A DNA stretch of 64,000 bases from Anaerolineae bacterium (lineage in GTDB: Bacteria; Chloroflexota; Anaerolineae; Aggregatilineales; Phototrophicaceae). A program made the position numbers and the translations under genes. The first letter of the stretch is position 1, and every line of letters starts with the position of its first letter. The notes below the pieces were generated by a model that saw only the letters and a program-made list of their open reading frames with translations, was not told the DNA's origin and did not search any database. The stretch lies in contig JABWBO010000007.1 in the NCBI GenBank assembly GCA_013360465.1, positions 186,001-250,000 of the forward strand, written 5' to 3'. This document shows positions 1 to 64,000 of the stretch, one piece after another.

Positions 1-139
1 TCTTCTTATGCCCGCTGGCGCTCTGGTTGACCGCCGGGGCGACCACGCGAACCTCACCCAGCGGGCGCATCGCTGCCGCCAGCGCCAGGATGCCCGCAGC
101 GTGGACGCCGTCGTCGTTGGTCACGATGATTCGAGGCAA
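1..139 (-). CDS. surE: 5'-nucleotidase SurE, N-terminal fragment
   Basis: Only the first 46 codons are in the window; the gene runs off the left edge. The translation begins [17 protein letters not shown] and continues to [13 protein letters not shown], matching the SurE N-terminus: the NDDG metal-binding loop and the VVAP..NQS.SGH substrate loop. The family consists of divalent-metal-dependent nucleoside monophosphate phosphatases. I place the start at a TTG (137-139 on the plus strand), because an AAAGGA ribosome-binding site lies just upstream and no in-frame ATG fits. The gene is divergent from the ParB-like gene at 339. Confidence 0.85.
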
Positions 140-180
140 GATGCTCGCCGTCCTTTTCGTGGCGTATGCCAGACGAAACC

Positions 181-209
181 ATGATGAATATCTGATGAGT
201 CATCGTCAA
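181..209 (-). promoter_or_regulatory. Candidate sigma-70 promoter of surE
   Basis: Read on the minus strand, TTGACG (204-209) is followed by a 17-bp spacer and CATCAT (181-186). The -35 is 5/6 and the -10 is 4/6 to consensus, and the site is correctly oriented about 40 bp ahead of the surE start. Confidence 0.4.
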
Positions 210-338
210 ATGTTTCACATGACATAACAAAGTCTGTGAAAAGCTGCATGAAACCTCATGTAGAATGATTGTGCAGTCCTCGTATTGTACGGAGTCGCAG
301 ATGACTGTACAGTACGAGTAATGGTCTGGAGGAAGAAG

Positions 339-1346
339 ATGCCGGACGACATACAGGATATGAATTATCTCGCTGGGATAAGTGCCTTCCAGAATGCCCG
401 CATGCGCGGTTTCTGGACGGACGTACTAAGCCTGGTGCGGGGAAAACCGGCGGAACTGCTGAGTTTCGAAGATGTTCGCGCGCGGCTGCGGCTGCGCGAA
501 GAGAGCTACCTTGGGCTGCACGATGTACCGCTTGCCCAAATCGTCGGCAGCGTCGGTCGCTACCGTGATTTCACAAGGGGTTTCCTGCCCAAATCGGCGA
601 AGATGCAGGACCGCTGGAGCCGCGTCTACGCTCAGGCGACCGGGCTGACCGGCTTACCGCCGATTGAGCTGTACAAAGTCGGCGAAATGTATTTCGTGCG
701 CGACGGGAACCACCGTGTCTCGGTGGCGCGTCAGCTGGGATCGGAGACTATTCAGGCACATGTGACCCTGCTGCCGACGACGATCACGCTTGATCCAAAG
801 ATGTCGCCGGAAGAACTGGATGAGCTGGCGGCATACGCCGAATTTCTGGATAACACGCGGCTGCCCTATATGCGCCCGCGTCATCAGTCGCTGCAGCTTT
901 CCGAGCCATCGCGCTATACCGACCTGCTGGGGCACATCCACGTTCATAAAGCCGTGCTGGAACAGCAGCAGGGGCGCGAGATCTCGCTGGAGGATGCGGC
1001 AGCGGACTGGTACGACATCGTGTATAGACCGGCGCTGACGCTGATCCGCAAGTATGATGTGATGAAGTACTGGCAGGGTCGCACAGAGGGCGATCTCTAT
1101 CTGTGGATGATCGATCATCTGCGCGAGGTGCAGGCAGCGCTCGATGCCCCGGATGATGACGGCGCGGCGCGGCGTTTCAGCGATGCGCTGGTCGATTTTC
1201 TAGCGAACAAGCGGATCCCTGTACCGAAAGATCTGCTGACCGAGAAGGATGACACGGTCAAACTGGCGCGGGAAGATGTTGAAGCCAGCATCGCAGAGAT
1301 CCGCGCTCGCCAGATGGCGCAGCAGGCGGCTATGGTCGAAGAGTAG
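339..1346 (+). CDS. ParB/Srx-fold domain protein of unknown function
   Basis: A 335-aa protein. Its only recognisable motif is DGNHRVSVARQLG, the loop typical of ParB/sulfiredoxin-like folds, which in ParB binds nucleotide; it sits about one third into the protein. The remainder is helical and charged with no transmembrane segment. In-frame ATGs exist at 285 and 321, but GGAGGA at 328-333 lies five bases before the ATG at 339, so I use 339. A hairpin follows the stop. I recognise the fold motif only; a DNA-partitioning role is not supported because no parA neighbour or helix-turn-helix is visible. Confidence 0.65.
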   Translation: MPDDIQDMNYLAGISAFQNARMRGFWTDVLSLVRGKPAELLSFEDVRARLRLREESYLGLHDVPLAQIVGSVGRYRDFTRGFLPKSAKMQDRWSRVYAQATGLTGLPPIELYKVGEMYFVRDGNHRVSVARQLGSETIQAHVTLLPTTITLDPKMSPEELDELAAYAEFLDNTRLPYMRPRHQSLQLSEPSRYTDLLGHIHVHKAVLEQQQGREISLEDAAADWYDIVYRPALTLIRKYDVMKYWQGRTEGDLYLWMIDHLREVQAALDAPDDDGAARRFSDALVDFLANKRIPVPKDLLTEKDDTVKLAREDVEASIAEIRARQMAQQAAMVEE

Positions 1347-1358
1347 CGCGAATCCCCG

Positions 1359-1382
1359 GGAGGCGGGCAGTGATCCGCCTCC
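1359..1382 (+). terminator. Hairpin after the ParB-like gene
   Basis: GGAGGCGG (1359-1366) pairs perfectly with CCGCCTCC (1375-1382) across an 8-nt loop, 12 bases past the stop codon. There is no immediate U-run, so this may be a terminator or an mRNA 3' stabiliser. Confidence 0.5.
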
Positions 1383-1433
1383 TGAGTTCCCCCCTCCCGC
1401 AATTTTCATAGTCAATTCTCATCTTATCTGAGC

Positions 1434-1439
1434 TACAAT
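1434..1439 (+). promoter_or_regulatory. Candidate -10 box for the cofE-like operon
   Basis: TACAAT at 1434-1439 lies 38 bp ahead of the ATG at 1478. The -35 region is weak. Proposed as the promoter of the three-gene run 1478-4432. Confidence 0.35.
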
Positions 1440-1477
1440 CGCTATCCATTCTTTTCCAAGCAGTCGAGTGACTAAAC

Positions 1478-2317
1478 GTGAAACGACAGGCTTTAAGCGC
1501 TATTCCTCTCGAAGCGCCAGTACAGCAAGACGCTTTCGATCTGATTCAGACCCTGCTCGATGCGCTGCGCGACGCTGACGAAACGCTCCAGCATGGCGAT
1601 ATCCTCGCCATATCCTCCAAATACGCCGCCATTGCCGAAGGGCGGATCGTGCGGCTCGCCGATATCGCGATCAGCCCACAGGCAGCCGCTATCGCCGAAC
1701 GCTACCAGATGATCCCCGCTATCGTCGAGCTGGTGCTGTCGCAGGCAGATCACGTCTTCGGGGGCATTCCCGGCTTTCTGCTGACCTACAAAGACGGCAT
1801 CCTTTCGCCTAATGCCGGCATCGACCGGTCCAACATCCCACCGGGCAATGCCGTACTCTTCCCTGCCAATCCTTACGCCACCGCTGCCGCGATCCGTGCA
1901 GCGCTGCACGACCGCCTGACGGTGAGCGTCGGAGTCATCCTGACTGACAGCTGGCTCATGCCGGGGCGTATCGGCTCGACCGGTGTAGCGCTGGCGACGG
2001 CGGGTTTCGCGCCGGTCAGCGATGAGCGCGGCATGACCGATCTGTTCGGCAACAAAATGCAGGTCACACGACGCAGCATCACCGATCAGATCTGCGCGGC
2101 GGCGCAGCTGGTCATGGGCGAACGCGACGAGGCGACGCCGTTCGTCATCGTACGGGGGACTGGAGTCGCTATGACCGACGCCGCGTTCAGCGCCGCCGAT
2201 GTCGCCATCGCCTGGCAGCAGTGCATCTACGTGCAATCGCTCACAGCCGGATTGCTGAACCCCTCGTCTGAGACAGCCGAACCTGCTGCACCTGGTATAG
2301 GAAGGATCGTATCATGA
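1478..2317 (+). CDS. Coenzyme F420-0:L-glutamate ligase family protein (CofE-like)
   Basis: 279 aa, F420_ligase superfamily. The family adds glutamate by a gamma-peptide bond, GTP-dependently in CofE. Visible: N-terminal HGDILAISSKYAA, SPNAGIDRSN at residues 110-119 (family nucleotide/metal loop), then DSWLMPGRIGSTGVALATAG from 157. Classical CofE has a GRPWR stretch after the aspartate, and here it reads LMPGR, so the acceptor may be F420, folate or something else. An LLM-class oxidoreductase at 4478-5428 supports an F420 context. It overlaps the M24 gene by ATGA, indicating translational coupling. Confidence 0.75.
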   Translation: MKRQALSAIPLEAPVQQDAFDLIQTLLDALRDADETLQHGDILAISSKYAAIAEGRIVRLADIAISPQAAAIAERYQMIPAIVELVLSQADHVFGGIPGFLLTYKDGILSPNAGIDRSNIPPGNAVLFPANPYATAAAIRAALHDRLTVSVGVILTDSWLMPGRIGSTGVALATAGFAPVSDERGMTDLFGNKMQVTRRSITDQICAAAQLVMGERDEATPFVIVRGTGVAMTDAAFSAADVAIAWQQCIYVQSLTAGLLNPSSETAEPAAPGIGRIVS

Positions 2318-3516
2318 GCCTGCCCATTTCCGAACTCGCCGAAGACCAGCGGCTTCGTGCCGGAAGACTGCTGGAGCATCTCGACCAGCGCCGGCTGAGT
2401 GGGGTGGTGCTGTTTGACCGCAGCTACATCCTCTACTATACCGGTTTCGCCTTCATCCCCACCGAGCGTCCCATCGCCTTCGTGATGAACAGCCAGGGAC
2501 ACCGCGCCCTGTTCGTGCCGCAGCTGGAACGCGAACACGCCAGGGCGAATGCCCAGGTCGATCAGGTGAGTACCTACCCGGAATATCCTCATGATCCGCA
2601 TCCCATGCAGCATCTGAGTCACCTACTGCGTGAGATGGGTATGCTGGAATCAGGAGCGATGATCGGTGCGGACAACGATGGTTATCCCTGGATCTTCGGC
2701 TATCGCGGCGTGCCGCTGTCAGAAATGACCGGTCAGGACATCCGCAACGTGCGCGCTTTCATCGAAGATCAGATGATGATCAAGTCACCGGTGGAGATCG
2801 CCTTCATCCGCGAAGCCTGCCGCTGGGGCGATGTCGCCCACCGTCTGCTGCAAGACTACACCGCTGTCGGCGTCACCGAGACTGAAGTCAGCGAGCGCGC
2901 CAGCCGAGATGCCACCCGCTCTCTGCTGGAGTCCCTGGGAAGCGAGTATCGGTCCGCCAGCGAGTATTATTACGGCGCGACGGCGGGATATCGCGGACAG
3001 ATCGGCAGAAATGCGGCGATCCCCCACGCGCTGGCGAACAACATCACTTTCGAGCCAGGCGACACCTTAGTCACCGGGGCGGCATCTTCGGTCTGGGGGT
3101 ATAACTCCGAGCTGGAACGCACCATGTTCGTAGGCGAGCCGAACGACGCCCAGCGCCATTTCTTTGACCACATGCTGGCGCTGCAAACCCTCGCCATCGA
3201 AGCCCTCGCCCCTGGACGCGCCTGTGGCGAGATCGATCTGATCGTGCGCGCCTACTACGAGCAGCATGACCTGATGGACTACTGGAAACACCATGTCGGA
3301 CACGCCATCGGGCTGCGTTATCACGAGGCGCCGTTCCTCGATCTGGGCGATGCGACGGTGATTCAGCCGGGGATGGTCTTCACCGTCGAGCCAGGGCTTT
3401 ACGTGCCGAGCCTGGGCGGCTTCCGCCACTCGGATACCATCCTTGTGACCGAAAGCGGAGCGGAGTTCCTCACCGACTACCCACGTGATCGCGAAAGCCT
3501 GATCATCCCTCTCTAA
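2314..3516 (+). CDS. M24-family (pita-bread fold) Xaa-Pro peptidase/creatinase-like protein
   Basis: 400 aa with an N-terminal creatinase-type domain and a C-terminal pita-bread domain. The histidine region HHVGHAIGLRYHEAP and VEPGLY are intact. Active dinuclear M24 peptidases carry two Asp in a D.G....GY.SD.TRT block and a late Glu. Here the block reads TGAASSVWGYNSELERT and the late motif FRHSDTILVTESG, so several metal ligands look replaced, as in metal-independent creatinase-type relatives. The start overlaps the cofE-like stop (ATGA). Substrate unknown. Confidence 0.8.
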   Translation: MSLPISELAEDQRLRAGRLLEHLDQRRLSGVVLFDRSYILYYTGFAFIPTERPIAFVMNSQGHRALFVPQLEREHARANAQVDQVSTYPEYPHDPHPMQHLSHLLREMGMLESGAMIGADNDGYPWIFGYRGVPLSEMTGQDIRNVRAFIEDQMMIKSPVEIAFIREACRWGDVAHRLLQDYTAVGVTETEVSERASRDATRSLLESLGSEYRSASEYYYGATAGYRGQIGRNAAIPHALANNITFEPGDTLVTGAASSVWGYNSELERTMFVGEPNDAQRHFFDHMLALQTLAIEALAPGRACGEIDLIVRAYYEQHDLMDYWKHHVGHAIGLRYHEAPFLDLGDATVIQPGMVFTVEPGLYVPSLGGFRHSDTILVTESGAEFLTDYPRDRESLIIPL

Positions 3517-3529
3517 GGAAAAATACGTT

Positions 3530-4432
3530 ATGCATCGTCTGCCGTTCGCAAAAGCGGGGCGCTGGTATCGCGGCAATCTTCACACCCACTCGACCCGTTC
3601 TGATGGACGCCTGTCGCCTGAAGCCGTCTGCCGCTTCTACCGCGAACACGGTTATCACTTTCTCGCCATCACCGACCATTTCATGGATCGCTTTGGCTAC
3701 CCGATCACCGATACCTCCTCTTTTCGAACGCCGGAGTTCACAACGCTTTTCGGCGCAGAACTCCACGCCGGTCAAACGCTCACCGATGAACTGTGGCATA
3801 TCCTGGCAGTCGGCTTGCCGCTCGATTTCACGAAGCCTTCCGCCGACGAGACCGGACCACAGATCACCCAGCGGGCGCTGGATGCCGGCGCCTACGTCAG
3901 CGTCGCTCACCCCGCCTGGTATAACCTGGCGGAAGAAGATGTCATCTCGCTCAAAGCAGCGCACAGCATCGAGGTCATCAACGGCATATCAGCCGATCAC
4001 AACGACCGCATCAACAGCTGGTATATGGTCGATGCCATGCTGGCGCGCGGCTACCGCTTCGACGCGCTGGCGACCGACGACGCTCACTTCAAGACGGGAT
4101 TCAACGACTCGCTGCGCGGATGGACCTGGGTGAAGACCGAAGCGCTGACGCCGGAAGGCATTCTTGAAGCGCTCAAGCAGGGATGGGTGTACAACAGCAC
4201 CGGTCCGCAGATCTTCGACGTGCAGGTCAGAAGCGGCGATTCGGTTAAGATTCGTTGTTCGCCGGCGAGCAGCATCTTCGTCACCGGCAAAGGCGCCCGC
4301 GCCGTTCAGCAGCATGGCAACGGCATTACGGAAATCGACATGAACATCCGCCGTCTGGATTCCCCCTACTGCCGGGTGACCGTGCGCGATGCATCGGGCG
4401 GGCGCGCGTGGACGAATCCGATCTGGCTGTGA
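3530..4432 (+). CDS. PHP-domain metal-dependent phosphoesterase
   Basis: 300 aa. The N-terminus has the first PHP motif NLHTHSTRSDG and then AITDHF, followed by VAHPAW and LATDDAH, which together supply the His/Asp/Glu ligands of a trinuclear metal site. PHP proteins hydrolyse phosphoester bonds; stand-alone members act on small molecules such as histidinol phosphate or nucleotides. The C-terminal third (from about residue 225) is beta-rich and outside the core. It starts 13 bases after the M24 gene, so it is probably the third gene of that operon. Confidence 0.8.
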   Translation: MHRLPFAKAGRWYRGNLHTHSTRSDGRLSPEAVCRFYREHGYHFLAITDHFMDRFGYPITDTSSFRTPEFTTLFGAELHAGQTLTDELWHILAVGLPLDFTKPSADETGPQITQRALDAGAYVSVAHPAWYNLAEEDVISLKAAHSIEVINGISADHNDRINSWYMVDAMLARGYRFDALATDDAHFKTGFNDSLRGWTWVKTEALTPEGILEALKQGWVYNSTGPQIFDVQVRSGDSVKIRCSPASSIFVTGKGARAVQQHGNGITEIDMNIRRLDSPYCRVTVRDASGGRAWTNPIWL

Positions 4433-4461
4433 TGGGACTGACCGGGATGGCGATGAAGCAG

Positions 4462-4489
4462 CCTCGCGAAAAGCAGCCTACTCGCGAGG
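4462..4489. terminator. Hairpin between convergent genes
   Basis: CCTCGCG (4462-4468) pairs with CGCGAGG (4483-4489). The hairpin spans the LLM gene's stop and lies 30 bases beyond the PHP gene, so it could end transcription in either direction. No U-run. Confidence 0.4.
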
Positions 4490-5428
4490 TTCTTCCTCGA
4501 TGTGGAAGTGCGGCAGCACTTTCTGCGCCATCAATTCCAGCCCAGGGATGTCATCCAGGTCCAGCCATTGCAGCATGAACCGTTCAACCCCGGCATCGAC
4601 GTAAGCGCCGATCTGGTCGACGATCATCGACGGCGTACCGGCGATGATGCGTCCGCTGCTCAGCAGTTCGTCGCCACGCTGATCGCTTTCCAGCTGAATC
4701 CGCCGCCAATCCGCGTCGTCCCGCGCCAGGACTGCCCTGGTCATCAGCGAACGCCGCACCTCACCGGGCGCGCGTCCGAAGTCGCGAAGGAGCTGGTTGA
4801 GCGTCTGGTTGCGCTCACGATAAGTCACCGGGGAGATGTAGACGCCGTTCCACTCATCGGCGAATTCCGCCGCCAGCGGCAGGGTGAGTCGAACGCCATT
4901 GCCGCCGATGAGGATAGGAGGTCCGCCGGCGCGCTGCGGGCGCGGCAGAAGCAGCGCATCATCCAGCGAGAAGTGCGTCCCCTGATAAGAGACCGGCTTT
5001 TCGCTCAGAAGCAGCTGCACCGTGACTTCCAGGGCGTCGCGCAGCATGACGAAACGGGTGGCGACATCGTAGAACGGTACGCCAAACGCCCGATGTTCGC
5101 GTTCCTGCCAGCCGGCGCCCAGCCCCAGGACCAGGCGACCATCACTCAGATCGTCGACCGCCGCAGCCATGCGGGCGACTATCGCAGGCTGCCGAAAGGT
5201 CACCGGCGAGACCAGCGGACCGAACTCAATACGATTGGTATAGGTCGCGGCATAAGTCAGCGAAACCCAGGCTTCCAGCGAAGCTTGATCCGGCGGCTGA
5301 GGGTCGGTATAATGATCAGAGCGAAACACGCACTGGTAGCCCAACTGCTCGGCGCTGGTCAGGATGCGCCGCCAGGTCTCCCAGTTCAAGCCGGACTGTC
5401 CTTCGATCATCAAGCCAATAGATACCAT
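4478..5428 (-). CDS. LLM-class (F420-dependent type) oxidoreductase
   Basis: 316 aa, bacterial luciferase-like TIM barrel. Visible landmarks are the early FRSDHY, the LSDGRLVLGLGAGWQEREHRAFG segment and GGPPILIGGNG, all typical of LLM flavin/F420 oxidoreductases. F420 rather than FMN is suggested by similarity to actinobacterial and Chloroflexi proteins and by the nearby CofE-like ligase; this is inference. Transcribed alone, convergent with the PHP gene. A TATAAT box lies about 65 bp upstream. Confidence 0.85.
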   Translation of the reverse strand: MVSIGLMIEGQSGLNWETWRRILTSAEQLGYQCVFRSDHYTDPQPPDQASLEAWVSLTYAATYTNRIEFGPLVSPVTFRQPAIVARMAAAVDDLSDGRLVLGLGAGWQEREHRAFGVPFYDVATRFVMLRDALEVTVQLLLSEKPVSYQGTHFSLDDALLLPRPQRAGGPPILIGGNGVRLTLPLAAEFADEWNGVYISPVTYRERNQTLNQLLRDFGRAPGEVRRSLMTRAVLARDDADWRRIQLESDQRGDELLSSGRIIAGTPSMIVDQIGAYVDAGVERFMLQWLDLDDIPGLELMAQKVLPHFHIEEEPRE

Positions 5429-5492
5429 TACCGCAGCCTCCCCCTGGCTTTTTCACCGCATCGGTTGCAGCACAACCAATCCTAATGTTTTC

Positions 5493-5498
5493 ATTATA
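5493..5498 (-). promoter_or_regulatory. Candidate -10 box of the LLM oxidoreductase gene
   Basis: Perfect TATAAT on the minus strand (plus-strand attata 5493-5498), 65 bp before the start at 5428. No good -35 is visible at 16-18 bp. Confidence 0.4.
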
Positions 5499-5512
5499 CT
5501 ACGGCTGAAGGA

Positions 5513-6271
5513 TCAGGGTTTGCGCGCGATGATCAGCGTGGTGAAGTTGAACGCCCAGGGAAGCGCCATTTTCAGCGCTTTCCCCGCTAGTTCAGCCAAA
5601 GCACTGGTGCGATAATAGCCGGGCGCGCGGAAGGCTCCGCCCAAGCCCCACAGCGTGAAAGCGTGGCTGGTGGGGATGACGCGGCTGACCTCGTAGCCGA
5701 CCGAGCGCACAGCATCTACCAGGGCGTCGCGCGTATAGGTACTCTCAAAAAAGGTCTCGTCGGTAAGCGTTGAACTGCCCTGCCGTTCTCGCCGCCAGCG
5801 CACGAATTCGTGAACAACGTTCGGGTAAGGGATGGTCAGCACCAGGACTCCGCCGCGCCGCAGCACGCGGAAGGATTCAGCGAGCGGCTTGGTCATGCCG
5901 GACTCGAAATGCTCGAAGACGCCGAACGACAGATAGGCTCCAATGCTGTTTTCAGCAAAGGGCAGCGCATGAACATCCCCGGCTGCCAGGCGCAGTGACG
6001 GATCATAGGCGCGCGAGATGTGGAGGGCATTTTCCGCATAGTCCAGCCCGATCACCTGATAGCCCTGTGCCTTAAGGGGGATGAGCGCCGCGCTCAAGCC
6101 GCTGCCTGCTTCCAGGATGATGCCGTCTTTGGGCAGGTACGGCAGGTAGTACGCAACCGTCTCCCGCGCCCGCGCGTAATCCTGGGTCGCCAGTTCAACC
6201 TCTACCGAAGCGTTGTCCCAGATATCCTGCCACGCTTGACGGGTGCTGTCGTAACGCTCGCCTTTTTGCAT
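5513..6271 (-). CDS. Class I SAM-dependent methyltransferase
   Basis: 252 aa from the ATG at 6271. Motif I is ILEAGSGLSAALIPL, followed by VIGLDYAENAL, GDVHALPFAENSIGAYLSFG and RVLRRGGVLVLTIPYPN, the standard order of a UbiE/BioC-like Rossmann methyltransferase. A GTG at 6283 overlaps the upstream stop, but GAGGA five bases ahead of 6271 favours the ATG. It is the distal gene of the sugar operon 8914 to 5513, so it probably modifies a surface glycan or lipid carrier; substrate not determinable. Confidence 0.8.
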   Translation of the reverse strand: MQKGERYDSTRQAWQDIWDNASVEVELATQDYARARETVAYYLPYLPKDGIILEAGSGLSAALIPLKAQGYQVIGLDYAENALHISRAYDPSLRLAAGDVHALPFAENSIGAYLSFGVFEHFESGMTKPLAESFRVLRRGGVLVLTIPYPNVVHEFVRWRRERQGSSTLTDETFFESTYTRDALVDAVRSVGYEVSRVIPTSHAFTLWGLGGAFRAPGYYRTSALAELAGKALKMALPWAFNFTTLIIARKP

Positions 6272-6279
6272 TGATGTCC

Positions 6280-6882
6280 TCACTCCAGGGGGTGCAGCTG
6301 CCGATCAAGTCGGCGAATGACGCGCGCCGGAACGCCCGCTACAACCGTGTAGGGCGGCACATCTTCGCGCACCAGTGCGCCCGCCCCTACAACCGCGCAG
6401 CGCCCAACCCGCACGCCCATGAGCAGTGTTGCCCCTGCGCCGATGTAGGCACCGGTCTCCACGGTGACGCCCTGGCTGCGAGTCGGAAAGGCGCTTTCCC
6501 GAAGCGGCGAATAGCCGACATCTTCATGCGTCAGGATCGTGCTGCGCAGCGAGAGCGTACAGCGATCTTCCAGGAGGATCGGCGCGCTGAGATCGAGCGT
6601 GACGCCGGGACCGATATGGCACCAGGCGCCGATCTTCAGCTTGCCGCGCAGATCATACGTCCCGTGAAGGTGCAGCCGACCGTGAAAGTCGATACCTTCA
6701 CCGACCGGGATGTGCATCGCCTTCAGGATGCCCAGCGCCAACCAGGGCGGGCAGTGAAACACGGCATGTTCGAACGCGCTCGTCCCCCAGATCGCCACGC
6801 GCAGGCGCAGCCACAGCACATAGAGGGGTATCCACAGCTGGCGCAGCATCACCCGCACGCCGCCGGCGATCAACCGGTTCAT
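6280..6882 (-). CDS. WcaF-like left-handed beta-helix acetyltransferase
   Basis: 200 aa. Hexapeptide repeats dominate the second half (GVTVETGAYIGAGATLLMG, VGRCAVVGAGALVREDVPPY), ending in VVAGVPARVIRRL, the signature of LbetaH O-acetyltransferases such as colanic-acid WcaF/WcaB. These transfer acetyl from acetyl-CoA to a sugar hydroxyl. The start is the ATG at 6882 that overlaps the GT2 stop (ATGA) rather than further upstream, because the upstream extension is Gly/Ala/Arg-rich and lies within the GT2 gene. Confidence 0.8.
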   Translation of the reverse strand: MNRLIAGGVRVMLRQLWIPLYVLWLRLRVAIWGTSAFEHAVFHCPPWLALGILKAMHIPVGEGIDFHGRLHLHGTYDLRGKLKIGAWCHIGPGVTLDLSAPILLEDRCTLSLRSTILTHEDVGYSPLRESAFPTRSQGVTVETGAYIGAGATLLMGVRVGRCAVVGAGALVREDVPPYTVVAGVPARVIRRLDRQLHPLE

Positions 6883-7760
6883 CCGATTGACTTCCGTTCG
6901 CCGCGCATCCACTGTGCGGCGTCCATCAGGACTCGCGTCGGCGCGATCAATCCCCGCAGCGCCAGCGCCGCCAGCGCCCCATGCCACTTGCGGGTGAAGA
7001 GGATCAGGTCATCAAAATACACCTGCGACGCAAGGCGCTGCACCAGCCGGGTACTGGCATGTTCCTCGTGCAAGATCACCGCTTCGGCGACGAAGTGAAC
7101 CGCATAACCGGCGTCAAGGATGCGCCTGCAAATGTCATCCTCAGTGAAATAGAGCCGCAGCGTCTCGTCGAACAGCTTCAGCCGGACGAGCAAAGAGGTG
7201 GGCGACATCATGCAGGAATCTGGGATCACCTCGACCGCCCGTGTGCTGGCGCGATCCCAGCCTTCATACCACATCTGCGTCCGGCGGCGCGCCCGCCAGA
7301 ACGGCAGCGCCGCGCCGAGGAAGGTGTAGCCGAGCAGCAGATCGACGAACTGCGGGACCTGCGAACAGGTGCGCTGCAAGCTGTGATCCAGACCGCGCAT
7401 CTGACAGGTGACCGCGCCCACTTCGGGGTGCTTTCGCAGATACGCCAGCAGGGTCTGAAGCGTCCCCGGCTGGATCACTGTGTCGGGGTTCAGAATCAAC
7501 GTGTACTCGCCCTGCGCCTGGGCAAAGCCCAGATTATTGCCGCCGGTGAACCAGGTGTTCCTGCCCGGCTCGACCAGGATCACTTCGGGGAATGCATCGC
7601 GGATCATCGCCGCACTGTCGTCGCGCGAGGCGTTGTCCACAACGATAGTCTGAATGCGCAGGTCATCGCCCTCGCGCCGAATCGATTCCAGAGTGCGGCG
7701 CAGCGGCTCGCGCGTGTTGTAGCTGACGATGATGATGGACAGATCGGTCATCGGGTCCAT
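6879..7760 (-). CDS. Glycosyltransferase family 2
   Basis: 293 aa. Begins with LSIIIVSYNTREPLRRTL, then VVDNASRDDS, ENTWFTGGNNLGFAQA-type donor-binding residues and LILNPDTV (DXD-equivalent), features of GT-A rhamnosyl/galactofuranosyl-type GT2 enzymes. Cytoplasmic, adding a sugar to a lipid-linked or surface glycan. The ATG at 7760 shares one base with the DegT stop (TAATG), so translation is probably coupled. Confidence 0.85.
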   Translation of the reverse strand: MDPMTDLSIIIVSYNTREPLRRTLESIRREGDDLRIQTIVVDNASRDDSAAMIRDAFPEVILVEPGRNTWFTGGNNLGFAQAQGEYTLILNPDTVIQPGTLQTLLAYLRKHPEVGAVTCQMRGLDHSLQRTCSQVPQFVDLLLGYTFLGAALPFWRARRRTQMWYEGWDRASTRAVEVIPDSCMMSPTSLLVRLKLFDETLRLYFTEDDICRRILDAGYAVHFVAEAVILHEEHASTRLVQRLASQVYFDDLILFTRKWHGALAALALRGLIAPTRVLMDAAQWMRGERKSIG

Positions 7761-8914
7761 TACGCCGGAAAAGCGCGGATCACCTGGATGATGTAGTCTG
7801 CGTCCTGATCGCTGAGTCCGGGGTACAGCGGCAGGGTCAGCAGGCGGAGCCATTCGCGCTCGACCACCGGCAGCGGTTCGCGGACATACTCCCGGTACAT
7901 AGCGTGCAGATGGTTGGGGATGTAATGCATCCCGGTGGCGACTCGATGCTGACGCAGCCAGCTCGAAAGGTCATCACGGAAGGCGCAGCGGACCACATAA
8001 TTGTGGCGCGACGAAAATACACCCGGACGTTCGACCGGCAGCTGCAGCCAGTCCAGTCCGCGCAGCCCCTCGTCATAGCGGGCAGAGATGGCGCGGCGGC
8101 GGGCGTTGGTCTCGTTCAGGCGGCTCAACTGCACCAGGGCAATCGCTGACATGATGTCATTGCTGTGATACTTGTAGCCCAGTTCTTCGACATCGTACTG
8201 CCAGGCGTACTGGGCAGCGTCGCCGGCGGCGCGCACCCAGGTGTCGCGGTTGATTCCCACCCAGCGCACACGGCGCAGCCGGGCATCCCACTCTTCGTTT
8301 TGCAGGGTAATCATCCCGCCATCGCCGGTCGCCAGATTCTTGACCGGGTGGAAACTGAAACAGGTCATCGGCGAAAGCGCGCCGATCGGCTGATCGTGAT
8401 AGCGCGCCCCGGCGGCATGTGCGGCGTCCTCGATGACGATCAGATTATGCTGCCGCGCCAGATCGTGGATGCGATCCAGATCGCAGGGATGTCCGCCGTA
8501 GTGAACGACCAGCAGCGCCCTGGTATTGCGGGTGATCTTGCGTTCGATGTCGTCCGGGTCGATATTGAGCGTATCCGCTTCGACATCAGCGAAGACCGGC
8601 GTCGCGCGGTTATAGAGGATGGCGTGATTGGTCGAGACGAAGGTCAGCGGCGTGGTGATGACCTCACCGCCTTCCACATCTGCCACAAGCAGCGCCAGGT
8701 GCAGCGCCGCCGTCGCGCTGTTGACCGAAACGGCGTGCGGCGCAGCGACGTATTCGGCGAAGCGCTGCTCGAATTCGGCGGTTTTAGGACCCAACCCCCA
8801 CCATCCGGAACGAAGGACTTCGGCAACCGCCGCGATCTCCTCTTCGCCGTGAAAGGGTGTGAAGACCGGGATCGAATGATCGATCAGGGGAAGGGTTTGT
8901 TTCGTCGAGATCAT
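7760..8914 (-). CDS. DegT/DnrJ/EryC1/StrS sugar aminotransferase
   Basis: 384 aa from the ATG at 8914, the normal family length. Visible: GSGWWGLGPKTAEFE-type N-terminus, the SVNSATAALHLAL cofactor loop, VIEDAAHAAGA and FHPVKNLATGDGG, with K192 as the predicted PLP lysine. These PLP enzymes transaminate 3- or 4-keto nucleotide sugars to amino sugars. The facing Gfo/Idh/MocA oxidoreductase could supply a keto sugar. First gene of the minus-strand run DegT-GT2-WcaF-methyltransferase; longer in-frame upstream sequence is discarded as low-quality coding. Confidence 0.88.
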   Translation of the reverse strand: MISTKQTLPLIDHSIPVFTPFHGEEEIAAVAEVLRSGWWGLGPKTAEFEQRFAEYVAAPHAVSVNSATAALHLALLVADVEGGEVITTPLTFVSTNHAILYNRATPVFADVEADTLNIDPDDIERKITRNTRALLVVHYGGHPCDLDRIHDLARQHNLIVIEDAAHAAGARYHDQPIGALSPMTCFSFHPVKNLATGDGGMITLQNEEWDARLRRVRWVGINRDTWVRAAGDAAQYAWQYDVEELGYKYHSNDIMSAIALVQLSRLNETNARRRAISARYDEGLRGLDWLQLPVERPGVFSSRHNYVVRCAFRDDLSSWLRQHRVATGMHYIPNHLHAMYREYVREPLPVVEREWLRLLTLPLYPGLSDQDADYIIQVIRAFPA

Positions 8915-8951
8915 CGCTACAGCCTGTATGCGTCCAACAGCGTCAAACCCC

Positions 8952-8980
8952 ATTGTACAGCGCCGATCCCCCCTTTTCCA
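8952..8980 (-). promoter_or_regulatory. Candidate promoter of the DegT operon
   Basis: Minus-strand TGGAAA (8975-8980), 17-bp spacer, TACAAT (8952-8957). Both boxes fit moderately and the expected start leaves a leader of about 30 nt before 8914. Confidence 0.4.
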
Positions 8981-9032
8981 TACGGATGGAGCGACGCGGT
9001 GCAGCGGGACAGATGCCCTGCCGATGATCTGA

Positions 9033-10160
9033 TCAGGCGAGGAGTTCGGCGAACAGCGCTTCCAGCCGTTCGACCCGTTGATCGTAGGTGTGATGGGCAT
9101 AAACGTGCGCCTGCGCCCGCGCCGCCGCTGCCTTCCGTTCATCATCATGAGCCAGGTAGTAACGAACCTTCTCGCGCAGGTCGTCACTATCGTGATAGGT
9201 CAGCACCATCGGCGCGCCATCCTGCTCTGGGAACCAGGCGCGCACGCCGGGCAAATCGTCGGTCAGTTGAAAAACTTCCGCCCCGGCGACCTCGAAAAGG
9301 CGCATATTGCCGCCGTAGAACACAAAATCGCCGTGCGTGTTGACGCAGATCTTCGCCGCTGAAAGGATGCGCTCCATGTCTTCGCCCAGCGCCCTGCCCC
9401 GCACGTGCTGCCGCAAACTCGCCGGCACGTCATGCACGCTCCAGATGCCCAGATCGAAGTCGCGCAGGGCTTCCAACGCTCGCACCCGGCGGCTGTACAG
9501 ATGGCTCGGCGTCAGTGTGCCGACGAAGGCAATGTCGCAGGCGAAGCGCCGGCGGTCTTCCGGGTCAAGCATGTAAGGCTTGTGGAAGGTCGGATCGCAG
9601 GCGGAGATCGGCAGGCATTCCATGCGCGCCGCACCCATTTCCAACCACTGTACACCGTGATAGTAGTCGTTGGCGATGACCAGGTCATACAGGCGCGCGG
9701 CGGCGCGGTCGATGGCGTGGGTGAAGACGATGGGTGATGTGCCGCAGGCATAGAGCAGCTTGCAGCCTGTCTCGCTGCGGATCGACGCCAGCGTTTCCGG
9801 CAGGATATTGGTGTTGTCGCCCACCATCCACAGGATATGCGGGCGAAAACCGCGCGCGCATTCCAGCAGGGCGTGGTTGCGCGCCAGCATGAGCGGATTC
9901 ACCTGTGGCGGAACCCGATTGAGCGCGGCGGTCAGCAGCTTGCCCGGCGAAAGCCGTTCGGAAAAACGCGCCGTCTGCGTCCCCGGCGTGTTGCGGTAGA
10001 AGACTGCCATCTCGTGACCGCGCCGGCGCAGCGCCCGCTCGTAGAAATGCTGCGCCGTCGTCGGCGGGAAGAGGGGTTGTGCTTCTCCCGGCGGTGCGGC
10101 GTCGACGGCGGCGCGCAGCGCTTCGGGATGATGCAGCGAGGCGACAAACAGGATACGCAT
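9033..10160 (-). CDS. CgeB-like GT-B glycosyltransferase
   Basis: 375 aa. N-terminal MRILFVASLHHPEAL, central DIAFVGTLTPSHLYSRRVRAL and C-terminal MRLFEVAGAEVFQLTDDLPG followed by LREKVRYYLAHDDERK. This is the pattern of the CgeB/Glyco_trans_1_2 family, in which the FE.AG.G segment binds the sugar nucleotide. It precedes the DegT gene on the same strand with a 118-bp gap that carries its own candidate promoter, so it may be a separate transcript. Divergent from the Gfo/Idh gene. Confidence 0.75.
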   Translation of the reverse strand: MRILFVASLHHPEALRAAVDAAPPGEAQPLFPPTTAQHFYERALRRRGHEMAVFYRNTPGTQTARFSERLSPGKLLTAALNRVPPQVNPLMLARNHALLECARGFRPHILWMVGDNTNILPETLASIRSETGCKLLYACGTSPIVFTHAIDRAAARLYDLVIANDYYHGVQWLEMGAARMECLPISACDPTFHKPYMLDPEDRRRFACDIAFVGTLTPSHLYSRRVRALEALRDFDLGIWSVHDVPASLRQHVRGRALGEDMERILSAAKICVNTHGDFVFYGGNMRLFEVAGAEVFQLTDDLPGVRAWFPEQDGAPMVLTYHDSDDLREKVRYYLAHDDERKAAAARAQAHVYAHHTYDQRVERLEALFAELLA

Positions 10161-10202
10161 AGTTCAGGCTCTCTCAGGCGCGCCTAGTGTCAGGGCGCGC
10201 GT

Positions 10203-10208
10203 TATAAT
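10203..10208 (+). promoter_or_regulatory. Candidate -10 box of the Gfo/Idh/MocA gene
   Basis: Perfect TATAAT 36 bp before the ATG at 10245, in the 84-bp gap between divergent genes. No convincing -35. Confidence 0.4.
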
Positions 10209-10244
10209 CGACGCCATATCGCTCAACAAATACTGGACGTGACC

Positions 10245-11264
10245 ATGACCGATCTTGTGAACATCGCCGTCGTCGGCAGCGGCTACTGGGGACCTAACCT
10301 GATCCGCAATATCGCCGGGCTGCCCAACGCCGCGCTGCACACGGTGTGTGATCTTAATCCCAAGGCGCTGGCACAGAATGCCCAGCGCTACCTCGGAATC
10401 AGGACGACGCCGGACTACGCCGCCGTCCTAGCCGATCCTGAAATACACGCCGTCGTCCTGGCGACCCCGGCGCACCTGCACGCAGAAATGGCGCGCGCCG
10501 CCATCGAAGCCGGCAAGCACGTCATGGTCGAAAAGCCGCTCAGCCTGCACGCCAATGACGCCCAAGCGCTGGTCGAACTGGCTGCGGCGAAAGATGTGCG
10601 CCTGATGGTCGGGCACGTCTTCATCTACAACCCCGCCGTCATCATGCTGCGCAGGCTGGTCCAGCAGGGCGACCTGGGCAAGATGCTGTACGTCTATTCG
10701 GCGCGGCTGAACCTGGGCATCGTGCGCGACGACCTCAACGCCATGTGGAATCTCGCCCCGCACGACTTCAGCATCATCAACTATGTGCTGGATTCCGCCC
10801 CGGTGCGCGTCTCGGCGCGCGGCTTCCGCCTGCTCGGACGCAAGCTGGAAGATGTCGCCTTCGTCACGCTGGAATACCCCGGCGGCGTGATCGCCCACGT
10901 CCACGTCAGCTGGCTCGACCCCGGCAAGGTGCGCAAGATGACCTTCGTCGGCGACCAGAAGATGGTCGTCTACGACGATGTCAGCCAGGACGAGCGCATC
11001 CGCATCTACGATCGCGGCGTCATGCCCGACAAACTGCCCGACGCCTACGGCGAATTCCGCATGATCACGCGCGGCGGTGACGTGCAGATTCCCCGCCTGG
11101 ATACGACCGAGCCGCTGCGCGCCGAGTGCGCCCACTTCGTCGAGTCGATCCGTAACGGCAGCATGCCGCTCACCAGCGGGCAGGACGGCTATCGCGTCGT
11201 GCAGATGCTCGAAGCGGCGCAGCAGTCGATGGATACCGACGGCGTGCCGGTCGATCTGGCGTAG
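10245..11264 (+). CDS. Gfo/Idh/MocA family NAD(P)-dependent sugar oxidoreductase
   Basis: 339 aa. N-terminal Rossmann motif VGSGYWGPNLIRNIAG, then the family signature EKPLSLHANDAQAL with the catalytic-type lysine, and GHVFIYNPAV. The C-terminal half is the alpha/beta substrate domain. Relatives such as WlbA oxidise C3 of UDP-sugar uronates ahead of a DegT aminotransferase, and a DegT gene faces this one, so a joint role in making an amino sugar is plausible. A GTG at 10239 is also in frame; the ATG is preferred. Confidence 0.85.
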   Translation: MTDLVNIAVVGSGYWGPNLIRNIAGLPNAALHTVCDLNPKALAQNAQRYLGIRTTPDYAAVLADPEIHAVVLATPAHLHAEMARAAIEAGKHVMVEKPLSLHANDAQALVELAAAKDVRLMVGHVFIYNPAVIMLRRLVQQGDLGKMLYVYSARLNLGIVRDDLNAMWNLAPHDFSIINYVLDSAPVRVSARGFRLLGRKLEDVAFVTLEYPGGVIAHVHVSWLDPGKVRKMTFVGDQKMVVYDDVSQDERIRIYDRGVMPDKLPDAYGEFRMITRGGDVQIPRLDTTEPLRAECAHFVESIRNGSMPLTSGQDGYRVVQMLEAAQQSMDTDGVPVDLA

Positions 11265-11272
11265 CCGAGGAC

Positions 11273-11764
11273 TCATTCGTCCGCAGCCGCCGCTCCGCGC
11301 AGCATCCCCTTATAGACGCCGGGCGTGGACTCCGGGATGAGCGTCGCGCCTGCCGCGCCGGCATAGAACTCGACCGGACCCACGCCGCCGATGACGGCGT
11401 AACCATAGCCCTGCGCCAGCATATCGTGCAGACAGACGAGCAGCAGCGCCTTGCCGACCCCCTTGCCCCGGCAGGAGTCATCGACGCCGGTGGGACCGAA
11501 GAAACCGCGCCGCGTCGCGTCGTAACATCCGAAGCCGATGCAGCGTCCGTCCTGAACGGCGACGAAGCAGGAGATCGGCTGCCGAGCATAGGCGACTTCG
11601 GTCTCGCTCACCCAGAACGGGCTGAAGTGCTGCCGGATGAAGTCGAGGACGAGGTGCTTTTCGGGAGCCATCGCCCGGCGGATTTCGATCCCCTGGTCTG
11701 TCAACCGCGCCAGCAGCGTGTGCTGTTCCGGCAGCGCGTACAGCTTCACCAGCATATCCGTCAT
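11273..11764 (-). CDS. GNAT family N-acetyltransferase
   Basis: 163 aa. The acetyl-CoA-binding motif A is visible as DDSCRGKGVGKALL (R-G-K-G-V-G) around residues 98-111, preceded by GFGCYDATRRGFFGPTGV and followed by AVIGGVGPVEFYAGAAG, a common GNAT C-terminus. The acyl acceptor cannot be told. The start overlaps the CrtI-like gene's stop by ATGA, so the two are probably coupled. Confidence 0.8.
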   Translation of the reverse strand: MTDMLVKLYALPEQHTLLARLTDQGIEIRRAMAPEKHLVLDFIRQHFSPFWVSETEVAYARQPISCFVAVQDGRCIGFGCYDATRRGFFGPTGVDDSCRGKGVGKALLLVCLHDMLAQGYGYAVIGGVGPVEFYAGAAGATLIPESTPGVYKGMLRGAAAADE

Positions 11765-13260
11765 GATCCTTGTTCCTTTCGAAAATCGCGCAGCAGCATG
11801 TTCGCCGCCGACGCTCCAGACAGCATAACCATCGGCACACCGCCGCCAGGATGCGCCGTCCCTCCGGCAAAATACAGCCCGCCAACGCCGCTATCGCGGT
11901 TGTGCGGACGACGCAGCGCCGAAAAGCGGTCGTTCGAGCCGGTTCCGTAGAGTGCGCCGCGCCGCGCTCCGGTCAGCCTTTCCAGGTCCAGGGGCGTGAT
12001 CCGGCGTTCGGCTCGGATGCGCCCGCGCAGATCAAAGCCAAACGCCGCCAGTCGTTCGAGGACGAGATCGCGGTAGGCGTCGCCCTGCCGCTCCCAGTCG
12101 AAAGCAGCGCCAAGCGGCGGCGCGTTGACCAGCACAAACCAGTTTTCACAGCCCGGCGGAGCATGGTCCGGGTCGCTCTTCGACGTGATGGCGGCGTAGA
12201 TCGTCGGATCATCGGGCGGCACACCCTGGCGAAATATGGCGTCGAATTCGCGGCGATAATCGCGGCTGAACAGGATGTTGTGGTGCGCAAGCTGAGTCTC
12301 CGTGCCTTCGACGCCCAGCAGCAGGATGAAACCCGAACAGGAAGGCTCGGCGGCTTGCAGAGTGCGCAGCCGCTTCTGGCGCGCCGGCGATTCTGGCAGC
12401 AGTCGTTCGTAGACCGTCGCCACATCGACGTTGGCGACCACCGCGCCCGCCGCCAGATGCGCGCCGTCCGTCAGTTCGACGCCGGCGGCGCGTCCTCCTT
12501 CGATCACGATGGAGCGTACCGGGCAGTTCAGGCGTATCTCCACGCCCAATTCCACTGCCAGTCGTTCCAGCGCGCGGGCGATGGCATAGATGCCGCCGCG
12601 CGGATACCACACCCCGCCGGTGAGTTCGACATGGGCGATGACGTTGAGCGTCGCCGGCGCGAGATACGGACTTGCGCCGACATAGGTGGCGAAGCGTCCA
12701 AGGAACTGGCGCAGTTTGGGCGAACGCACAAAGCTCCGAATCGCGCCGTCCATCGTGCGCAGCGGATCGACCGCCAGCATGTCGGCGGGCGGGGTGCGCA
12801 GCAGTCTGCCGAGAGTCGGCGGTTCGCCGTAGATAAATTTTTCGCCGGTGATGCGGTGAATGCGCGCAGCGTAAGTGAGGTAGCCGAGATAGCCTTCGAC
12901 ATCGCGCGCATCCAGTACGCCGATCTGCCGCATCATCTCTGCGAGATCGCGGGCGGCGTCGAAGACGGTCCCGTCGGCGTAAAAGTAGCGCGTCAGCGGA
13001 TCGACGGGCAGCAGCGTCAGATAATCATCCAGCTTTCGCCCCGCCGCCGCGAACAGCGCCTCGATCACGCCGCGCATGGTGATCACCGAGGGACCGGTAT
13101 CCCATCGGAAGCCGTCGGCGCGTACCTCGCTCATCTTGCCGCCGACCCTGCCGCTCTGCTCGCAGACGACGACGCGCGCGCCGCGCGCCGCCAGACGAAT
13201 CGCCGCGCTCATGCCGCCGATTCCGGCGCCGATGATGAGGATCGGGTCACGGTCAGTCAT
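11761..13260 (-). CDS. Phytoene desaturase-family FAD oxidoreductase (CrtI-like)
   Basis: 499 aa. Starts with the dinucleotide-binding motif IIGAGIGGMSAAIRLAARG, then VGGKM and DTGPSVITM, which are hallmarks of CrtI-type carotenoid desaturases/isomerases; the C-terminus holds YFAGGTAHPGGGVPMVMLSG, the second FAD-contacting motif. The family desaturates or isomerises carotenoids, and some members are ketolases or act on other isoprenoids. No phytoene synthase (crtB) or lycopene cyclase is in the window, so the exact substrate is open. Confidence 0.85.
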   Translation of the reverse strand: MTDRDPILIIGAGIGGMSAAIRLAARGARVVVCEQSGRVGGKMSEVRADGFRWDTGPSVITMRGVIEALFAAAGRKLDDYLTLLPVDPLTRYFYADGTVFDAARDLAEMMRQIGVLDARDVEGYLGYLTYAARIHRITGEKFIYGEPPTLGRLLRTPPADMLAVDPLRTMDGAIRSFVRSPKLRQFLGRFATYVGASPYLAPATLNVIAHVELTGGVWYPRGGIYAIARALERLAVELGVEIRLNCPVRSIVIEGGRAAGVELTDGAHLAAGAVVANVDVATVYERLLPESPARQKRLRTLQAAEPSCSGFILLLGVEGTETQLAHHNILFSRDYRREFDAIFRQGVPPDDPTIYAAITSKSDPDHAPPGCENWFVLVNAPPLGAAFDWERQGDAYRDLVLERLAAFGFDLRGRIRAERRITPLDLERLTGARRGALYGTGSNDRFSALRRPHNRDSGVGGLYFAGGTAHPGGGVPMVMLSGASAANMLLRDFRKEQGS

Positions 13261-13275
13261 GATCGGTGGGCGGCG

Positions 13276-14538
13276 CTAGTCCGTCTCCGGCAGGGTGAAG
13301 ACCACCGTGTCGAGGATCGCCTGAAGTTCTGCTTCGGCGATATCCATCGCCTCGATGGGTTCGGCATAGGCGTAGAACATGAAATTGAGACCATACTGAC
13401 GCAGCCCGGCAAACCAACCGCGTGTATCGGGCAGTTCGGGACAATCCACCGCCGCGAACTGCGTGCCCGCCGCCTGCAAGCCGCCGATGCTGTAGGTGCG
13501 GCGCAGGTCGGTGCCGACATTGCAGCCCTGCTCGACCACCGCCAGCCGCAGCAGGCGCGTGCCGTCGATGTGCAGGTCGAGCATTTCCGGCGGCAGGGTC
13601 GCCTGCACCGCCGAGGGTGCGACCACCAGATTGGGGAACCCCCACAGCAGGACGATGGTTCCCACGCCGCCAGTCACCGGTCCGGTGTAGATGGCGAAGG
13701 GGATGTTGCGTATGGCATCGACATCCTGAAGCACCAGCACGTCGCTGCCGCCGAGCCAGCCCGCCGGAAGCTGTAGGGTGATCGGCGGCGGCACATCCTG
13801 ACCGGTCACCGCCTCCAACACGAGCGGTTCTGCCTCTTCGGTCGCCTCAGGATCGGGCGTCGGCGTGGTCAGTTCGGCGATCAGGTCGGCGTTCGCCGCC
13901 TCAAGCTGCACATCGATGGCGAAATTCAAGCTTTCGCCATCAGGAAGCGACGGGGATTCGTTGACCTTAACATAAGGTGTGCCGGTGAAGAAAGCATCGC
14001 GGGCGGCAGACTGCTCGGCGTCCTCCAGGATGGCGGCGAAGCCGGTATTGCTCGATGCGCACCGCTGGTACTGCCCCAGATCGAGACCGACATCGCGGGC
14101 GGCGCTGTCGAGTACATCGTCGGCATAGGCTTCCGCGCCCTGCCCCAGGACCAACGGGAAGAGACGCTCGGCGTACTGCCAGAACTTACCCTGCTCACCG
14201 GCGCAGATTGCCGAACGCGCCGCCAGCTGCCCGCCAGGGATGCCGCCGCTGATCAGCGGCACGAAGACCAGCCGAATCTCGCCGGTCTGCACGCGGGGAA
14301 GCAGCCCACGATAAGCGCCAACCCAGAATTCAGCGGTGGCGGGATCGTCGAATGCGCCGTAGATGATGACGTTGACCAGGGCGCTGGGATAGCCAAGCTG
14401 GGGAAAGCCTTCCAACCCCTGAGACTGTGGAATATTGGCATATGGATCAAACTGCTGCGCCTCAATGCCGAGCGCCGCCAGCAGCAGCGAACACAATACT
14501 ATCCAGCGCGCCATGCGTGTGATCAGGGTCCCCGTCAT
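13276..14538 (-). CDS. Secreted thioredoxin-fold (DsbA-like) protein lacking CXXC
   Basis: 420 aa with an N-terminal signal-type hydrophobic stretch (WIVLCSLLLAALGIEA). Residues about 45-200 resemble the DsbA/thioredoxin_4 domain (NVIIYGAFDDPATAEFW, later SARDAFFTGTPYVKVNES with the cis-Pro region), but the CXXC site reads DPAT, so thiol-disulfide activity is not expected. A linker with an Asp/Glu/Pro run follows, then a C-terminal domain ending in AILDTVVFTLPETD that resembles PsbP/Mog1-like secreted domains. AGGAGG precedes a TTG (14541) and ATG (14538); the ATG is used. Exported, function unknown. Confidence 0.7.
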   Translation of the reverse strand: MTGTLITRMARWIVLCSLLLAALGIEAQQFDPYANIPQSQGLEGFPQLGYPSALVNVIIYGAFDDPATAEFWVGAYRGLLPRVQTGEIRLVFVPLISGGIPGGQLAARSAICAGEQGKFWQYAERLFPLVLGQGAEAYADDVLDSAARDVGLDLGQYQRCASSNTGFAAILEDAEQSAARDAFFTGTPYVKVNESPSLPDGESLNFAIDVQLEAANADLIAELTTPTPDPEATEEAEPLVLEAVTGQDVPPPITLQLPAGWLGGSDVLVLQDVDAIRNIPFAIYTGPVTGGVGTIVLLWGFPNLVVAPSAVQATLPPEMLDLHIDGTRLLRLAVVEQGCNVGTDLRRTYSIGGLQAAGTQFAAVDCPELPDTRGWFAGLRQYGLNFMFYAYAEPIEAMDIAEAELQAILDTVVFTLPETD

Positions 14539-14652
14539 CAAGGATCAACCTCCTGCTGCCAACAGCGAAGTCTACTATATCGACAACTGGCGCGAATTTC
14601 ATGCCTGAAGTCCTCCGACGCCGGTGAACGCGAGGCGGCTGGAATTCCAGTT

Positions 14653-15426
14653 TCAGGACGACGACTGCCCTTCTCTCTCGCGCCGCTTTATCGCCCCGCG
14701 ATACTCGGCTGTGCGCAGCTCGATCGCGTAGTAGTTCAGCTCCGGCAAACCGATACGCGCACCTTCAGCCAGCTCCGCGTCAATGTCGTACGATAGACGC
14801 ACGAAATCGATGGTGTGGCTTCCCGGCGTCTGGCTGCCGTAGTGTCCGCTGAGGATGGCATACGTCGCCAGCGGCATGTCCAGGGGATTGCCGACACTTC
14901 CGGCATTAAAGGCGGTCTTGTTGATGTCGCGCATGGGGAGCATGTAGGCGGCGTGGATGTCGCCGCAGCCGACAATATCCGGCGACGGATGATCGAAGCC
15001 GGTGAATTCGGTGTTGTCGAACATCGCCTGGAGTACTTCCGGCGGACGCCAGGGGTGTACCCGCTTATAGACTCCTTCCTGCGAAGCATGGTACAGCCGA
15101 ACCCTCATTCCGCTCAGCCAGAAGTTGTGTACGTTCGGAAGCGTGTCGAGGTAAGCCCGCCTTTCCGATCCGATTTGCTCGCGATACCACAGCAGCGCGG
15201 CATCCGCGTCCGCTTCATGAACAAACGCATCGTCCCAGTTTCCACGCAGGATTACCTGGCAGACCTCGCGGCAGCAGTCAATAGTCAGGTCGGAACGCGC
15301 CCCCTTGCCCACCAGATCGCCCAGGTTGAAGATCAGATCGATCCCACGCGCCCGGATGTCGGCGAGTACCGCTTCCAGCGCCGGCATGTTGCCATGCACG
15401 TCCGAGATCACCGCAATTCTGTCCAT
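14653..15426 (-). CDS. Calcineurin-like metallophosphoesterase
   Basis: 257 aa. Motifs in order: ISDVHGNMPALEAVL (D.H), NLGDLVGKGA (GD), LRGNWDD (GN.D), CGDIHAAYM (GD.H) and FNAGSVGNPLDMP. The set matches YfcE/MJ0936-type phosphodiesterases that bind two metal ions. The fourth motif has GDIH where many relatives have GHTH. Stand-alone gene in a minus-strand series; physiological substrate unknown. Confidence 0.85.
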   Translation of the reverse strand: MDRIAVISDVHGNMPALEAVLADIRARGIDLIFNLGDLVGKGARSDLTIDCCREVCQVILRGNWDDAFVHEADADAALLWYREQIGSERRAYLDTLPNVHNFWLSGMRVRLYHASQEGVYKRVHPWRPPEVLQAMFDNTEFTGFDHPSPDIVGCGDIHAAYMLPMRDINKTAFNAGSVGNPLDMPLATYAILSGHYGSQTPGSHTIDFVRLSYDIDAELAEGARIGLPELNYYAIELRTAEYRGAIKRREREGQSSS

Positions 15427-15552
15427 AATGTCCTCTCTACGGGGGTACGCGGCGCATTTTACGGGGATTCTGCCCGCCGCGCTAATTCATACACTCAGTT
15501 CCAACAAATACCCCTATACTGATCACAGTTTGCGGTGAGGGGGAACAATGCG

Positions 15553-16437
15553 ATGGATCTGACTGCTCAGCGTTTGACTCTGCGCGATGGGCGCGCCCTG
15601 GGCTATGCCGAATGGGGTGATGCCTCCGGCTTGCCGGTCTTTTTCTTCAGCGGGCTGAATGGCGCGCGGCTGTTCCGCCACCCCGACGAGAGCATCGACC
15701 GGGAGTTGGGCGTCCACCTCTACACCTTTGACCGCCCTGGTTTGGGATTATCCGATCCTCACCCCGGAAGATCGCTGCTCACCTGGGCAGAAGACATTTG
15801 CGATTTCATCAATCAGAAGGAGATCGCCGGCTTTTGTCTCATGACGGTGTCGCTGGGCGGTCCTTACGGCGCAGCCTGTGCCTACAGACTGCCCGACCGG
15901 GTGCGCCATCTCGCCCTGGTCAGCTCGATCTCACCGCTGGACGACACCGAGGTGTATGCTGCCCAGACCCTGCAGGGCAAGAGCCTGATCTTCATGGGAC
16001 GACGCATACCCTGGGCATTTGCCGGCATGATGAACCTGCTGCGCGGCTCGCTGATCAAGCCGGATGCCCTCCCGTTTCTGCCGCGCACGTTGGGCAAGAT
16101 CCCCCCCGTCGACAGGAAGGCACTCGACCTTGACGGCATGAATCTGATGCTGATTGCTGATCAAATCCAGGCATTGGCGACCAGCGCCACCGGCGTCGCG
16201 CAGGACCTGCACTTCGCCGTGACGGATTGGGGATTCCGGGTGCAGGACATCACGACGCCGACGACCATCTGGCAGGGCGACGCCGACATCGTCTTTCCGC
16301 CGATCATGGGCGAGACCCTGCACCGGCGGATCGCGCGCAGCACCTACTATGTTGTGCCGGGCGCGGGTCATCTGCTGATCCTGAGCCAGTGGCAGGCGAT
16401 TCTGGCGGATATCGTGGCGACAGCAGCGCGGAGTTAG
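15553..16437 (+). CDS. Alpha/beta hydrolase
   Basis: 294 aa. Oxyanion-type FFFSGLNGARLF segment, nucleophile elbow TVSLGGPYG (Ser in S-L-G-G; the first Gly of the usual GXSXG is Thr), acid in WQGDADIVFPP and base in PGAGHLLIL. A cap region lies around residues 130-200. GAGGGGGAA spaces well to the ATG at 15553; a GTG at 15535 is rejected. Esterase/lipase-like, substrate unknown. Confidence 0.8.
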   Translation: MDLTAQRLTLRDGRALGYAEWGDASGLPVFFFSGLNGARLFRHPDESIDRELGVHLYTFDRPGLGLSDPHPGRSLLTWAEDICDFINQKEIAGFCLMTVSLGGPYGAACAYRLPDRVRHLALVSSISPLDDTEVYAAQTLQGKSLIFMGRRIPWAFAGMMNLLRGSLIKPDALPFLPRTLGKIPPVDRKALDLDGMNLMLIADQIQALATSATGVAQDLHFAVTDWGFRVQDITTPTTIWQGDADIVFPPIMGETLHRRIARSTYYVVPGAGHLLILSQWQAILADIVATAARS

Positions 16438-16483
16438 TCTTCACGCCGGATGCGCAGGTGAACAGCGGATGCAAGGAAAGATC

Positions 16484-16960
16484 TCAGGTTTCCCAAAGGC
16501 GCTTCTCGAAAAAGGCGCGTTCTTCACTGCGCCGACGCAGAATGGCTGCACGGCGCTCAACGAAGATGGCATCGCGAACGCGATAGAACTCCTCAAGGCT
16601 CGTTGGAGTTATGTACCCCCGCGCAGCGTAGCGATTTCCGAATGTATTGCAGGCACTGCAGCACAGCACACGATTCGTGAAATCCTGACTCCATTCAGGA
16701 GGCAGCCCCCATTTTCGGCAGACCGCATCAGGGATCACATGGTCGAGCGCCATTGTGAGCCAATCACCGAACCGGGCGACCAAATTCTGACCGCAGTATG
16801 CGCAGGCGATCTGTCCGGTAAGCTTCATGAACTCCAGCCCATAGCCATGACGGCAGTTATATCCCTTTGACTGTCCCAGGAGGTTACGGCCAGCGCGAGG
16901 GTAGTTGAGAAAGGGCAGAGAGTCGACGTTCTCGCCGTCTGGGTCTAAAGGGGCGGTCAT
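16484..16960 (-). CDS. HNH endonuclease domain protein
   Basis: 158 aa. Zinc-binding CAYC and CCSACN flank LDHVIPDAV, together the HNH/treble-clef nuclease signature. The C-terminal 45 residues are arginine-rich and helical and may bind nucleic acid. It lies about 110 bp past the 3' end of rnpB, on the same strand. No methyltransferase, integrase or toxin partner is visible. It could be a stand-alone nuclease, a restriction relic or a homing-type gene. Confidence 0.75.
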   Translation of the reverse strand: MTAPLDPDGENVDSLPFLNYPRAGRNLLGQSKGYNCRHGYGLEFMKLTGQIACAYCGQNLVARFGDWLTMALDHVIPDAVCRKWGLPPEWSQDFTNRVLCCSACNTFGNRYAARGYITPTSLEEFYRVRDAIFVERRAAILRRRSEERAFFEKRLWET

Positions 16961-17070
16961 TCACAGTTCCTTCCAGCAAACAGATGACCTTGCGCAGTTG
17001 CCCCACCAGGAGCGGTCGGCAGTGCGCACCACGAAGCTGGACGGTGCCAGCGAAAACGAAAGTATTAATT

Positions 17071-17449
17071 GTGTTCAAGCCCACCTATAAGCCGCATTCT
17101 GTAGACGAGCCGAAGCTCGCCCGGCGATCATCTCTCTTGCGCCCGCATTGCTGCGGGCGTCATGCAGTCTACCCGGCGCGGGACGGGCCGCCCCACTGCG
17201 CCTGCTTGACCTTGCTCCCGACGGGGTTTGCCCAGCCGCGATCATCGCTGACCGCGCTGGTGGTCTCTTACACCACCGTTTCACCCTCACCGGCGAGGGT
17301 CGCCCCTCGCTTAGGCAGTACGCCTCTCTGTTGCACTGTTCCGGCAGGTCGCCCCACCCTGGCTGTTCACCAGCGTCGTACCCTGTGGAGTGCGGACTTT
17401 CCTCAGCCCGGCAAAACCGGACCGCGATCACCCGGTCGGCTTGAACACG
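17071..17449 (-). ncRNA. rnpB: RNase P RNA
   Basis: The minus strand from 17449 reads GTGTTCAAGCC and the 3' end reads GGGCTTGAACAC (17082-17071), forming helix P1. Near the 5' end is GAGGAAAGTCCGCACTCCA (the universal CR-I core), then GAACAGCCAGGG, GGGTGAAACGGTGG and, near the 3' end, ACAGAATGCGGCTTATAGG (CR-V). These are defining blocks of bacterial RNase P RNA, the ribozyme that matures tRNA 5' ends. The length of about 379 nt is normal. Open reading frames across this interval are spurious. Confidence 0.95.
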
Positions 17450-17454
17450 TCTTC

Positions 17455-17463
17455 ATTATATCA
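17455..17463 (-). promoter_or_regulatory. Extended -10 promoter of rnpB
   Basis: The minus strand reads TGATATAAT: a perfect TATAAT (17455-17460) with the TGn extension. The RNA 5' end predicted from P1 pairing (17448-17449) lies six to seven bases downstream, where a transcript should start. The -35 is weak, as expected for an extended -10 promoter. Confidence 0.7.
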
Positions 17464-17520
17464 GAGAGCATTACGTCAGACAGACACAGGGTTCGGCGTT
17501 CGGCGTGGGACAGACGGCGG

Positions 17521-17549
17521 TTGTCAGTGGGCAGGGCTGAGATTACAAT
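17521..17549 (+). promoter_or_regulatory. Sigma-70-type promoter of the transglutaminase gene
   Basis: TTGTCA (17521-17526), exact 17-bp spacer, TACAAT (17544-17549); both boxes 5/6. The expected start gives a short leader before the ATG at 17577. Confidence 0.6.
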
Positions 17550-17576
17550 GACCCTATCAACCGGGGGGGCGAATGG

Positions 17577-20051
17577 ATGACCGTTCCCCCGGCTTTGTTC
17601 ATGGTTCACGGTGTAGGAATGGCAGCAGCGGCACTCCGTTTGACCACCATCGCGCAGCGCTTCACCGTCGCCTGGCGCTCCATCTTCTCACCCGGCGACT
17701 TCTATACCTGGCTGATCGCCGCCGGGCTGCTCATCGCCCCGGCGCTGGCGCTCTACACCGCCGGTTGGCTGGTCGAACCGCGCACCGCCCTGCCGGTCAT
17801 CGTACTCAGCCTGATCTTCGGCTTCCTGCTGGCGCGCAGCCAGTACAGCGAGCTGCTGTGCCTGATCATCAGCGCCATCTACGGAACCTGCTTCACCCTG
17901 CTCATCGCCGCCCTCAACCAACCCGGCGGATTTGGCGAAGCCATCGTCCAGGTCTTTCTGCGCCTGTCGCGCTGGCTCTACGACGCCTTCACCGGCGGGA
18001 TCAACCAGGACGACCTCGTCTTCACCCTGCTGATCAGCGGATTGTTCTGGTTCCTCGGCTTCAATCTGGTCTGGCACATCTTCCGCATCGACCGGGTCTG
18101 GCGGGCGATCCTACCGCCGGCTCTGATCCTGATCACCAACCAGGTTTACTATACCGGTCCGATCAGCGTGGACCTCTACCTGGTCGTATTCCTGTTTCTG
18201 GCGCTGCTGCTGCTGGTGCGCTCCGCCCTCGAAGCGCGTGAATGGGACTGGTACATCTCGCAGGTCAGAGTGCCGCGCAAAGTGCGCACGCAGGTCTACC
18301 GGATCGGCGTGCTGTTTGCGACGCTGCTCCTTGCCGCCGCCTGGCTCATCCCTCAGCGCGATATTCAGGAACGCTTGCAGCGCTTCCAGGAATTCATGCA
18401 GTCTGAGACGCTGATCGAACTGGCGGAGCTGTGGAACCGGCTGTTCGCCTCTGCTGAAATGCAGGGACCTGCCACTTCCGACTACTACGGCGGCGATGCC
18501 CTCCAGCTTGGCGGAGCGATCCGCCTGGGCGATCAGGTCGTCATGCTGGCGTCTGCCCCCCCTGGCAGGCGTTACTACTGGAAGTCGCGTGCCTTCGATG
18601 TGTATGACGCCGGCACATGGAAGTCGGCGGCAGAGGTGCGCCTGACCGATCCCGAAGCGCCGCTCCTCGTTGAACACGAAGCGTATATCGCCGGGGCGCG
18701 TGTGCCGGTACAGCAGACCTTCACCTTCGCCCTCAACGCTTCGCAGCTGATCTACGCTGCGCCAGAGGTCCAGAGCGTCGATCTGGCAACGCGCACCGAT
18801 CTGCGCTTCACGCCGGAAGAAAACCTGGTCGGGCAAAACATGCTGATCTCAGTCATCCGTCCGCTGCGGGTACTCTATCGCGGCGACTCTTACACCGCCA
18901 CCAGCCTGATGAGCGCCGCCACCCCTGATCAACTGCGGGGCGCTGGAACCAACTACCCCGTCTGGGTACGCGATCTATACAGCAGCTATATTCCATCGGT
19001 GACCGAGCGCACCATCGCCCTGGCGAACCAGATCGTCGGCAGCGTCGGCGCGGTAACTCCGTATGATCAGGCGGTCGCCATCGAAAGCTGGCTGCGCGCC
19101 AACATTCGCTACAATGAACTCATCCCCCAGCCGCCGATGGACCGCGACTCGGTGGACTGGTTCCTGTTCGATCTACGCGAGGGTTACTGCAACTACTATG
19201 CCTCGGCGATGGCGGTGATGCTGCGCAGTCTGGGCATCCCGGCGCGGCTGGCAGCAGGATTCGCCCAGGGGACTTACGATCCCGATCAGCGGGCGTACAT
19301 CATCCAGGAACGCGATGCCCATACTTGGGTTGAGGTCTACTTCCCCGGCTACGGCTGGATCGAATTCGAGCCGACCGCAGCGCAGTCCGCGCCGCAGCGC
19401 GGAGACGACACCTCGCAGAATCCGCCGACCGCCCAGCCTTCGCCGACAGCGACGCTCACGCCGACTCCCCTGCCTTCGCCTACACCGACCACCCAGCCGA
19501 CACTACCGCCGCCGGAAGGCACAGTCACGCCGGGGCTGCCAACGCTCACCCTGACGCCTGTTCCAAGCCTGACCCCTTCGCCGGTGATCGTGCCGACCAT
19601 CCCGCCGCAGCTTCCGACCACACCGTCAGCGAGTCCGCTCGGCTTTCTGCTGCCCATCGTCGCCGCCGCTTTCATCCTGCTGCTGCTGGCATTGATCGTC
19701 CTGCTGGCGCTGGCGCTGCTTTACTGGTGGTGGGAATGGCGCGGTATGCGCGGACTCAGCCCGGTCGCCCGCGCCTATGCCCGCCTGGAACGCTATGCCG
19801 GTCTGCTGGGGCTGCGCCTGGACATCACCAATACGCCGGAGGAGCGCCGCCTCAAATTCATCCGCGTCATCCCCAGGGCAGAGCCGCCGATCACGGCGAT
19901 CACCAGCATGTACATCCTGGAACGATATGGACGGCGCGGCAGATCAAGAGACCGCACCCCGCGCGGCAGGACGGCGGACAAAGCCTGGAGCGACGCACGC
20001 GGCAGCATCCTGGGGCGCTTCCTGCGCGGGCTGCTCCCCTGGCGGCGGTAA
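17577..20051 (+). CDS. TgpA-like membrane transglutaminase-domain protein
   Basis: 824 aa. Several N-terminal membrane segments (about 45-64, 73-115, 150-170, 180-215, 243-260) form a DUF3488-type module. An extracytoplasmic transglutaminase-like domain follows with C538 (EGYCNYYASAM) and H582 (DAHTWVEVYF); the third triad position lies in WIEFEPT, Glu where Asp is common. A Pro/Thr/Ser-rich linker (605-685), a last membrane segment (690-718) and a basic cytoplasmic tail close the protein. Family members are cysteine peptidases or amide-bond-forming enzymes at the cell surface. Monocistronic, with its own promoter and 3' hairpin. Confidence 0.85.
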   Translation: MTVPPALFMVHGVGMAAAALRLTTIAQRFTVAWRSIFSPGDFYTWLIAAGLLIAPALALYTAGWLVEPRTALPVIVLSLIFGFLLARSQYSELLCLIISAIYGTCFTLLIAALNQPGGFGEAIVQVFLRLSRWLYDAFTGGINQDDLVFTLLISGLFWFLGFNLVWHIFRIDRVWRAILPPALILITNQVYYTGPISVDLYLVVFLFLALLLLVRSALEAREWDWYISQVRVPRKVRTQVYRIGVLFATLLLAAAWLIPQRDIQERLQRFQEFMQSETLIELAELWNRLFASAEMQGPATSDYYGGDALQLGGAIRLGDQVVMLASAPPGRRYYWKSRAFDVYDAGTWKSAAEVRLTDPEAPLLVEHEAYIAGARVPVQQTFTFALNASQLIYAAPEVQSVDLATRTDLRFTPEENLVGQNMLISVIRPLRVLYRGDSYTATSLMSAATPDQLRGAGTNYPVWVRDLYSSYIPSVTERTIALANQIVGSVGAVTPYDQAVAIESWLRANIRYNELIPQPPMDRDSVDWFLFDLREGYCNYYASAMAVMLRSLGIPARLAAGFAQGTYDPDQRAYIIQERDAHTWVEVYFPGYGWIEFEPTAAQSAPQRGDDTSQNPPTAQPSPTATLTPTPLPSPTPTTQPTLPPPEGTVTPGLPTLTLTPVPSLTPSPVIVPTIPPQLPTTPSASPLGFLLPIVAAAFILLLLALIVLLALALLYWWWEWRGMRGLSPVARAYARLERYAGLLGLRLDITNTPEERRLKFIRVIPRAEPPITAITSMYILERYGRRGRSRDRTPRGRTADKAWSDARGSILGRFLRGLLPWRR

Positions 20052-20058
20052 AACGAAG

Positions 20059-20090
20059 AGACGAGGAAGCCGCTGCAGACGCCCTCGTCT
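20059..20090. terminator. Hairpin between convergent transglutaminase and rnj genes
   Basis: AGACGAGG (20059-20066) pairs with CCTCGTCT (20083-20090), eight bases after the transglutaminase stop. Usable in either direction; no clear U-run. Confidence 0.5.
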
Positions 20091-20162
20091 TGCATGGGTT
20101 GTGCGCTGTATGCCATCCTGTTGCGGCGTGAATCAATCGCCACACCGCGTCGAACTCAGCGA

Positions 20163-21824
20163 TTAGTGTTCATTGATCACGCCAAAGACCATCGGGCGGC
20201 GCTTCGTCTCGTTGTAGAGCATACGACTCAGCGACTCTTGCAGCAGCTCGCGGCGTTTGCCATTGCGCGATGCGCGCGAACCGGCAAGGACATCGTTGAT
20301 CGTCTGCTTGACGCTCGTCATCAGGCGATCTGCATCTTTCAGGTAGACGAACCCCCGCGAGATGATCTCCGGATCGCCGATCAGGCGTCCGGTCTCGGAT
20401 TCAACGTTCGCCACCACCATGATGAAACCGTCGCGCGCCAGGATTTCGCGGTCGCGCATCACCGCCCTGCCGATGTCGCCAACGCCTCCGCCATCCACGA
20501 AAACATAGCCGCCGGGGATGCGCTCGCCGACGCGAATGCTGTGCTTATCCACTTCAATGACCATGCCGTTTTCGACGACAGCGATATTCGGCTGAGGAAT
20601 GCCCATCATCACTGCCAGACGCGAATTGGCGCGCAGATGGCGCAGTTCGCCATGCACCGGCACAAAAAACTTGGGGTTGGTCAGGGTCATCATCAGCTTC
20701 ATCTCTTCCTGACAGGCGTGTCCCGAGACGTGGACCGGCGCAATCGGATCGTAGATGACATCCGCGCCGCGCTGGAAGAGCTTGTTGATCGTCCGGCTGA
20801 CGGTCTCCTCATTGCCGGGGATGGTATGTGCGGAGACGACAATCGTATCGCCGGGGGTCACATCCAGGCTGCGATGCTGCCCCGTCGCCAGCCGCCCCAG
20901 CACCGCCGACGGTTCCCCCTGCGAGCCGGTCGCCATGATCACCAGCTGGTGCGGCAGCACCCCGCTGATGCGATTGAGATCGACCAGGATGTTGTCGTCG
21001 ATGTCCAGCACACCCAGGCGGCGCGCCGTCTTGACGTTTTCCGTCATGCTGTGACCGGCGATTGCCAGTTTGCGCCCATAACGCCGCGCCATATCCGCCA
21101 CCTGCTGCACCCGCGCGATGTGCGATGCGAAGGTCGCCACGATGATGCGCCCGGCCGCCTGTCGGAAGATGTTGTCAAAAGCGACATTGACGATCTGTTC
21201 CGACTGCGTCCAGCCTGGGCGCTCGGCATTGGTGCTGTCGCCCAGCAGCAGCAGCACCCCCCGCCGCGAAAACTCGGCGAGTTTGGCGTAATCGGTGCGC
21301 TTGCCATCGATGGGCGTGTTGTCGAACTTGTAATCACCGGTGTGTACCACCAACCCATGCGGCGTATTGATGCCGAAGCCCACGCAGTCGGGGATGCTGT
21401 GGGTGACATGGAAGCTTTCGATCTTGAAGGGACCGACATCGAAATCTTCACCCGGCTTGAAAACGTTGATCTGAGTCTCACTGATCAGCCGGGCATCACG
21501 AAGCTTGACCTCCAGCAGCGCCGCCGTCAGGGGGGTCGCATACAGAGGGATGCTGGGAAGCGCTTCCACCACATGGGCGACCGCGCCGGTATGATCTTCG
21601 TGTCCATGCGTGTAGAGGATGCCGTGTATCCTCAGCTCGGGGCGGTCCAGCAGGTAGCGAAAATCGGGAATGATGTAATCCACGCCGAGCATATCGTTGG
21701 CGGGGAACATGATGCCGGTATCGATGATGATCGCATCCCCCCCCGATTCGATCACCGTCATGTTCTTTCCGATTTCGCCGCAGCCTCCAATAGGAATAAT
21801 GCGCAGTCTGGGTTTCTTTGCCAT
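20163..21824 (-). CDS. rnj: Ribonuclease J
   Basis: 553 aa from the ATG at 21824. Metallo-beta-lactamase/beta-CASP architecture: IIPIGGCGEIGKN near the N-terminus, THGHEDHTGA with H73, H75, D77 and H78, later HTGDYKFDNTP, GDSTNAERPG and VSGHACQEE, all typical of RNase J. RNase J is a 5'-exo/endonuclease that matures and degrades mRNA and rRNA. An in-frame TTG at 21875 would give 17 extra residues, but conserved homology begins at MAKK. The leader has two inverted repeats and an extended -10 promoter (separate entries). Confidence 0.93.
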   Translation of the reverse strand: MAKKPRLRIIPIGGCGEIGKNMTVIESGGDAIIIDTGIMFPANDMLGVDYIIPDFRYLLDRPELRIHGILYTHGHEDHTGAVAHVVEALPSIPLYATPLTAALLEVKLRDARLISETQINVFKPGEDFDVGPFKIESFHVTHSIPDCVGFGINTPHGLVVHTGDYKFDNTPIDGKRTDYAKLAEFSRRGVLLLLGDSTNAERPGWTQSEQIVNVAFDNIFRQAAGRIIVATFASHIARVQQVADMARRYGRKLAIAGHSMTENVKTARRLGVLDIDDNILVDLNRISGVLPHQLVIMATGSQGEPSAVLGRLATGQHRSLDVTPGDTIVVSAHTIPGNEETVSRTINKLFQRGADVIYDPIAPVHVSGHACQEEMKLMMTLTNPKFFVPVHGELRHLRANSRLAVMMGIPQPNIAVVENGMVIEVDKHSIRVGERIPGGYVFVDGGGVGDIGRAVMRDREILARDGFIMVVANVESETGRLIGDPEIISRGFVYLKDADRLMTSVKQTINDVLAGSRASRNGKRRELLQESLSRMLYNETKRRPMVFGVINEH

Positions 21825-21834
21825 AGATCGTTGC

Positions 21835-21868
21835 GGGAATACGCCGGGCGTATTCCCAGGTTTCCTTT
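21835..21868 (-). promoter_or_regulatory. Hairpin in the rnj 5' leader next to the start codon
   Basis: In the mRNA sense, GGGAATACGC pairs perfectly with GCGTATTCCC around a 3-nt loop (21835-21857). It sits between AAAGGA (21863-21868) and the ATG at 21824. Without the hairpin AAAGGA is 38 nt from the ATG; folding would reduce the effective distance to about 15 nt. Structure seen, role inferred. Confidence 0.55.
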
Positions 21869-21912
21869 CTACCAATTCACACCACTAAGTCGGGTCGCAA
21901 TAAACAGTAAAA

Positions 21913-21949
21913 CGCCATAAATGTTGAAATCTATGGCGGCATTATAGCA
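21913..21949 (-). promoter_or_regulatory. Extended -10 promoter of rnj with start-site inverted repeat
   Basis: The minus strand carries TGCTATAAT (21941-21949), a perfect -10 with TGn extension. Immediately downstream, CGCCATA (21932-21938) and TATGGCG (21913-21919) form a 7-bp inverted repeat around the expected transcription start; it could be an operator or a 5' stem. Confidence 0.5.
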
Positions 21950-21986
21950 CAAGATCGATCTGAACATTGCAGTCCATATTGCCGGG

Positions 21987-22110
21987 GGGTGCATTTCAGA
22001 TTATTGGGGATACGGGCGGACAACGCCGGCGTTGTCCCTACAAAATGTACCTCCGTAGGGACGATGCCTGCATCGTCCGTTGAAGTACCCAAAATATTGA
22101 AATGCACCCT
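21987..22110. mobile_element. 124-bp MITE-like nested palindromic element
   Basis: The ends are exact 12-bp inverted repeats: GGGTGCATTTCA at 21987-21998 and its reverse complement at 22099-22110, with weaker matching inward. The element is flanked by TTGCCGGG direct repeats (21979-21986 and 22111-22118), consistent with an 8-bp (possibly 9) target-site duplication. Each half contains a hairpin: 22018-22037 and 22059-22078, both continued by a CCCTAC/GTAGGG block. It encodes no protein. It lies between the rnj promoter and the end of the GCS2-like gene. Confidence 0.75.
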
Positions 22111-22166
22111 TGCCGGGGCTGCCCGATGCACCCTGTTCTGTCGCTTGTGAGGCACGCTGCTGAGCA

Positions 22167-23969
22167 TTAACCACCCAGGTAGCGGTCGATGAGCGCGTCA
22201 TGCACCCGATTCACAACTTTCAGGACGGCGTCGGGACAGTGATCGCCAACCACGCCACCCGCTTCGATATAGGCATTCTTCAGGATTTCCCCCCAGTTTC
22301 CGGTGCTGCGCAGTTTGGTGTCCTTGATGAATTCCTCAATCGTCTGCGCGGAGTGCCCGCTGGGCGGTTCCAGCATGCGAATGAAGCTGGAATAGACCTC
22401 GTCGATGTCGCGCGGCATGATCTCTTCGATCTCGTCCAGCGCCTTGTGCATATAGCGCCGCTTCATCTCGTAGAAATCTGCCAGGCTCATGTCGCGTCCG
22501 CTGTTCAGGTGTACGGACGCTTCGACGCCAACCAGGTCAGACCGATCCTGCTGCGCTTTGAACGACTCCAGACTGATCGGACCAAAGAGGTCCCACATCA
22601 CCGGGTCATCGTGCATCGGCTCCAGGTCGCAGCCATGCTTGCGGAAATACAGTTCGATGACGACATGGCTGAACTCGAAGTCGATCAGCACCGCCGCCAT
22701 GCGCGAAGGGCTGATGTTGGTCGGCATCCCGGTCGATTCGACCGTGCAGACGCGCTTCGACGTGCTGAGATCGGGGCGAAGTCTGCCGATCGGATTGTGC
22801 ATGACCGAGATCTTCTCGTTCAAATCATCGTTATACATGTTGGCGCGTCCGGTGGAGTTGGCGCGTTCCAGCCGCAGCAGCTCGCCGTAATTCTCCAAGC
22901 CGCCTTCCATCAAGTGCGGGCTAAGCGGCAGGTCGAGATAGCGCCCGGTGACGGTCGTCCCGCGAACGTATTCGCGCGTACACAGCAGTTCGGGGTCACA
23001 GGTCCCGTTGATGAACGGGCATCCTTTGAGGAAGGCGGCATTGGCGACTGCCGTAGCACTTTTCAGGACGGTGTAGAAGGTCAGTAGACCCAGCGCTTCA
23101 GAACGCCCGGCGATGTCGATATGAATGTGGCAGCCCTGGTTACGAAACATGTTGACGTAGTGCGAGGTCGCCGGGTCAACGTGATAACGCGCCTGCGCTT
23201 CCGCCAGCTTGCGCGCATATTCCGGGAACATGCCGTTCACCTGAAGCATGAGATCGACAGCGGTATCGACCTTTGGGTGATCCGTCATCTTGAAATCGGA
23301 TTCGGTGGGGTAGCTGGAGAATATCAGCGTACGCAGTCCGGTGTCACGGCAGGACGCTATCAGCGCCCCCATCATGCCGTTGAGCGCCATGCGCGTCTTG
23401 TGATACCCCACGCTTGGCGCGACATGCGCCTCGACCTGATAGGTGCAGGCTTCGCGGTCCAGGTGGGGATAGACGCCGATGCGCAGCGCGTGGTTGTAAT
23501 ACGCCTGCATGAAACCGCGCACTTCCGCCTCGGAGGGTGAACGCCCATCTTCATGTACCAAGCCCAGCTCCAGCTCCGCTCCCAGCACGCGCAGCCGCGT
23601 ACTGGAGTCTTCGGTGGTTCCGACGTTGGTATGGTTGACGCTGGGATTGAGATTGTAAGGGACCAGGCTGTGCAGGAAATCGTAGCCCGTCCGATAGCGC
23701 TTGCTGACCGTGCTGCCCAGGACGATGTTTCTGCCGTTGATCGGCGTCATCAGGACATTGCCGAGACTCAGGTCTTCAGTGCCATACAGCGCCACCACGG
23801 GATTTCCAACGGCGTCCGAGAATCTATCCAGCGGCAGGCGGTCGTCCGGATGATTTTCAGAACGGAGGGTCTCAAGCGCACGGTTGAAACCGCGGTGCAT
23901 ACGCTCGACTTCGTCCCAGGCGACATCCTGGCTGAAAGCGGTGAGTTCGGCATTCGACGGCAGCCTCAT
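22167..23969 (-). CDS. Glutamate-cysteine ligase (GCS2)-like ligase
   Basis: 600 aa. GAELELGLVHEDG, CTYQVEAHVAPSVG and CHIHIDIAG are arranged like the metal/ATP-binding strands of the GCS2/carboxylate-amine ligase superfamily (E.E, Q.E, H.H), and the overall order fits glutamine-synthetase-fold enzymes that join glutamate to an amine. The first 100 and last 100 residues do not match anything I recognise, and the protein is longer than typical YbdK-type ligases. GGGGGA precedes the ATG at 23969. Product and amine partner are unknown; glutathione synthesis should not be assumed. Confidence 0.55.
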   Translation of the reverse strand: MRLPSNAELTAFSQDVAWDEVERMHRGFNRALETLRSENHPDDRLPLDRFSDAVGNPVVALYGTEDLSLGNVLMTPINGRNIVLGSTVSKRYRTGYDFLHSLVPYNLNPSVNHTNVGTTEDSSTRLRVLGAELELGLVHEDGRSPSEAEVRGFMQAYYNHALRIGVYPHLDREACTYQVEAHVAPSVGYHKTRMALNGMMGALIASCRDTGLRTLIFSSYPTESDFKMTDHPKVDTAVDLMLQVNGMFPEYARKLAEAQARYHVDPATSHYVNMFRNQGCHIHIDIAGRSEALGLLTFYTVLKSATAVANAAFLKGCPFINGTCDPELLCTREYVRGTTVTGRYLDLPLSPHLMEGGLENYGELLRLERANSTGRANMYNDDLNEKISVMHNPIGRLRPDLSTSKRVCTVESTGMPTNISPSRMAAVLIDFEFSHVVIELYFRKHGCDLEPMHDDPVMWDLFGPISLESFKAQQDRSDLVGVEASVHLNSGRDMSLADFYEMKRRYMHKALDEIEEIMPRDIDEVYSSFIRMLEPPSGHSAQTIEEFIKDTKLRSTGNWGEILKNAYIEAGGVVGDHCPDAVLKVVNRVHDALIDRYLGG

Positions 23970-23980
23970 CGCTGCGTCCC

Positions 23981-24035
23981 CCTTACAATCATGGAGTCTT
24001 CATCCGTCAAAAACACATCATCCTTACAATTGTGG
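23981..24035. repeat. Paired CCTTACAAT sites in a divergent promoter region
   Basis: CCTTACAATCATGG (from 23981) and CCTTACAATTGTGG (from 24022) are near-identical direct repeats 41 bp apart, close to four helical turns, in the 222-bp gap between the divergent GCS2-like and G1PDH-like genes. A minus-strand TTGACG with 17-bp spacing to TGTAAG overlaps the first copy. They may be operator sites or duplicated -10 elements. Confidence 0.35.
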
Positions 24036-24191
24036 CGTATCGGCGCATATCGGACAAGCGCAAAATGTGGAAAAGAATCACATTTCGGTCTATGATTGTC
24101 GCGTGGTTACACCGTGAAAAGTCGAGATCATTTTAGCATCCCGACCTGGTGATACCGGACTTTTACACAGTCAGGACGGAGGGCGCGCCGT

Positions 24192-25220
24192 ATGAATACG
24201 ATCTGGTCTCTGCCGAAAATCGACATCCAGAATCTGACGAGCGTCCAGGAGGCGCGCCCCGCGGCGCTCCTGGCTGGTCGCCGTTCATGGGCGGCGGTCA
24301 GCCCTCTGCTCGATCTGCCGCTCGTGGTTCAGGCAGAACCCGAACGTGTCGCGCCAGACTATCTGGACGGGCTTGCCGCCGCCCTGCCCCCACAGGTGAA
24401 GGTGGTCTATGGCGTTGGCGGAGGCATGGTCGCCGACTGCGCTAAGTATATCGCCTACCGCCGGGGGATTTCTGCCGTGATCATCCCGACGGCGCTCAGC
24501 GTCGATGGTTTCTTCACGCCCATCGTCGCCGCCCGCATGGATGACAGCGTCCATTATGTCGAAACCGGTCCGGCAGAGCGAATCATCATCGACTGGGACG
24601 TGATCCGTGCCGCGCCGCCTCACTTCCGGGGCGCTGCCATCGTCGAACTGCTGACCATCGTCACCGGCATCCTCGACTGGAAGTACGCCGCCGAAAACAA
24701 GAAGAACACGCCGGATACCCGCTTCATCCCCTGGGCAGCGGGCTTAATGGCGGGCATCGCCCAGCAGGCATTCAAGATCGCCAAGGGCGTCGGACAGGGT
24801 GATGTCGAGGCGCTGCGCAATCTGCTCGATCTGGTCTGCATGGAAGTGCAGCTCACCAACCAGATGGGGCACACACGTCCCCAGGAAGGCAGCGAGCAGT
24901 ATTTCGCCTATGCCGTTGAACCTCGCGCCGGTAAGGGCCGTCCTGTCGCCTACGCCGACATGGTCGGACCGGGCATCCTCATCGCCGCCGCCCTTCATAA
25001 CCAGGATATCACCCCGATTCGCGAGACCCTGGTGAGCGCCGGCATTCGCATCAACCAGCTGCGCCTTCAGGACATCTCCGACACGTTGAAAACGCTGCCG
25101 CAGTACGTCCGCAAGCATGACCTGCCGTTCAGTATCCTCAACAGTTTCGAGCCAACGGCTGAACGCATCGACGAGGTCATTCGCAAGGCTGGTCTTGACT
25201 CTGGTGGGGCGTCGGCTTAG
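24192..25220 (+). CDS. sn-glycerol-1-phosphate dehydrogenase-like protein with altered metal site
   Basis: 342 aa, iron-alcohol-dehydrogenase/dehydroquinate synthase fold. GVGGGMVADCAKYIA (74-88) is the NAD(P)-binding motif and IPTALSVDGFFTP matches the G1PDH family block. From my recall of the family, the metal ligands are an Asp and two His (in GD, GSEH and HGE contexts). The corresponding positions here appear to be E152, Q236 (GSEQYF) and Y254 (VAYADMVG). The fold and nucleotide site look intact, so it may be a repurposed or inactive relative. GGAGG precedes the ATG. It lies 59 bp upstream of a phosphohexomutase gene, probably co-transcribed. Confidence 0.7.
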   Translation: MNTIWSLPKIDIQNLTSVQEARPAALLAGRRSWAAVSPLLDLPLVVQAEPERVAPDYLDGLAAALPPQVKVVYGVGGGMVADCAKYIAYRRGISAVIIPTALSVDGFFTPIVAARMDDSVHYVETGPAERIIIDWDVIRAAPPHFRGAAIVELLTIVTGILDWKYAAENKKNTPDTRFIPWAAGLMAGIAQQAFKIAKGVGQGDVEALRNLLDLVCMEVQLTNQMGHTRPQEGSEQYFAYAVEPRAGKGRPVAYADMVGPGILIAAALHNQDITPIRETLVSAGIRINQLRLQDISDTLKTLPQYVRKHDLPFSILNSFEPTAERIDEVIRKAGLDSGGASA

Positions 25221-25279
25221 AAAAGAGCTTCACGTTGCTCGGTCATGGGGTAAAGACCCCCGATCTCGGAAGGGAAAAT

Positions 25280-26716
25280 ATGATTCGTTTTGGCACGGAT
25301 GGCTGGCGCGCCGTCATTGCAGATACCTTCACCTTTGCCAACCTCCGGCAGGTGTCACAAGCCGTCGCCGATTATGTCAACAAAGCCCATACAGGCAGCG
25401 AACCGCCCCAGGTCATCGTCGGTTACGACACCCGCTTCCTTTCCGACCGTTTCGCGATGGAAACGGCGCGTGTGCTGGCGGGCAACGACATCGTCACCTG
25501 GCTGACTCGCACCGATACCCCAACGCCAGCCGTCTCGTACAACGTCAAACACCTCAACGCCAACGCCGGGGTGGTCATCACCGCGAGCCACAACCCGCCG
25601 CGCTACAACGGCTTCAAGCTTAAGGCGGCATACGGCGGAAGCGCCACCGCCGAGCAGTGCCAGCTGGTCGAAGAAGAGATGATCGAGATGGAGCGGCAGG
25701 CGCGCGGTCCGAATATCATGGACTACCAGCATGCCCTGGAAGCCGGTTTGATCCGCCGCTTCGATCCCTCCTGGTCGTACTATCAGCACCTCGCTACCCT
25801 GGTCGATCTCGACAAGGTGTCGGAAGGTGAACTCAAGATCGTGGTCGATGCCATGTGGGGCGCAGGGCGCGGCGCGTTCCCCAGCATCCTGGCGCGCACC
25901 CGCTCGCGCATCACCGAGATACGAGGAACGCTGAATCCTGGTTTCGGTGGAATTCACCCCGAACCGATCATGCGCCATCTCAACGAATTAGTCGCTGCTG
26001 TCCAGCGCGAACAGGCAGATGTTGGGCTGGCGACCGATGGCGATGCTGATCGCATCGGTGCCATCGATGCGCGTGGCAATTTTGTTGATCCGCACCATGT
26101 CCTGGCGCTGGCGCTGCGCTATCTTGTGGAAGTGAAGAAGCAGCGCGGTGACGTGGTGAAAACCATCTCCACGACGATGATGGTCGATGCGCTGGCAAAC
26201 AAGCACGACCTCAAGCTGCACGTCACGCCGGTCGGCTTCAACCACATCGCTGATCTCATGATGCACGGGGATGTGCTGATCGGCGGCGAAGAAAGCGGCG
26301 GCATCAGTATGCGGGGTCATATCCCCGAAGGCGACGGCATCCTGATGGGGCTGCTCATTCTGGAGATCATGGCGCACTACCGCGCACCGCTTCACGAGAT
26401 CGTCGCCGATCTTCAGGCGCACTGCGGACCCGCCCACTACGCGCGCATCGACGTACACCTCGAACATCAGCGACCGAAGAAGCTGATCGTCAGCCTGCTG
26501 GAAGAACACGCGCCAGAAATCCTGGCGGGAGAACGTATCGCCCGCATCGATAAACTCGACGGCATCAAGTTCATCCTCAGCGACGGGAGCTGGCTGTTGA
26601 TCCGCCCCAGTGGGACCGAGCCGGTCCTGCGCATCTACGCCGAAGCGCGCTCACCAGAGATGGTCAAGGCGCTCCTCGATGCCGGCAGCGATATGGGGCA
26701 CCGCGTCACCGAATAA
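25280..26716 (+). CDS. Phosphoglucomutase/phosphomannomutase family protein
   Basis: 478 aa. Four family landmarks in order: FGTDGWRAVIAD, the phosphoserine loop VVITASHNPPRYNG, the Mg2+ loop TDGDADRIGAID and the sugar loop GGEESGGISMRGHIPEGDG, plus RPSGTEPVLRIYAEA for phosphate binding near the C-terminus. It interconverts hexose 1- and 6-phosphates and would feed glucose-1-phosphate to RmlA about 5 kb downstream. Start at 25280 after AGGGA; longer in-frame sequence upstream is not conserved. Confidence 0.9.
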   Translation: MIRFGTDGWRAVIADTFTFANLRQVSQAVADYVNKAHTGSEPPQVIVGYDTRFLSDRFAMETARVLAGNDIVTWLTRTDTPTPAVSYNVKHLNANAGVVITASHNPPRYNGFKLKAAYGGSATAEQCQLVEEEMIEMERQARGPNIMDYQHALEAGLIRRFDPSWSYYQHLATLVDLDKVSEGELKIVVDAMWGAGRGAFPSILARTRSRITEIRGTLNPGFGGIHPEPIMRHLNELVAAVQREQADVGLATDGDADRIGAIDARGNFVDPHHVLALALRYLVEVKKQRGDVVKTISTTMMVDALANKHDLKLHVTPVGFNHIADLMMHGDVLIGGEESGGISMRGHIPEGDGILMGLLILEIMAHYRAPLHEIVADLQAHCGPAHYARIDVHLEHQRPKKLIVSLLEEHAPEILAGERIARIDKLDGIKFILSDGSWLLIRPSGTEPVLRIYAEARSPEMVKALLDAGSDMGHRVTE

Positions 26717-26726
26717 GGACTTCGAA

Positions 26727-26772
26727 GGGATGAGAAGCGAGGAATGAGGATTTCCGCTTCAATTCTCATCCC
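26727..26772. terminator. Long bidirectional hairpin between convergent genes
   Basis: GGGATGAGAA (26727-26736) pairs perfectly with TTCTCATCCC (26763-26772), and the enclosed AAGCG/CGCTT segments extend the stem. It lies between the mutase stop (26716) and the stop of the minus-strand membrane protein gene (26781). Confidence 0.65.
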
Positions 26773-26780
26773 TCGTCTTC

Positions 26781-28043
26781 TTAACGCCCACGCACCAGGC
26801 GATTCAGCAAATCGAACCAGAACGGCGCGCCCTGCGCCACAGCGATGATCGTGACGATGACCCCGATCAGCTTGGCGATGATCATGCTGCCCCATTCCGG
26901 GCTGTTGCCGGGAATATACGCCCACAAATTCATCGGGCTGCTGCACGCGCTCGGCACCGTCTGACCGGCAGGCAGGAAGCATCCGCCTTCTACCGGCAGA
27001 TACGCCCAACCGATAGGCAGGTTCAGCGAAAGCAGCTCGCTCAGGATCGCTTCAAAAGATTCGACCGAATCCAGCGTAGGAGCCGCGTCCGGGTCCTGCG
27101 CCGCGGCAGCATCGCGCTGAGCCTCCTCCATCTGCTGCTGAAGCGCGCCGCTCTGCATCGCCTGCTCGGCGGCGACCGAGACGGCTTCGCGCAGCGCCGG
27201 TTCATTCCACAGCGTCTGGGTCATGTGCAGCGTATCGACGTTGAGCAGCAGCACCAGGATCGTACCGATAATCACCGAATAGAGCGTCATCATCCTCTGG
27301 AACTGACTGGAAACCTGACCCATGCGCGAGTCAAACCAGGTCTCCAGCTGATGCTGCGCCTCATCAATCGACTGCGCCGAACCCACGATGACTTTCATGG
27401 CGCGGCGGAAAGCGTCATCGCTGATTCGCCGTACACCTTCAAGCAGCGGCAGAAGACCGCCCGCCGCGCCGTCCCTGCGCGCGTCGTTCATGCGCGCCTC
27501 GATTGGCTCCAGCGCGGCGAACAGGTGCGGCTGATATTCCGTCGGCAGTTCGTAGAGGGTCGCCCTCAAATCTTCCAAGCCCAGACCGGTACTCTGCAAG
27601 CCGAAGATCAGATCGACGATGCGCTCTTTCTGCGCGCTGTCGGGCAGCGCTTCCACCGTCATCAGCAGCGGATCATACAGGCTGATCTCGGACTTTTCGT
27701 TCAGGAGACTGGTCAGCACCTGGGCGAACATCTTCGGTTCGATCCAGGTGATCTGCGTCACTTCCGCGTTCTGAACCTGCTGCGCCGCATCCTGCGCCTC
27801 GGCGGCACTGGCGACATAACCGGGCGAGATCATCGGCAGACGCACCAACCGCACCAGGGGGTGCGAGATGAACTGCGCCTGTAATTCGGGATCGGTGATC
27901 AGCGTCAAAATGCCCTGTCTGAGGAAACGAGCACGAGTCTTGAGCAGATTCGCCACCACCGTGTTGAGCGTCGTCACCAGAATACTCAACAGGCTGAACA
28001 CGAACATAAGACCGATTGCCACCTGAAGTATCGCGATCATCAT
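26781..28043 (-). CDS. Uncharacterised membrane protein
   Basis: 420 aa; no function recognised. One N-terminal membrane segment (about 3-27), a long soluble region with Glu/Gln/Ala-rich helices, a second segment at 251-270 (YSVIIGTILVLLLNV), a coiled-coil-prone stretch around 285-320 (Gln/Ala/Glu), two cysteines in 350-370 and a third segment at about 386-404, ending in PFWFDLLNRLVRGR. GGAGA precedes two consecutive ATGs (28043, 28040). It is downstream of folE but separated by a strong terminator, so probably expressed independently. Confidence 0.75.
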   Translation of the reverse strand: MMIAILQVAIGLMFVFSLLSILVTTLNTVVANLLKTRARFLRQGILTLITDPELQAQFISHPLVRLVRLPMISPGYVASAAEAQDAAQQVQNAEVTQITWIEPKMFAQVLTSLLNEKSEISLYDPLLMTVEALPDSAQKERIVDLIFGLQSTGLGLEDLRATLYELPTEYQPHLFAALEPIEARMNDARRDGAAGGLLPLLEGVRRISDDAFRRAMKVIVGSAQSIDEAQHQLETWFDSRMGQVSSQFQRMMTLYSVIIGTILVLLLNVDTLHMTQTLWNEPALREAVSVAAEQAMQSGALQQQMEEAQRDAAAAQDPDAAPTLDSVESFEAILSELLSLNLPIGWAYLPVEGGCFLPAGQTVPSACSSPMNLWAYIPGNSPEWGSMIIAKLIGVIVTIIAVAQGAPFWFDLLNRLVRGR

Positions 28044-28141
28044 TCTCTCCGCAGGCGCGCCACGAGCATCTTACCGGCGAGTCTAGCACGATCCGCCGGA
28101 TGCGCCATCTTCAAGGCTCGCATCCGCGCGCAGCGGCGGCG

Positions 28142-28173
28142 AAGAGAAAACAAAAGGAGCGCCGAAGCGCCCC
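28142..28173 (-). terminator. Rho-independent terminator of folE
   Basis: Minus-strand RNA: GGGGCGC, UUCG tetraloop, GCGCUCC (28156-28173, one G-U pair), followed directly by UUUUGUUUUC. Textbook intrinsic terminator 26 bases after the folE stop and the best one in the window. Confidence 0.88.
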
Positions 28174-28199
28174 TTCCCGCGTGTCTGTCATCGCCACAT

Positions 28200-28913
28200 C
28201 TACATGTGGACACCTGACCGCCCCAGATGCGCGAGGAATTCGCCGCGCGTCACGCTGTCCTCGCGGAAGATGCCGAGCATGGCGCTGGTCGTCATGCTGG
28301 AATCAGCCTTCTTCACGCCCCGCATCATCGAACACATGTGGACACCCTCGGCGACCACCGCGACACCCTGCGGGTGCAGCACTTCGTTGATGAAATCGGC
28401 GATCTGCCGCGTCATCCGCTCCTGCACCTGCAAGCGGCGCGCGAACATATCGACGATACGCGGGATCTTCGATAGACCGATCACCTTCTTGCTCGGAATG
28501 TAGGCGACATGGACGCGTCCCAGGAAGGGCAGCATGTGGTGTTCGCACAGCGACGAAAATTCGATGTCGCGCACGATCACCATATCCGAATAATCCACGT
28601 CGAAGAGCGCGCCGTTGAGCAGTTTTCGCGGATCGGTGCGATAGCCGCTCAGAAGCTCATCGTACATGCGCGCTACCCGGTCAGGGGTCTTGATCAGCCC
28701 CTCGCGCCCGGGGTCTTCTCCGACAGCTTCCAGGATGTTGAGCGTCGCCCGCTCAATAGTGTCATGATCAACCGGTGGCAGGTCCAGTTCGAAAGTACGG
28801 CGAAACTCGTCGGAAACGAGTTTCATCTCCATGGTGTCAAGCATTTCACCGCTGTCGTGATACCCATTAGCGCTGTGAGCGCGAAAAAGCTGGTCCATGA
28901 TGTTTTTATCCAT
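28200..28913 (-). CDS. folE: GTP cyclohydrolase I
   Basis: 237 aa from the ATG at 28913 (an in-frame GTG at 28925 is possible). Converts GTP to 7,8-dihydroneopterin triphosphate, the first step of tetrahydrofolate or biopterin synthesis. Zn-site residues are visible in [22 protein letters not shown] (Cys, His) and [10 protein letters not shown] (second Cys); also [18 protein letters not shown] and [20 protein letters not shown]. The first 50 residues extend beyond the conserved core. A strong terminator follows. Confidence 0.93.
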
Positions 28914-29130
28914 TTCTAGCCGCACCGTTTGTGATTGTTCTAACTCGCTTCAGCATAATGAGGTCAACTGAGTGGAATATGAATCTGCAAGAATGTCTCA
29001 GCAAACCTTCATGCAGCGCCTTGCCGGGATGATGTCGAGTCATGTTGGATTAGACACCAGCGCACATCGATTCGTTACGTCCCTGCCCCGTAGCGCCGGG
29101 GTTCACCCTTTAGCGCCCTGGATGTTTCGC

Positions 29131-29136
29131 TACAAT
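29131..29136 (+). promoter_or_regulatory. Candidate -10 box ahead of the exopolysaccharide cluster
   Basis: TACAAT 43 bp before the Wzz start at 29179; the -35 (TTTAGC, 16-bp spacing) is weak. The 265-bp gap between folE and wzz holds nothing else clear apart from a minus-strand TTGACC (28962-28967) that may serve folE. Confidence 0.35.
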
Positions 29137-29178
29137 TGGCGTTGCCTGGCGAACCCGAGCAAGGGGAATAACCTTACG

Positions 29179-29841
29179 ATGAGCTTGATCGATTATGGGC
29201 GAATCCTGTTCCGGCGCGGTTGGATCATGCTGCTGCTGGCGGCAGTCGCCGCCGTGAGCGCCTACGCGCTGAGCCGGATTCAAACCCCGCTCTACAGGGC
29301 GACGCAGCTCGTGCTGATTCAACCGGCGCGCGCAGACCTCGGTCTGGCAGAAGGTCTTCTGCGCGAAATCAATTCCTATCAGGTCTTCCTGAGCAGCAGC
29401 GAGCGCGCTCAGGAGGTCATCGATGCCCTTCAGCTCGATATGCTGGCGGACAGCGTCCTGGGGGCAACTCAGATCACCGTCAACCGGGAAAACCTCACTG
29501 TCCAGATCGACGTGACGCTGGAAAATGGTGATCTGGCGGCGCAGGTCGCGCGCCAATGGGGCGACCTTTTTGCCGAGTACCGGGAACGCGACAACCAGAT
29601 CCGCCGTCAGGAAGACCGGGTGCGGGCCATCCTGCCGGACAAAGCCATCTACACACTCTACAGCCCGCGCACTGCGCTCAATGTGATCGCCGGCGCTGTC
29701 CTCGGCTTCCTGCTTGGTGGCGTGCTGGTGTTCGTGCTGGAATACCTGGAAAGCGCTATCGTCCACCGGCGCGAGGATGTCGAACGGCTCTTCGACCAAC
29801 CCCTGCTGGCGGCAATACCTGATATGGAGGTCTCCCGATGA
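29179..29841 (+). CDS. Wzz-domain polysaccharide chain-length/co-polymerase protein
   Basis: 220 aa. Typical Wzz layout: N-terminal segment SLIDYGRILFRRGWIMLLLAAVAAVSAYAL with TM1 (about 15-33), a periplasm-side alpha/beta region (40-160) including REINSYQVFLSS and AQVARQWGDLF, and TM2 (about 173-195) before VHRREDVERLFDQPLLAAIP, which normally contacts the kinase. The start is the ATG at 29179 after AAGGGG; in-frame sequence upstream to 28972 is not Wzz-like. Its end overlaps the next gene by ATGA, the usual Wzz/BY-kinase pairing. Confidence 0.85.
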   Translation: MSLIDYGRILFRRGWIMLLLAAVAAVSAYALSRIQTPLYRATQLVLIQPARADLGLAEGLLREINSYQVFLSSSERAQEVIDALQLDMLADSVLGATQITVNRENLTVQIDVTLENGDLAAQVARQWGDLFAEYRERDNQIRRQEDRVRAILPDKAIYTLYSPRTALNVIAGAVLGFLLGGVLVFVLEYLESAIVHRREDVERLFDQPLLAAIPDMEVSR

Positions 29842-30494
29842 CAGCTTCCAAACTCGTCACCCTCAGCGATCCGCGTTCGGCAGCGGCTGAAGCCTTTCGA
29901 ACACTGCGCACCAACCTGATCTTCTCCGGAGTCGAGCGCGCCGTCGATACCATCCTGGTGACTTCAGCGGCGCAGAGCGAGGACAAGAGCATCGCCCTGG
30001 CGAATCTGGCGGTGACCTTCGCCCAGGCGGGCAACAAGACGATCATCGTCGATGCCGATCTGCGCCGTCCCGCGCAGCACGATATCTGGGGGGTCGGCAA
30101 CGAACGAGGGCTGACCACCATGATCATCGACGCCAAAGCCGTTTCCGAGCCGCCGCTGATCGCCACCAGCGTGCCCGACCTGCTGCTGCTGCCCAGCGGT
30201 CCGCTGCCGCCCATCCCCGCCGATATCCTTAGCAGCCAGCGTCTCGTCGAGATCATCGGCGTGCTGAAAGCCCGTGCGCACTACATCCTGTTCGACAGTC
30301 CGCCGGTCCTGGCGGCGTCCGATGCGGCGCTGCTCGGCGCAAAGGTGGATGGCGTGGTGCTGGCCATGCGTGCCGGGACCACCCGCCGCGATCACGCCGC
30401 TCGCGCACGCGAAGCGCTGGAGCGGGTTCACGTGCGCCTTCTTGGCGCAGTGCTGACCAACGCCCCTCGCGAAGACGGCGGCGCCTACGTCTGA
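29838..30494 (+). CDS. CpsD/CapB-like tyrosine-kinase-type P-loop ATPase
   Basis: 218 aa. ILVTSAAQSEDKSIALANLAV aligns with the BY-kinase Walker A, with K-S kept but the usual glycines replaced by S/E/D. Walker A' is TIIVDADLRRPAQHDIWG and Walker B is YILFDSPPVLAASDA. The C-terminus ends GGAYV with no tyrosine cluster, so autophosphorylation of a tail is not evident. It should pair with the upstream Wzz to control export. Translationally coupled to wzz by ATGA. Confidence 0.8.
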   Translation: MTASKLVTLSDPRSAAAEAFRTLRTNLIFSGVERAVDTILVTSAAQSEDKSIALANLAVTFAQAGNKTIIVDADLRRPAQHDIWGVGNERGLTTMIIDAKAVSEPPLIATSVPDLLLLPSGPLPPIPADILSSQRLVEIIGVLKARAHYILFDSPPVLAASDAALLGAKVDGVVLAMRAGTTRRDHAARAREALERVHVRLLGAVLTNAPREDGGAYV

Positions 30495-30503
30495 CAGCCA
30501 TTC

Positions 30504-30716
30504 ATGACCGACTTTCGTCCCCCACGCGAAGACCTCTCTGCCGATCCGGCGGCGCTGGAAGCCTGGCAGCATCTGCCGCAGAGCCAGCCCACGCCTTCGG
30601 CACTACCGCCCATGACCGGCGGCATACGCTGGAATCGACTCTTCGTCTGGGGGTTCGTGTTCCTCGCCCTGTTCGCCCTTATCCTCATGCTCGCTAACCC
30701 AGGGGGCGGCAGTTGA
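30504..30716 (+). CDS. Small single-pass membrane protein
   Basis: 70 aa: a proline-rich soluble N-terminus (residues 1-42), one membrane segment LFVWGFVFLALFALILML (about 46-64) and a short Gly-rich end. It is nine bases after the kinase and 37 before rmlA, inside the operon. No recognised family. The position suggests an accessory role in polysaccharide export. Confidence 0.65.
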   Translation: MTDFRPPREDLSADPAALEAWQHLPQSQPTPSALPPMTGGIRWNRLFVWGFVFLALFALILMLANPGGGS

Positions 30717-30753
30717 TTCCCGTGCGCAAGCGCCTTAACGTCAGGAAAATGCG

Positions 30754-31820
<1,067 letters not shown>

Positions 31821-31824
<4 letters not shown>

Positions 31825-32846
31825 GTCCCGATATGAATGCAACCACAGAACAGCTTACGCTTTCCTCCGCTCCGGTCGAGACCAAGCTCATCAAGATTGA
31901 GATGGTCGCTATCGACCTGGACGGCACGCTCCTGAACAGCGCCTCGCAGATGACCTCGCGCGTCGAGGCTGCCGTCAAGAGCGCCGCCGCGCAGGGGATC
32001 AGAATCGTCATCGCTACCGGCAAGACCAGGAAATCTGCCATGCCCTTCCTGGAAAGACTGGGGCTGGATGCGCTGGGTATTTTCGTGCAAGGAACCGTCA
32101 CCTATAACAGCGACGGCAGCATCCGCCACCAGCTGACGCTGGACGACTCGACGGCGCGGCAGGTGATCACCTTCGCCGAAGATCGCGGTTTCATGGTCGC
32201 GCTTTACAGCGGGTCGCGCATTCTGCTGCGCGCACCGCACAAGGTCTTCCAGGACAGTATGCGCCATTATCACGAGGTGGACTCAGAGATCGTCGGTCCC
32301 CTACAGAACCAGGTCGGGAGCCTACCGATCAACAAGATCATCACCATCGGCGACGGACGCGCTACGACGGCGCTGCGCTGGCAGCTGGGCTTGCAGGTCA
32401 GCACGACGGCGAGGATGGTCCAGGCGGGCATCCCGACCATGCTGGAAATCATCCCTCCCGGCGCGTCCAAGGGCGCGGCGCTCAAGCGGCTGGCGAGCGA
32501 CCTGCGCATCGCTTCGGCGGCGGTCATGGCGATCGGCGACGCCGAAAACGATGTGGAAATGATCCAGTATGCCGGTATCGGCGTGGCGATGGGCAACGCC
32601 GATGATCACGTCAAGTCATCGGCGGATCAGGTGGTCGCCAGCAACGACGCCGATGGCGTCGCCGAAGCGCTGGAAAGATGGGTGATCGTCAAGCCCCCGT
32701 CGCCCGCCGCCGACGCGGCTGAACCGGCGAAGCCCGAAGCGGCGAACGCTCCTGCCGCAGAAAAACCGGTCGCAGCGCCCGCGCCGGCTGCGAAACCAGC
32801 GCGAAAAGCCAAACCGGCGGAAGAAAAGCAGGACAAACCGTCATGA
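31821..32846 (+). CDS. Cof-type HAD phosphatase with Ala/Pro/Lys-rich tail
   Basis: 341 aa from the ATG that overlaps the rmlA stop (ATGA at 31821); another ATG exists at 31812. HAD motif I is DLDGTLLNSASQMTS, motif II VIATGKTRKSA, then PPGASKGAAL and motif IV MAIGDAENDVEMIQYAGIGVAMGNA, i.e. a Cof/SupH-like sugar-phosphate or flavin-phosphate phosphatase. The last about 55 residues are low-complexity Ala/Pro/Lys/Glu and outside the fold. Its tight place between rmlA and rmlB suggests work on a hexose phosphate or intermediate; inference. Confidence 0.85.
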
Positions 32847-33868
32847 AAAACATCCTGGTCACCGGCGGCGCGGGGTTCATCGGCAGCGCATTCGTGCGCT
32901 ACATGACTCAGCGCTACCCGGACTACAACATCGTCGTCTACGACAAGATGACTTATGCGGGCAACATGGATAACCTCCTGCTCGTCCATGATGAACCCAA
33001 TTTTCGCTTCGAACGAGGTGACATCGCCAGCCGCGCCGGCGTCGCGCGGGTCCTGGCGGAGCATCAGATCGACACCATCGTCAATTTCGCCGCCGAAAGC
33101 CACGTGGACCGCAGCATCCTGGACGCCGACGCCTTCTTGCACACCAACAGCATCGGCGTGTACATCCTGCTGGACGAAGGGCGCAAACACGGCATCGGAC
33201 GCTTTTTGCAGGTCTCGACCGATGAGGTCTATGGGTCGGTTCCGGTCGGCTTCTCGGTCGAAAACAGTCCCCTTGCGCCGCGCAATCCCTACTCGGCAGC
33301 CAAAGCCGGCGGCGAACTGATGGCGCGCGCCTACTTCGAGACCTACCGGATGGATGTGCTGATCACGCGCGGCAGCAATACCTTCGGTCCCTACCAGTAC
33401 CCGGAGAAGCTGCTGCCCCTGTTCATCACCGAAGCGATTGACGACCGCAGACTGCCCGTTTACGGCGACGGCAGGCAGATTCGCGATTGGCTCTACGTCG
33501 AAGATCACGTAAGCGGCATCGACGCCGTACTGCATCACGGCGCTTCTGGTGAAGCCTACAACCTCGCCGGGGAGGACCTGCGCCACAATATCGATGTCGT
33601 GCGCGCCATGCTCGAACGGCTCGGCAAGCCGGGGACGCTCATCCAGCACGTCCCCGATCGCGAAGGGCACGATCTGCGCTATGCCATGAGCAGCGAAAAA
33701 GCCGCCGCCCTGGGCTGGCAGCGCCGCTTTACCTTCGATGTCGGACTGGCGGAGACGGTGCGCTGGTACGCCGCCAATGAATGGTGGTGGCGCAAGATCA
33801 AGACCGGCGAGTACCTGGAATACTACAAGCGTCAGTATGCCGCCCGGCTGGCGGCGACGGAGGAATAG
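32843..33868 (+). CDS. rmlB: dTDP-glucose 4,6-dehydratase
   Basis: 341 aa extended SDR. NAD motif VTGGAGFIGSAFVRYM, VNFAAESHVDRSI, STDEVYGSVP (catalytic D/E pair after Thr) and NPYSAAKAGGELM (Tyr-X3-Lys), then RGSNTFGPYQYPEKLLP and WLYVEDH. This matches RmlB, which makes dTDP-4-keto-6-deoxyglucose. The start overlaps the HAD stop by ATGA. Confidence 0.9.
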   Translation: MKNILVTGGAGFIGSAFVRYMTQRYPDYNIVVYDKMTYAGNMDNLLLVHDEPNFRFERGDIASRAGVARVLAEHQIDTIVNFAAESHVDRSILDADAFLHTNSIGVYILLDEGRKHGIGRFLQVSTDEVYGSVPVGFSVENSPLAPRNPYSAAKAGGELMARAYFETYRMDVLITRGSNTFGPYQYPEKLLPLFITEAIDDRRLPVYGDGRQIRDWLYVEDHVSGIDAVLHHGASGEAYNLAGEDLRHNIDVVRAMLERLGKPGTLIQHVPDREGHDLRYAMSSEKAAALGWQRRFTFDVGLAETVRWYAANEWWWRKIKTGEYLEYYKRQYAARLAATEE

Positions 33869-33889
33869 CGCCTCATCGGCGCGCCGCCT

Positions 33890-34285
33890 ATGCACCCGCC
33901 CGCCCGTTTCAAACTCACCGAGAGTGAATGGCGCAGCGTCCGCGAAGAGATGTACGCCGAGCTGATCGTGGTGGCAAAGGCGCGCCAGATCATCACCTAT
34001 TCCGATCTGGCGCTGCGCCTGCCGACGGCGTATGTCCATCCGGGGTCTTACGCCTTCACCCGCCTGTTGGGTGAGGTGTGCGATGCCGAGGAAGCTGCCG
34101 GGCGCGGTATGATCTGCGCGCTGGTGGTGAGCAAGGCGACCGGCATTCCCGGCGCGGGATACTTTCGCGGCGCTGCTGCGCGCGGTCGCGATGTCAGTGA
34201 CCTGGATCGCTGCTGGCGCGAAGAATGCGAGCGGGTATTCGACGCCTGGGCAGACCCGGAGGCGGCGCGTCATGACGACGAATAA
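33890..34285 (+). CDS. Uncharacterised 131-aa protein paired with a PLD-like gene
   Basis: No named domain recognised. The sequence shows ARQIITYSDLALRLP near residue 30, then HPGSYAFTRLLGEVCDAEEAAGRGM, ALVVSKATGIPGAGYF and a C-terminal RDVSDLDRCWREECERVFDAW. I recall similar short hypothetical proteins in many bacteria; the ITYSDLA part superficially resembles MGMT-like winged helices but the PCHR catalytic motif is absent. It overlaps the PLD-like gene by 14 bp, so the pair is probably translated together. Confidence 0.65.
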   Translation: MHPPARFKLTESEWRSVREEMYAELIVVAKARQIITYSDLALRLPTAYVHPGSYAFTRLLGEVCDAEEAAGRGMICALVVSKATGIPGAGYFRGAAARGRDVSDLDRCWREECERVFDAWADPEAARHDDE

Positions 34286-35009
34286 GATGCAGCACTTTGA
34301 CATCGCCTCGCTGCTGCGCTTCATGCCGCCGCAGGTCGCCTGTGAGCGCTGCTGCGCCCTGCTGCCTCACCTCGACGGCATCTGCCCGGTCTGCGGCGTC
34401 GAGTACATCCTCACCGAGGAATTCCCGACCTACAGCGACTATTTCCGCCAGCGCGGGCTGACCATCCAGTTTCATGATCTGATCGAACACAGCCAGCGGC
34501 TCGCCCGCATCGCCCGGCAGATCCGCGAGTCTAACGGCGGACAGACCAGCAGCCATTACCCACCGATGCGCGCGCTGCTAACGGCGCTGCACAGCGCCGA
34601 GCGCTTCGTGCATTTCACCACCTACGGCTTGAGCGCCCTGCTGCTCGGTGCGCTCAAGCTGACGGCGCAGCGGGTGGATGTGCGCGGCATCGTCTCTGGT
34701 GTGAAGAGCGACATCATGATGCGCGAGATGACCGATTATCAGGATGAAGCGCCGCACCTGCACCTGCGCGCTTTTTCGGGCGAAGAGACCTACTTCCCGC
34801 ATCAGAAGATCATCGTCATCGACGGTCTGATGGCGTTCAAAGGCTCTGCCAACATGACTGACATCGGCTGGCGTAAGGCGGCGCGCGGGCAGGAGATCAT
34901 CGAAGTCGTCACCGATGTGGCGGAAGTGGTCGAACTGAACAACCGCTTCTTCAGTCCGGCGTGGGCGGGCGATCATGCCGGCGAACGAATCCTGATGACC
35001 GCCTACTAG
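34272..35009 (+). CDS. PLD-like (HKD) protein with N-terminal zinc ribbon
   Basis: 245 aa from the ATG at 34272 (GGAGG nine bases upstream). A zinc-ribbon candidate (C24-C27/C28 and C39-C42) precedes a single HKD half-site: H177-Q-K179-IIVI-D184, then FKGSANMT. Single-HKD proteins such as Nuc/BfiI-type nucleases work as dimers; others are phosphodiesterases or phospholipases. No signal peptide or membrane segment, so cytoplasmic nucleic-acid processing is more likely than lipid work. It interrupts the rmlB-rmlD series with its 131-aa partner. Confidence 0.75.
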   Translation: MTTNKMQHFDIASLLRFMPPQVACERCCALLPHLDGICPVCGVEYILTEEFPTYSDYFRQRGLTIQFHDLIEHSQRLARIARQIRESNGGQTSSHYPPMRALLTALHSAERFVHFTTYGLSALLLGALKLTAQRVDVRGIVSGVKSDIMMREMTDYQDEAPHLHLRAFSGEETYFPHQKIIVIDGLMAFKGSANMTDIGWRKAARGQEIIEVVTDVAEVVELNNRFFSPAWAGDHAGERILMTAY

Positions 35010-35023
35010 ACAAGCGAGACAAT

Positions 35024-35875
35024 ATGCGCATCATCGTCACCGGAGCAGCCGGCAGGCTGGGCGGCGCGCTGAAGCAGCGCTTGGGGGATCACGACGTGAT
35101 CGGCGTGGATGTCGCTGACTTCGATGTCGCCGATTTCGCCGCCGTGCGCGCCTTCGTCGATGCCGCGAAACCCGATCTACTCCTCCACTGCGCCGCCTGG
35201 ACCGACGTCGATGGCTGCGCCCGCGACCCGGAGCGCGCCATTCGCATCAACGGCTTCGGCGCGGGTAATCTGGCGCAAGCCGCCGCCAGGGTCGGTGCGG
35301 CAGTCCTCTACATCAGCAGCAACGAGGTATTCGACGGCAAAGCTGCCCGCCCCTATCATGAGTACGACGCCGCTGCCCCGGTGAATGCCTACGGCTACAG
35401 CAAATGGATCGGCGAGCAGGAGACCGCCCGCGCCACGCCGCGCCACTATATCGTGCGGACCTCATGGCTGTTCGCTCACGGCGGGCGCAATTTCATTCAG
35501 ACGATCATGAATGCCGCCCGCGAAGGGCGAACACTTCGGGTGGTGACCGACGAGATCGCCTGCCCCACCTACAACGACGACCTCGCCGACGCCATCGCGC
35601 GGCTGATCGGGACGGAGCGCTACGGGGTCTATCATCTGGTCGGCGAAGGCGTCTGCTCCCGCTTCGAATTCGCCCAGCACATCCTCAGACGCAGCGGGCT
35701 GACGGCAGAAATCCACGCCATTCGCAGCGCAGAGTGGGATCGCGCTTCGACACCGCCCGCCTACACGCCGCTGCGCAACCTCGCCGGCGCGGCGTTGGGC
35801 ATCGTCCTTCCCGAATGGAGGCTCGCCGTCGATACCTTCCTGCGGCGCGAGGGAGCGCTGGTCGAATCGCCATGA
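35024..35875 (+). CDS. rmlD: dTDP-4-dehydrorhamnose reductase
   Basis: 283 aa from the ATG at 35024. NADPH motif VTGAAGRLGGALKQRL, then HCAAWTDVDGCARDPERAIRIN, YISSNEVFDGKAARPYHE and NAYGYSKWIGEQ (Tyr-X3-Lys), RTSWLFAHGGRNFIQTI and VTDEIACPTYNDDLA, all typical of RmlD/RfbD. It reduces dTDP-4-keto-L-rhamnose to dTDP-L-rhamnose. It needs the RmlC epimerase product, and rmlC is not in this window. Coupled to the next GT2 by ATGA. Confidence 0.9.
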   Translation: MRIIVTGAAGRLGGALKQRLGDHDVIGVDVADFDVADFAAVRAFVDAAKPDLLLHCAAWTDVDGCARDPERAIRINGFGAGNLAQAAARVGAAVLYISSNEVFDGKAARPYHEYDAAAPVNAYGYSKWIGEQETARATPRHYIVRTSWLFAHGGRNFIQTIMNAAREGRTLRVVTDEIACPTYNDDLADAIARLIGTERYGVYHLVGEGVCSRFEFAQHILRRSGLTAEIHAIRSAEWDRASTPPAYTPLRNLAGAALGIVLPEWRLAVDTFLRREGALVESP

Positions 35876-36849
35876 TCGCCGGTACGCCTGGGCTGACCCA
35901 GACGACCGGCAGGGAAGGACTGCTCTCGGTTGTCATCCCCAACTGGAACGGGCTAAGGTTTCTTGAAACTTGCCTGAACGCGCTCGCCGCGCAGTCCCAT
36001 GGTTCGATGGAGACGATCCTGGTGGATAATGCCTCCGATGACGGATCGACGGCGTTCATTCGGCTGCGTTATCCCTGGGTGAAGCTGATCGCCCTGACCG
36101 AAAATCGCGGTTTCACCGGCGCGTGCAACGCCGGAATGCAGGCGGCGCAGGGAGAGTTCATCTGCCTGCTGAACAACGACACTGAGGTCGAACCCGGTTG
36201 GGCGGCGGCGGTGATCGAGTCCTTTCGCCGACACCCGCAGATCGGCAGCGTCGCCAGCAAGATGCGGCTGTTCGAGAAGCGCGATCACCTGCACACTGCG
36301 GGCGATTTTTTCACGCGCGACGGACGCCCCGGCAATCGCGGCGTGTGGGAACGCGACGAGGGCCAGTACGACCGTGAGGAGTTCGTGTTCAGCGCCTGCG
36401 GCGGGTCGGCGGTCTACCGGCGCGCCATGCTCAGCGAAATCGGGCTGTTGGACGATGACTTCTTCTTTTCGCTGGAAGATGTAGATCTCGGTTGGCGCGC
36501 TCAGCTTGCCGGGTGGAGGTGTCTTTACACACCTGCGGCTGTGGTGTACCATCATCTTTCGGCAACAGGCGGGGGCGTCACCGCCAGTTATTTCGTAGGA
36601 CGCAATACGATCTACCTGCTCGTGAAAGATTTCCCGCTGTGGCGTAAGTACGGCTGGCGGATCGTTCGAGAGCAGGCGCGTACCGCCTGGGAGGCGCTGC
36701 GCGCGTGGCGCGGCGACGCAGCCCGCGCCCGGCTGCGCGGCATGGCGGCGGGCGTGCGTGGTATCCCTCTCATGCGGCGCAAGCGGCGTCAGATCATGGC
36801 GCAGCGCCGGCTGAGTGATGCCGAAATCGAAAACCTGTTGAGCGCCTAA
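35872..36849 (+). CDS. Glycosyltransferase family 2 (rhamnosyltransferase-like)
   Basis: 325 aa. LSVVIPNWNGLRFLETCL, ILVDNASDDGSTAFI, LTENRGFTGACNAGMQAA and LLNNDTEVEPGW give the GT-A donor site; VFSACGGSAVYRRAM and DDDFFFSLEDVDLGWRAQLAG are typical of WbbL-like rhamnosyltransferases. Rhamnose as donor is inferred from the rml genes immediately upstream. The ATG overlaps the rmlD stop by ATGA, and the C-terminal 90 residues are basic and may associate with the membrane. Confidence 0.85.
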   Translation: MIAGTPGLTQTTGREGLLSVVIPNWNGLRFLETCLNALAAQSHGSMETILVDNASDDGSTAFIRLRYPWVKLIALTENRGFTGACNAGMQAAQGEFICLLNNDTEVEPGWAAAVIESFRRHPQIGSVASKMRLFEKRDHLHTAGDFFTRDGRPGNRGVWERDEGQYDREEFVFSACGGSAVYRRAMLSEIGLLDDDFFFSLEDVDLGWRAQLAGWRCLYTPAAVVYHHLSATGGGVTASYFVGRNTIYLLVKDFPLWRKYGWRIVREQARTAWEALRAWRGDAARARLRGMAAGVRGIPLMRRKRRQIMAQRRLSDAEIENLLSA

Positions 36850-36910
36850 CTGATGTCGCCGGCGTCCGAATCATGACGAGACCCCGGCGCGCCCCTCGGA
36901 GATAGCAGCA

Positions 36911-37657
36911 TTGAGTGTTCGTCCGTTCCTGTCGATCATCATTCCGGCGCATAATGAGGAAGCCCGACTTCCGCCGAGCCTCGCCAAGATCGACGCCTTT
37001 CTGAAGACTCAACCCTACACCGCCGAGGTCATCGTGGTTGAGAACGGCAGCCGCGACCGCACTGCCGAAGTCACCCGTGCCTTCGCGGCAGATCATCCGT
37101 ATGTGCGGCTGATGGTGGTAGACACGCGCGGCAAGGGGCTTGCCGTCAAGGCAGGTATGCTGGCAGCGCACGGTGAGTACCGTTTCATCTGCGACACCGA
37201 CCTTTCGATGCCCATTGAGGAGATCACCAAGTTCCTGCCGCCCGCCTGCGACGGCTACGACATCAGCATCGCCACCCGTGAGGGCAAAGGCGCGCAGCGC
37301 ATTGGCGAGCCGGAGTACCGTCACCTGATGGGACGTGTCAACAACCTGATCATCAAGGTTTTCGCCGTACCCGACTTCGAAGATACGCAGTGCGGCTTCA
37401 AGATGTTTTCCGCCGCCGCCGCCGATGACCTGTTCAGCGTGCAGCAGATGTCGGGAATCGGCTTCGACGTGGAAATTCTGTTCATCGCCAAGCGCCGCCG
37501 CTACCGCGTCCGCGAAGTGCCGATCACCTGGTACTTCGACGCCGACAGTCGGATGCGTCTGGTGCAGGATTCGCTCAATATGCTGCGCGAGATTCGCGAA
37601 ATCCGCCGCAACTGGGGGCGTGGGTTGTATGCCAGGCGAGAAAACAGCAGGGCTTGA
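36911..37657 (+). CDS. Dolichyl-phosphate-sugar synthase-like GT2
   Basis: 248 aa. LSIIIPAHNEEARLPPSL, VIVVENGSRDRTAEV, VDTRGKGLAVKAGMLAA and FICDTDLSMPIEEI match polyprenyl/dolichyl-phosphate glucose or mannose synthases, and QCGFKMFSAAAADDLF is the usual later motif. No C-terminal membrane segments, so a soluble type. The start is a TTG at 36911 with GGAG nine bases upstream; no ATG fits. Its 3' end overlaps rnhB by 29 bp. Confidence 0.82.
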   Translation: MSVRPFLSIIIPAHNEEARLPPSLAKIDAFLKTQPYTAEVIVVENGSRDRTAEVTRAFAADHPYVRLMVVDTRGKGLAVKAGMLAAHGEYRFICDTDLSMPIEEITKFLPPACDGYDISIATREGKGAQRIGEPEYRHLMGRVNNLIIKVFAVPDFEDTQCGFKMFSAAAADDLFSVQQMSGIGFDVEILFIAKRRRYRVREVPITWYFDADSRMRLVQDSLNMLREIREIRRNWGRGLYARRENSRA

Positions 37658-38348
37658 TCTGGAGCGCGATCTCTGGCGGCGGGGGTTTCGCCGGGTGATC
37701 GGCATGGACGAAGCGGGGCGCGGCGCATGGGCAGGTCCCGTCATGGCGGGCGCAGTGTGCCTGCCGCCGCAGGACTCCCCCGATGACGCTCCTCACGATG
37801 ATCTGCGCGCCATCCTGGCAGGAGTCCGCGACAGCAAGCAGATGACCGCCCGCGCGCGCGAACGCCTCTTCGACCGCATCACGACGACGGCGCTCGCCTG
37901 GGGCGTAGGCAGCGCCGATGCCCAGGAGATCGACGACCTGGGCGTTGTCCCGGCGACCTGCCTCGCCATGCGCCGCGCCCTGGAAGCGCTCCGCCAGGGA
38001 GTCGCTGCGATCCTTCCCGACTTCCTGCTGATGGACCTGATCCGCTGTACGCCGTTCGAACTCTACGCCGGCGAATCTCTACCCTACCAGTCCTACGTGC
38101 GCGGCGACAGTCGAAGTCTGAGCATCGCCGCCGCCAGCATCCTGGCGAAGGTCAGCCGTGACCGCCACATGATCGAACAGGATCAGCGCTACCCGGAATA
38201 TGGCTTCGCCGTTCACAAAGGCTACGGCGTGCCATCGCACCGCCGCGCCATCGAGACGCACGGCGCGCTCCCTCTGCATCGCATGAGCTTCGCTCCACTC
38301 CGCGAAGCGCCGAGGCGCGAAGTCATCACCCAGGAGCATCTCCGTTGA
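37629..38348 (+). CDS. rnhB: Ribonuclease HII
   Basis: 239 aa. VIGMDEAGRGAWAGPVMAGA holds the first Asp/Glu of the active site, DSKQMTARARERLF follows, DFLLMDLIRC carries the next Asp region, and GDSRSLSIAAASILAKVSRD is the family signature. Cleaves RNA of RNA-DNA hybrids and single ribonucleotides. The ATG at 37629 lies inside the end of the GT2 gene; both reading frames are conserved there, so the overlap looks real. A housekeeping gene embedded in a polysaccharide cluster. Confidence 0.9.
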   Translation: MPGEKTAGLDLERDLWRRGFRRVIGMDEAGRGAWAGPVMAGAVCLPPQDSPDDAPHDDLRAILAGVRDSKQMTARARERLFDRITTTALAWGVGSADAQEIDDLGVVPATCLAMRRALEALRQGVAAILPDFLLMDLIRCTPFELYAGESLPYQSYVRGDSRSLSIAAASILAKVSRDRHMIEQDQRYPEYGFAVHKGYGVPSHRRAIETHGALPLHRMSFAPLREAPRREVITQEHLR

Positions 38349-38382
38349 ACGCCGCGCCGCCCCAGACCACGAGCGCAGTTCG

Positions 38383-39489
38383 ATGAAGCTGGCGCTCGTT
38401 CATGACTGGCTCAACCAGCGCGGCGGCGCGGAAGATGTCCTGGAGACGCTGGTCGCGCGGCATCCATCTGCGCCGGTCTATACCAGCATCTTCGCGCCCG
38501 ATCTCATGCCGCTGTTCTACGGCGACTGGGATATTCATCCACTGTGGATCGACCGGCTGCCGGGGATTCACCGGCATCATCAACCTTATCTGCCCTTCTA
38601 CCCGCTTGCCTGGGATCGCCTCGACCTCTCGGCGTACGATGTCGCCCTGAGCAACAAGAGCGGGTTCTGTCACGGCTTCCGCTGCGGGGACAGCACACTC
38701 CATATCTGCTACTGCCTCGCACCCACGCGCTACGTCTGGGGGCTGGATTCCTACGTCGAGCGGGAGGGGTTAGGACGCGCCGCCCGAATCGCGCTGCGAC
38801 CGCTGATCGCACTGCTTCGGCGGTGGGATTTCGCCGCCGCGCAGCGTGTACACCACTTCGTCGCCATCTCGACGGAAATCCAGCAGCGCATCAGGACGTA
38901 CTATCGGCGCGACTCGGAAATCATCTATCCCCCGGTCGACACTCAGCGCTTCCAACCTGCCGCCAGAGTCGAAGATTACTTCCTGGTAGTCTCACGGTTG
39001 ATCCCCTACAAGCGAATCGATCTGGCGGTGGAAGCGGCGACACGGCTGAGCCTGCCGCTGAAAGTGGCAGGCAGAGGGCGCGACATGGAACGGCTGAAAT
39101 CACTCGCCGGTCCAACGGTCGAGTTTCTGGGTTACGTTTCCGACGACGACCTGCCCGATCTGATGGCGCGCTGCAAGGCGTTCCTCTTCCCCGGCTTAGA
39201 AGATTTCGGCATCACCCCGGTGCAGGCGCAGGCGGCGGGACGCCCGGTCATCGCTTACGGCGGGGGCGGCGCGCTCGACACGGTCATCCCCGGCAGGACG
39301 GGCGTCCTGTTTTCATCAATGACGGTCGAGAGCCTGATGGGAGCGATGGAGTCGTTCGATGCCGGCGCGTTCGATGTCCGCGTCCTGCGCGACCATGCCG
39401 AGCGCTTCGACACCCGCGTCTTCAACCGAGAGATCGAGGAAACCCTCGACCGCACCTGGACGGCGTTTCGCGCCGCGCGACAAAGCTGA
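38383..39489 (+). CDS. Glycosyltransferase family 4 (WbaZ-like)
   Basis: 368 aa GT-B. MKLALVHDWLNQRGGAEDVLE, then ICYCLAPTRYVWG, VVSRLIPYKRIDLAVEAA (second-domain start), LKVAGRGRDMERL, VEFLGYVSDDDL and PGLEDFGITPVQAQAAGRPVIA, the E-X7-E nucleotide-sugar site. The pattern is that of WbaZ/mannosyltransferase relatives. Probably extends the rhamnose-containing glycan. Confidence 0.87.
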   Translation: MKLALVHDWLNQRGGAEDVLETLVARHPSAPVYTSIFAPDLMPLFYGDWDIHPLWIDRLPGIHRHHQPYLPFYPLAWDRLDLSAYDVALSNKSGFCHGFRCGDSTLHICYCLAPTRYVWGLDSYVEREGLGRAARIALRPLIALLRRWDFAAAQRVHHFVAISTEIQQRIRTYYRRDSEIIYPPVDTQRFQPAARVEDYFLVVSRLIPYKRIDLAVEAATRLSLPLKVAGRGRDMERLKSLAGPTVEFLGYVSDDDLPDLMARCKAFLFPGLEDFGITPVQAQAAGRPVIAYGGGGALDTVIPGRTGVLFSSMTVESLMGAMESFDAGAFDVRVLRDHAERFDTRVFNREIEETLDRTWTAFRAARQS

Positions 39490-39604
39490 CTCTTGCGTCC
39501 CTGCACCTTTTCGATAAGGTTATGGAGCCTGTTGGGCACGGCGATCTCATTCGTTTTTCGTATCTGCACGGGCGCGGCACGCCGCGCTGGCGAGGATCAA
39601 CAGC

Positions 39605-40267
39605 ATGGAACTGCGCATCGTCTGGCGGGTATTCCGCCGCTGGTGGTGGCTGGGACTCATTCCGGTGGTGATCGCCTCGGTCGTGACCCTGCCCAGCCTG
39701 CTCAACCGCCCAACGACCTCCGGCGGTTTCGCCAAGAGTATCACCTACAGCGCGGCGCAGTCGCTCGAAGCCATCCCGCGCACCGAAGGCGACTACCAGG
39801 ACATCTGGCTGTCCTCGGAACTGACCGTGAACGCCTTCACCGACTGGATACGCGGCAGCCGCTTCAAGGATGAAGTCGCAGCCGCTGCCGGCGTCGACGG
39901 CGCGTTGTTCGGCATCGCGGCGGATAATGCCCGAAGCGTCGGGCGTATCGATTTGAGTTACCCCACCGCCGAAGGGTTGGAGGCGATTGGCGCGGCGGTG
40001 ATCGAGGTGCTTTCGACGCGCAGCGCCGACTATTTCGCCCAACTGGGCGGCGAAGCTGCCACCGTGACGCTGCTGGGAGAAACACCGGTCACACCCGCGC
40101 CGCCGCCGCTGACCGACCGCTTCGCGCCGCTGGTGCGGATCGCGCTCGGCGCTGCCGCCGGTGTGCTGCTCATGGCGCTGGCATATTTCCTCGATCCATT
40201 CGTACACAGCCGCGAAGATGTCATCGCCGCCGGCATCAGGGTCGTCGGCGCGATCCCGCGCCGCTGA
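39605..40267 (+). CDS. Second Wzz-like membrane protein
   Basis: 220 aa. TM1 about 13-31 (WWWLGLIPVVIASVVTLPSLL), a periplasm-side region with Ala-rich helices and a PAPPPLTDRFAP linker, TM2 about 178-197 (IALGAAAGVLLMALAYFL), ending DPFVHSREDVIAAGIRVVGAIPRR, the same post-TM2 arrangement as the Wzz at 29179. No kinase gene follows. Probably a polysaccharide co-polymerase paralogue closing the cluster; start chosen at 39605. Confidence 0.7.
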   Translation: MELRIVWRVFRRWWWLGLIPVVIASVVTLPSLLNRPTTSGGFAKSITYSAAQSLEAIPRTEGDYQDIWLSSELTVNAFTDWIRGSRFKDEVAAAAGVDGALFGIAADNARSVGRIDLSYPTAEGLEAIGAAVIEVLSTRSADYFAQLGGEAATVTLLGETPVTPAPPPLTDRFAPLVRIALGAAAGVLLMALAYFLDPFVHSREDVIAAGIRVVGAIPRR

Positions 40268-40271
40268 CGGG

Positions 40272-40553
40272 TCAATCCTGCCCTTTGCGCCGCGCTTCGC
40301 TGCGCACGAAATAGAGCGCCATCACCAGCGTACCGATGCTGAACAGCCCCCCCACCAGGACGCCGACGAACAATGCCTGATAGGCGGTGTTGCCCTGCGC
40401 CGCGCCGATCAGGGTCATCAGGATCACGCTGACCACGATGCCGACCGCCGACACGATGACCGGCGAGAGCCAGCGCCGGCGGATGGCGAGATACATCACG
40501 AAAAGCACCAGCGCAAATATGAAATAAAGCAGCCAGCTTGTTGCGTTCTCCAT
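40272..40553 (-). CDS. Small membrane protein with three or four segments
   Basis: 93 aa; hydrophobic segments at about 7-22 (WLLYFIFALVLFVMYLAI), 30-50 (VIVSAVGIVVSVILMTLIG) and 55-82 (LFVGVLVGGLFSIGTLVMALYF), and a charged tail RSEARRKGQD. No family recognised. It ends four bases from the convergent Wzz-like gene and is 27 bp downstream of the KynB-like gene on the same strand. Confidence 0.6.
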   Translation of the reverse strand: MENATSWLLYFIFALVLFVMYLAIRRRWLSPVIVSAVGIVVSVILMTLIGAAQGNTAYQALFVGVLVGGLFSIGTLVMALYFVRSEARRKGQD

Positions 40554-40580
40554 AGCGTTCTCTCTTCTTTCGCGCCCCGT

Positions 40581-41213
40581 TCACGCACCCGGCGTGCGCA
40601 GCACCGCCCGCACCGGCGACCCACAGGCGGCATCCAGCTTCAGCGGCGGGGCGAACAGATCGTACACGCCGTCCGGGACATGACGCAGGAACAAGTTTTC
40701 CAGATTGGCGATTCCGTGCCGTCCAAGTTCCTTATGACCGGGAAGGTCGGTGCTGGAAGCGTCGTCGAACGAGGGGGTGTCAATGCCGATCAGCACGACA
40801 CCCTGCGCCGCCAGCCAGGCGATCAGTGCCACGTCAGGGTAGGGAAACGTCGGATCCCAGGCGGAATCTACCAGGTCGCTGTAACGGGTGTGAATGAGCA
40901 GTCGCAGCACGCCCGCCAGGGAGAATCCCGGCGGGAGATCGGCGGGAGTGATCGCCCCGGTCGCTCTGGCGATGGTCACGACTCGTGCCGCGCCGATGTA
41001 CGGTTCCAGGGGCAGCGCTGCCGGATGCGCTCCACCCTCCCGGTAGTGATAGGGGGCGTCGGCATGTGTGCCGATGTGCGGCGTAGTGGTCAGCGTGACG
41101 AGATTCACCGGGTCGCCTGCCGACAGCCGAAGCGTCGGCACGGCGCGGTAAGCCGTATCGCCGGGAAAGACGGCGGTGGTTGCGGCGACCGTGCGCGTAA
41201 TGTCGTACAGCAT
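40581..41213 (-). CDS. Cyclase family protein (KynB/arylformamidase-like)
   Basis: 210 aa. FPGDTAY near the N-terminus and HIGTHADAPYHY (H.G.H.D.P.H metal motif) define the cyclase family, and GVVLIGIDTPSFDD and LFLRHVPDGVYDL match the C-terminal half. Metal-dependent amidohydrolases of this family open N-formylkynurenine or related substrates, but no other kynurenine-pathway genes are nearby, so the substrate is open. Confidence 0.8.
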   Translation of the reverse strand: MLYDITRTVAATTAVFPGDTAYRAVPTLRLSAGDPVNLVTLTTTPHIGTHADAPYHYREGGAHPAALPLEPYIGAARVVTIARATGAITPADLPPGFSLAGVLRLLIHTRYSDLVDSAWDPTFPYPDVALIAWLAAQGVVLIGIDTPSFDDASSTDLPGHKELGRHGIANLENLFLRHVPDGVYDLFAPPLKLDAACGSPVRAVLRTPGA

Positions 41214-41270
41214 GACCCGCCTTCACACTTGAACGGGCAGGAACAGGATATTCATTACCTCGCGTTCAGT

Positions 41271-41300
41271 ATTGTACGTGCGGTCTCGTTTTATTCCCAA
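41271..41300 (-). promoter_or_regulatory. Candidate promoter of the KynB-like gene
   Basis: Minus-strand TTGGGA (41295-41300), 18-bp spacer, TACAAT (41271-41276), with a leader of about 50 nt. Confidence 0.4.
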
Positions 41301-41312
41301 CAGGAGGTTTGC

Positions 41313-41387
41313 GTGTACAATTACGCTTCGGCATTGCGGCATTCGCAGAGACTTGAAAGGGAACGAGATGACCATTCCCCTTTTTGA
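41313..41387 (+). CDS. Possible 24-codon leader peptide overlapping the SDR start
   Basis: AGGAGG (41302-41307), the strongest Shine-Dalgarno in the neighbourhood, lies five bases before a GTG that opens a 24-codon frame ending at 41387, 20 bases inside the SDR gene. A TACAAT at 41316-41321 may instead be the SDR -10, in which case this frame would not be transcribed from it. Very short and unsupported by homology. Confidence 0.22.
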   Translation: MYNYASALRHSQRLERERDDHSPF

Positions 41388-42141
41388 TCTGATGGGGAAA
41401 GTCGCTGTCGTGACCGGAGCCTCGCGCGGGATCGGTCAGGCAGTCGCCGAAGCCTTGAGCGGGGCGGGGGCAAAGGTCGTGATCAGCAGCCGCCGGCAGG
41501 AAAATCTTGACCCGGTGGTCGAGTCAATTCGCGCGGCAGGGGGTGAAATCACCGCCGTTGTCGCCCACAGCGGCGACCGCTCGGCGCTGCAAAGTCTGGC
41601 GCAGACAGCGCAGGTCGCCTATGGGCGCATCGACATCCTGGTCAATAATGCGGCGACCAACCCGCATTTTGGTCCAATGCTCGACGCCGAAGACGGTCTG
41701 TGGCAGAAGACTATCGAAGTCAACATCATGGGCAATATCTGGTTGACTCAGGCGGTCGTGCCCGCCATGCGCGCGGTGGGCGGCGGCAAGATCATCAATA
41801 TCGCCTCGGTGAACGGGCTGCGCCCCGGTCAGTGGCAGGGGATCTACAGCATGACCAAAGCCGCTGTCATCAGCCTGACCGAGACGCTGGCGATGGAACT
41901 GGCGGGGGATAATATCCAGGTCAACGCGGTCGCGCCGGGGCTGGTTCGCACGAAATTCGCCCGCGTACTTTGGGAGAATGAGGCGCTGTTGAAAGCCGTC
42001 ACCGATCGCACACCGGCGCACCGCATCGGCGAACCAGAGGACATCAGCGGCATCGTACTCTACCTGGCATCCGGCGCGTCGAATTTCGCCACCGGGCAGG
42101 TCTTCGTCGTGGACGGCGGTCTTTCAGTGCCGATGCTCTAG
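41368..42141 (+). CDS. Short-chain dehydrogenase/reductase (SDR)
   Basis: 257 aa from the ATG at 41368 (AAAGGGA upstream). VTGASRGIGQAVAEAL is the NAD(P) loop, VNNAATNPHFG the NNAG-equivalent, Ser in IASVNG, YSMTK the Tyr-X3-Lys, and a C-terminal GQVFVVDGGLSVPML. Arg-rich ISSRRQ after strand 2 suggests NADP(H). FabG/glucose-dehydrogenase-like, substrate not identifiable. Probably in a run with the next two plus-strand genes. Confidence 0.87.
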   Translation: MTIPLFDLMGKVAVVTGASRGIGQAVAEALSGAGAKVVISSRRQENLDPVVESIRAAGGEITAVVAHSGDRSALQSLAQTAQVAYGRIDILVNNAATNPHFGPMLDAEDGLWQKTIEVNIMGNIWLTQAVVPAMRAVGGGKIINIASVNGLRPGQWQGIYSMTKAAVISLTETLAMELAGDNIQVNAVAPGLVRTKFARVLWENEALLKAVTDRTPAHRIGEPEDISGIVLYLASGASNFATGQVFVVDGGLSVPML

Positions 42142-42181
42142 CGTCTGGACTGATCATCCTAAGGAGGAAGCAACACCGACT

Positions 42182-42676
42182 ATGCGGTTGGACCTGTACA
42201 CAGAAAAGTCGATTGCCGAAAGCCTCTCCGCCCTCAATGCGCGACTGCAAGCCAAAGGGTCGAGTCGCAGCAATCTGGAGGGGTGGATCGAAAAGAGCGG
42301 CACGTTTGCCGTCAGCATCACCACTCCGGTTGCCGGGAAATTTTCCAGGCGCACCACCCTGCACGGCAAGCTGGAGCGTCGCGACGGGCACACGGTCGTC
42401 CACATCGATGTGCCCAGCGGAGCCAACCGCCAGGGGATCGTCCTGATGATCGGCGCAGTCGCCCTGATCAGCATAGCGCTGATGGCGAGCAGCAATGTGA
42501 TGCTGGCGCTGGCGCTGCTGCCCATCGCCGCCTACCTGTACATCCCCATGCGCGGCGACCACGACAACAGCGCCGCGCTGATCAGCGATGTGCAGCGGAC
42601 CCTGAAAGCGCGAAACACGCCGCCGAAACGCCAGACCAGCGAAAAAGAGTCGGTGAGGGCGCGCGCCAAAAGCTAG
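42182..42676 (+). CDS. Uncharacterised membrane protein
   Basis: 164 aa, no family recognised. A soluble N-terminal half (residues 1-80) with a possible alpha/beta fold, two adjacent membrane segments (about 83-99 IVLMIGAVALISIALMA and 103-120 VMLALALLPIAAYLYIP) and a basic C-terminal tail. Between an SDR and a crotonase-family gene on the same strand. Confidence 0.65.
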   Translation: MRLDLYTEKSIAESLSALNARLQAKGSSRSNLEGWIEKSGTFAVSITTPVAGKFSRRTTLHGKLERRDGHTVVHIDVPSGANRQGIVLMIGAVALISIALMASSNVMLALALLPIAAYLYIPMRGDHDNSAALISDVQRTLKARNTPPKRQTSEKESVRARAKS

Positions 42677-42698
42677 ACCCTAGATTAAGGATGACATC

Positions 42699-43496
42699 TT
42701 GACTCAAACATCCCCTTCAGAAAAACTGCTCATTGAACGCCGCGAGGCGGTCACCTTACTGACGATCAACCGCCCTGAAGTCCGCAACGCCGTCGATGAC
42801 GAAACGATGAATGCGCTGCACGCCGCTTTGCAGGTGTGCCACGACGACGGGACGCGCTGCGTGGTGCTGACCGGAGCGGGCGGAGCCTTTTCTGCCGGAG
42901 CCGACCTGAAGAAAGCGGCGCTGAGCGGCTTCGGTCCAGAAGATACGTTTCGCCTGCTAACCGACTGCTACGGTCCAACGCTCAAAGCCATCCGGTCCTG
43001 TCCCTGGCCCGTCCTGGCGGCGGTGGACGGCTACGCGGCGGGCATCGGCTGCGACATGGCGCTCGCCTGCGACATTCGCCTGGTCAGCGCGCGCGGCAGG
43101 TTCGCCGAGTTGTTCATCCGCATCGGCTTGATCCCGGACGGCGGCGGGACCTATCTGCTTCCGCGCATCATCGGGACGGGCAGAGCGCTGGAGATGATCC
43201 TGACCGGCGATGACGTAACCGCCGCCGAAGCGCTGCACATCGGGCTGGCGAACAAGGTCTTCCCGGTCGAGTCCTTCATGCAGGATACCCTCGCCTATGC
43301 CGAGCGCATCAGCCGACAGGCGCCTGGTTCGCTGCGGCGCGGCAAAGCCGCCCTGCTGGAGTCGCTCAACAGCAGCTACGAGGATGCGCTGGCGCGGGAA
43401 GCCGCCAACCAGCGCGATATTCTGATGTCCGAAGATGGGATGGAAGGCTTTCGCGCCTTCCTGGAGAAGCGCCCGCCGCGTTGGACGGGGCGCTGA
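42699..43496 (+). CDS. Enoyl-CoA hydratase/isomerase (crotonase) family protein
   Basis: 265 aa. VTLLTINRPEVRNAVDDETM, GAGGAFSAGADLKK (oxyanion hole), AAVDGYAAGIGCDMALACDIR and FIRIGLIPDGGGTYLLPRIIG are the crotonase blocks; PDGGGT replaces the more usual PGAGGT. Acts on acyl-CoA thioesters (hydration or isomerisation). The start is a TTG at 42699 because the nearby ATG is out of frame and stops at once. A perfect terminator hairpin follows. Confidence 0.87.
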   Translation: MTQTSPSEKLLIERREAVTLLTINRPEVRNAVDDETMNALHAALQVCHDDGTRCVVLTGAGGAFSAGADLKKAALSGFGPEDTFRLLTDCYGPTLKAIRSCPWPVLAAVDGYAAGIGCDMALACDIRLVSARGRFAELFIRIGLIPDGGGTYLLPRIIGTGRALEMILTGDDVTAAEALHIGLANKVFPVESFMQDTLAYAERISRQAPGSLRRGKAALLESLNSSYEDALAREAANQRDILMSEDGMEGFRAFLEKRPPRWTGR

Positions 43497-43513
43497 ACTC
43501 CGGTTACGGCAGG

Positions 43514-43544
43514 GGTCGCCGCGTCACGTGCTGACGCGGCGACC
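43514..43544. terminator. 13-bp perfect hairpin between convergent genes
   Basis: GGTCGCCGCGTCA (43514-43526) pairs without mismatch with 43532-43544 around CGTGC, between the crotonase stop (43496) and the LMW-PTP stop (43556). Suited to both strands; no U-run. Confidence 0.72.
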
Positions 43545-43555
43545 TTCAGCGCGGT

Positions 43556-44044
43556 TCAAAACCCGCGTTCTGATCGAATATAGTCGAGGAGCGCCTGGCT
43601 GCCGCGCCGAATCAGTTCATAGACCTGATCGTGCGTGTTATCGTAGTACGGGTCGGGCACTTCATCGATTCCGACCAGCCCCGCCGCCCTGGCATAGCTC
43701 AGAAAGAGACCGATCTCCGCCGTGCTGCCCGCCGACGCGCGGCGAATGTACGACAGATTCTCGCGGTCCATCGCCAGCACATAATCGAAGCGATCCAGGT
43801 CGTCCCGCTCGATCTGCCGAGAACGTCCCTCATAGGCGATACCCAACCGGCTCAACACCCGCAGCGTACCGGCGTGCGCCTTCTCGCCGACATGATAGGC
43901 GCTGGTCCCGGCGGAATCGACCTCGATTTTGCCGCTCAGACCGGCGTCCTGCACCATCTGGCAAAAGACGCCCTCTGCCATCGGCGAACGGCAGATGTTT
44001 CCCATGCAGACCATCAAAACTCTAACAGGTCGCGCTTGTGCCAC
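43556..44044 (-). CDS. Low-molecular-weight protein-tyrosine phosphatase
   Basis: 162 aa. The active-site loop C13-MGNIC-R19-S is near the N-terminus, VDSAGTSAYHVGEKAH follows and DPYYDNTHDQVYELI supplies the catalytic Asp. The family dephosphorylates phosphotyrosine, often on BY-kinases of exopolysaccharide systems; a kinase-like protein is encoded at 29838, but a functional link is only inference. The start is a GTG at 44044. Confidence 0.9.
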   Translation of the reverse strand: MAQARPVRVLMVCMGNICRSPMAEGVFCQMVQDAGLSGKIEVDSAGTSAYHVGEKAHAGTLRVLSRLGIAYEGRSRQIERDDLDRFDYVLAMDRENLSYIRRASAGSTAEIGLFLSYARAAGLVGIDEVPDPYYDNTHDQVYELIRRGSQALLDYIRSERGF

Positions 44045-44077
44045 GTATCAGCTCCGTCCAGATCAACCCAGGTCAAC

Positions 44078-44109
44078 CAGAGAGGGCGTGATATGCTGCG
44101 CCCCCTCTG
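44078..44109 (-). terminator. Hairpin after the bactofilin gene
   Basis: In the minus-strand RNA CAGAGGGGGCG (44109-44099) pairs with CGCCCTCTCTG (44088-44078) with one G-U pair; 36 bases past the bactofilin stop. The pairing is cleaner on the minus strand (plus has an A-C mismatch), supporting that direction. Confidence 0.6.
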
Positions 44110-44145
44110 ACACTTGCTGAAAAGAATGCCGGCAGGTATGCCGAT

Positions 44146-44775
44146 CTACTCCGCCGGTTTATCCGGTTCCGCGTCATCGAGGATCAGCGCGGAGTCGTCG
44201 GCTTCTACCGAATCATCGATGATCGCCTCGGCGTCGAGTGCTTCTGTCTCTTCATGCGATGAAGCCCCCATTGGCTCGGCTGCGGGCGCTGCGTCCTGCG
44301 GCGCGCTGTCTGCCGGCGGCTCCGCCATCGGGACCTCGGCGCGCACTTCGCCGGTGATGTCCGGGCGCGTCATCGTGATCTTGCCGTCGATAAACGCCCC
44401 TTCTTCGGTGGTTAACGCCTGGGCGTGAATATCGCCCCATACCCGACCGGTGCGCAAAATCTGGACTTTCTTGCCGCTGACATTGCCGCGCACTGCGCCG
44501 GCAATCGAGATGTTGCGCGCGTTGATGTCCGCATTGATTCGCGCCGTTTCGCCAACCAGCACATTCCCGGTGATCTCCAGCGTTCCCGTGAAGTTCCCGT
44601 CGAGCCGGACGTTCGTGCTGCTGCTCAGCTTTCCATCGAGGACGCTGCTTGCGCCCAGCACCGTCTCGAAACCCACCGGCTGCTGGGCAGACACGGTCAC
44701 CGGCGGCTTGCGCTCGCTAGACTGCGCCGGGGCAGGCGGCAGATCTACCTGACGACGACTGCCGAAAAACGACAT
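44146..44775 (-). CDS. Bactofilin (polymer-forming cytoskeletal protein) with acidic tail
   Basis: 209 aa from the ATG at 44775. A short N-terminal tail leads into the beta-helical bactofilin/DUF583 domain (about 35-140): TVLGASSVLDGKLSSSTNVR, GNFTGTLEITGNVLVGE and ADINARNISIAGAVRGNVSG repeats. The last 65 residues are acidic and disordered (many Asp/Glu/Ala/Pro). Bactofilins form filaments linked to cell shape, polarity or envelope synthesis. A good promoter (44811-44839) and 3' hairpin make it a single-gene unit. Confidence 0.88.
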   Translation of the reverse strand: MSFFGSRRQVDLPPAPAQSSERKPPVTVSAQQPVGFETVLGASSVLDGKLSSSTNVRLDGNFTGTLEITGNVLVGETARINADINARNISIAGAVRGNVSGKKVQILRTGRVWGDIHAQALTTEEGAFIDGKITMTRPDITGEVRAEVPMAEPPADSAPQDAAPAAEPMGASSHEETEALDAEAIIDDSVEADDSALILDDAEPDKPAE

Positions 44776-44810
44776 GGCTGTTCCCCTCCCAACCCGCAAA
44801 TCCATCATGG

Positions 44811-44839
44811 ATTATGATCGAACCCGGACGGTGTGTAAA
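44811..44839 (-). promoter_or_regulatory. Sigma-70-type promoter of the bactofilin gene
   Basis: Minus-strand TTTACA (44834-44839), exact 17-bp spacer, CATAAT (44811-44816); each 5/6 to consensus, 36 bp before the ATG. Confidence 0.6.
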
Positions 44840-44849
44840 TCCACAGTCG

Positions 44850-46550
44850 CTAGAACAACCCGACGATGCTGTCGTCCTCATCCAGATCGATCTTTTCGGC
44901 GGCGGGGTGTTCCGGTAGACCCGGCATGGTCATCATCGTCCCGCACAGCGGATAGATGAAGCCTGCGCCGACCGCCGCGCGTACCTCACGAATCGGCAGG
45001 GTGAAGCCGCTCGGCGCGCCCTTGAGCGTCGGATCATGACTGAGGCTGAGGTGCGTCTTCGCCATACAGATGGGCAGCCCGCCGAAACCGTTCGTCTCGT
45101 AGTTGGCGATCTGCTGCTCGGCGAGCGGTTCGTAGGAGACATCTGCCGCGCCATAGATTTCGCGGGCGATCGTCTCGATTTTCTCCTTGATCGACAGATC
45201 CAGTGGGTACAGGTGATGGAAGGCGTTCGGCTTGGACGCTGCCGTGACCACCATCTCGCCCAGCTCCGCCGCGCCCGCCCCGCCGTCGGTGAAGTGACGC
45301 GCCGGAGACGCGCCGAGTGCGCCGGCTTCGACAGCGATGCGCCGCACCGCTTCGATCTCTTCGGGATAGTCGCCGTCAAAGACATTGATGCCGACCACCG
45401 GCGTCACACCGTGCTTCTTCAGGTTCGCGATGTGGCGAATCATGTTCGCCGCGCCGAACTCGACATCGGCGACATTTTTTTCCAGCATCTCCGGAGGGAG
45501 CGGCTTGCCGGCGACGACCTTGTAGCGCCCGCTGTGCGCCTTCAACGCGCGGATCGAGACGACGAGGACGGCGGCGTCCGGCTTCAGACCGCTGGCGCGG
45601 CACTTGATGTTGAAGAACTTCTCAGCGCCGATGTCTGCCGCAAAGCCGGCTTCAGTGAACAGATATTCGGCGCTGCGGATGGCGATCTGATCCGCCAGGA
45701 CGCTGGCGTTGCCATGCGCAATGTTGGCGAAGGGTCCAGCGTGAACAATCGCCGGGGTATTTTCCAAGGTTTGCAGCAGATTCGGGCGGATGGCGTCGCG
45801 CATCAACACGGTCATCGCCCCCGCCGCGCCGATCTGCTCGGCAGTCACCGGCGCGCCGTCGAAGGTCGTGCCGATCACGATACGTCCGAAGCGCTCGCGC
45901 ATGTCCTCCAGGGAAGTCGTCAGCGCCAACACCGCCATCACTTCGCTGGCGACGGCAATGTCGAAACCGGTCGTGCGCTCGTAGCCGTTTTCCACGCCGC
46001 CGCCGACGCCGATGACGATACGCCGGAGCGCCCGGTCGCTGACATCGAGTACGCGCCGCCAGGTGATCGCATCCGGGTTGATGTTGAGCGGGTTGCCGCG
46101 CAGCAGCTTGTTGTCGATCATCGCCGCCAGCAAATTGTTGGCGGCGGTCACGGCGTGAATATCGCCGGTCAGGTGCAGATTGAAGGTCTCCATCGGCACA
46201 ACCTGGGCATAGCCGCCGCCGGCAGCGCCGCCCTTGATCCCAAAGGTAGGACCCTGCGACGGTTGGCGCAGCGTGATCACCGAGGTCTTGCCGAGATGTT
46301 TCATCGCCTGCCCCAAGCCCACCGTCATGGTCGTCTTGCCTTCGCCAAGCGGAGTCGGCGTGATGGCGGTGACCAGGATGTACTTGCCTATTGGGCGGTC
46401 TTTGAGCGTATCCAGCGCGCTCAGGCGCAGCTTGGCGATATAGGGGGAGCCATACACATCAAAATCATCTTGAGTTAGACCCATCTGCGCAGCGATTTCA
46501 CTGAGCGGCTTCATCTGAGCGCGTTGGGCAATTTCCAAACTGGACAACAT
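44850..46550 (-). CDS. fhs: Formate-tetrahydrofolate ligase
   Basis: 566 aa from the ATG at 46550. ATP loop TPTPLGEGKTTMTVGLGQAM, REPSQGP-equivalent LRQPSQGPTFGIKGGAAGGG, DIHAVTAANNLLAAMIDN and a C-terminal MTMPGLP. ATP-dependent synthesis of 10-formyl-THF from formate, feeding one-carbon metabolism or the acetyl-CoA pathway; folE at 28 kb belongs to the same cofactor network. A 5' extension to 46637 is rejected because homology starts at MLSSLEIAQ. No THF riboswitch seen upstream. Confidence 0.95.
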   Translation of the reverse strand: MLSSLEIAQRAQMKPLSEIAAQMGLTQDDFDVYGSPYIAKLRLSALDTLKDRPIGKYILVTAITPTPLGEGKTTMTVGLGQAMKHLGKTSVITLRQPSQGPTFGIKGGAAGGGYAQVVPMETFNLHLTGDIHAVTAANNLLAAMIDNKLLRGNPLNINPDAITWRRVLDVSDRALRRIVIGVGGGVENGYERTTGFDIAVASEVMAVLALTTSLEDMRERFGRIVIGTTFDGAPVTAEQIGAAGAMTVLMRDAIRPNLLQTLENTPAIVHAGPFANIAHGNASVLADQIAIRSAEYLFTEAGFAADIGAEKFFNIKCRASGLKPDAAVLVVSIRALKAHSGRYKVVAGKPLPPEMLEKNVADVEFGAANMIRHIANLKKHGVTPVVGINVFDGDYPEEIEAVRRIAVEAGALGASPARHFTDGGAGAAELGEMVVTAASKPNAFHHLYPLDLSIKEKIETIAREIYGAADVSYEPLAEQQIANYETNGFGGLPICMAKTHLSLSHDPTLKGAPSGFTLPIREVRAAVGAGFIYPLCGTMMTMPGLPEHPAAEKIDLDEDDSIVGLF

Positions 46551-46606
46551 CCCTGTTTCCCTTCTGAATCTTCCGAACCTTAACGACCATCTTTCATTTA
46601 GCGTTG

Positions 46607-46612
46607 ATTGTA
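46607..46612 (-). promoter_or_regulatory. Candidate -10 box of fhs
   Basis: Minus-strand TACAAT 57 bp before the fhs ATG, in the 268-bp divergent gap shared with the MFS gene; the -35 is poor. Confidence 0.35.
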
Positions 46613-46705
46613 CCCTCCTTATGTAAAAATGCCGCACACCGCCTCCAGATAAGTCTGTCGCGGACCAACCAGTCCACCGCAGGGGAAACGTCGGATTTTG
46701 ATCTC

Positions 46706-46733
46706 TGGACAGCTTTAAGGAATATGCTATGCT
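46706..46733 (+). promoter_or_regulatory. Candidate promoter of the MFS gene
   Basis: TGGACA (46706-46711), 16-bp spacer, TATGCT (46728-46733). Leader of about 80 nt to the ATG at 46819. Confidence 0.45.
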
Positions 46734-46818
46734 TCACAAAGGTAATGGTTTACACACCAACACCCACACCCTCATCTTCTTTCGTGAAAAACAGGAAACA
46801 GAGGAATCGCGTCACGCC

Positions 46819-48096
46819 ATGAGTGTACCGGTCGTCGAGCTGGAACAGACGGAGCATCGTAACTACACGCATCTTGTCTACGACATCGCCTGGTTTGGTC
46901 TGGCGCTCGCCGCGACATCACGTTTTTTGTCGGTCTATGCCATTCGCCTGGGAGCGACGCCGGTCGATCTCGGCTGGATCGCTTCACTTCCGGCGCTGGT
47001 GCTGATGATCTCGGCTTCTTTTGGAAGCCGCTGGCTGCGCCGCTTCAAGAACACCCGCGACGCCATGCTGCTGCCGGGGTTTGGCTTCCGCCTGCTCTTC
47101 CTGCTCCCGGTCTTCGCGCCGTTCATGCCGCCGGATATTCAGCCGCTCTGGTTGATCGCCTCCGTCACGCTGCCGGCAATCCCTCAGGGCATCGCCGGCG
47201 TGATCTTCATCATCGCGATGCGCAACTCGATCTTCGATAAACACATTCCGACCCTGCTGGCGCGTCGAGCGCTGGCGTTGAATGCGGCAATTGGCGTCGG
47301 CGCGCTCGGTTTTGGATTTCTGCTGGAACAGGTCGTCTTCCCGACCAATTATCAACTGATGTTCCTCACCGCCTTCGCCTTTGCCCTGGTCAGTATGTGG
47401 CATGTGAACCGGCTGCACATCCTCACCGAGCCGCAGCACATCCCCGCCGCGCCCAACGGTGAAGCAGCGCCCGAACCGCAGTCAACAAGCGCCTGGCGCA
47501 ACCGCAAATTCCGCCGGGTCGCCTTCGTGACCGCCGTCATCCATCTGGCTTTCTTCGCCATCGTCCCGATCACCCCGCTGTATCTGGTGGACAAGCTGGG
47601 CGCGGATGAAGGATTTATGGCGTTATTTGGTATGCTGGAACTGCTGTCTGGCGCGATTGTGTCGCTGGTCGCTCCGCGTCTGATCAGGCGGATCGGCGCG
47701 GAGAAACTGATCGCACTGGCGATGGGCGGCACAGCGGTCGCAGCGCTGGCGATTGCCGCCGCGCCCTCGCTGCCCTTCACGCTGATCTCCGCCTTCCTCT
47801 CCGGTGGTTCGTGGACAGCGGCAGCCTCCGTTGGGTTGTGGTCGCTCTATATGGAACGCACGCCCTCAGAGCAGCCCGCCAAATACTCCACCGCATTTCA
47901 CCAGGCGGTGGGTATCTCAGTCTTCATCGGTCCGATGGTGGGCAGCCTGCTGGCAAGTCATGATGTCAACCTGCTGCTGATCATCCTGCTCGGCGCGGTG
48001 CTGCGTATCATCGCGGCGGCGTTGATCGCTTATAATCAGCGCCGCACGACCGACTATCGCAGCACTTCAGAGCAGCGGGCAGCACAGGCGGTTTAG
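46819..48096 (+). CDS. MFS transporter
   Basis: 425 aa, about 12 membrane segments. N-half: YDIAWFGLALAATSRFLSVYAIRLGATPVDLGWIASLP, then the motif-A-like loop SRWLRRFKNTRDAML. The halves are joined by a cytoplasmic loop at about 195-225; the C-half contains SLVAPRLIRRIGAEKLIALA, the second motif-A-like loop. Substrate cannot be assigned. Of four possible in-frame starts the ATG at 46819 is preferred; GAGGAA is 13 bases upstream, rather far. Its stop overlaps the convergent SH3-like gene by 4 bp. Confidence 0.82.
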   Translation: MSVPVVELEQTEHRNYTHLVYDIAWFGLALAATSRFLSVYAIRLGATPVDLGWIASLPALVLMISASFGSRWLRRFKNTRDAMLLPGFGFRLLFLLPVFAPFMPPDIQPLWLIASVTLPAIPQGIAGVIFIIAMRNSIFDKHIPTLLARRALALNAAIGVGALGFGFLLEQVVFPTNYQLMFLTAFAFALVSMWHVNRLHILTEPQHIPAAPNGEAAPEPQSTSAWRNRKFRRVAFVTAVIHLAFFAIVPITPLYLVDKLGADEGFMALFGMLELLSGAIVSLVAPRLIRRIGAEKLIALAMGGTAVAALAIAAAPSLPFTLISAFLSGGSWTAAASVGLWSLYMERTPSEQPAKYSTAFHQAVGISVFIGPMVGSLLASHDVNLLLIILLGAVLRIIAAALIAYNQRRTTDYRSTSEQRAAQAV

Positions 48097-48728
48097 GCGG
48101 CAGGAGTCAGAGTCACTGTAGCCAGCGGCGGGGGGGGCATCATCGGCACTGCCAGACCGATATCGGCGGCGCTGGTCTCCGCCGTTGGGGACGCCAGCGG
48201 CGTCGCGCTGGCGGGTTCGGGCGTTGGCGTCGAGGTCGGCAGGATTGTGTTGGTCGGCGTCGGCGTCGGGTTGACGGCTTCGATGATGCTCTCGTGCATG
48301 TATGCCAAGTCAATGCGGCGGGTATTCGGGTTCAGGTCGAGCGTGTACCACTCACTGCCGGCTTCACGCCCCAGAACGCACATGATCGTGCCCTGATTAA
48401 CCTGGGTCAGCACCCCGCCGCTGGTCGCCGGCGCATCACGGACGATGCCGGCGGGGACGCTGACGCGAAAATCCTGGCAGGTGGGCGGCGGAGTCGCCGT
48501 AGGGCGCAAAGTTGTCTGCGCCTGCGGAACCGCGCGCGTGACGCGGGCAGCCGTCGCGCTGGCGATCACTTCCGCCTGTCGCGTCGCTTCGTCCACCCCC
48601 AAGCCGCCGGTGCGAAAATACAGCTGAAGACCGTTGAAAAGGTAGTATGCGCCGAAGACCAGCGCGATGGCTATCAGGAACGCCAGAGGTGATGGTGACC
48701 GCGATCGGCTGCCGCGATACCTTCCCAT
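48093..48728 (-). CDS. Membrane-anchored SH3b-like domain protein
   Basis: 211 aa. Basic Arg/Ser-rich N-terminus, one membrane segment (about 14-34), then an extracytoplasmic part: QAEVIASATAARVTRA helix, a domain at about 83-150 beginning CQDFRVSVPAGIVRDAPATS and containing GREAGSEWYTLDL, the shape of bacterial SH3 (SH3b) modules, and a Pro/Thr-rich C-terminal tail. SH3b domains commonly bind cell-wall material. It starts 19 bp upstream of the stop of no other same-strand gene and lies just after the response regulator. Confidence 0.65.
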   Translation of the reverse strand: MGRYRGSRSRSPSPLAFLIAIALVFGAYYLFNGLQLYFRTGGLGVDEATRQAEVIASATAARVTRAVPQAQTTLRPTATPPPTCQDFRVSVPAGIVRDAPATSGGVLTQVNQGTIMCVLGREAGSEWYTLDLNPNTRRIDLAYMHESIIEAVNPTPTPTNTILPTSTPTPEPASATPLASPTAETSAADIGLAVPMMPPPPLATVTLTPAA

Positions 48729-48747
48729 GAGAGGAATTGAGTCCTGA

Positions 48748-49113
48748 TCAGCCGATGAAGCGGCGAACCCGCTCGATCAAGCCCTGCCAGCCGTCCGGTT
48801 TGTGGTAGTAGTCATCGGCTCCGACCTCCTGTGCGCGCTGGAAATCAGCTTTGAGGTTCGAAGCGGTCAGGATGATGATGGGTATCGCCTGGGTGGATGG
48901 ATCGCTCTTTATCTGCGCGCAAACCTCAAAGCCGTCGGGTTCGCCCAGACGCCCGTCCATCAGGATAAGGTCCGGTTTCGTACTCGGAAGCAGCGACAGC
49001 GCCTGATTGCCGCTGAACGCCGTCCTGGTCGCGTAACCACTCCGTTTGAGGACCGTCTCGATCAAATCACGATTCATCTGGTCATCGTCGACGATCATTA
49101 CCAGCTTGCCCAT
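48748..49113 (-). CDS. CheY-like single-domain response regulator
   Basis: 121 aa from the ATG at 49113 (49137 possible). VMIVDDDQMNRDLI (acidic pair), LILMDGRLGEPDGFEV with the phospho-accepting Asp, IIILTAS (Thr switch) and YYHKP (conserved Lys) define a receiver with no output domain. The loop after the Asp reads GRLGEPDG instead of the usual MPxMDG. No kinase is adjacent; the nearest is the histidine kinase at 56551. The next gene downstream is the SH3b-like gene, 19 bp away. Confidence 0.87.
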   Translation of the reverse strand: MGKLVMIVDDDQMNRDLIETVLKRSGYATRTAFSGNQALSLLPSTKPDLILMDGRLGEPDGFEVCAQIKSDPSTQAIPIIILTASNLKADFQRAQEVGADDYYHKPDGWQGLIERVRRFIG

Positions 49114-49150
49114 GCTTACCGACCTATCCAAGCCCATACGCCAGAGTACT

Positions 49151-49156
49151 ATTATA
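49151..49156 (-). promoter_or_regulatory. Candidate -10 box of the response regulator gene
   Basis: Perfect minus-strand TATAAT 38 bp before the ATG at 49113; -35 (TTTCGT at 17 bp) weak. Confidence 0.4.
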
Positions 49157-49163
49157 AAGCCTG

Positions 49164-49191
49164 TTGCGGCAGCACGAAACCATGATATATT
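49164..49191 (+). promoter_or_regulatory. Extended -10 promoter of the antiporter gene
   Basis: TGATATATT (49183-49191) has the TGn extension ahead of TATATT; TTGCGG lies 16 bp upstream (49164-49169). Leader of about 48 nt to 49246. Confidence 0.45.
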
Positions 49192-49245
49192 CTCACACCG
49201 CTCGCTTACGTCGTGTAGTCCTGCACTGAGAAACGGACCGGTCTC

Positions 49246-50367
49246 ATGCGCATACCCGTAATCTACTACATGCTGGTGTTTGCGCCGGCGGCGATCATCG
49301 CCCGAATTGCCAACGCCGACCCGGTGATCATCTTTCTCCTTTCGGCACTGGGCTTGATCCCGCTCGCCAAGCTGATCGGAGAGGCAACCGAAGAGCTGGC
49401 AGTCTATACCGGTCCCAAGGTCGGTGGGCTGCTGAACGCCACGCTCGGAAACGCCGCCGAACTGATCATCACGATATTCGCTATCAATGCCGGTCTGCTT
49501 GACCTGGTGCGGGCGTCGATCACCGGGTCAATCATCGGCAACCTGCTGCTCGTCCTGGGCTTCAGCCTGCTGATGGGCGGTCTGCGCAACGGCATGCAGA
49601 TGTTCGACCGGCGCACCGCCGGCTTGAACGCCACGCTGCTGGTGCTTTCGGTCCTGGTACTGGCGATCCCCTCGCTCTTTGACCGCGTGCTGGTCGAAGT
49701 ACCTCAGTCAGAGCTGTTGTTCAGCGAAGGCGTCGCACTCATCGCCATCATTCTTTATGGTCTGAGCGTACTCTATTCGTTCACCGCCGGGACAAACCAG
49801 GATGCGCACCACGCGCCGGATAATCATGGCATCCCCGCGGCGACCGATACCGCCGTCGTGCGCGCGGCGGCTCCGGTACACGCGGCGCGCTGGACGGTGC
49901 GCTTCGCCGTGTCTGCCCTGATTGCGGCAACCGTGTTCACCGCCATCGTCAGCGAGACCCTGGTCGGCGCCGTCGAACCGGTCGTCGAACAGCTGGGTCT
50001 GACCGAGTTCTTCCTGGGTATCATCATCATCCCCCTGGTAGGCAACATCGCCGAACATCTGGTCGCGGTTCAGGTCGCCATCAAGAACAAGATGGAACTC
50101 AGCCTCGCCGTCTCCATCGGGTCGAGCCTGCAAATCGCCCTGTTCGTCGCCCCGGTGCTGGTCTTCGCCAGCGTGCTGATGGGCAACCAGTTGCTGCTGG
50201 TCTTCAACGATTTCGAACTCATCGCCCTGATCGGCGCATCGCTGATCACCGCCCTGATCGCCCTCGACGGCGAATCCAACTGGCTGGAAGGGGCGATGCT
50301 GCTGGCTGTCTATCTGATCCTGGCGCTGGCGTTCTTCTTCCTGCCGCCGACCATTATTCACTCCTGA
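49246..50367 (+). CDS. Ca2+/H+ antiporter (CAX family)
   Basis: 373 aa with about 11 membrane segments in two related halves. The cation-binding c-repeats appear as LNATLGNAAELIITIFAI and VGNIAEHLVAVQVAIKNKME. A hydrophilic central loop with several histidines (about 186-205) separates the halves. The family exports Ca2+ (or Mn2+) against a proton gradient. Start at 49246. The SMP-30-like gene follows after 10 bp, so they share a transcript. Confidence 0.92.
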   Translation: MRIPVIYYMLVFAPAAIIARIANADPVIIFLLSALGLIPLAKLIGEATEELAVYTGPKVGGLLNATLGNAAELIITIFAINAGLLDLVRASITGSIIGNLLLVLGFSLLMGGLRNGMQMFDRRTAGLNATLLVLSVLVLAIPSLFDRVLVEVPQSELLFSEGVALIAIILYGLSVLYSFTAGTNQDAHHAPDNHGIPAATDTAVVRAAAPVHAARWTVRFAVSALIAATVFTAIVSETLVGAVEPVVEQLGLTEFFLGIIIIPLVGNIAEHLVAVQVAIKNKMELSLAVSIGSSLQIALFVAPVLVFASVLMGNQLLLVFNDFELIALIGASLITALIALDGESNWLEGAMLLAVYLILALAFFFLPPTIIHS

Positions 50368-50377
50368 ACCATATCCT

Positions 50378-51442
50378 ATGCTTCGGAATCTGCAATTTCT
50401 CACGCTGTGGCAGCGCCGCCTGGTCTTCTTCCTGATGTTCGGCGGCATTCTGATGGCGCTGGTCGCCGTGACCTGGCTCCTGGCACGCGGCGCGCTGATC
50501 GGCGGGGAGCGCGTTCAGGGCGTTCCACTCAGCCCAGAGATCACCGTCCGCGAGCTGGTCGCCCTGCCCGGTGATGATGCTTATCCCGCCGCCGTCGCCG
50601 CCGGACCTGACGGGACGATTTATACCGGAAGCTATAAGAACGGCGTGATCTGGTCTCTCACACTGGATGCAACATCGGATGAATCCGTGACCGAGCTGCC
50701 CCACACGCGCGACGGTATCGGCGCGGTCAACGGCATCGCAGTCGCGGCAGATGGTTCTCTGCTGGTGGTCGATCAGGAAGATTCTGATCCGCGTACGGCA
50801 GGCGGTGATGTCAAGCGCGTCACCGCCGAGGGAGTCGCACTGTTCGCCGAGATCGATGATGCCCAGGGATTTGTCGCGCCAAACGACATCGTGATCGACT
50901 CACTCGGCAGGGTTTACGTCAGCGACCCTGGGCGCAATGAAATCTGGCGCTTTGAGGCGGACGGCAGCGGCGGCGTGGTCTGGTGGGTTGCCCCTGACCT
51001 CGCACCTGCCGCGAGCGGCAGCACCAGCGCCAGACGGCGCGGTCTGACCGGCTTGGCGTACGATGCGACGCGCGACGCCATCATCGTGACCGATCCGGAG
51101 TACAACGAAATCTTCCGCGTCTCTGTCGCGGAGGGGGGATTGGAACTCCTCTATCAGCATGGGACGCGGCAGCGTCCACCCGGTTTTGACGGCGCCGTAG
51201 TTGCGCCGGATGGTACACTCTACGTCGCGGCGCTCGGCGTCAACAGCATCGCGCGGGTGCTGGATAATGAACTGGAATACCTGGCATCCGGCTTTCGCGG
51301 AGCCAGCGATGTCGAGTTCGTCGCTCCGAATCGCCTGATCGTTGCCAATTTCGACCAGACCTCGCTGGCTCCGGTCATTGTGCCGCTCTTCGCGCCGCAG
51401 CTCCCGTTCGCCCTCGACGTGATCGAGATGACTGCGCCTTAA
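50378..51442 (+). CDS. Membrane-anchored SMP-30/gluconolactonase-like beta-propeller
   Basis: 354 aa. One N-terminal membrane segment (about 14-38), then a six-bladed-type propeller with recurrent GPDGTIYTGS, VAADGSLLVVDQED, VIDSLGRVYVSDPGRNEIWRF and VAPDGTLYVAALGVNSIARV strands, as in SMP-30/strictosidine-synthase proteins. Active members are metal-dependent lactonases or esterases. Faces the outside of the membrane. Downstream of the antiporter by 10 bp. Confidence 0.78.
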   Translation: MLRNLQFLTLWQRRLVFFLMFGGILMALVAVTWLLARGALIGGERVQGVPLSPEITVRELVALPGDDAYPAAVAAGPDGTIYTGSYKNGVIWSLTLDATSDESVTELPHTRDGIGAVNGIAVAADGSLLVVDQEDSDPRTAGGDVKRVTAEGVALFAEIDDAQGFVAPNDIVIDSLGRVYVSDPGRNEIWRFEADGSGGVVWWVAPDLAPAASGSTSARRRGLTGLAYDATRDAIIVTDPEYNEIFRVSVAEGGLELLYQHGTRQRPPGFDGAVVAPDGTLYVAALGVNSIARVLDNELEYLASGFRGASDVEFVAPNRLIVANFDQTSLAPVIVPLFAPQLPFALDVIEMTAP

Positions 51443-51489
51443 GCAGACCGGGATACGATCATTCGTTCAACAGAGCTTCAACAGGAACA

Positions 51490-52308
51490 ATGCCTATTTC
51501 CACAAAGATATTCGCTATTGCACTGATTGCCCTGGCGCTGGGCGGCTGCAACTTCTTCTCGCAGCCGTCGGACATCCAGACGGAGAATTTGCAGAGCGAA
51601 CTGGCGCGCACCCAAATCGCTGACATCCGCGCTACCGGGACCGCTGCCGCCGAACGCCTGGCGATCACCGTCGAATTCGCTCAGGAAGCCGTTCAGAACG
51701 CCGAGCTGCAAAGCACGCGCATCGCCTCGACTCTGATAGCGCAGGGCACGCCGTTCGTCGAACTCCCGGAGTTCGCCGGGGCAGCTGCCACCCCAGAAGT
51801 CGCCGTCAGCGACGTGGGGCAGACGCCCCCGACCGATTCTGGACTGCCGGCGATCCCGAACCCGCTGATCACGCCGGGCATGATCGTGACCCAGGGAGCG
51901 AGCGCGCGCGGCGACGCCCCACTGGCGCAGCCGACTCCGACGCCGCTGATCAGCGAGCAGAGCGACGATGGAAGCAGCTCACTTTCCAGCATCCAGGTCA
52001 GCGCGCGCGTCGGCGCGAACGACTGCGCAGTGAATCCCTCGACCAGCTTCAGCTTAGGAATCACCGATCTATACGTGGTGGCGACGGCGAACGTCAGCGC
52101 CGGCGCGACGCTCAGCGCACGCTGGACACGAGAAGGCGTCGAAGTGGCATACTACGAATGGACTCCCGATTTCAACATCGGCGGCGCGTGCATCTGGTTT
52201 CATCTGCCCGCCAGCGATGCCGATCTTTCTGCTGGAAACTGGGCGGTACAGATGGCGATCAATGACAGCCCGATCGGTCAGCCGGTGGCATTCGCCATCA
52301 ACGGCTGA
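51490..52308 (+). CDS. Lipoprotein with C-terminal beta-sandwich
   Basis: 272 aa. Signal IFAIALIALALGGC with a lipobox cysteine at residue 20, then a helical Gln/Ala-rich stretch (about 30-85), a Pro/Thr linker (95-160) and a compact C-terminal domain (about 165-272) with strands such as DLYVVATANVSAGATLSARW and GNWAVQMAINDSPIGQPVAF, Ig-like in appearance. Two cysteines (NDCAVN, GACIWF) could form a disulfide. No known family named. Confidence 0.7.
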   Translation: MPISTKIFAIALIALALGGCNFFSQPSDIQTENLQSELARTQIADIRATGTAAAERLAITVEFAQEAVQNAELQSTRIASTLIAQGTPFVELPEFAGAAATPEVAVSDVGQTPPTDSGLPAIPNPLITPGMIVTQGASARGDAPLAQPTPTPLISEQSDDGSSSLSSIQVSARVGANDCAVNPSTSFSLGITDLYVVATANVSAGATLSARWTREGVEVAYYEWTPDFNIGGACIWFHLPASDADLSAGNWAVQMAINDSPIGQPVAFAING

Positions 52309-52328
52309 ACACCTGCTCGTATGGGGAG

Positions 52329-52356
52329 TTGAACTCCTGCCAGCATCCCCTATAGT
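52329..52356 (+). promoter_or_regulatory. Promoter of the ABC exporter gene
   Basis: TTGAAC (52329-52334), 16-bp spacer, TATAGT (52351-52356); the -10 is 5/6. The expected start gives a 30-nt leader to the ATG at 52394. Confidence 0.55.
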
Positions 52357-52393
52357 TCAGAAGAACGTCCACCGATAGAGCGAGGTGCCGACG

Positions 52394-54319
52394 ATGTGGC
52401 GCTATATGTATCCCGGCGGCGAAGATGACAGGAAACCGGTAATCACCTGGGCGCTGGTCAGGCGCGTATTCGGCTACGCGACGCCCTACCGCACCCAGAT
52501 CATCCTGTCGCTGCTGCTGATCCTGTTGTCGTCGGGGTTGGGACTGCTGACTCCGCTGATCTTCCGCGATCTGATCGACTATACCCTCCCTAACGGTCTG
52601 GTGGAACGGCTCAACCTGCTGGCGCTGACTCTGGTCCTCCTGCCGGTGCTGACCAGCATCATCGGCATCGCCAATCGGCGGCTGAACGCCAGCGTAGGGG
52701 AAGGCGTGATCTATGATCTGCGCCGCCACCTGTATGGACACCTCCAGCACATGTCGCTGCGCTTCTTCACCAACACGCGCTCCGGTGAGCTGATCAGCCG
52801 GCTCAACAACGATGTGGTCAACGCCCAGAGCGCGATCAGCGACACGATTGTCGGAATCGTCACCAACTTCGTACAGCTTGTCGCCACGCTTGGCGTTATG
52901 CTCTCACTGGACTGGCGGCTGACGCTCCTGGGTTTGATGGTCTTCCCGATATTCTTCCTTATCGGTCGGGCGATGGGCAACCGGCTGCGAGTCATCGCCC
53001 GTGAAGCGATGGACATCAACGCAGAGATGAACGCGATGGTGACCGAGACGCTCAATATCAGCGGCGCGCTGCTGGTCAAGCTGTTCGGTCGGCGCGATAT
53101 GGAGGTCACCCGTTTCGAAGATCGTGCGGGGCGCGTGCGCGACATCGGCGTGCGCCGCGCCGTACTGGGCAGCCGGTTCTGGGCGCTGATCGGGTTGACG
53201 GGTGTGGTCGGAACCGCCCTGGTCTACTGGGTCGGCGGACATCTCGTGCTGGGCGGCGTCTTCACCGTCGGCACTATCGTCGCCTTCGCCACCTACCTGG
53301 GTCAGCTTTACGGTCCGCTGGAATACCTGATCAACGCGCCGGTCAGTTTCAGCACCTCGATGGTCAGCTTTGAGCGCGTCTTCGAGATCCTCGATCTTCC
53401 TGTGGAGATCGCCGAAAAGGCGAACGCCACCCGCCTCGACGAGGTGCGCGGCGCGATCACCTTCGAACAGGTCACCTTCCGCTATCCCTCTTCCAGCGAC
53501 GGGCTGTTGGGTGAGGTACGGCGCTACGGCAAGACCGATAATGTCCGGGCGGTGCTGTCCGGCGGCAAGGCGGCGCTCGACATGGGAGCGCCCGACGCTG
53601 CCGCAGTGACGCAGGCGCGCGAACACGCGCTGGAAGATCTGTCTTTCCGTATCGAGCCGGGGCAGCTTGCAGCGCTGGTCGGACCGAGCGGCGCGGGCAA
53701 GACAACCCTCACCTACCTCGTCCCCCGTCTGTATGATCCGAGCAGTGGACGCATCCTGCTCGACGGGCATGATCTGCGCGACCTGCGTCTGGATTCGCTG
53801 ACCGATCAGGTCGGCATGGTGACGCAGGAGACCTATCTGTTCCACGACACTATCCTGACCAACCTGCTCTACGCCAAGCCGGCGGCGACGGCGGCGCAGG
53901 TGCAGGCGGCGGCCAGGGCGGCGAATATCCATGACTTCATCATGGGGCTGCCCGATGGATACAACACCATCGTCGGCGAACGCGGCTACCGGCTGAGCGG
54001 CGGCGAAAAACAGCGGCTCGCCATCGCCCGCGTTATCCTCAAAGACCCGCGCGTGTTGGTCCTGGACGAGGCGACCAGCCACCTAGACAGTCAATCTGAA
54101 GCGCTGATCCAGGACGCGTTAGAGAAGATCATGCAGAACCGCACCAGCATCGTCATCGCGCATCGGCTCAGCACGATTCTGGCGGCAGATCAGATTTTCG
54201 TGGTGGATCGCGGGCAAATCGTCGAACGGGGCACGCATGACACACTACTGGCGCAGGCGGGATTGTACGCTCAGCTCTATGACACTCAGTTCAGGGCGCA
54301 GCGCGAACTGAAGATGTGA
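52394..54319 (+). CDS. ABC exporter half-transporter with NBD insertion
   Basis: 641 aa. Membrane domain (about 33-320, six segments) fused to an ATPase domain: A-loop Tyr in FRYPS (364), Walker A GPSGAGKT (430-437), signature LSGGEKQR (534-541), Walker B VLVLDEATS (from 555) and switch His at 590. About 45 residues (367-411, with VRRYGKTDNVRAVLSGGKAA) separate the A-loop from the strand before Walker A, where most exporters have only a few residues. Works as a dimer for lipid, drug or peptide export; substrate unknown. ATG 52394 preferred over a GTG at 52385. Confidence 0.9.
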   Translation: MWRYMYPGGEDDRKPVITWALVRRVFGYATPYRTQIILSLLLILLSSGLGLLTPLIFRDLIDYTLPNGLVERLNLLALTLVLLPVLTSIIGIANRRLNASVGEGVIYDLRRHLYGHLQHMSLRFFTNTRSGELISRLNNDVVNAQSAISDTIVGIVTNFVQLVATLGVMLSLDWRLTLLGLMVFPIFFLIGRAMGNRLRVIAREAMDINAEMNAMVTETLNISGALLVKLFGRRDMEVTRFEDRAGRVRDIGVRRAVLGSRFWALIGLTGVVGTALVYWVGGHLVLGGVFTVGTIVAFATYLGQLYGPLEYLINAPVSFSTSMVSFERVFEILDLPVEIAEKANATRLDEVRGAITFEQVTFRYPSSSDGLLGEVRRYGKTDNVRAVLSGGKAALDMGAPDAAAVTQAREHALEDLSFRIEPGQLAALVGPSGAGKTTLTYLVPRLYDPSSGRILLDGHDLRDLRLDSLTDQVGMVTQETYLFHDTILTNLLYAKPAATAAQVQAAARAANIHDFIMGLPDGYNTIVGERGYRLSGGEKQRLAIARVILKDPRVLVLDEATSHLDSQSEALIQDALEKIMQNRTSIVIAHRLSTILAADQIFVVDRGQIVERGTHDTLLAQAGLYAQLYDTQFRAQRELKM

Positions 54320-54342
54320 TCCTGGCGCATCCGCCGCTTCCA

Positions 54343-54369
54343 CCCCTCAGCCCAGACAGGGCTGAGGGG
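54343..54369. terminator. 11-bp perfect hairpin between convergent genes
   Basis: CCCCTCAGCCC (54343-54353) pairs with GGGCTGAGGGG (54359-54369), loop AGACA, between the exporter stop and the MFS stop at 54376. No U-run; usable on both strands. Confidence 0.7.
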
Positions 54370-54375
54370 CAAGCA

Positions 54376-55692
54376 TCACAGCGCACCGCTGGACGCCGGA
54401 GCCGTCTCGCGCGGTGAAGGCTCGGCATAGCGCATGGGGTCGCGCATCAGGATCAACACTACCACCGCCGTAAGGATGCCCGCCGCCGCCGCCGCCATGA
54501 AAGTCGCCTCAAAACCCACAGCATCCGCCAGCCAACCGCCAAGCATCGGCGCAAACAGCGTCGCCGGAGCCACCAGCGTATTCGCCAGCCCGATGTAGTA
54601 CGGACGGTCTTTTTCTGCACCGAAGTCCACGATCATGGCGTTGGCGACTGTCCAGACGCCTCCGTTGGAAAGACCGAACAGGACGAACACCGGAAAGAAC
54701 CAGTTCGCGCTGGTCGCGAGCAGCGCCAGGATGGCGCTCGCCCCTGCCAGCAGTCCGGCGATACCGAACATGACGCGGCGGTTCCAGCGATCTCCCAGCC
54801 AGCCGAACAGCGGGTTGCCAACCGTCGCCGAAAGCAGCAAAACCCCGGTGAGTACCCCAGCCGTCGCCGCGTCCATCTCGAAACGCCTGACCGCGAAAAT
54901 CGTGTAGAAGGCGGAGCCGATGGACGCCGCCTGAATCAACATACGTCCGACGATGAACAGTCGGTAGTTGCCGTCCTGGCGCAGGATCGCCACAAGGTGC
55001 TGGCGAAAGGCTGCCCCTTGCAGGCTCACTTCGCTCTTTGGCTCGGTCGCGGGTTCGCGAGTCATGGCAATGAAGCAGAACGACACGAACATCAGCACGC
55101 CGGCGATCAGGAAATTGACGGCAAAGCCTTCGCTCGATCCTCCTGATGCTGCAAGGATCACGCCGGCAGCGAGCGCCGCGCCGCTGCTGAGCAGGTTGGC
55201 GGCTGCCGACTGCGACCCGTAGAACGTGCCGCGCTGGTTGGGGGGGATGATCTTGGCGACCATGCTCTGCCAGGCGGTCGCCGCGAACCCACCGCCGAAT
55301 GCCTGAATCCCGGCGAGCAGGAAGGTCAGCGCCAGCGTCAGATCGCGCCCCAGCGTCGGCGAAAACAGCGCTACCAGCGCCAGCCCCAGAAAGGGCCAGC
55401 GCTCATGGACCGTCAGGCGGATCACCATCGGCTTGAAGCGCCGCATCCGCGAGACATGGCTCGCCGTCAAAATCTGCGGGAGCTGCCAGCCGATCAGATG
55501 GATCGAGGCGATCATCCCGATGAGCAGTTTGGAATCAGTCAGGGTGTTCACGAACAGCGGGATGACCGTAACAAACGAGGCAAAGCCCAGCGCCATGCCA
55601 AAGAAACCGCCGTCCGTGACGTTGACGACGAAATTGAAGCGAACGTTCTTCCTGATCTCGCTCAGCACAGTCGATACTGCCTCATACGTCAC
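54376..55692 (-). CDS. MFS transporter
   Basis: 438 aa, about 12 membrane segments. SHVSRMRRFKPMVIRLTVHE resembles the loop 2-3 motif, GQ-type QRGTFYGSQSAAANLLSSGA appears mid-protein and GWLGDRWNRRVMFGIAGLLA is the second-half motif A. Substrate unknown. The start at 55692 is a GTG; no better ATG is in frame nearby. An extended -10 promoter is upstream. Confidence 0.82.
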   Translation of the reverse strand: MTYEAVSTVLSEIRKNVRFNFVVNVTDGGFFGMALGFASFVTVIPLFVNTLTDSKLLIGMIASIHLIGWQLPQILTASHVSRMRRFKPMVIRLTVHERWPFLGLALVALFSPTLGRDLTLALTFLLAGIQAFGGGFAATAWQSMVAKIIPPNQRGTFYGSQSAAANLLSSGAALAAGVILAASGGSSEGFAVNFLIAGVLMFVSFCFIAMTREPATEPKSEVSLQGAAFRQHLVAILRQDGNYRLFIVGRMLIQAASIGSAFYTIFAVRRFEMDAATAGVLTGVLLLSATVGNPLFGWLGDRWNRRVMFGIAGLLAGASAILALLATSANWFFPVFVLFGLSNGGVWTVANAMIVDFGAEKDRPYYIGLANTLVAPATLFAPMLGGWLADAVGFEATFMAAAAAGILTAVVVLILMRDPMRYAEPSPRETAPASSGAL

Positions 55693-55721
55693 ATTACAGT
55701 CTGAGTTGCCATATCCCGCTC

Positions 55722-55730
55722 ATTCTAGCA
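55722..55730 (-). promoter_or_regulatory. Extended -10 promoter of the MFS gene at 54376
   Basis: Minus strand TGCTAGAAT: TAGAAT (55722-55727) with a TGn extension, 30 bp before the GTG start. Confidence 0.5.
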
Positions 55731-55791
55731 TGTGCCGGCGAAGCGCGTATAGAGCCGCGAAAAGGTTTACACAGACCGTTAATGCAGCGAA

Positions 55792-56538
55792 TCAGGGGGC
55801 GCTTGGCTCTGCCGTCTTCTCGATGACCAGCATATGCGACAAGCCGAAGATGTTCAGCGGCGTACCTTCGATTCCCTGCCAGAAGCGGCGCAGCAGCCGT
55901 CCGGCTGCGCCGAGGCGGTTGATGAGGTTATCGAAGCCGCCGTAAATACGCCGATGAGCGACCACTTTCACCGGTTGATCGCGGAACAGCGTCAGCAGCC
56001 CACGTCTGGTATAGGCGCGCACATGCGGTGCCAGGCGGTTGCGCAGAGGGTCTGGCAGATAGTTGATGAACGGGGTGTTGCCGAAATGATATACCCCTCG
56101 CCAGTAGTGCCCGTGTGTCTCGAAGAAATACCATCGATTCGGGACGAAGATCACTGCCCTGCCGCCCGGCTTGAGTACGCGCACGATTTCGCGCGCCGAA
56201 AGCCGATCGTCGGCGACGTGTTCCAGGGTCTCATGAGACAGCACCGCGTCGAAATAGTTCGAGACATACGGCAGGTTTTCGTTGGCGGCGACCGTGACAT
56301 GCGGCGTCACTTCGGCAGCTTCGAGCGCCCGCAAAAACTCATATTCGATGCCGACCACATCGGGCGAGAAGCGTTCGCGAAACTGCCGGGTATACATGCC
56401 GACGCCGCAGCCGGCGTCAAGGATACGCGCGCCCTCCAGGCGCACGAACCGCGCGATCATCTGCAAACGGCGTTCCTGCCCGGCGCGCCAGACGTAGCTA
56501 GGCTCACCCCGTAGGGAAGCCAGATCAGAATGGGTCAT
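55792..56538 (-). CDS. Class I SAM-dependent methyltransferase
   Basis: 248 aa. Motif I ARILDAGCGVGMYTRQF, acidic VVGIEYEFLRALEAA, DAVLSHETLEHVADDRLSA and VLKPGGRAVIFVPNRWYFFE are the usual methyltransferase_11 succession. The C-terminal hundred residues include RRGLLTLFRDQPVKVVAHRRI and a basic tail. Begins 12 bases after the histidine kinase stop on the same strand, so probably co-transcribed. Acceptor unknown. Confidence 0.82.
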   Translation of the reverse strand: MTHSDLASLRGEPSYVWRAGQERRLQMIARFVRLEGARILDAGCGVGMYTRQFRERFSPDVVGIEYEFLRALEAAEVTPHVTVAANENLPYVSNYFDAVLSHETLEHVADDRLSAREIVRVLKPGGRAVIFVPNRWYFFETHGHYWRGVYHFGNTPFINYLPDPLRNRLAPHVRAYTRRGLLTLFRDQPVKVVAHRRIYGGFDNLINRLGAAGRLLRRFWQGIEGTPLNIFGLSHMLVIEKTAEPSAP

Positions 56539-56550
56539 AGCTCTCCGGCA

Positions 56551-58452
56551 TTAGAAATAGAAGTCGTCTTCGCCCTGGCGATCCAGATGGCGGTCCAGCG
56601 TCGCCCGTTCGACGCGCTGCGCCGCCGCGCGCGCCAGTTTGGTGCGCGGCTGCTTGAAGGCGTTCAGCTGCATGGCTTCAGGCGCTTTAAGGGGCACGAT
56701 CAGCGTAATGACTGCGCCGCGCCCGCGCACACTGTCAATACTGATGGTCCCATCGAGCAGTTCCGCCCGTTCACGCATATTGACCATGCCCAGGCTGCCG
56801 CGCTTGTCGTAACCCGCCTGCGTTTCCTCGACATTGAAGCCAACGCCGTTATCGGCGATCTGGATGATGGCAGCATCATCCTGCCGGCGGGCGCTGATGC
56901 TGATCATCTTCGCCTGGGCATGCTTACGCGCGTTGTTCACCGCCTCTTCGACGACGTAGAAGATCGTCCCCTGCTGGTGCTGGTCCAGGAAATCTTCGAC
57001 ATCGCCTTCAATGCGAACACTCACCGCCTGTTTGTGCATCTCGTAGAGTTTTTCGGCGAGCTGATTGAAGGCGGCAGAGAGTCCCTGCGTTTCCAGGACG
57101 AGGGGGCGCAGCGTGAACAACATGTGGCGAATCTCTTTGGTTGTCTTGCGCGCCAGCTCTTCGACCTTCTTGAGTTCTTCCGGCACTTCTTTGGGCGATT
57201 TCTGATAGAGCTTCTGAATATAACTCATCCGCATCGCTATCGCCGCCACGCCCTGAGTCGGTCCGTCATGCAGGTCGCGCGCCAGTTTCTTACGCGCTTC
57301 CTCGTCGGCATCGATGATCCGCTCTTTTTCGGACAGCAGGTTGGAGTAGAGGACGGCGTTTTGCAGGGCAATGGTGGACTGCAAACCGATAGCGTGCAGG
57401 ATTTCCCCCTGGTCGGTGCTGAAGGCGTTGGGCGTCTCGCTGCCGAAGATGATCACGCCAAACGTGTCGAATCCCGCCCGCAGCGGGATGCACAGCAGCG
57501 ACTTGCAGTACTGGAACGCCACCAGGAATTGCAGCTCCGGGTCTTCGTGCGATGCCGAGCCGATCACCGGCGAGGCGGTTTTTAACGCCTGACCCACAAC
57601 ACCGGCTTTGCCCGCCAGCGCCCGCAGTTCATCGGAACGGGTGTAGCGGCGCGCCGAGACGACGTGCAGCTGCCCATCATCGACATGATACAGGTAGATG
57701 GCGGCGATCAAGCTGGAGGCTTCCATATCCGGCAGGCGCAGGGCGAGCCGTCCCGCTTCCAGCGTCGCGTCCAGCACCTTCTTGTAGTTAAGGGTGGCGC
57801 TGAGGGTGAAGGTCAGTTCCGAAAGGGCGTTCGCTCGCTCGCGGGTGTCGGTCAGATGAGTCTGTTTCTCCTCGGCAAGCTGGCTGACCTGGCGCGTCAG
57901 CGAACCGACGGTTCGATCCAGAAAGTAGGCGACGATGGTGGCGCTGACGCCCAGAGCGCCGAGTACCAACAGCGCCGAGCTGTTATCGACCCATCCTGTC
58001 GGCGTTGATGCGATCAGGACGAGCGCGCCGGCAGCGGCGATGACTGCCCCCTGGTAAACCGTCCAGCGCGACCACGAACGCAGCAGGTTTAGGAACATCA
58101 CCGCGCTGCAGGCGACCAGCACCAGCGTGGGATTGCCGCGCGCCACAATGCCGAACAGCGCCACGATGACCACATCGCCGAGGATCGAAACGAAGGGGAG
58201 CGCCGGCTGCCAGCTGCGCGCCGAACCCAGCGGGATGACCGCCAGGTTCGCCACCGCGCCCAGGATTCCGGCAAGCAGCACGCTGTTGGTTTCGACTCCG
58301 TCGATGTCGCCGCGGAGGGCGAAAAGCGCGGCGATCAACCCCGCCAGCAAGAGCATGCGGGCGTAAAAGATCGACCAGAACGAAACCGGCGTCTCATCTT
58401 GGCGTCGAGTCGGCGGCACGGCGCGTTCGCGTGTTTTCACGGTTGAGGACAA
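56551..58452 (-). CDS. Membrane sensor histidine kinase, HisKA_3 type with GAF domain
   Basis: 633 aa. Five or six membrane segments (about 27-175), a coiled-coil (185-215), GAF domain (about 220-370, with GVVGQALKTASPVIGSA and SLLCIPLRAGFDTFGVIIFG), HisKA_3 dimerisation helix with H395 (ARDLHDGPTQGVAA) and HATPase_c (N506/N507 in EEAVNNARKHA, DNGVGF 534-539, GSLGMVNMRERA). NarX/LiaS class, which normally phosphorylates a LuxR-type regulator; none is adjacent. A promoter lies at 58514-58543. Confidence 0.9.
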   Translation of the reverse strand: MSSTVKTRERAVPPTRRQDETPVSFWSIFYARMLLLAGLIAALFALRGDIDGVETNSVLLAGILGAVANLAVIPLGSARSWQPALPFVSILGDVVIVALFGIVARGNPTLVLVACSAVMFLNLLRSWSRWTVYQGAVIAAAGALVLIASTPTGWVDNSSALLVLGALGVSATIVAYFLDRTVGSLTRQVSQLAEEKQTHLTDTRERANALSELTFTLSATLNYKKVLDATLEAGRLALRLPDMEASSLIAAIYLYHVDDGQLHVVSARRYTRSDELRALAGKAGVVGQALKTASPVIGSASHEDPELQFLVAFQYCKSLLCIPLRAGFDTFGVIIFGSETPNAFSTDQGEILHAIGLQSTIALQNAVLYSNLLSEKERIIDADEEARKKLARDLHDGPTQGVAAIAMRMSYIQKLYQKSPKEVPEELKKVEELARKTTKEIRHMLFTLRPLVLETQGLSAAFNQLAEKLYEMHKQAVSVRIEGDVEDFLDQHQQGTIFYVVEEAVNNARKHAQAKMISISARRQDDAAIIQIADNGVGFNVEETQAGYDKRGSLGMVNMRERAELLDGTISIDSVRGRGAVITLIVPLKAPEAMQLNAFKQPRTKLARAAAQRVERATLDRHLDRQGEDDFYF

Positions 58453-58513
58453 CTGGATAACCCGCTCATCTCAGGATCGGGAGATAACGAACAGCGTGAC
58501 CTGTCTGATACGG

Positions 58514-58543
58514 ATTATATGCCGAACCCAAAGAGCGGGGCAA
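58514..58543 (-). promoter_or_regulatory. Promoter of the histidine kinase gene
   Basis: Minus-strand TTGCCC (58538-58543), 18-bp spacer, perfect TATAAT (58514-58519), about 60 bp before the start codon. Confidence 0.55.
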
Positions 58544-58577
58544 TTGAGAATGCCAGGTACTCCGTGAATTCGGCATG

Positions 58578-58597
58578 AAAATGGCGATCACATCGCC
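58578..58597 (-). terminator. Terminator of the potABC-like operon
   Basis: Directly after the potC-like stop: GGCGAT-GTG-ATCGCC (58597-58583) followed by ATTTTC. Short stem but correctly placed with a U-rich tail. Confidence 0.6.
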
Positions 58598-59404
58598 CTA
58601 TGTCTCGCCCGACTCGCGCGTGAATCGATACGCCAGGAGGATCGGGACGAGCGTCGTGGCGACGACGAACAGCGCGGCGACGTTGGTCACCGGGCGGTCG
58701 CGCGGTCGCTGAAGCTGGCTGAAAATCCAGATCGGCAGGGTCTGCTGCTGCCCAGCGGTGAAAGTCGTAACAATGACCTCATCAAACGACAGGGCGAACG
58801 ACAGCATACCGCCGGCGAGGAGTGCTGTAGCGATGTTAGGCAGGATGACATAGCGAAACGTCTGCCAGATCGATGCGCCCAAATCCATCGATGCCTCGAC
58901 CTGCGAGTAATTGGTCCGCCGCAGCCGGGCGACGACGTTGTTGTAGACCGTGACCACGCAGAACGTGGCATGACCGATGACGATGGTCCAGAAGCTGAAG
59001 TTCAGCCCTGAAATGTTGAGCGCGGAGCGCAGGGCGATGCCGGTGACGATGCCGGGCAGCGCGATGGGCAGGATGATCATCAGCGATATGGCGTCGCGCC
59101 CGAAGAATTTACTGCGGTAGATCGCCAGCGCCGCCAGCGTCCCCAGGACGACAGCGATCATGGTGGAGACCAGCGCGACGACCAGCGACAAGCCGAGCGC
59201 GTTCCAGAAATCGCTCCGCTTGAGCAGCACGCCGAACCAGTCGAAGGTCAGCCCCGGCGGCGGGAAGGTATACGCCGCCTCCTCGGTGTTGAAAGCATAG
59301 AGGAAGATCAGCAGGATCGGAAAATGGAGGAAGATCAGCACCGCCGTCGAAGCAGCGCGCAGCCCGATTCCGGCGCGGTTGACGAAACTGGCATCAGAGC
59401 GCAT
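58598..59404 (-). CDS. Polyamine-type ABC transporter permease (PotC/YdcV-like)
   Basis: 268 aa with six membrane segments, from the ATG at 59404 (overlapping the PotB-like stop by 11 bp). [20 protein letters not shown]-type N-terminal loop and [26 protein letters not shown], the EAA loop that docks on the ATPase. Matches the PotC/YdcV group of importers for spermidine, putrescine or similar compounds. Last gene of the operon. Confidence 0.88.
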
Positions 59405-60338
59405 CGAACGCCCCCAACCACCGCGCGCCAAGGAGGTACACCCCCATGACCAGAATCGGCACAACCGTCATGGCGGCGGCGAGCGGGATATTGCCCGCCG
59501 TCCCCTGCTGCACCAGCACCGCCTGACCGATGAAATAGCTGGAATTGCCGAAAACCCCAGGGATGATATAGTCGCCCAGCGTCAGCGAAAACGTGAAGAT
59601 TGACCCGGCGACCACGCCCGGAAACGCCAGCGGGAGGATGATCCTGCGGAAGGTATAGCCTGGGCGCGCGCCCAGGTCGCCCGACGCCTCGATCACCGAT
59701 TTGGGCACGCGTTCCAGCGCCGCGTTGATCGGCAGGATCATGTAGGGCAGCCAGATATACACGAAGACCAGATAGACGCCGACGATGGAAAAGGACAGGG
59801 ACGGGCCGCCGATGCCGGGGATCGACAGAACAGCGTCCAGGACGCCGGTCAGTCCCAGGGCGTTCGCCAGCCAGCCGATGATCCCCTCCTGGGCGAGGAT
59901 CAGCTTCCAGGCGTAAATGCGCACCAGGTAGCTCGACCAGAGGGGCAGCATGACGCCAAGATAAAGCAGCGCCTTGGTTCGTCCTGAAGCGAAGCGCGCC
60001 ATGAAATATGCCAGCGGGAAGGCGAGCAGCGCGCAGGTGAGCGTCACCGACGCCGCCATGAGGATCGTCCGCAGGAAGATGTCGATATTCTGCTGGAGCA
60101 GCAGTTCCTGGTACGTCCGCAGCGTGAACTCACGGACGATCCGCCCGGTGAAACCGTCCAGGTAGAAGAACCCCTGCGCCAGCATCGCCGTCAGCGAGCC
60201 GAGATAGATCACGCCGATCCACAGCAGGATCGGCAGCAGCAGCGCGATGATCGAAAGGAAGGGGTAGCGATACAGAACGACCGAGACGCCGTGCAGGAAA
60301 CTCCGACGCTCAGGCAGAGGCGGCGCGGCGCTGGTCAT
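59394..60338 (-). CDS. Polyamine-type ABC transporter permease (PotB/YdcU-like)
   Basis: 314 aa with six membrane segments. [24 protein letters not shown] is the EAA loop, and [20 protein letters not shown] is characteristic of PotB/PotH-type permeases. Forms the membrane channel with the PotC-like protein. The start overlaps the PotA-like stop by ATGA. Confidence 0.88.
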
Positions 60339-61402
60339 ACGCCCGACTCCTCGACGATCTCGGTGCGCTGAAGGGTACGGGTGAAGTCGCGCCGCCAGAT
60401 CAGCTGCACGCGCTTTCCTCGGATGGTCAGCACATCCATCGATGTGGTCTCCAGGTTCTGCTGCATCACCGCCAGGTGGGCGCGCGGCGAGGTCTCCAGT
60501 TCGACCAGATAGCGGGTATACATACCCAGATAGACGACATCCTGCACGGTTCCGTGAACGCTGTAGCTCTCCGCCGGGACCGCTGCATCGGGTGAGGACA
60601 GGTGAATCTTCTCCGGACGGATCGAGAGGGTGGCGGCTTCACCGACGATCTGGCGCGCGACTCCGGCATCGATCACGTTCGACGTGCCGACGAAACCGGC
60701 GACGAACGTCGTCGCCGGACGTTCGTAGACCTCGGCGGGCGACCCGACCTGCTCGATCTGTCCGTGATTGAAGACCGCCAGTCGGTCACTCATGGTCAGC
60801 GCTTCTTCCTGATCATGCGTGACGTAAATGAAGGTGATTCCGACCTGCTGCTGGATGTTCTTCAGTTCGATCTGCATCTGCTGGCGCAGTTTGAGGTCAA
60901 GCGCGCCCAGAGGCTCGTCGAGGAGCAGCACCGACGGGCGATTGACCAGCGCCCGCGCCAGCGCCACCCGCTGGCGCTGACCCCCGGAAAGCTGTGAGGG
61001 CTTGCGATTCTCCATGCCGGAAAGGCGCACCAGTTCCAGCATTTCGCCGACTCGCCTCTCGCGCTCTGCCTTCGGCACTCGCTTGATCATCAGACCGTAG
61101 GCGACGTTTCTGCCCACGGTCATGTGCGGAAAAAGCGCGTAATCCTGAAAGACGGTATTCACGTCGCGGTCGTAGGGCGGCACGCCGCCGACATCCCAGC
61201 CGTGCAGAAGGATCTGCCCGCCGGACGGTCGCTCAAAGCCGGCGATCAGGCGAAGGCAGGTCGTCTTGCCCGACCCCGAAGGACCGAGCATCGAGAAAAA
61301 CTCGCCATCGTAGACATCGAGCGAGACATCATCGACCGCTTTGACTTCGCCGAAGTGGCGGCGCACATTGACCAGACTGACAGCGACCGATTTCCCGTTC
61401 AT
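60335..61402 (-). CDS. Polyamine-type ABC transporter ATP-binding protein (PotA/YdcT-like)
   Basis: 355 aa. Walker A GPSGSGKTTCLRLIAGFE, Q-loop TVFQDYALFPHMTVG, signature LSGGQRQRVALARAL, Walker B VLLLDEPLGALD, H-loop VTHDQEEALTM and a C-terminal TOBE-type domain (about 265-340: LSIRPEKIHLS). Energises the two permeases. The ATG shares one base with the aldehyde dehydrogenase stop (TGATG). Confidence 0.92.
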   Translation of the reverse strand: MNGKSVAVSLVNVRRHFGEVKAVDDVSLDVYDGEFFSMLGPSGSGKTTCLRLIAGFERPSGGQILLHGWDVGGVPPYDRDVNTVFQDYALFPHMTVGRNVAYGLMIKRVPKAERERRVGEMLELVRLSGMENRKPSQLSGGQRQRVALARALVNRPSVLLLDEPLGALDLKLRQQMQIELKNIQQQVGITFIYVTHDQEEALTMSDRLAVFNHGQIEQVGSPAEVYERPATTFVAGFVGTSNVIDAGVARQIVGEAATLSIRPEKIHLSSPDAAVPAESYSVHGTVQDVVYLGMYTRYLVELETSPRAHLAVMQQNLETTSMDVLTIRGKRVQLIWRRDFTRTLQRTEIVEESGV

Positions 61403-62847
61403 CAGGCGTTCTTCACCATGACGTGCTTGGTGATCCGATAGTCGTTGACCGCCTCGGCAGACAGGTCTTTGCCGAAACCGGACTGCTTGAAACCGCCGTG
61501 CGGCGTCTCCGACGCCAGCGGGATATGATCGTTGATCCAGACCGTGCCAAATTCCAGGTCACGCGCGATGCGCATGGCGCGTCCGATGTCGCGCGTCCAG
61601 ACCGACGCCGCCAGCCCGTAAAGTACATCATTGCCCAGGCGCACCGCTTCGGCTTCGCCGTCAAAGGCGCTGATCGTCAGCACCGGTCCGAAGACTTCGT
61701 TCTGGATGACCTCGGATTTCTGATCGGCATCGACGATCACCGTCGGTGAGAAGAAATAGCCTTCCTGTCGGTCGGTCGGAATCGCCCCGCCGGTCAGGAC
61801 CTTCGCGCCAGAGGCACGGGCGCGTTCGACAAAACCCTGGACTCGCTCGCGCTGCGTGCCGGAGATGAGCGGCCCCATCTGGACACCAGCTTCGTACTGC
61901 GCGCCGACCTTAACGCCGCGCATGCCTTCGACGACCGCCTCCAGGACGTGGTTGTACTGCGACCGTTCGACGTAAACGCGCGTCGCCGCCGTACAGTCCT
62001 GCCCGGTGTTGAAGGTCGAGGTCAGCGTCGCAACCGCCGCGAAGGTATCGACATCGACATCGTCGAAGACGATCAGCGGCGCCTTGCCGCCCAATTCCAG
62101 ATGCACGCGCTTGAGGGTGTCGGCGGCGGTCTTCATGATCTTCCTGCCGGTCCCGGTCGAACCGGTCAGGCTGACCATACGCACATCCGGGTGTTCGACG
62201 AGCGCCTGCCCGGTCTCATTGCCACCCGTGATAACGTTGACGACACCTTCGGGGATGCCCGCCTCGGCGATCAGCTCCGCCAGCATGAGCGTGGTGATCG
62301 GCGTAGATGGCGCGGGTTTCAGCACGGCGGTACAGCCCGCCGCCAGCGCTGGACCCAGCTTCCAGATCGCCATCATCAGCGGGTAATTCCAGGGCGTCAC
62401 CTGCCCGACGACGCCGACCGGTTCCTTGCGGTACATCGACGTGAACCCGGCGGCATATTCGCCGGCGCTCGCGCCGTGCGTATCGCGGGCGGCGGCAGCG
62501 AAGAAGCGGATATTGTCGATGGCGAAAGGCATATCCGCGCCCAGGCTGACGAATTCAAAAGGCTTGCCGGTGTTATCGGATTCGGCACGTGCGAAGCGCT
62601 CGGCATTCGCTTGCAGTAAATCTGCCAGTTTCCAGATAGCGAGCGAACGCTGCGCGGGTGTCAGGCGCGACCAGCGTCCATCATAAAAAGCAGTGTGAGC
62701 CGCCCGAACGGCAGCGTCCACATCGGCGCGCCCGGCGTTCACTACCTGGGCGATAGGCTTGCCGGTCGCCGGGTCTTCTACCGTCATGACACCGCCGTCG
62801 ATGCTGTTCGTCCAGCGTCCGTTTATCCAGAGTTGATACTGCTGCAT
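61402..62847 (-). CDS. Aldehyde dehydrogenase, gamma-aminobutyraldehyde type
   Basis: 481 aa. Catalytic C285 in NTGQDCTAATRVYV, general-base E251 in LELGGKAPLIVFDD, NAD loop GSTGTGRKI and TPWNYPLMMAIWKLGPALAAG. The GQDCTAA context resembles PatD/YdcW and related amino- and betaine-aldehyde dehydrogenases, which oxidise 4-aminobutyraldehyde from putrescine to GABA. Linkage to a PotABCD-type transporter supports polyamine use. No aminotransferase or oxidase producing the aldehyde is in the window. Confidence 0.85.
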   Translation of the reverse strand: MQQYQLWINGRWTNSIDGGVMTVEDPATGKPIAQVVNAGRADVDAAVRAAHTAFYDGRWSRLTPAQRSLAIWKLADLLQANAERFARAESDNTGKPFEFVSLGADMPFAIDNIRFFAAAARDTHGASAGEYAAGFTSMYRKEPVGVVGQVTPWNYPLMMAIWKLGPALAAGCTAVLKPAPSTPITTLMLAELIAEAGIPEGVVNVITGGNETGQALVEHPDVRMVSLTGSTGTGRKIMKTAADTLKRVHLELGGKAPLIVFDDVDVDTFAAVATLTSTFNTGQDCTAATRVYVERSQYNHVLEAVVEGMRGVKVGAQYEAGVQMGPLISGTQRERVQGFVERARASGAKVLTGGAIPTDRQEGYFFSPTVIVDADQKSEVIQNEVFGPVLTISAFDGEAEAVRLGNDVLYGLAASVWTRDIGRAMRIARDLEFGTVWINDHIPLASETPHGGFKQSGFGKDLSAEAVNDYRITKHVMVKNA

Positions 62848-62905
62848 GATTCATCCTGAGGCTGAGGAAGTCGGGGGCTGCAAGAAGGCTATTTCCGACG
62901 ATTCG

Positions 62906-62931
62906 GAGGGGCGAGGACTTTCTCGCCCCTC
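62906..62931 (-). promoter_or_regulatory. 10-bp hairpin between the binding-protein and dehydrogenase genes
   Basis: GAGGGGCGAG (62906-62915) pairs perfectly with CTCGCCCCTC (62922-62931). It lies 58 bp ahead of the dehydrogenase start, in the 159-bp gap. There is no U-run, so it may protect the 3' end of an abundant binding-protein mRNA or partly attenuate. A possible -10 (TAGAAT, 62944-62949) lies just upstream of it. Confidence 0.5.
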
Positions 62932-63006
62932 GATATGTCTGCTATTCTACTCATTCCGCCCTGCTGCTGTCGCACAGGACGGAGCGAGATGGTATCCGGT
63001 GAAACG

Positions 63007-64000
63007 CTAGCGTCCGCCGATCACGCCGATGTAGGCGCTGACCCATTCGTAGTAAGGCACGCAGATATCGCCGCGCCCATCCTGGCAGGTGGCGGTCGGC
63101 GTGCGCCAGAACTGAATGCGGTCGAAATTCTCGTAACCATTGACCTGGCAGCCCGTCTCGCCGAGCAGTTCATTGCCTTCGCAGGCAGCGGGCACTGCCG
63201 GGACGCTGCCGAACCAGGCGGCAAGGTCGCCCTGAAGGCTGAGGTTCAGCGAGTGTTCCAGCCACATGTAGGCGCAGTTGGGGTGCGGCGCATCGACATG
63301 CATCATGGTCGTATCCGCCCAGCCAGTCGCGCCTTCTTCAGGGATAACGCTGCCGACCGGCGCGCCCTGCGATGCAAGCAGGTTGACCTGGAAGGGCCAC
63401 GAACTGGAAGCGACGACGCCTTCGTTCACGAAGTCGTCGATCTGGATGAAGGCGTCATGCCAGTAACGCCCCACCAGCGCGCGCTGCTGGCGCAGCAGGT
63501 CAAGCGCTGCGTTGAACTGATCGCGATCCAGCGAGTACGGGTCGGTGATACCGAGTTCCGGCTGGTGGTGCATCAGGTAGAGCGCCGCATCGGCGACATA
63601 GATCGGACCATCGTACGCCTGCACGCGCCCGGCGTTGCTTTCGCCGTCGGGCAGCGCCTGCTCTTCGAAGACCACGCTCCAGCTCGTCGGAGCCTGATCG
63701 CCAAAGGCGTCGGTGTTGTACATCAAGACGTTGGCGCCCCACTGATACGGCACGCCGTAGTGTTCTGCCGTGCCATCGCCGTCGACATCGACGGTGTGCC
63801 ATGCGGCGTTCTGCAGGCGCTCATCGATCGTATTCCAGCTAGGGATCAGATCGAGGTTGACAGGCTGAACCCGCCCACCGTAGATCAAGCGAAGGCTGGC
63901 GTCGCCCGAAGCCGTCACCAGGTCGAACCGACCTTCGTTCATCAGCGCCACCATCTCGTCGGAAGTCGCCGCCGTCTTGACATTGACGACGCAGCTCGTC
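63007..64000 (-). CDS. Polyamine-type extracellular solute-binding protein (PotD/YdcS-like), 5' end missing
   Basis: The frame stays open to the right edge, so the N-terminus with its signal peptide is outside. Visible: VNVKTAATSDEMVALMNEGRFDLVTASGD, then LIYGGRVQPVNLDLIPSWNTID, HYGVPYQWGANVLMYNTDAFGD, IQIDDFVNEGVVASSSWPFQVNL and PHPNCAYMWLEHSLN. This is the PotD/YdcS order of the family, with the ligand cleft between two lobes. First visible gene of the transporter operon; ligand class inferred from neighbours. Confidence 0.87.
   Translation of the reverse strand, partial: TSCVVNVKTAATSDEMVALMNEGRFDLVTASGDASLRLIYGGRVQPVNLDLIPSWNTIDERLQNAAWHTVDVDGDGTAEHYGVPYQWGANVLMYNTDAFGDQAPTSWSVVFEEQALPDGESNAGRVQAYDGPIYVADAALYLMHHQPELGITDPYSLDRDQFNAALDLLRQQRALVGRYWHDAFIQIDDFVNEGVVASSSWPFQVNLLASQGAPVGSVIPEEGATGWADTTMMHVDAPHPNCAYMWLEHSLNLSLQGDLAAWFGSVPAVPAACEGNELLGETGCQVNGYENFDRIQFWRTPTATCQDGRGDICVPYYEWVSAYIGVIGGR

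Follow-up and report, generated by a model that had tools for sequence, protein, structure and literature searches.

A MITE with ISKra4-like ends that carries a tail-to-tail dimer of GTAG REPs in uncultured Chloroflexota

Prokaryotic Mutator-type elements, among them ISKra4, are reported to produce repeats 8 or 9 bp long (PMC3942029), and it is the ISKra4-family insertion sequences and the MITEs derived from them that the element reported here resembles in its outer structure: in its ends, its duplications of 8-9 bp, its lack of genes, its dispersal and the existence of a transposase-bearing element with identical 21-bp ends. Unlike MITEs derived from insertion sequences, it has as its interior a dimer of REPs and not a recognisable insertion sequence remnant. 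This interior is like the GTAG REPs, RAYTs and REPtrons of PMC3733652 and PMC2817692, as far as the available portions of these papers go, in its GTAG foot, short stem-loop and tail-to-tail heterodimer, and further in its alternative complementary stem residues, in RAYT genes flanked by REPs and in some intragenic REPs; alternative stem residues and heterodimers of GTAG REPs are described in the accessible text of PMC3733652. Unlike the REPs of REPtrons, however, the dimer lies within a DDE-type MITE that has its own ends and target duplications. The GTAG-15 dimers of Anabaena variabilis (PMC3733652) are also REP dimers within a long palindrome; the passage on that palindrome, in the portion available, ties it to no insertion sequence or target duplications, and its consensus looks unrelated by eye. 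Insertion sequences are known to target REPs (PMC1525189), and here likewise mobile elements are found at the REP hairpins of several MITE copies, where a whole hairpin of 20-21 bp flanks the nested element on both sides. In the accessible text of a MITE review (PMC10969869) the words ISKra4 and RAYT do not occur, and a REP dimer inside an ISKra4 MITE is not recognised in the partly available literature on ISKra4, MITEs, REPs and BIMEs, RAYTs and Chloroflexota. A REP dimer in a long palindrome is nevertheless already known, and a MITE with REP cargo is a variant of known things.

The window, by which we mean the whole stretch of 64,000 nucleotides that was analysed, is G000:C84:186001-250000, where G000 is the source genome (5.93 Mb in 256 contigs). 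At 21987..22109 it holds, as judged from sequence inspection and from the copies of the family, a MITE of 123 bp to which no strand is assigned; the original prediction of a MITE-like element with a duplication was borne out, with its length, given as 124 bp, corrected. On either side stands TTGCCGGG (left, 21979..21986; right, 22110..22117; neither stranded), a target-site duplication that is now 8 bp long where the family norm is 9, which would be explained by loss of a G from a run of G residues. The inverted ends are exact over 12 bp, as had been claimed, with GGGTGCATTTCA on the left (21987..21998, plus strand) and TGAAATGCACCC on the right (22098..22109, minus strand), the exact ends of the MITE being GGGTGCATTTCAGATTATTGG and CCAAAATATTGAAATGCACCC, and its two arms, 21987-22041 and 22055-22109, are 71% complementary. 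Each arm contains a 20-nt hairpin whose 9-bp stem encloses 2 nt: hairpin 1 is GGACAACGC-CG-GCGTTGTCC (22018-22037) and hairpin 2 is GGACGATGC-CT-GCATCGTCC (22059-22078). Together with their feet these make up REP 1 (GTAG + GGACAACGCCGGCGTTGTCC; 22018..22041, minus strand) and REP 2 (GTAG + GGACGATGCCTGCATCGTCC; 22055..22078, plus strand), whose GTAG feet face one another over an unstranded 13-nt linker (22042..22054). The inner hairpins are two distinct GTAG-tagged REPs, arranged tail to tail, with stems that already differ. Two stem pairs distinguish hairpin 1 from hairpin 2 and each is altered on both sides, exactly as the sequence had first been read. With room for at most 41 codons the MITE has no coding capacity. 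Its predicted folding is strong, both as single-stranded DNA (-38.2 kcal/mol, z -6.4) and as RNA (-76.3 kcal/mol, z -8.5), with 0 of 200 shuffles as good in either case. A 13-mer search of the window for further inner hairpins, allowing 3 mismatches, found 26 matches where chance alone would give 22.9, and hence no clear additional copy.

The left-hand neighbour was correctly named as rnj: the gene at 20163..21824 (minus strand) belongs to the RNase J family (TIGR00649, 566 bits against a cut-off of 400). Its adjacency and the strong RNA fold are the points that speak for regarding the element as a structured RNA, or a regulatory part of the RNase J locus, whose inverted ends are due to chance. 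This is the least probable of the alternatives that we weighed, however, as many copies lie elsewhere, the element matches no Rfam family at gathering score, and a terminator-like hairpin outside the element (21913..21938, minus strand) separates it from the RNase J gene; a scan returned 2 terminator-like sites against 0.4 expected. On the same grounds a known RNA family (no Rfam match) and an RNase J regulatory element (dispersed copies and the intervening hairpin) were both rejected. The one Rfam match at gathering score is elsewhere in the window, a bacterial RNase P class A RNA gene at 17072-17443 on the minus strand (239 bits). On its other side the MITE is adjoined by an open frame of 600 aa (22167..23969, minus strand), which is upstream of it in the frame's own direction of transcription; the name 'GCS2-like' given to this neighbour could not be confirmed, as neither Pfam nor NCBIfam assigns the frame to a family at E 1e-5. 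Because the MITE lies between the stop codon of this upstream frame and the terminator-like hairpin, the window copy is probably a piece of the transcribed 3' untranslated region of the upstream gene.

Copies of the MITE are numerous in two genomes. The search of the source genome returned 30 loci, 22 of them with E <1e-30, and these represent at most 26 insertions, because four pairs of loci are the halves of one interrupted copy each; three pairs (L028/L018, L014/L026 and L022/L030) were joined through a common locus in the genome of the sister species, G006, and the fourth (L024/L020) through its duplication. Exact copies of the 12-mer end number 46 in the source genome, and allowing one mismatch raises the count to 83, where the reversed control gives 2. 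Although 8 of the 41 genomes searched have a match at E 0.001, full-length copies are confined, among the matches listed and with up to 21 candidates scored per genome, to G000 (at least 24 matches) and G006, from which at least 21 full copies were retrieved, so that the element is not single-copy. For the counts that follow we used 34 full copies, 13 from G000 and 21 from G006, with four shared insertions counted in both; this set holds only end-to-end copies, reverse-orientation self-matches and one repeated locus having been removed. An exact 9-bp duplication flanks 13 of the 34, and 18 when up to one mismatch is allowed, against none of the mismatched-flank control pairs; a few copies have 10-bp duplications. 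The family therefore agrees with the 8- or 9-bp direct repeats of ISKra4-derived elements.

Empty sites were found for two copies other than that in the window. The L161 copy in G006 (601-719) is flanked by 10-bp copies of a target that is single in G000 (L004), and the L010 copy in G000 splits a target that is single in G006:C54; its two flanks, once joined, form a 401-column alignment with that site at 96.5% identity and with one gap. The window insertion is common to both genomes, so that G006 is useless as an empty site there, and in G012 the flank matches of the window site lie close together and are too diverged for an exact empty site; for L163, G000 yielded matches to MITE copies only, with no flank match. 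The predicted MITE with a target duplication thus has a multicopy family, 9-bp duplications and empty sites for two other copies behind it. Its mobility is ordinary; it is the cargo that is unusual.

The transposase-bearing element with the same ends, which the original prediction had proposed to look for, is found in another species. Scanning genome contigs with the left 21 bp of the MITE (21987..22007, plus strand) gave 77 stretches, all from Chloroflexota or its subgroups, and in one of these (L238, JAKEEQ010000001.1) an element of 1,397 bp with an exact 9-bp duplication has first and last 21 bp identical to those of the MITE, whose right 21 bp are at 22089..22109 (minus strand). Its transposase is spread over two overlapping frames that score 166.9 and 37.8 bits with the ISKra4 model, neither of them reaching the cut-off of 205. 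L133, from a genome of the same family, has an ISKra4 transposase above the cut-off (214.7 bits, with one internal TAG) and closely related ends. For the source genome itself we infer four ISKra4-like insertions from contig ends, four of them left and four right, which exact 9-bp duplications join in pairs. The ends of these insertions differ slightly, with AAGTTRGTGCA following the common 12 bp, and their interior was not recovered, the left-end query being fully matched only at contig ends. The ISKra4 model found no match in G000, no NCBIfam model matched the C-terminal peptide of the ISKra4-like transposase there, and MITE-type ends were not seen with the ISKra4-model matches of G003, G006 and G012. 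Identity with L238 over 21 bp at both ends indicates that an ISKra4-type transposase is most likely the enzyme that moves the MITE.

Elements that share these ends differ in what they carry. The 53 stretches used are those of the 77 that remain without L238 and the 23 from the sister species; they were chosen by end and not by cargo, and those without a partner end within 620 bp yielded no element. Among the elements that share the 21-bp start, REPs are carried by 5 of 11 in JAPPMO, 4 of 4 in WTGF, 1 of 2 in JAPOVL and 1 of 2 in JAEUQX, and by none in JANWXR (0 of 8), JANWYN (0 of 2), JAJEFB (0 of 2) or JAADYY (0 of 1), copies of one MITE type being non-independent in these counts and some MITE types being common to WTGF and JAPOVL. 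Within the four REP-bearing genomes the density of REPs is 2.1 to 9.0 per kb inside the elements and 0 to 0.16 outside. By eye, the REPs in three JAPPMO MITEs (L229, L236 and L268) seem to hold an extra short repeat in the hairpin loop.

The presence of REP-bearing elements with these ends in several species, together with the precedent of GTAG-15 dimers within a long palindrome, could also be accounted for if a RAYT had repeatedly put REP dimers into palindromic DNA, the outer repeats being nothing but its preferred target. On this account the outer repeats would not be the ends of a mobile element, yet it is at the outer ends that the 9-bp duplications lie, the empty sites lack the entire element, other species have REP-free elements with the same ends, and the transposase-bearing element has these ends too. 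The empty sites mostly rule this explanation out, and we consider it highly improbable.

The inner hairpins belong to a population of REPs that extends well beyond the MITE. The REP pattern GTAGGGACN{10,14}GTCC occurs 80 times in the source genome against 11 for the reversed control and is present in 12 of the 15 genomes of the genus; it does not exceed the reversed control in G008 (7 versus 10) or G002 (1 versus 1). Eight of the 15 genomes yielded RAYT genes, and at 21 of 23 RAYT loci a GTAGGG[A/G]C hairpin lies no more than 400 bp from the gene (19 of 21 without the two query loci, which had been chosen for their flanking REPs), against 0 of 47 comparison loci, made up of 17 other Y1 loci and 30 other loci. 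The 23 RAYT loci exclude second gene pieces, one weak fragment and genes without a retrieved locus, and several gene limits among them were joined by hand from two pieces; the 30 other loci were hand-picked, with loci brought in by REP-like matches excluded. At one comparison Y1 locus, L109, GTAGGG[A/G]C hairpins do occur, but ~830 to 1280 bp from the gene, beyond the 400-bp limit. These GTAG REPs are thus associated with RAYT genes in the genus. Four of the 17 other Y1 loci (L104, L127, L107 and L109) have GTAG hairpins with different stems (GTAGCC...) close to the transposase gene. Each of the 15 genomes also has one frame of 551 to 1279 aa (L124, for example) that scores 24.5 to 42.7 bits with Y1_Tnp, whose cut-off is 23.

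A dimer of the kind found in the MITE stands beside one of these RAYT genes. At L199 in G006 the 5' stem sides of a tail-to-tail dimer are GGACAACGC and GGACGATGC, the second stem has a T-G wobble, and the linker is unlike that of the MITE, so that this dimer is a relative and not demonstrably a donor. With the curated REP_Tyr_transpos model (cut-off 80) the RAYT proteins score 80.3 (L125), 67.7 (L123), 67.7 (L198) and 61.2 (L199), and the L199 protein reaches 18.3 in Pfam against a cut-off of 23. In its ortholog in G000, L204, glutamine replaces one histidine of the HUH motif, the C-terminal part differs, and no GTAGGG[A/G]C hairpin lies within 400 bp. The L199 gene, which looks intact, contains an in-frame REP with nearly the first stem of the MITE (VGADNAGVVPT). 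A second REP pair, GTAGGGACGCGATTAATCGCGTCC with GTAGGGACGGCATTCTTGCCGTCC, is 8 nt apart, has its GTAG feet on the outside and recurs in G000 (for example at C24:25-80, C64:9823-9878 and C116:631-686).

The two hairpins with their matched differences had originally been taken as arms of the MITE that drifted apart while selection on the folded DNA or RNA kept them paired. Both differing stem pairs are indeed compensated, folding is strongly predicted for DNA and RNA alike, and every one of the 34 full copies has the hairpin pair when up to 4 substitutions are allowed, partly by construction, as the copies were picked as full-length. Comparison of these copies with one another nevertheless gives a different picture. 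The 13 variants of hairpin 1 show 12 changes on one side of the stem and none on both, and in the 11 variants of hairpin 2 the corresponding numbers are 10 and 1. Over the two hairpins this makes 22 one-sided changes against 1 two-sided, with 16 of 216 cells unpaired. Hairpins have also been lost or rearranged in some copies, L027 having only one and L013 repeated half-hairpins, and both stem types, or near relatives of them, occur outside the MITE as REPs. One-sided change of this kind looks like ordinary decay.

It is at the level of the REPs that matched-pair change is real across the genus. All four inner pairs are formed in 53 of 68 distinct REP 24-mers, where 2000 shuffles average 7.5 and never exceed 17; only inner pairs are tested here because the search pattern fixes the four outer ones. 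These 24-mers were typed among the REP matches listed for G000, G009 and G005 only, taking matches of that length alone and a single representative of each MITE REP. Covariation is therefore a property of the REPs of the genus and is nearly absent among the copies of the MITE, and with 22 one-sided changes against 1 two-sided in the copies, and 53 of 68 REPs paired, selection on the fold of the MITE was set aside as an explanation that is very unlikely to hold. Since the REPs are matched and the MITE copies change on one side, the compensated differences between the arms are best read as two adjacent REPs: the matched differences arise because each hairpin is a separate REP, and REP lineages keep their pairing while the sequence changes.

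We therefore consider it very likely that the element is a composite, a MITE with ISKra4-type ends that carries a RAYT-type dimer of GTAG REPs. As anatomy this composite is well supported, and the enzymes that act on it are inferred. Its outer part would be a non-autonomous MITE with the ends of an ISKra4-type (Mutator-like DDE) insertion sequence, copied by an ISKra4-type transposase that presumably acts in trans on those ends and duplicates ~9 bp of target. Its inner part would be a tail-to-tail dimer of GTAG REPs linked to RAYT, a Y1 tyrosine transposase. The dimer was probably already part of the founding MITE when amplification began and has presumably hitch-hiked ever since, its stems, as cargo of the MITE, decaying through one-sided changes.

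The REP hairpins of several MITE copies have in turn received other mobile elements, with ends CATATGTAGCAAGTTA and CTGACGTTTGGCTCTTTG. The hairpin is repeated on both sides of the nested element over exactly 20 bp in L028/L018, L024/L020 and L280 and over 21 bp in L022/L030, and in L014/L026 the hairpin repeats are alike at 19 of 20 bases. For three of the G000 cases the orthologous MITE in G006 is intact, and the G000 ortholog (L019) of the G006 case L280 is without the nested element, its flanks being 93-95% identical. One nested element, L029, of which one end was seen, codes for part of an IS4-like protein (31.6 bits, below the cut-off of 115), for which Pfam gave no match. Together with the REP-bearing elements of other Chloroflexota, these cases raise the tentative possibility, which we put forward as a minority view, of a recurring partnership in the phylum, in which REP dimers repeatedly enter ISKra4-type MITEs and their hairpins serve as docking sites for insertion sequences. 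Were this true, the partnership would give double elements that a DDE transposase disperses and to which a tyrosine transposase has access, and nested insertions that duplicate exactly the hairpin would point to recognition of the extruded hairpin and not of linear sequence.

Our analysis offers an explanation of striking, apparently compensated hairpins that does without selection on their carrier, the compensation having been inherited from another mobile family. Occupied and empty sites have now been aligned with which movement of either part can be tested. DDE-type MITEs and RAYT-linked REPs, which have been described separately, are thereby linked in uncultured Chloroflexota.
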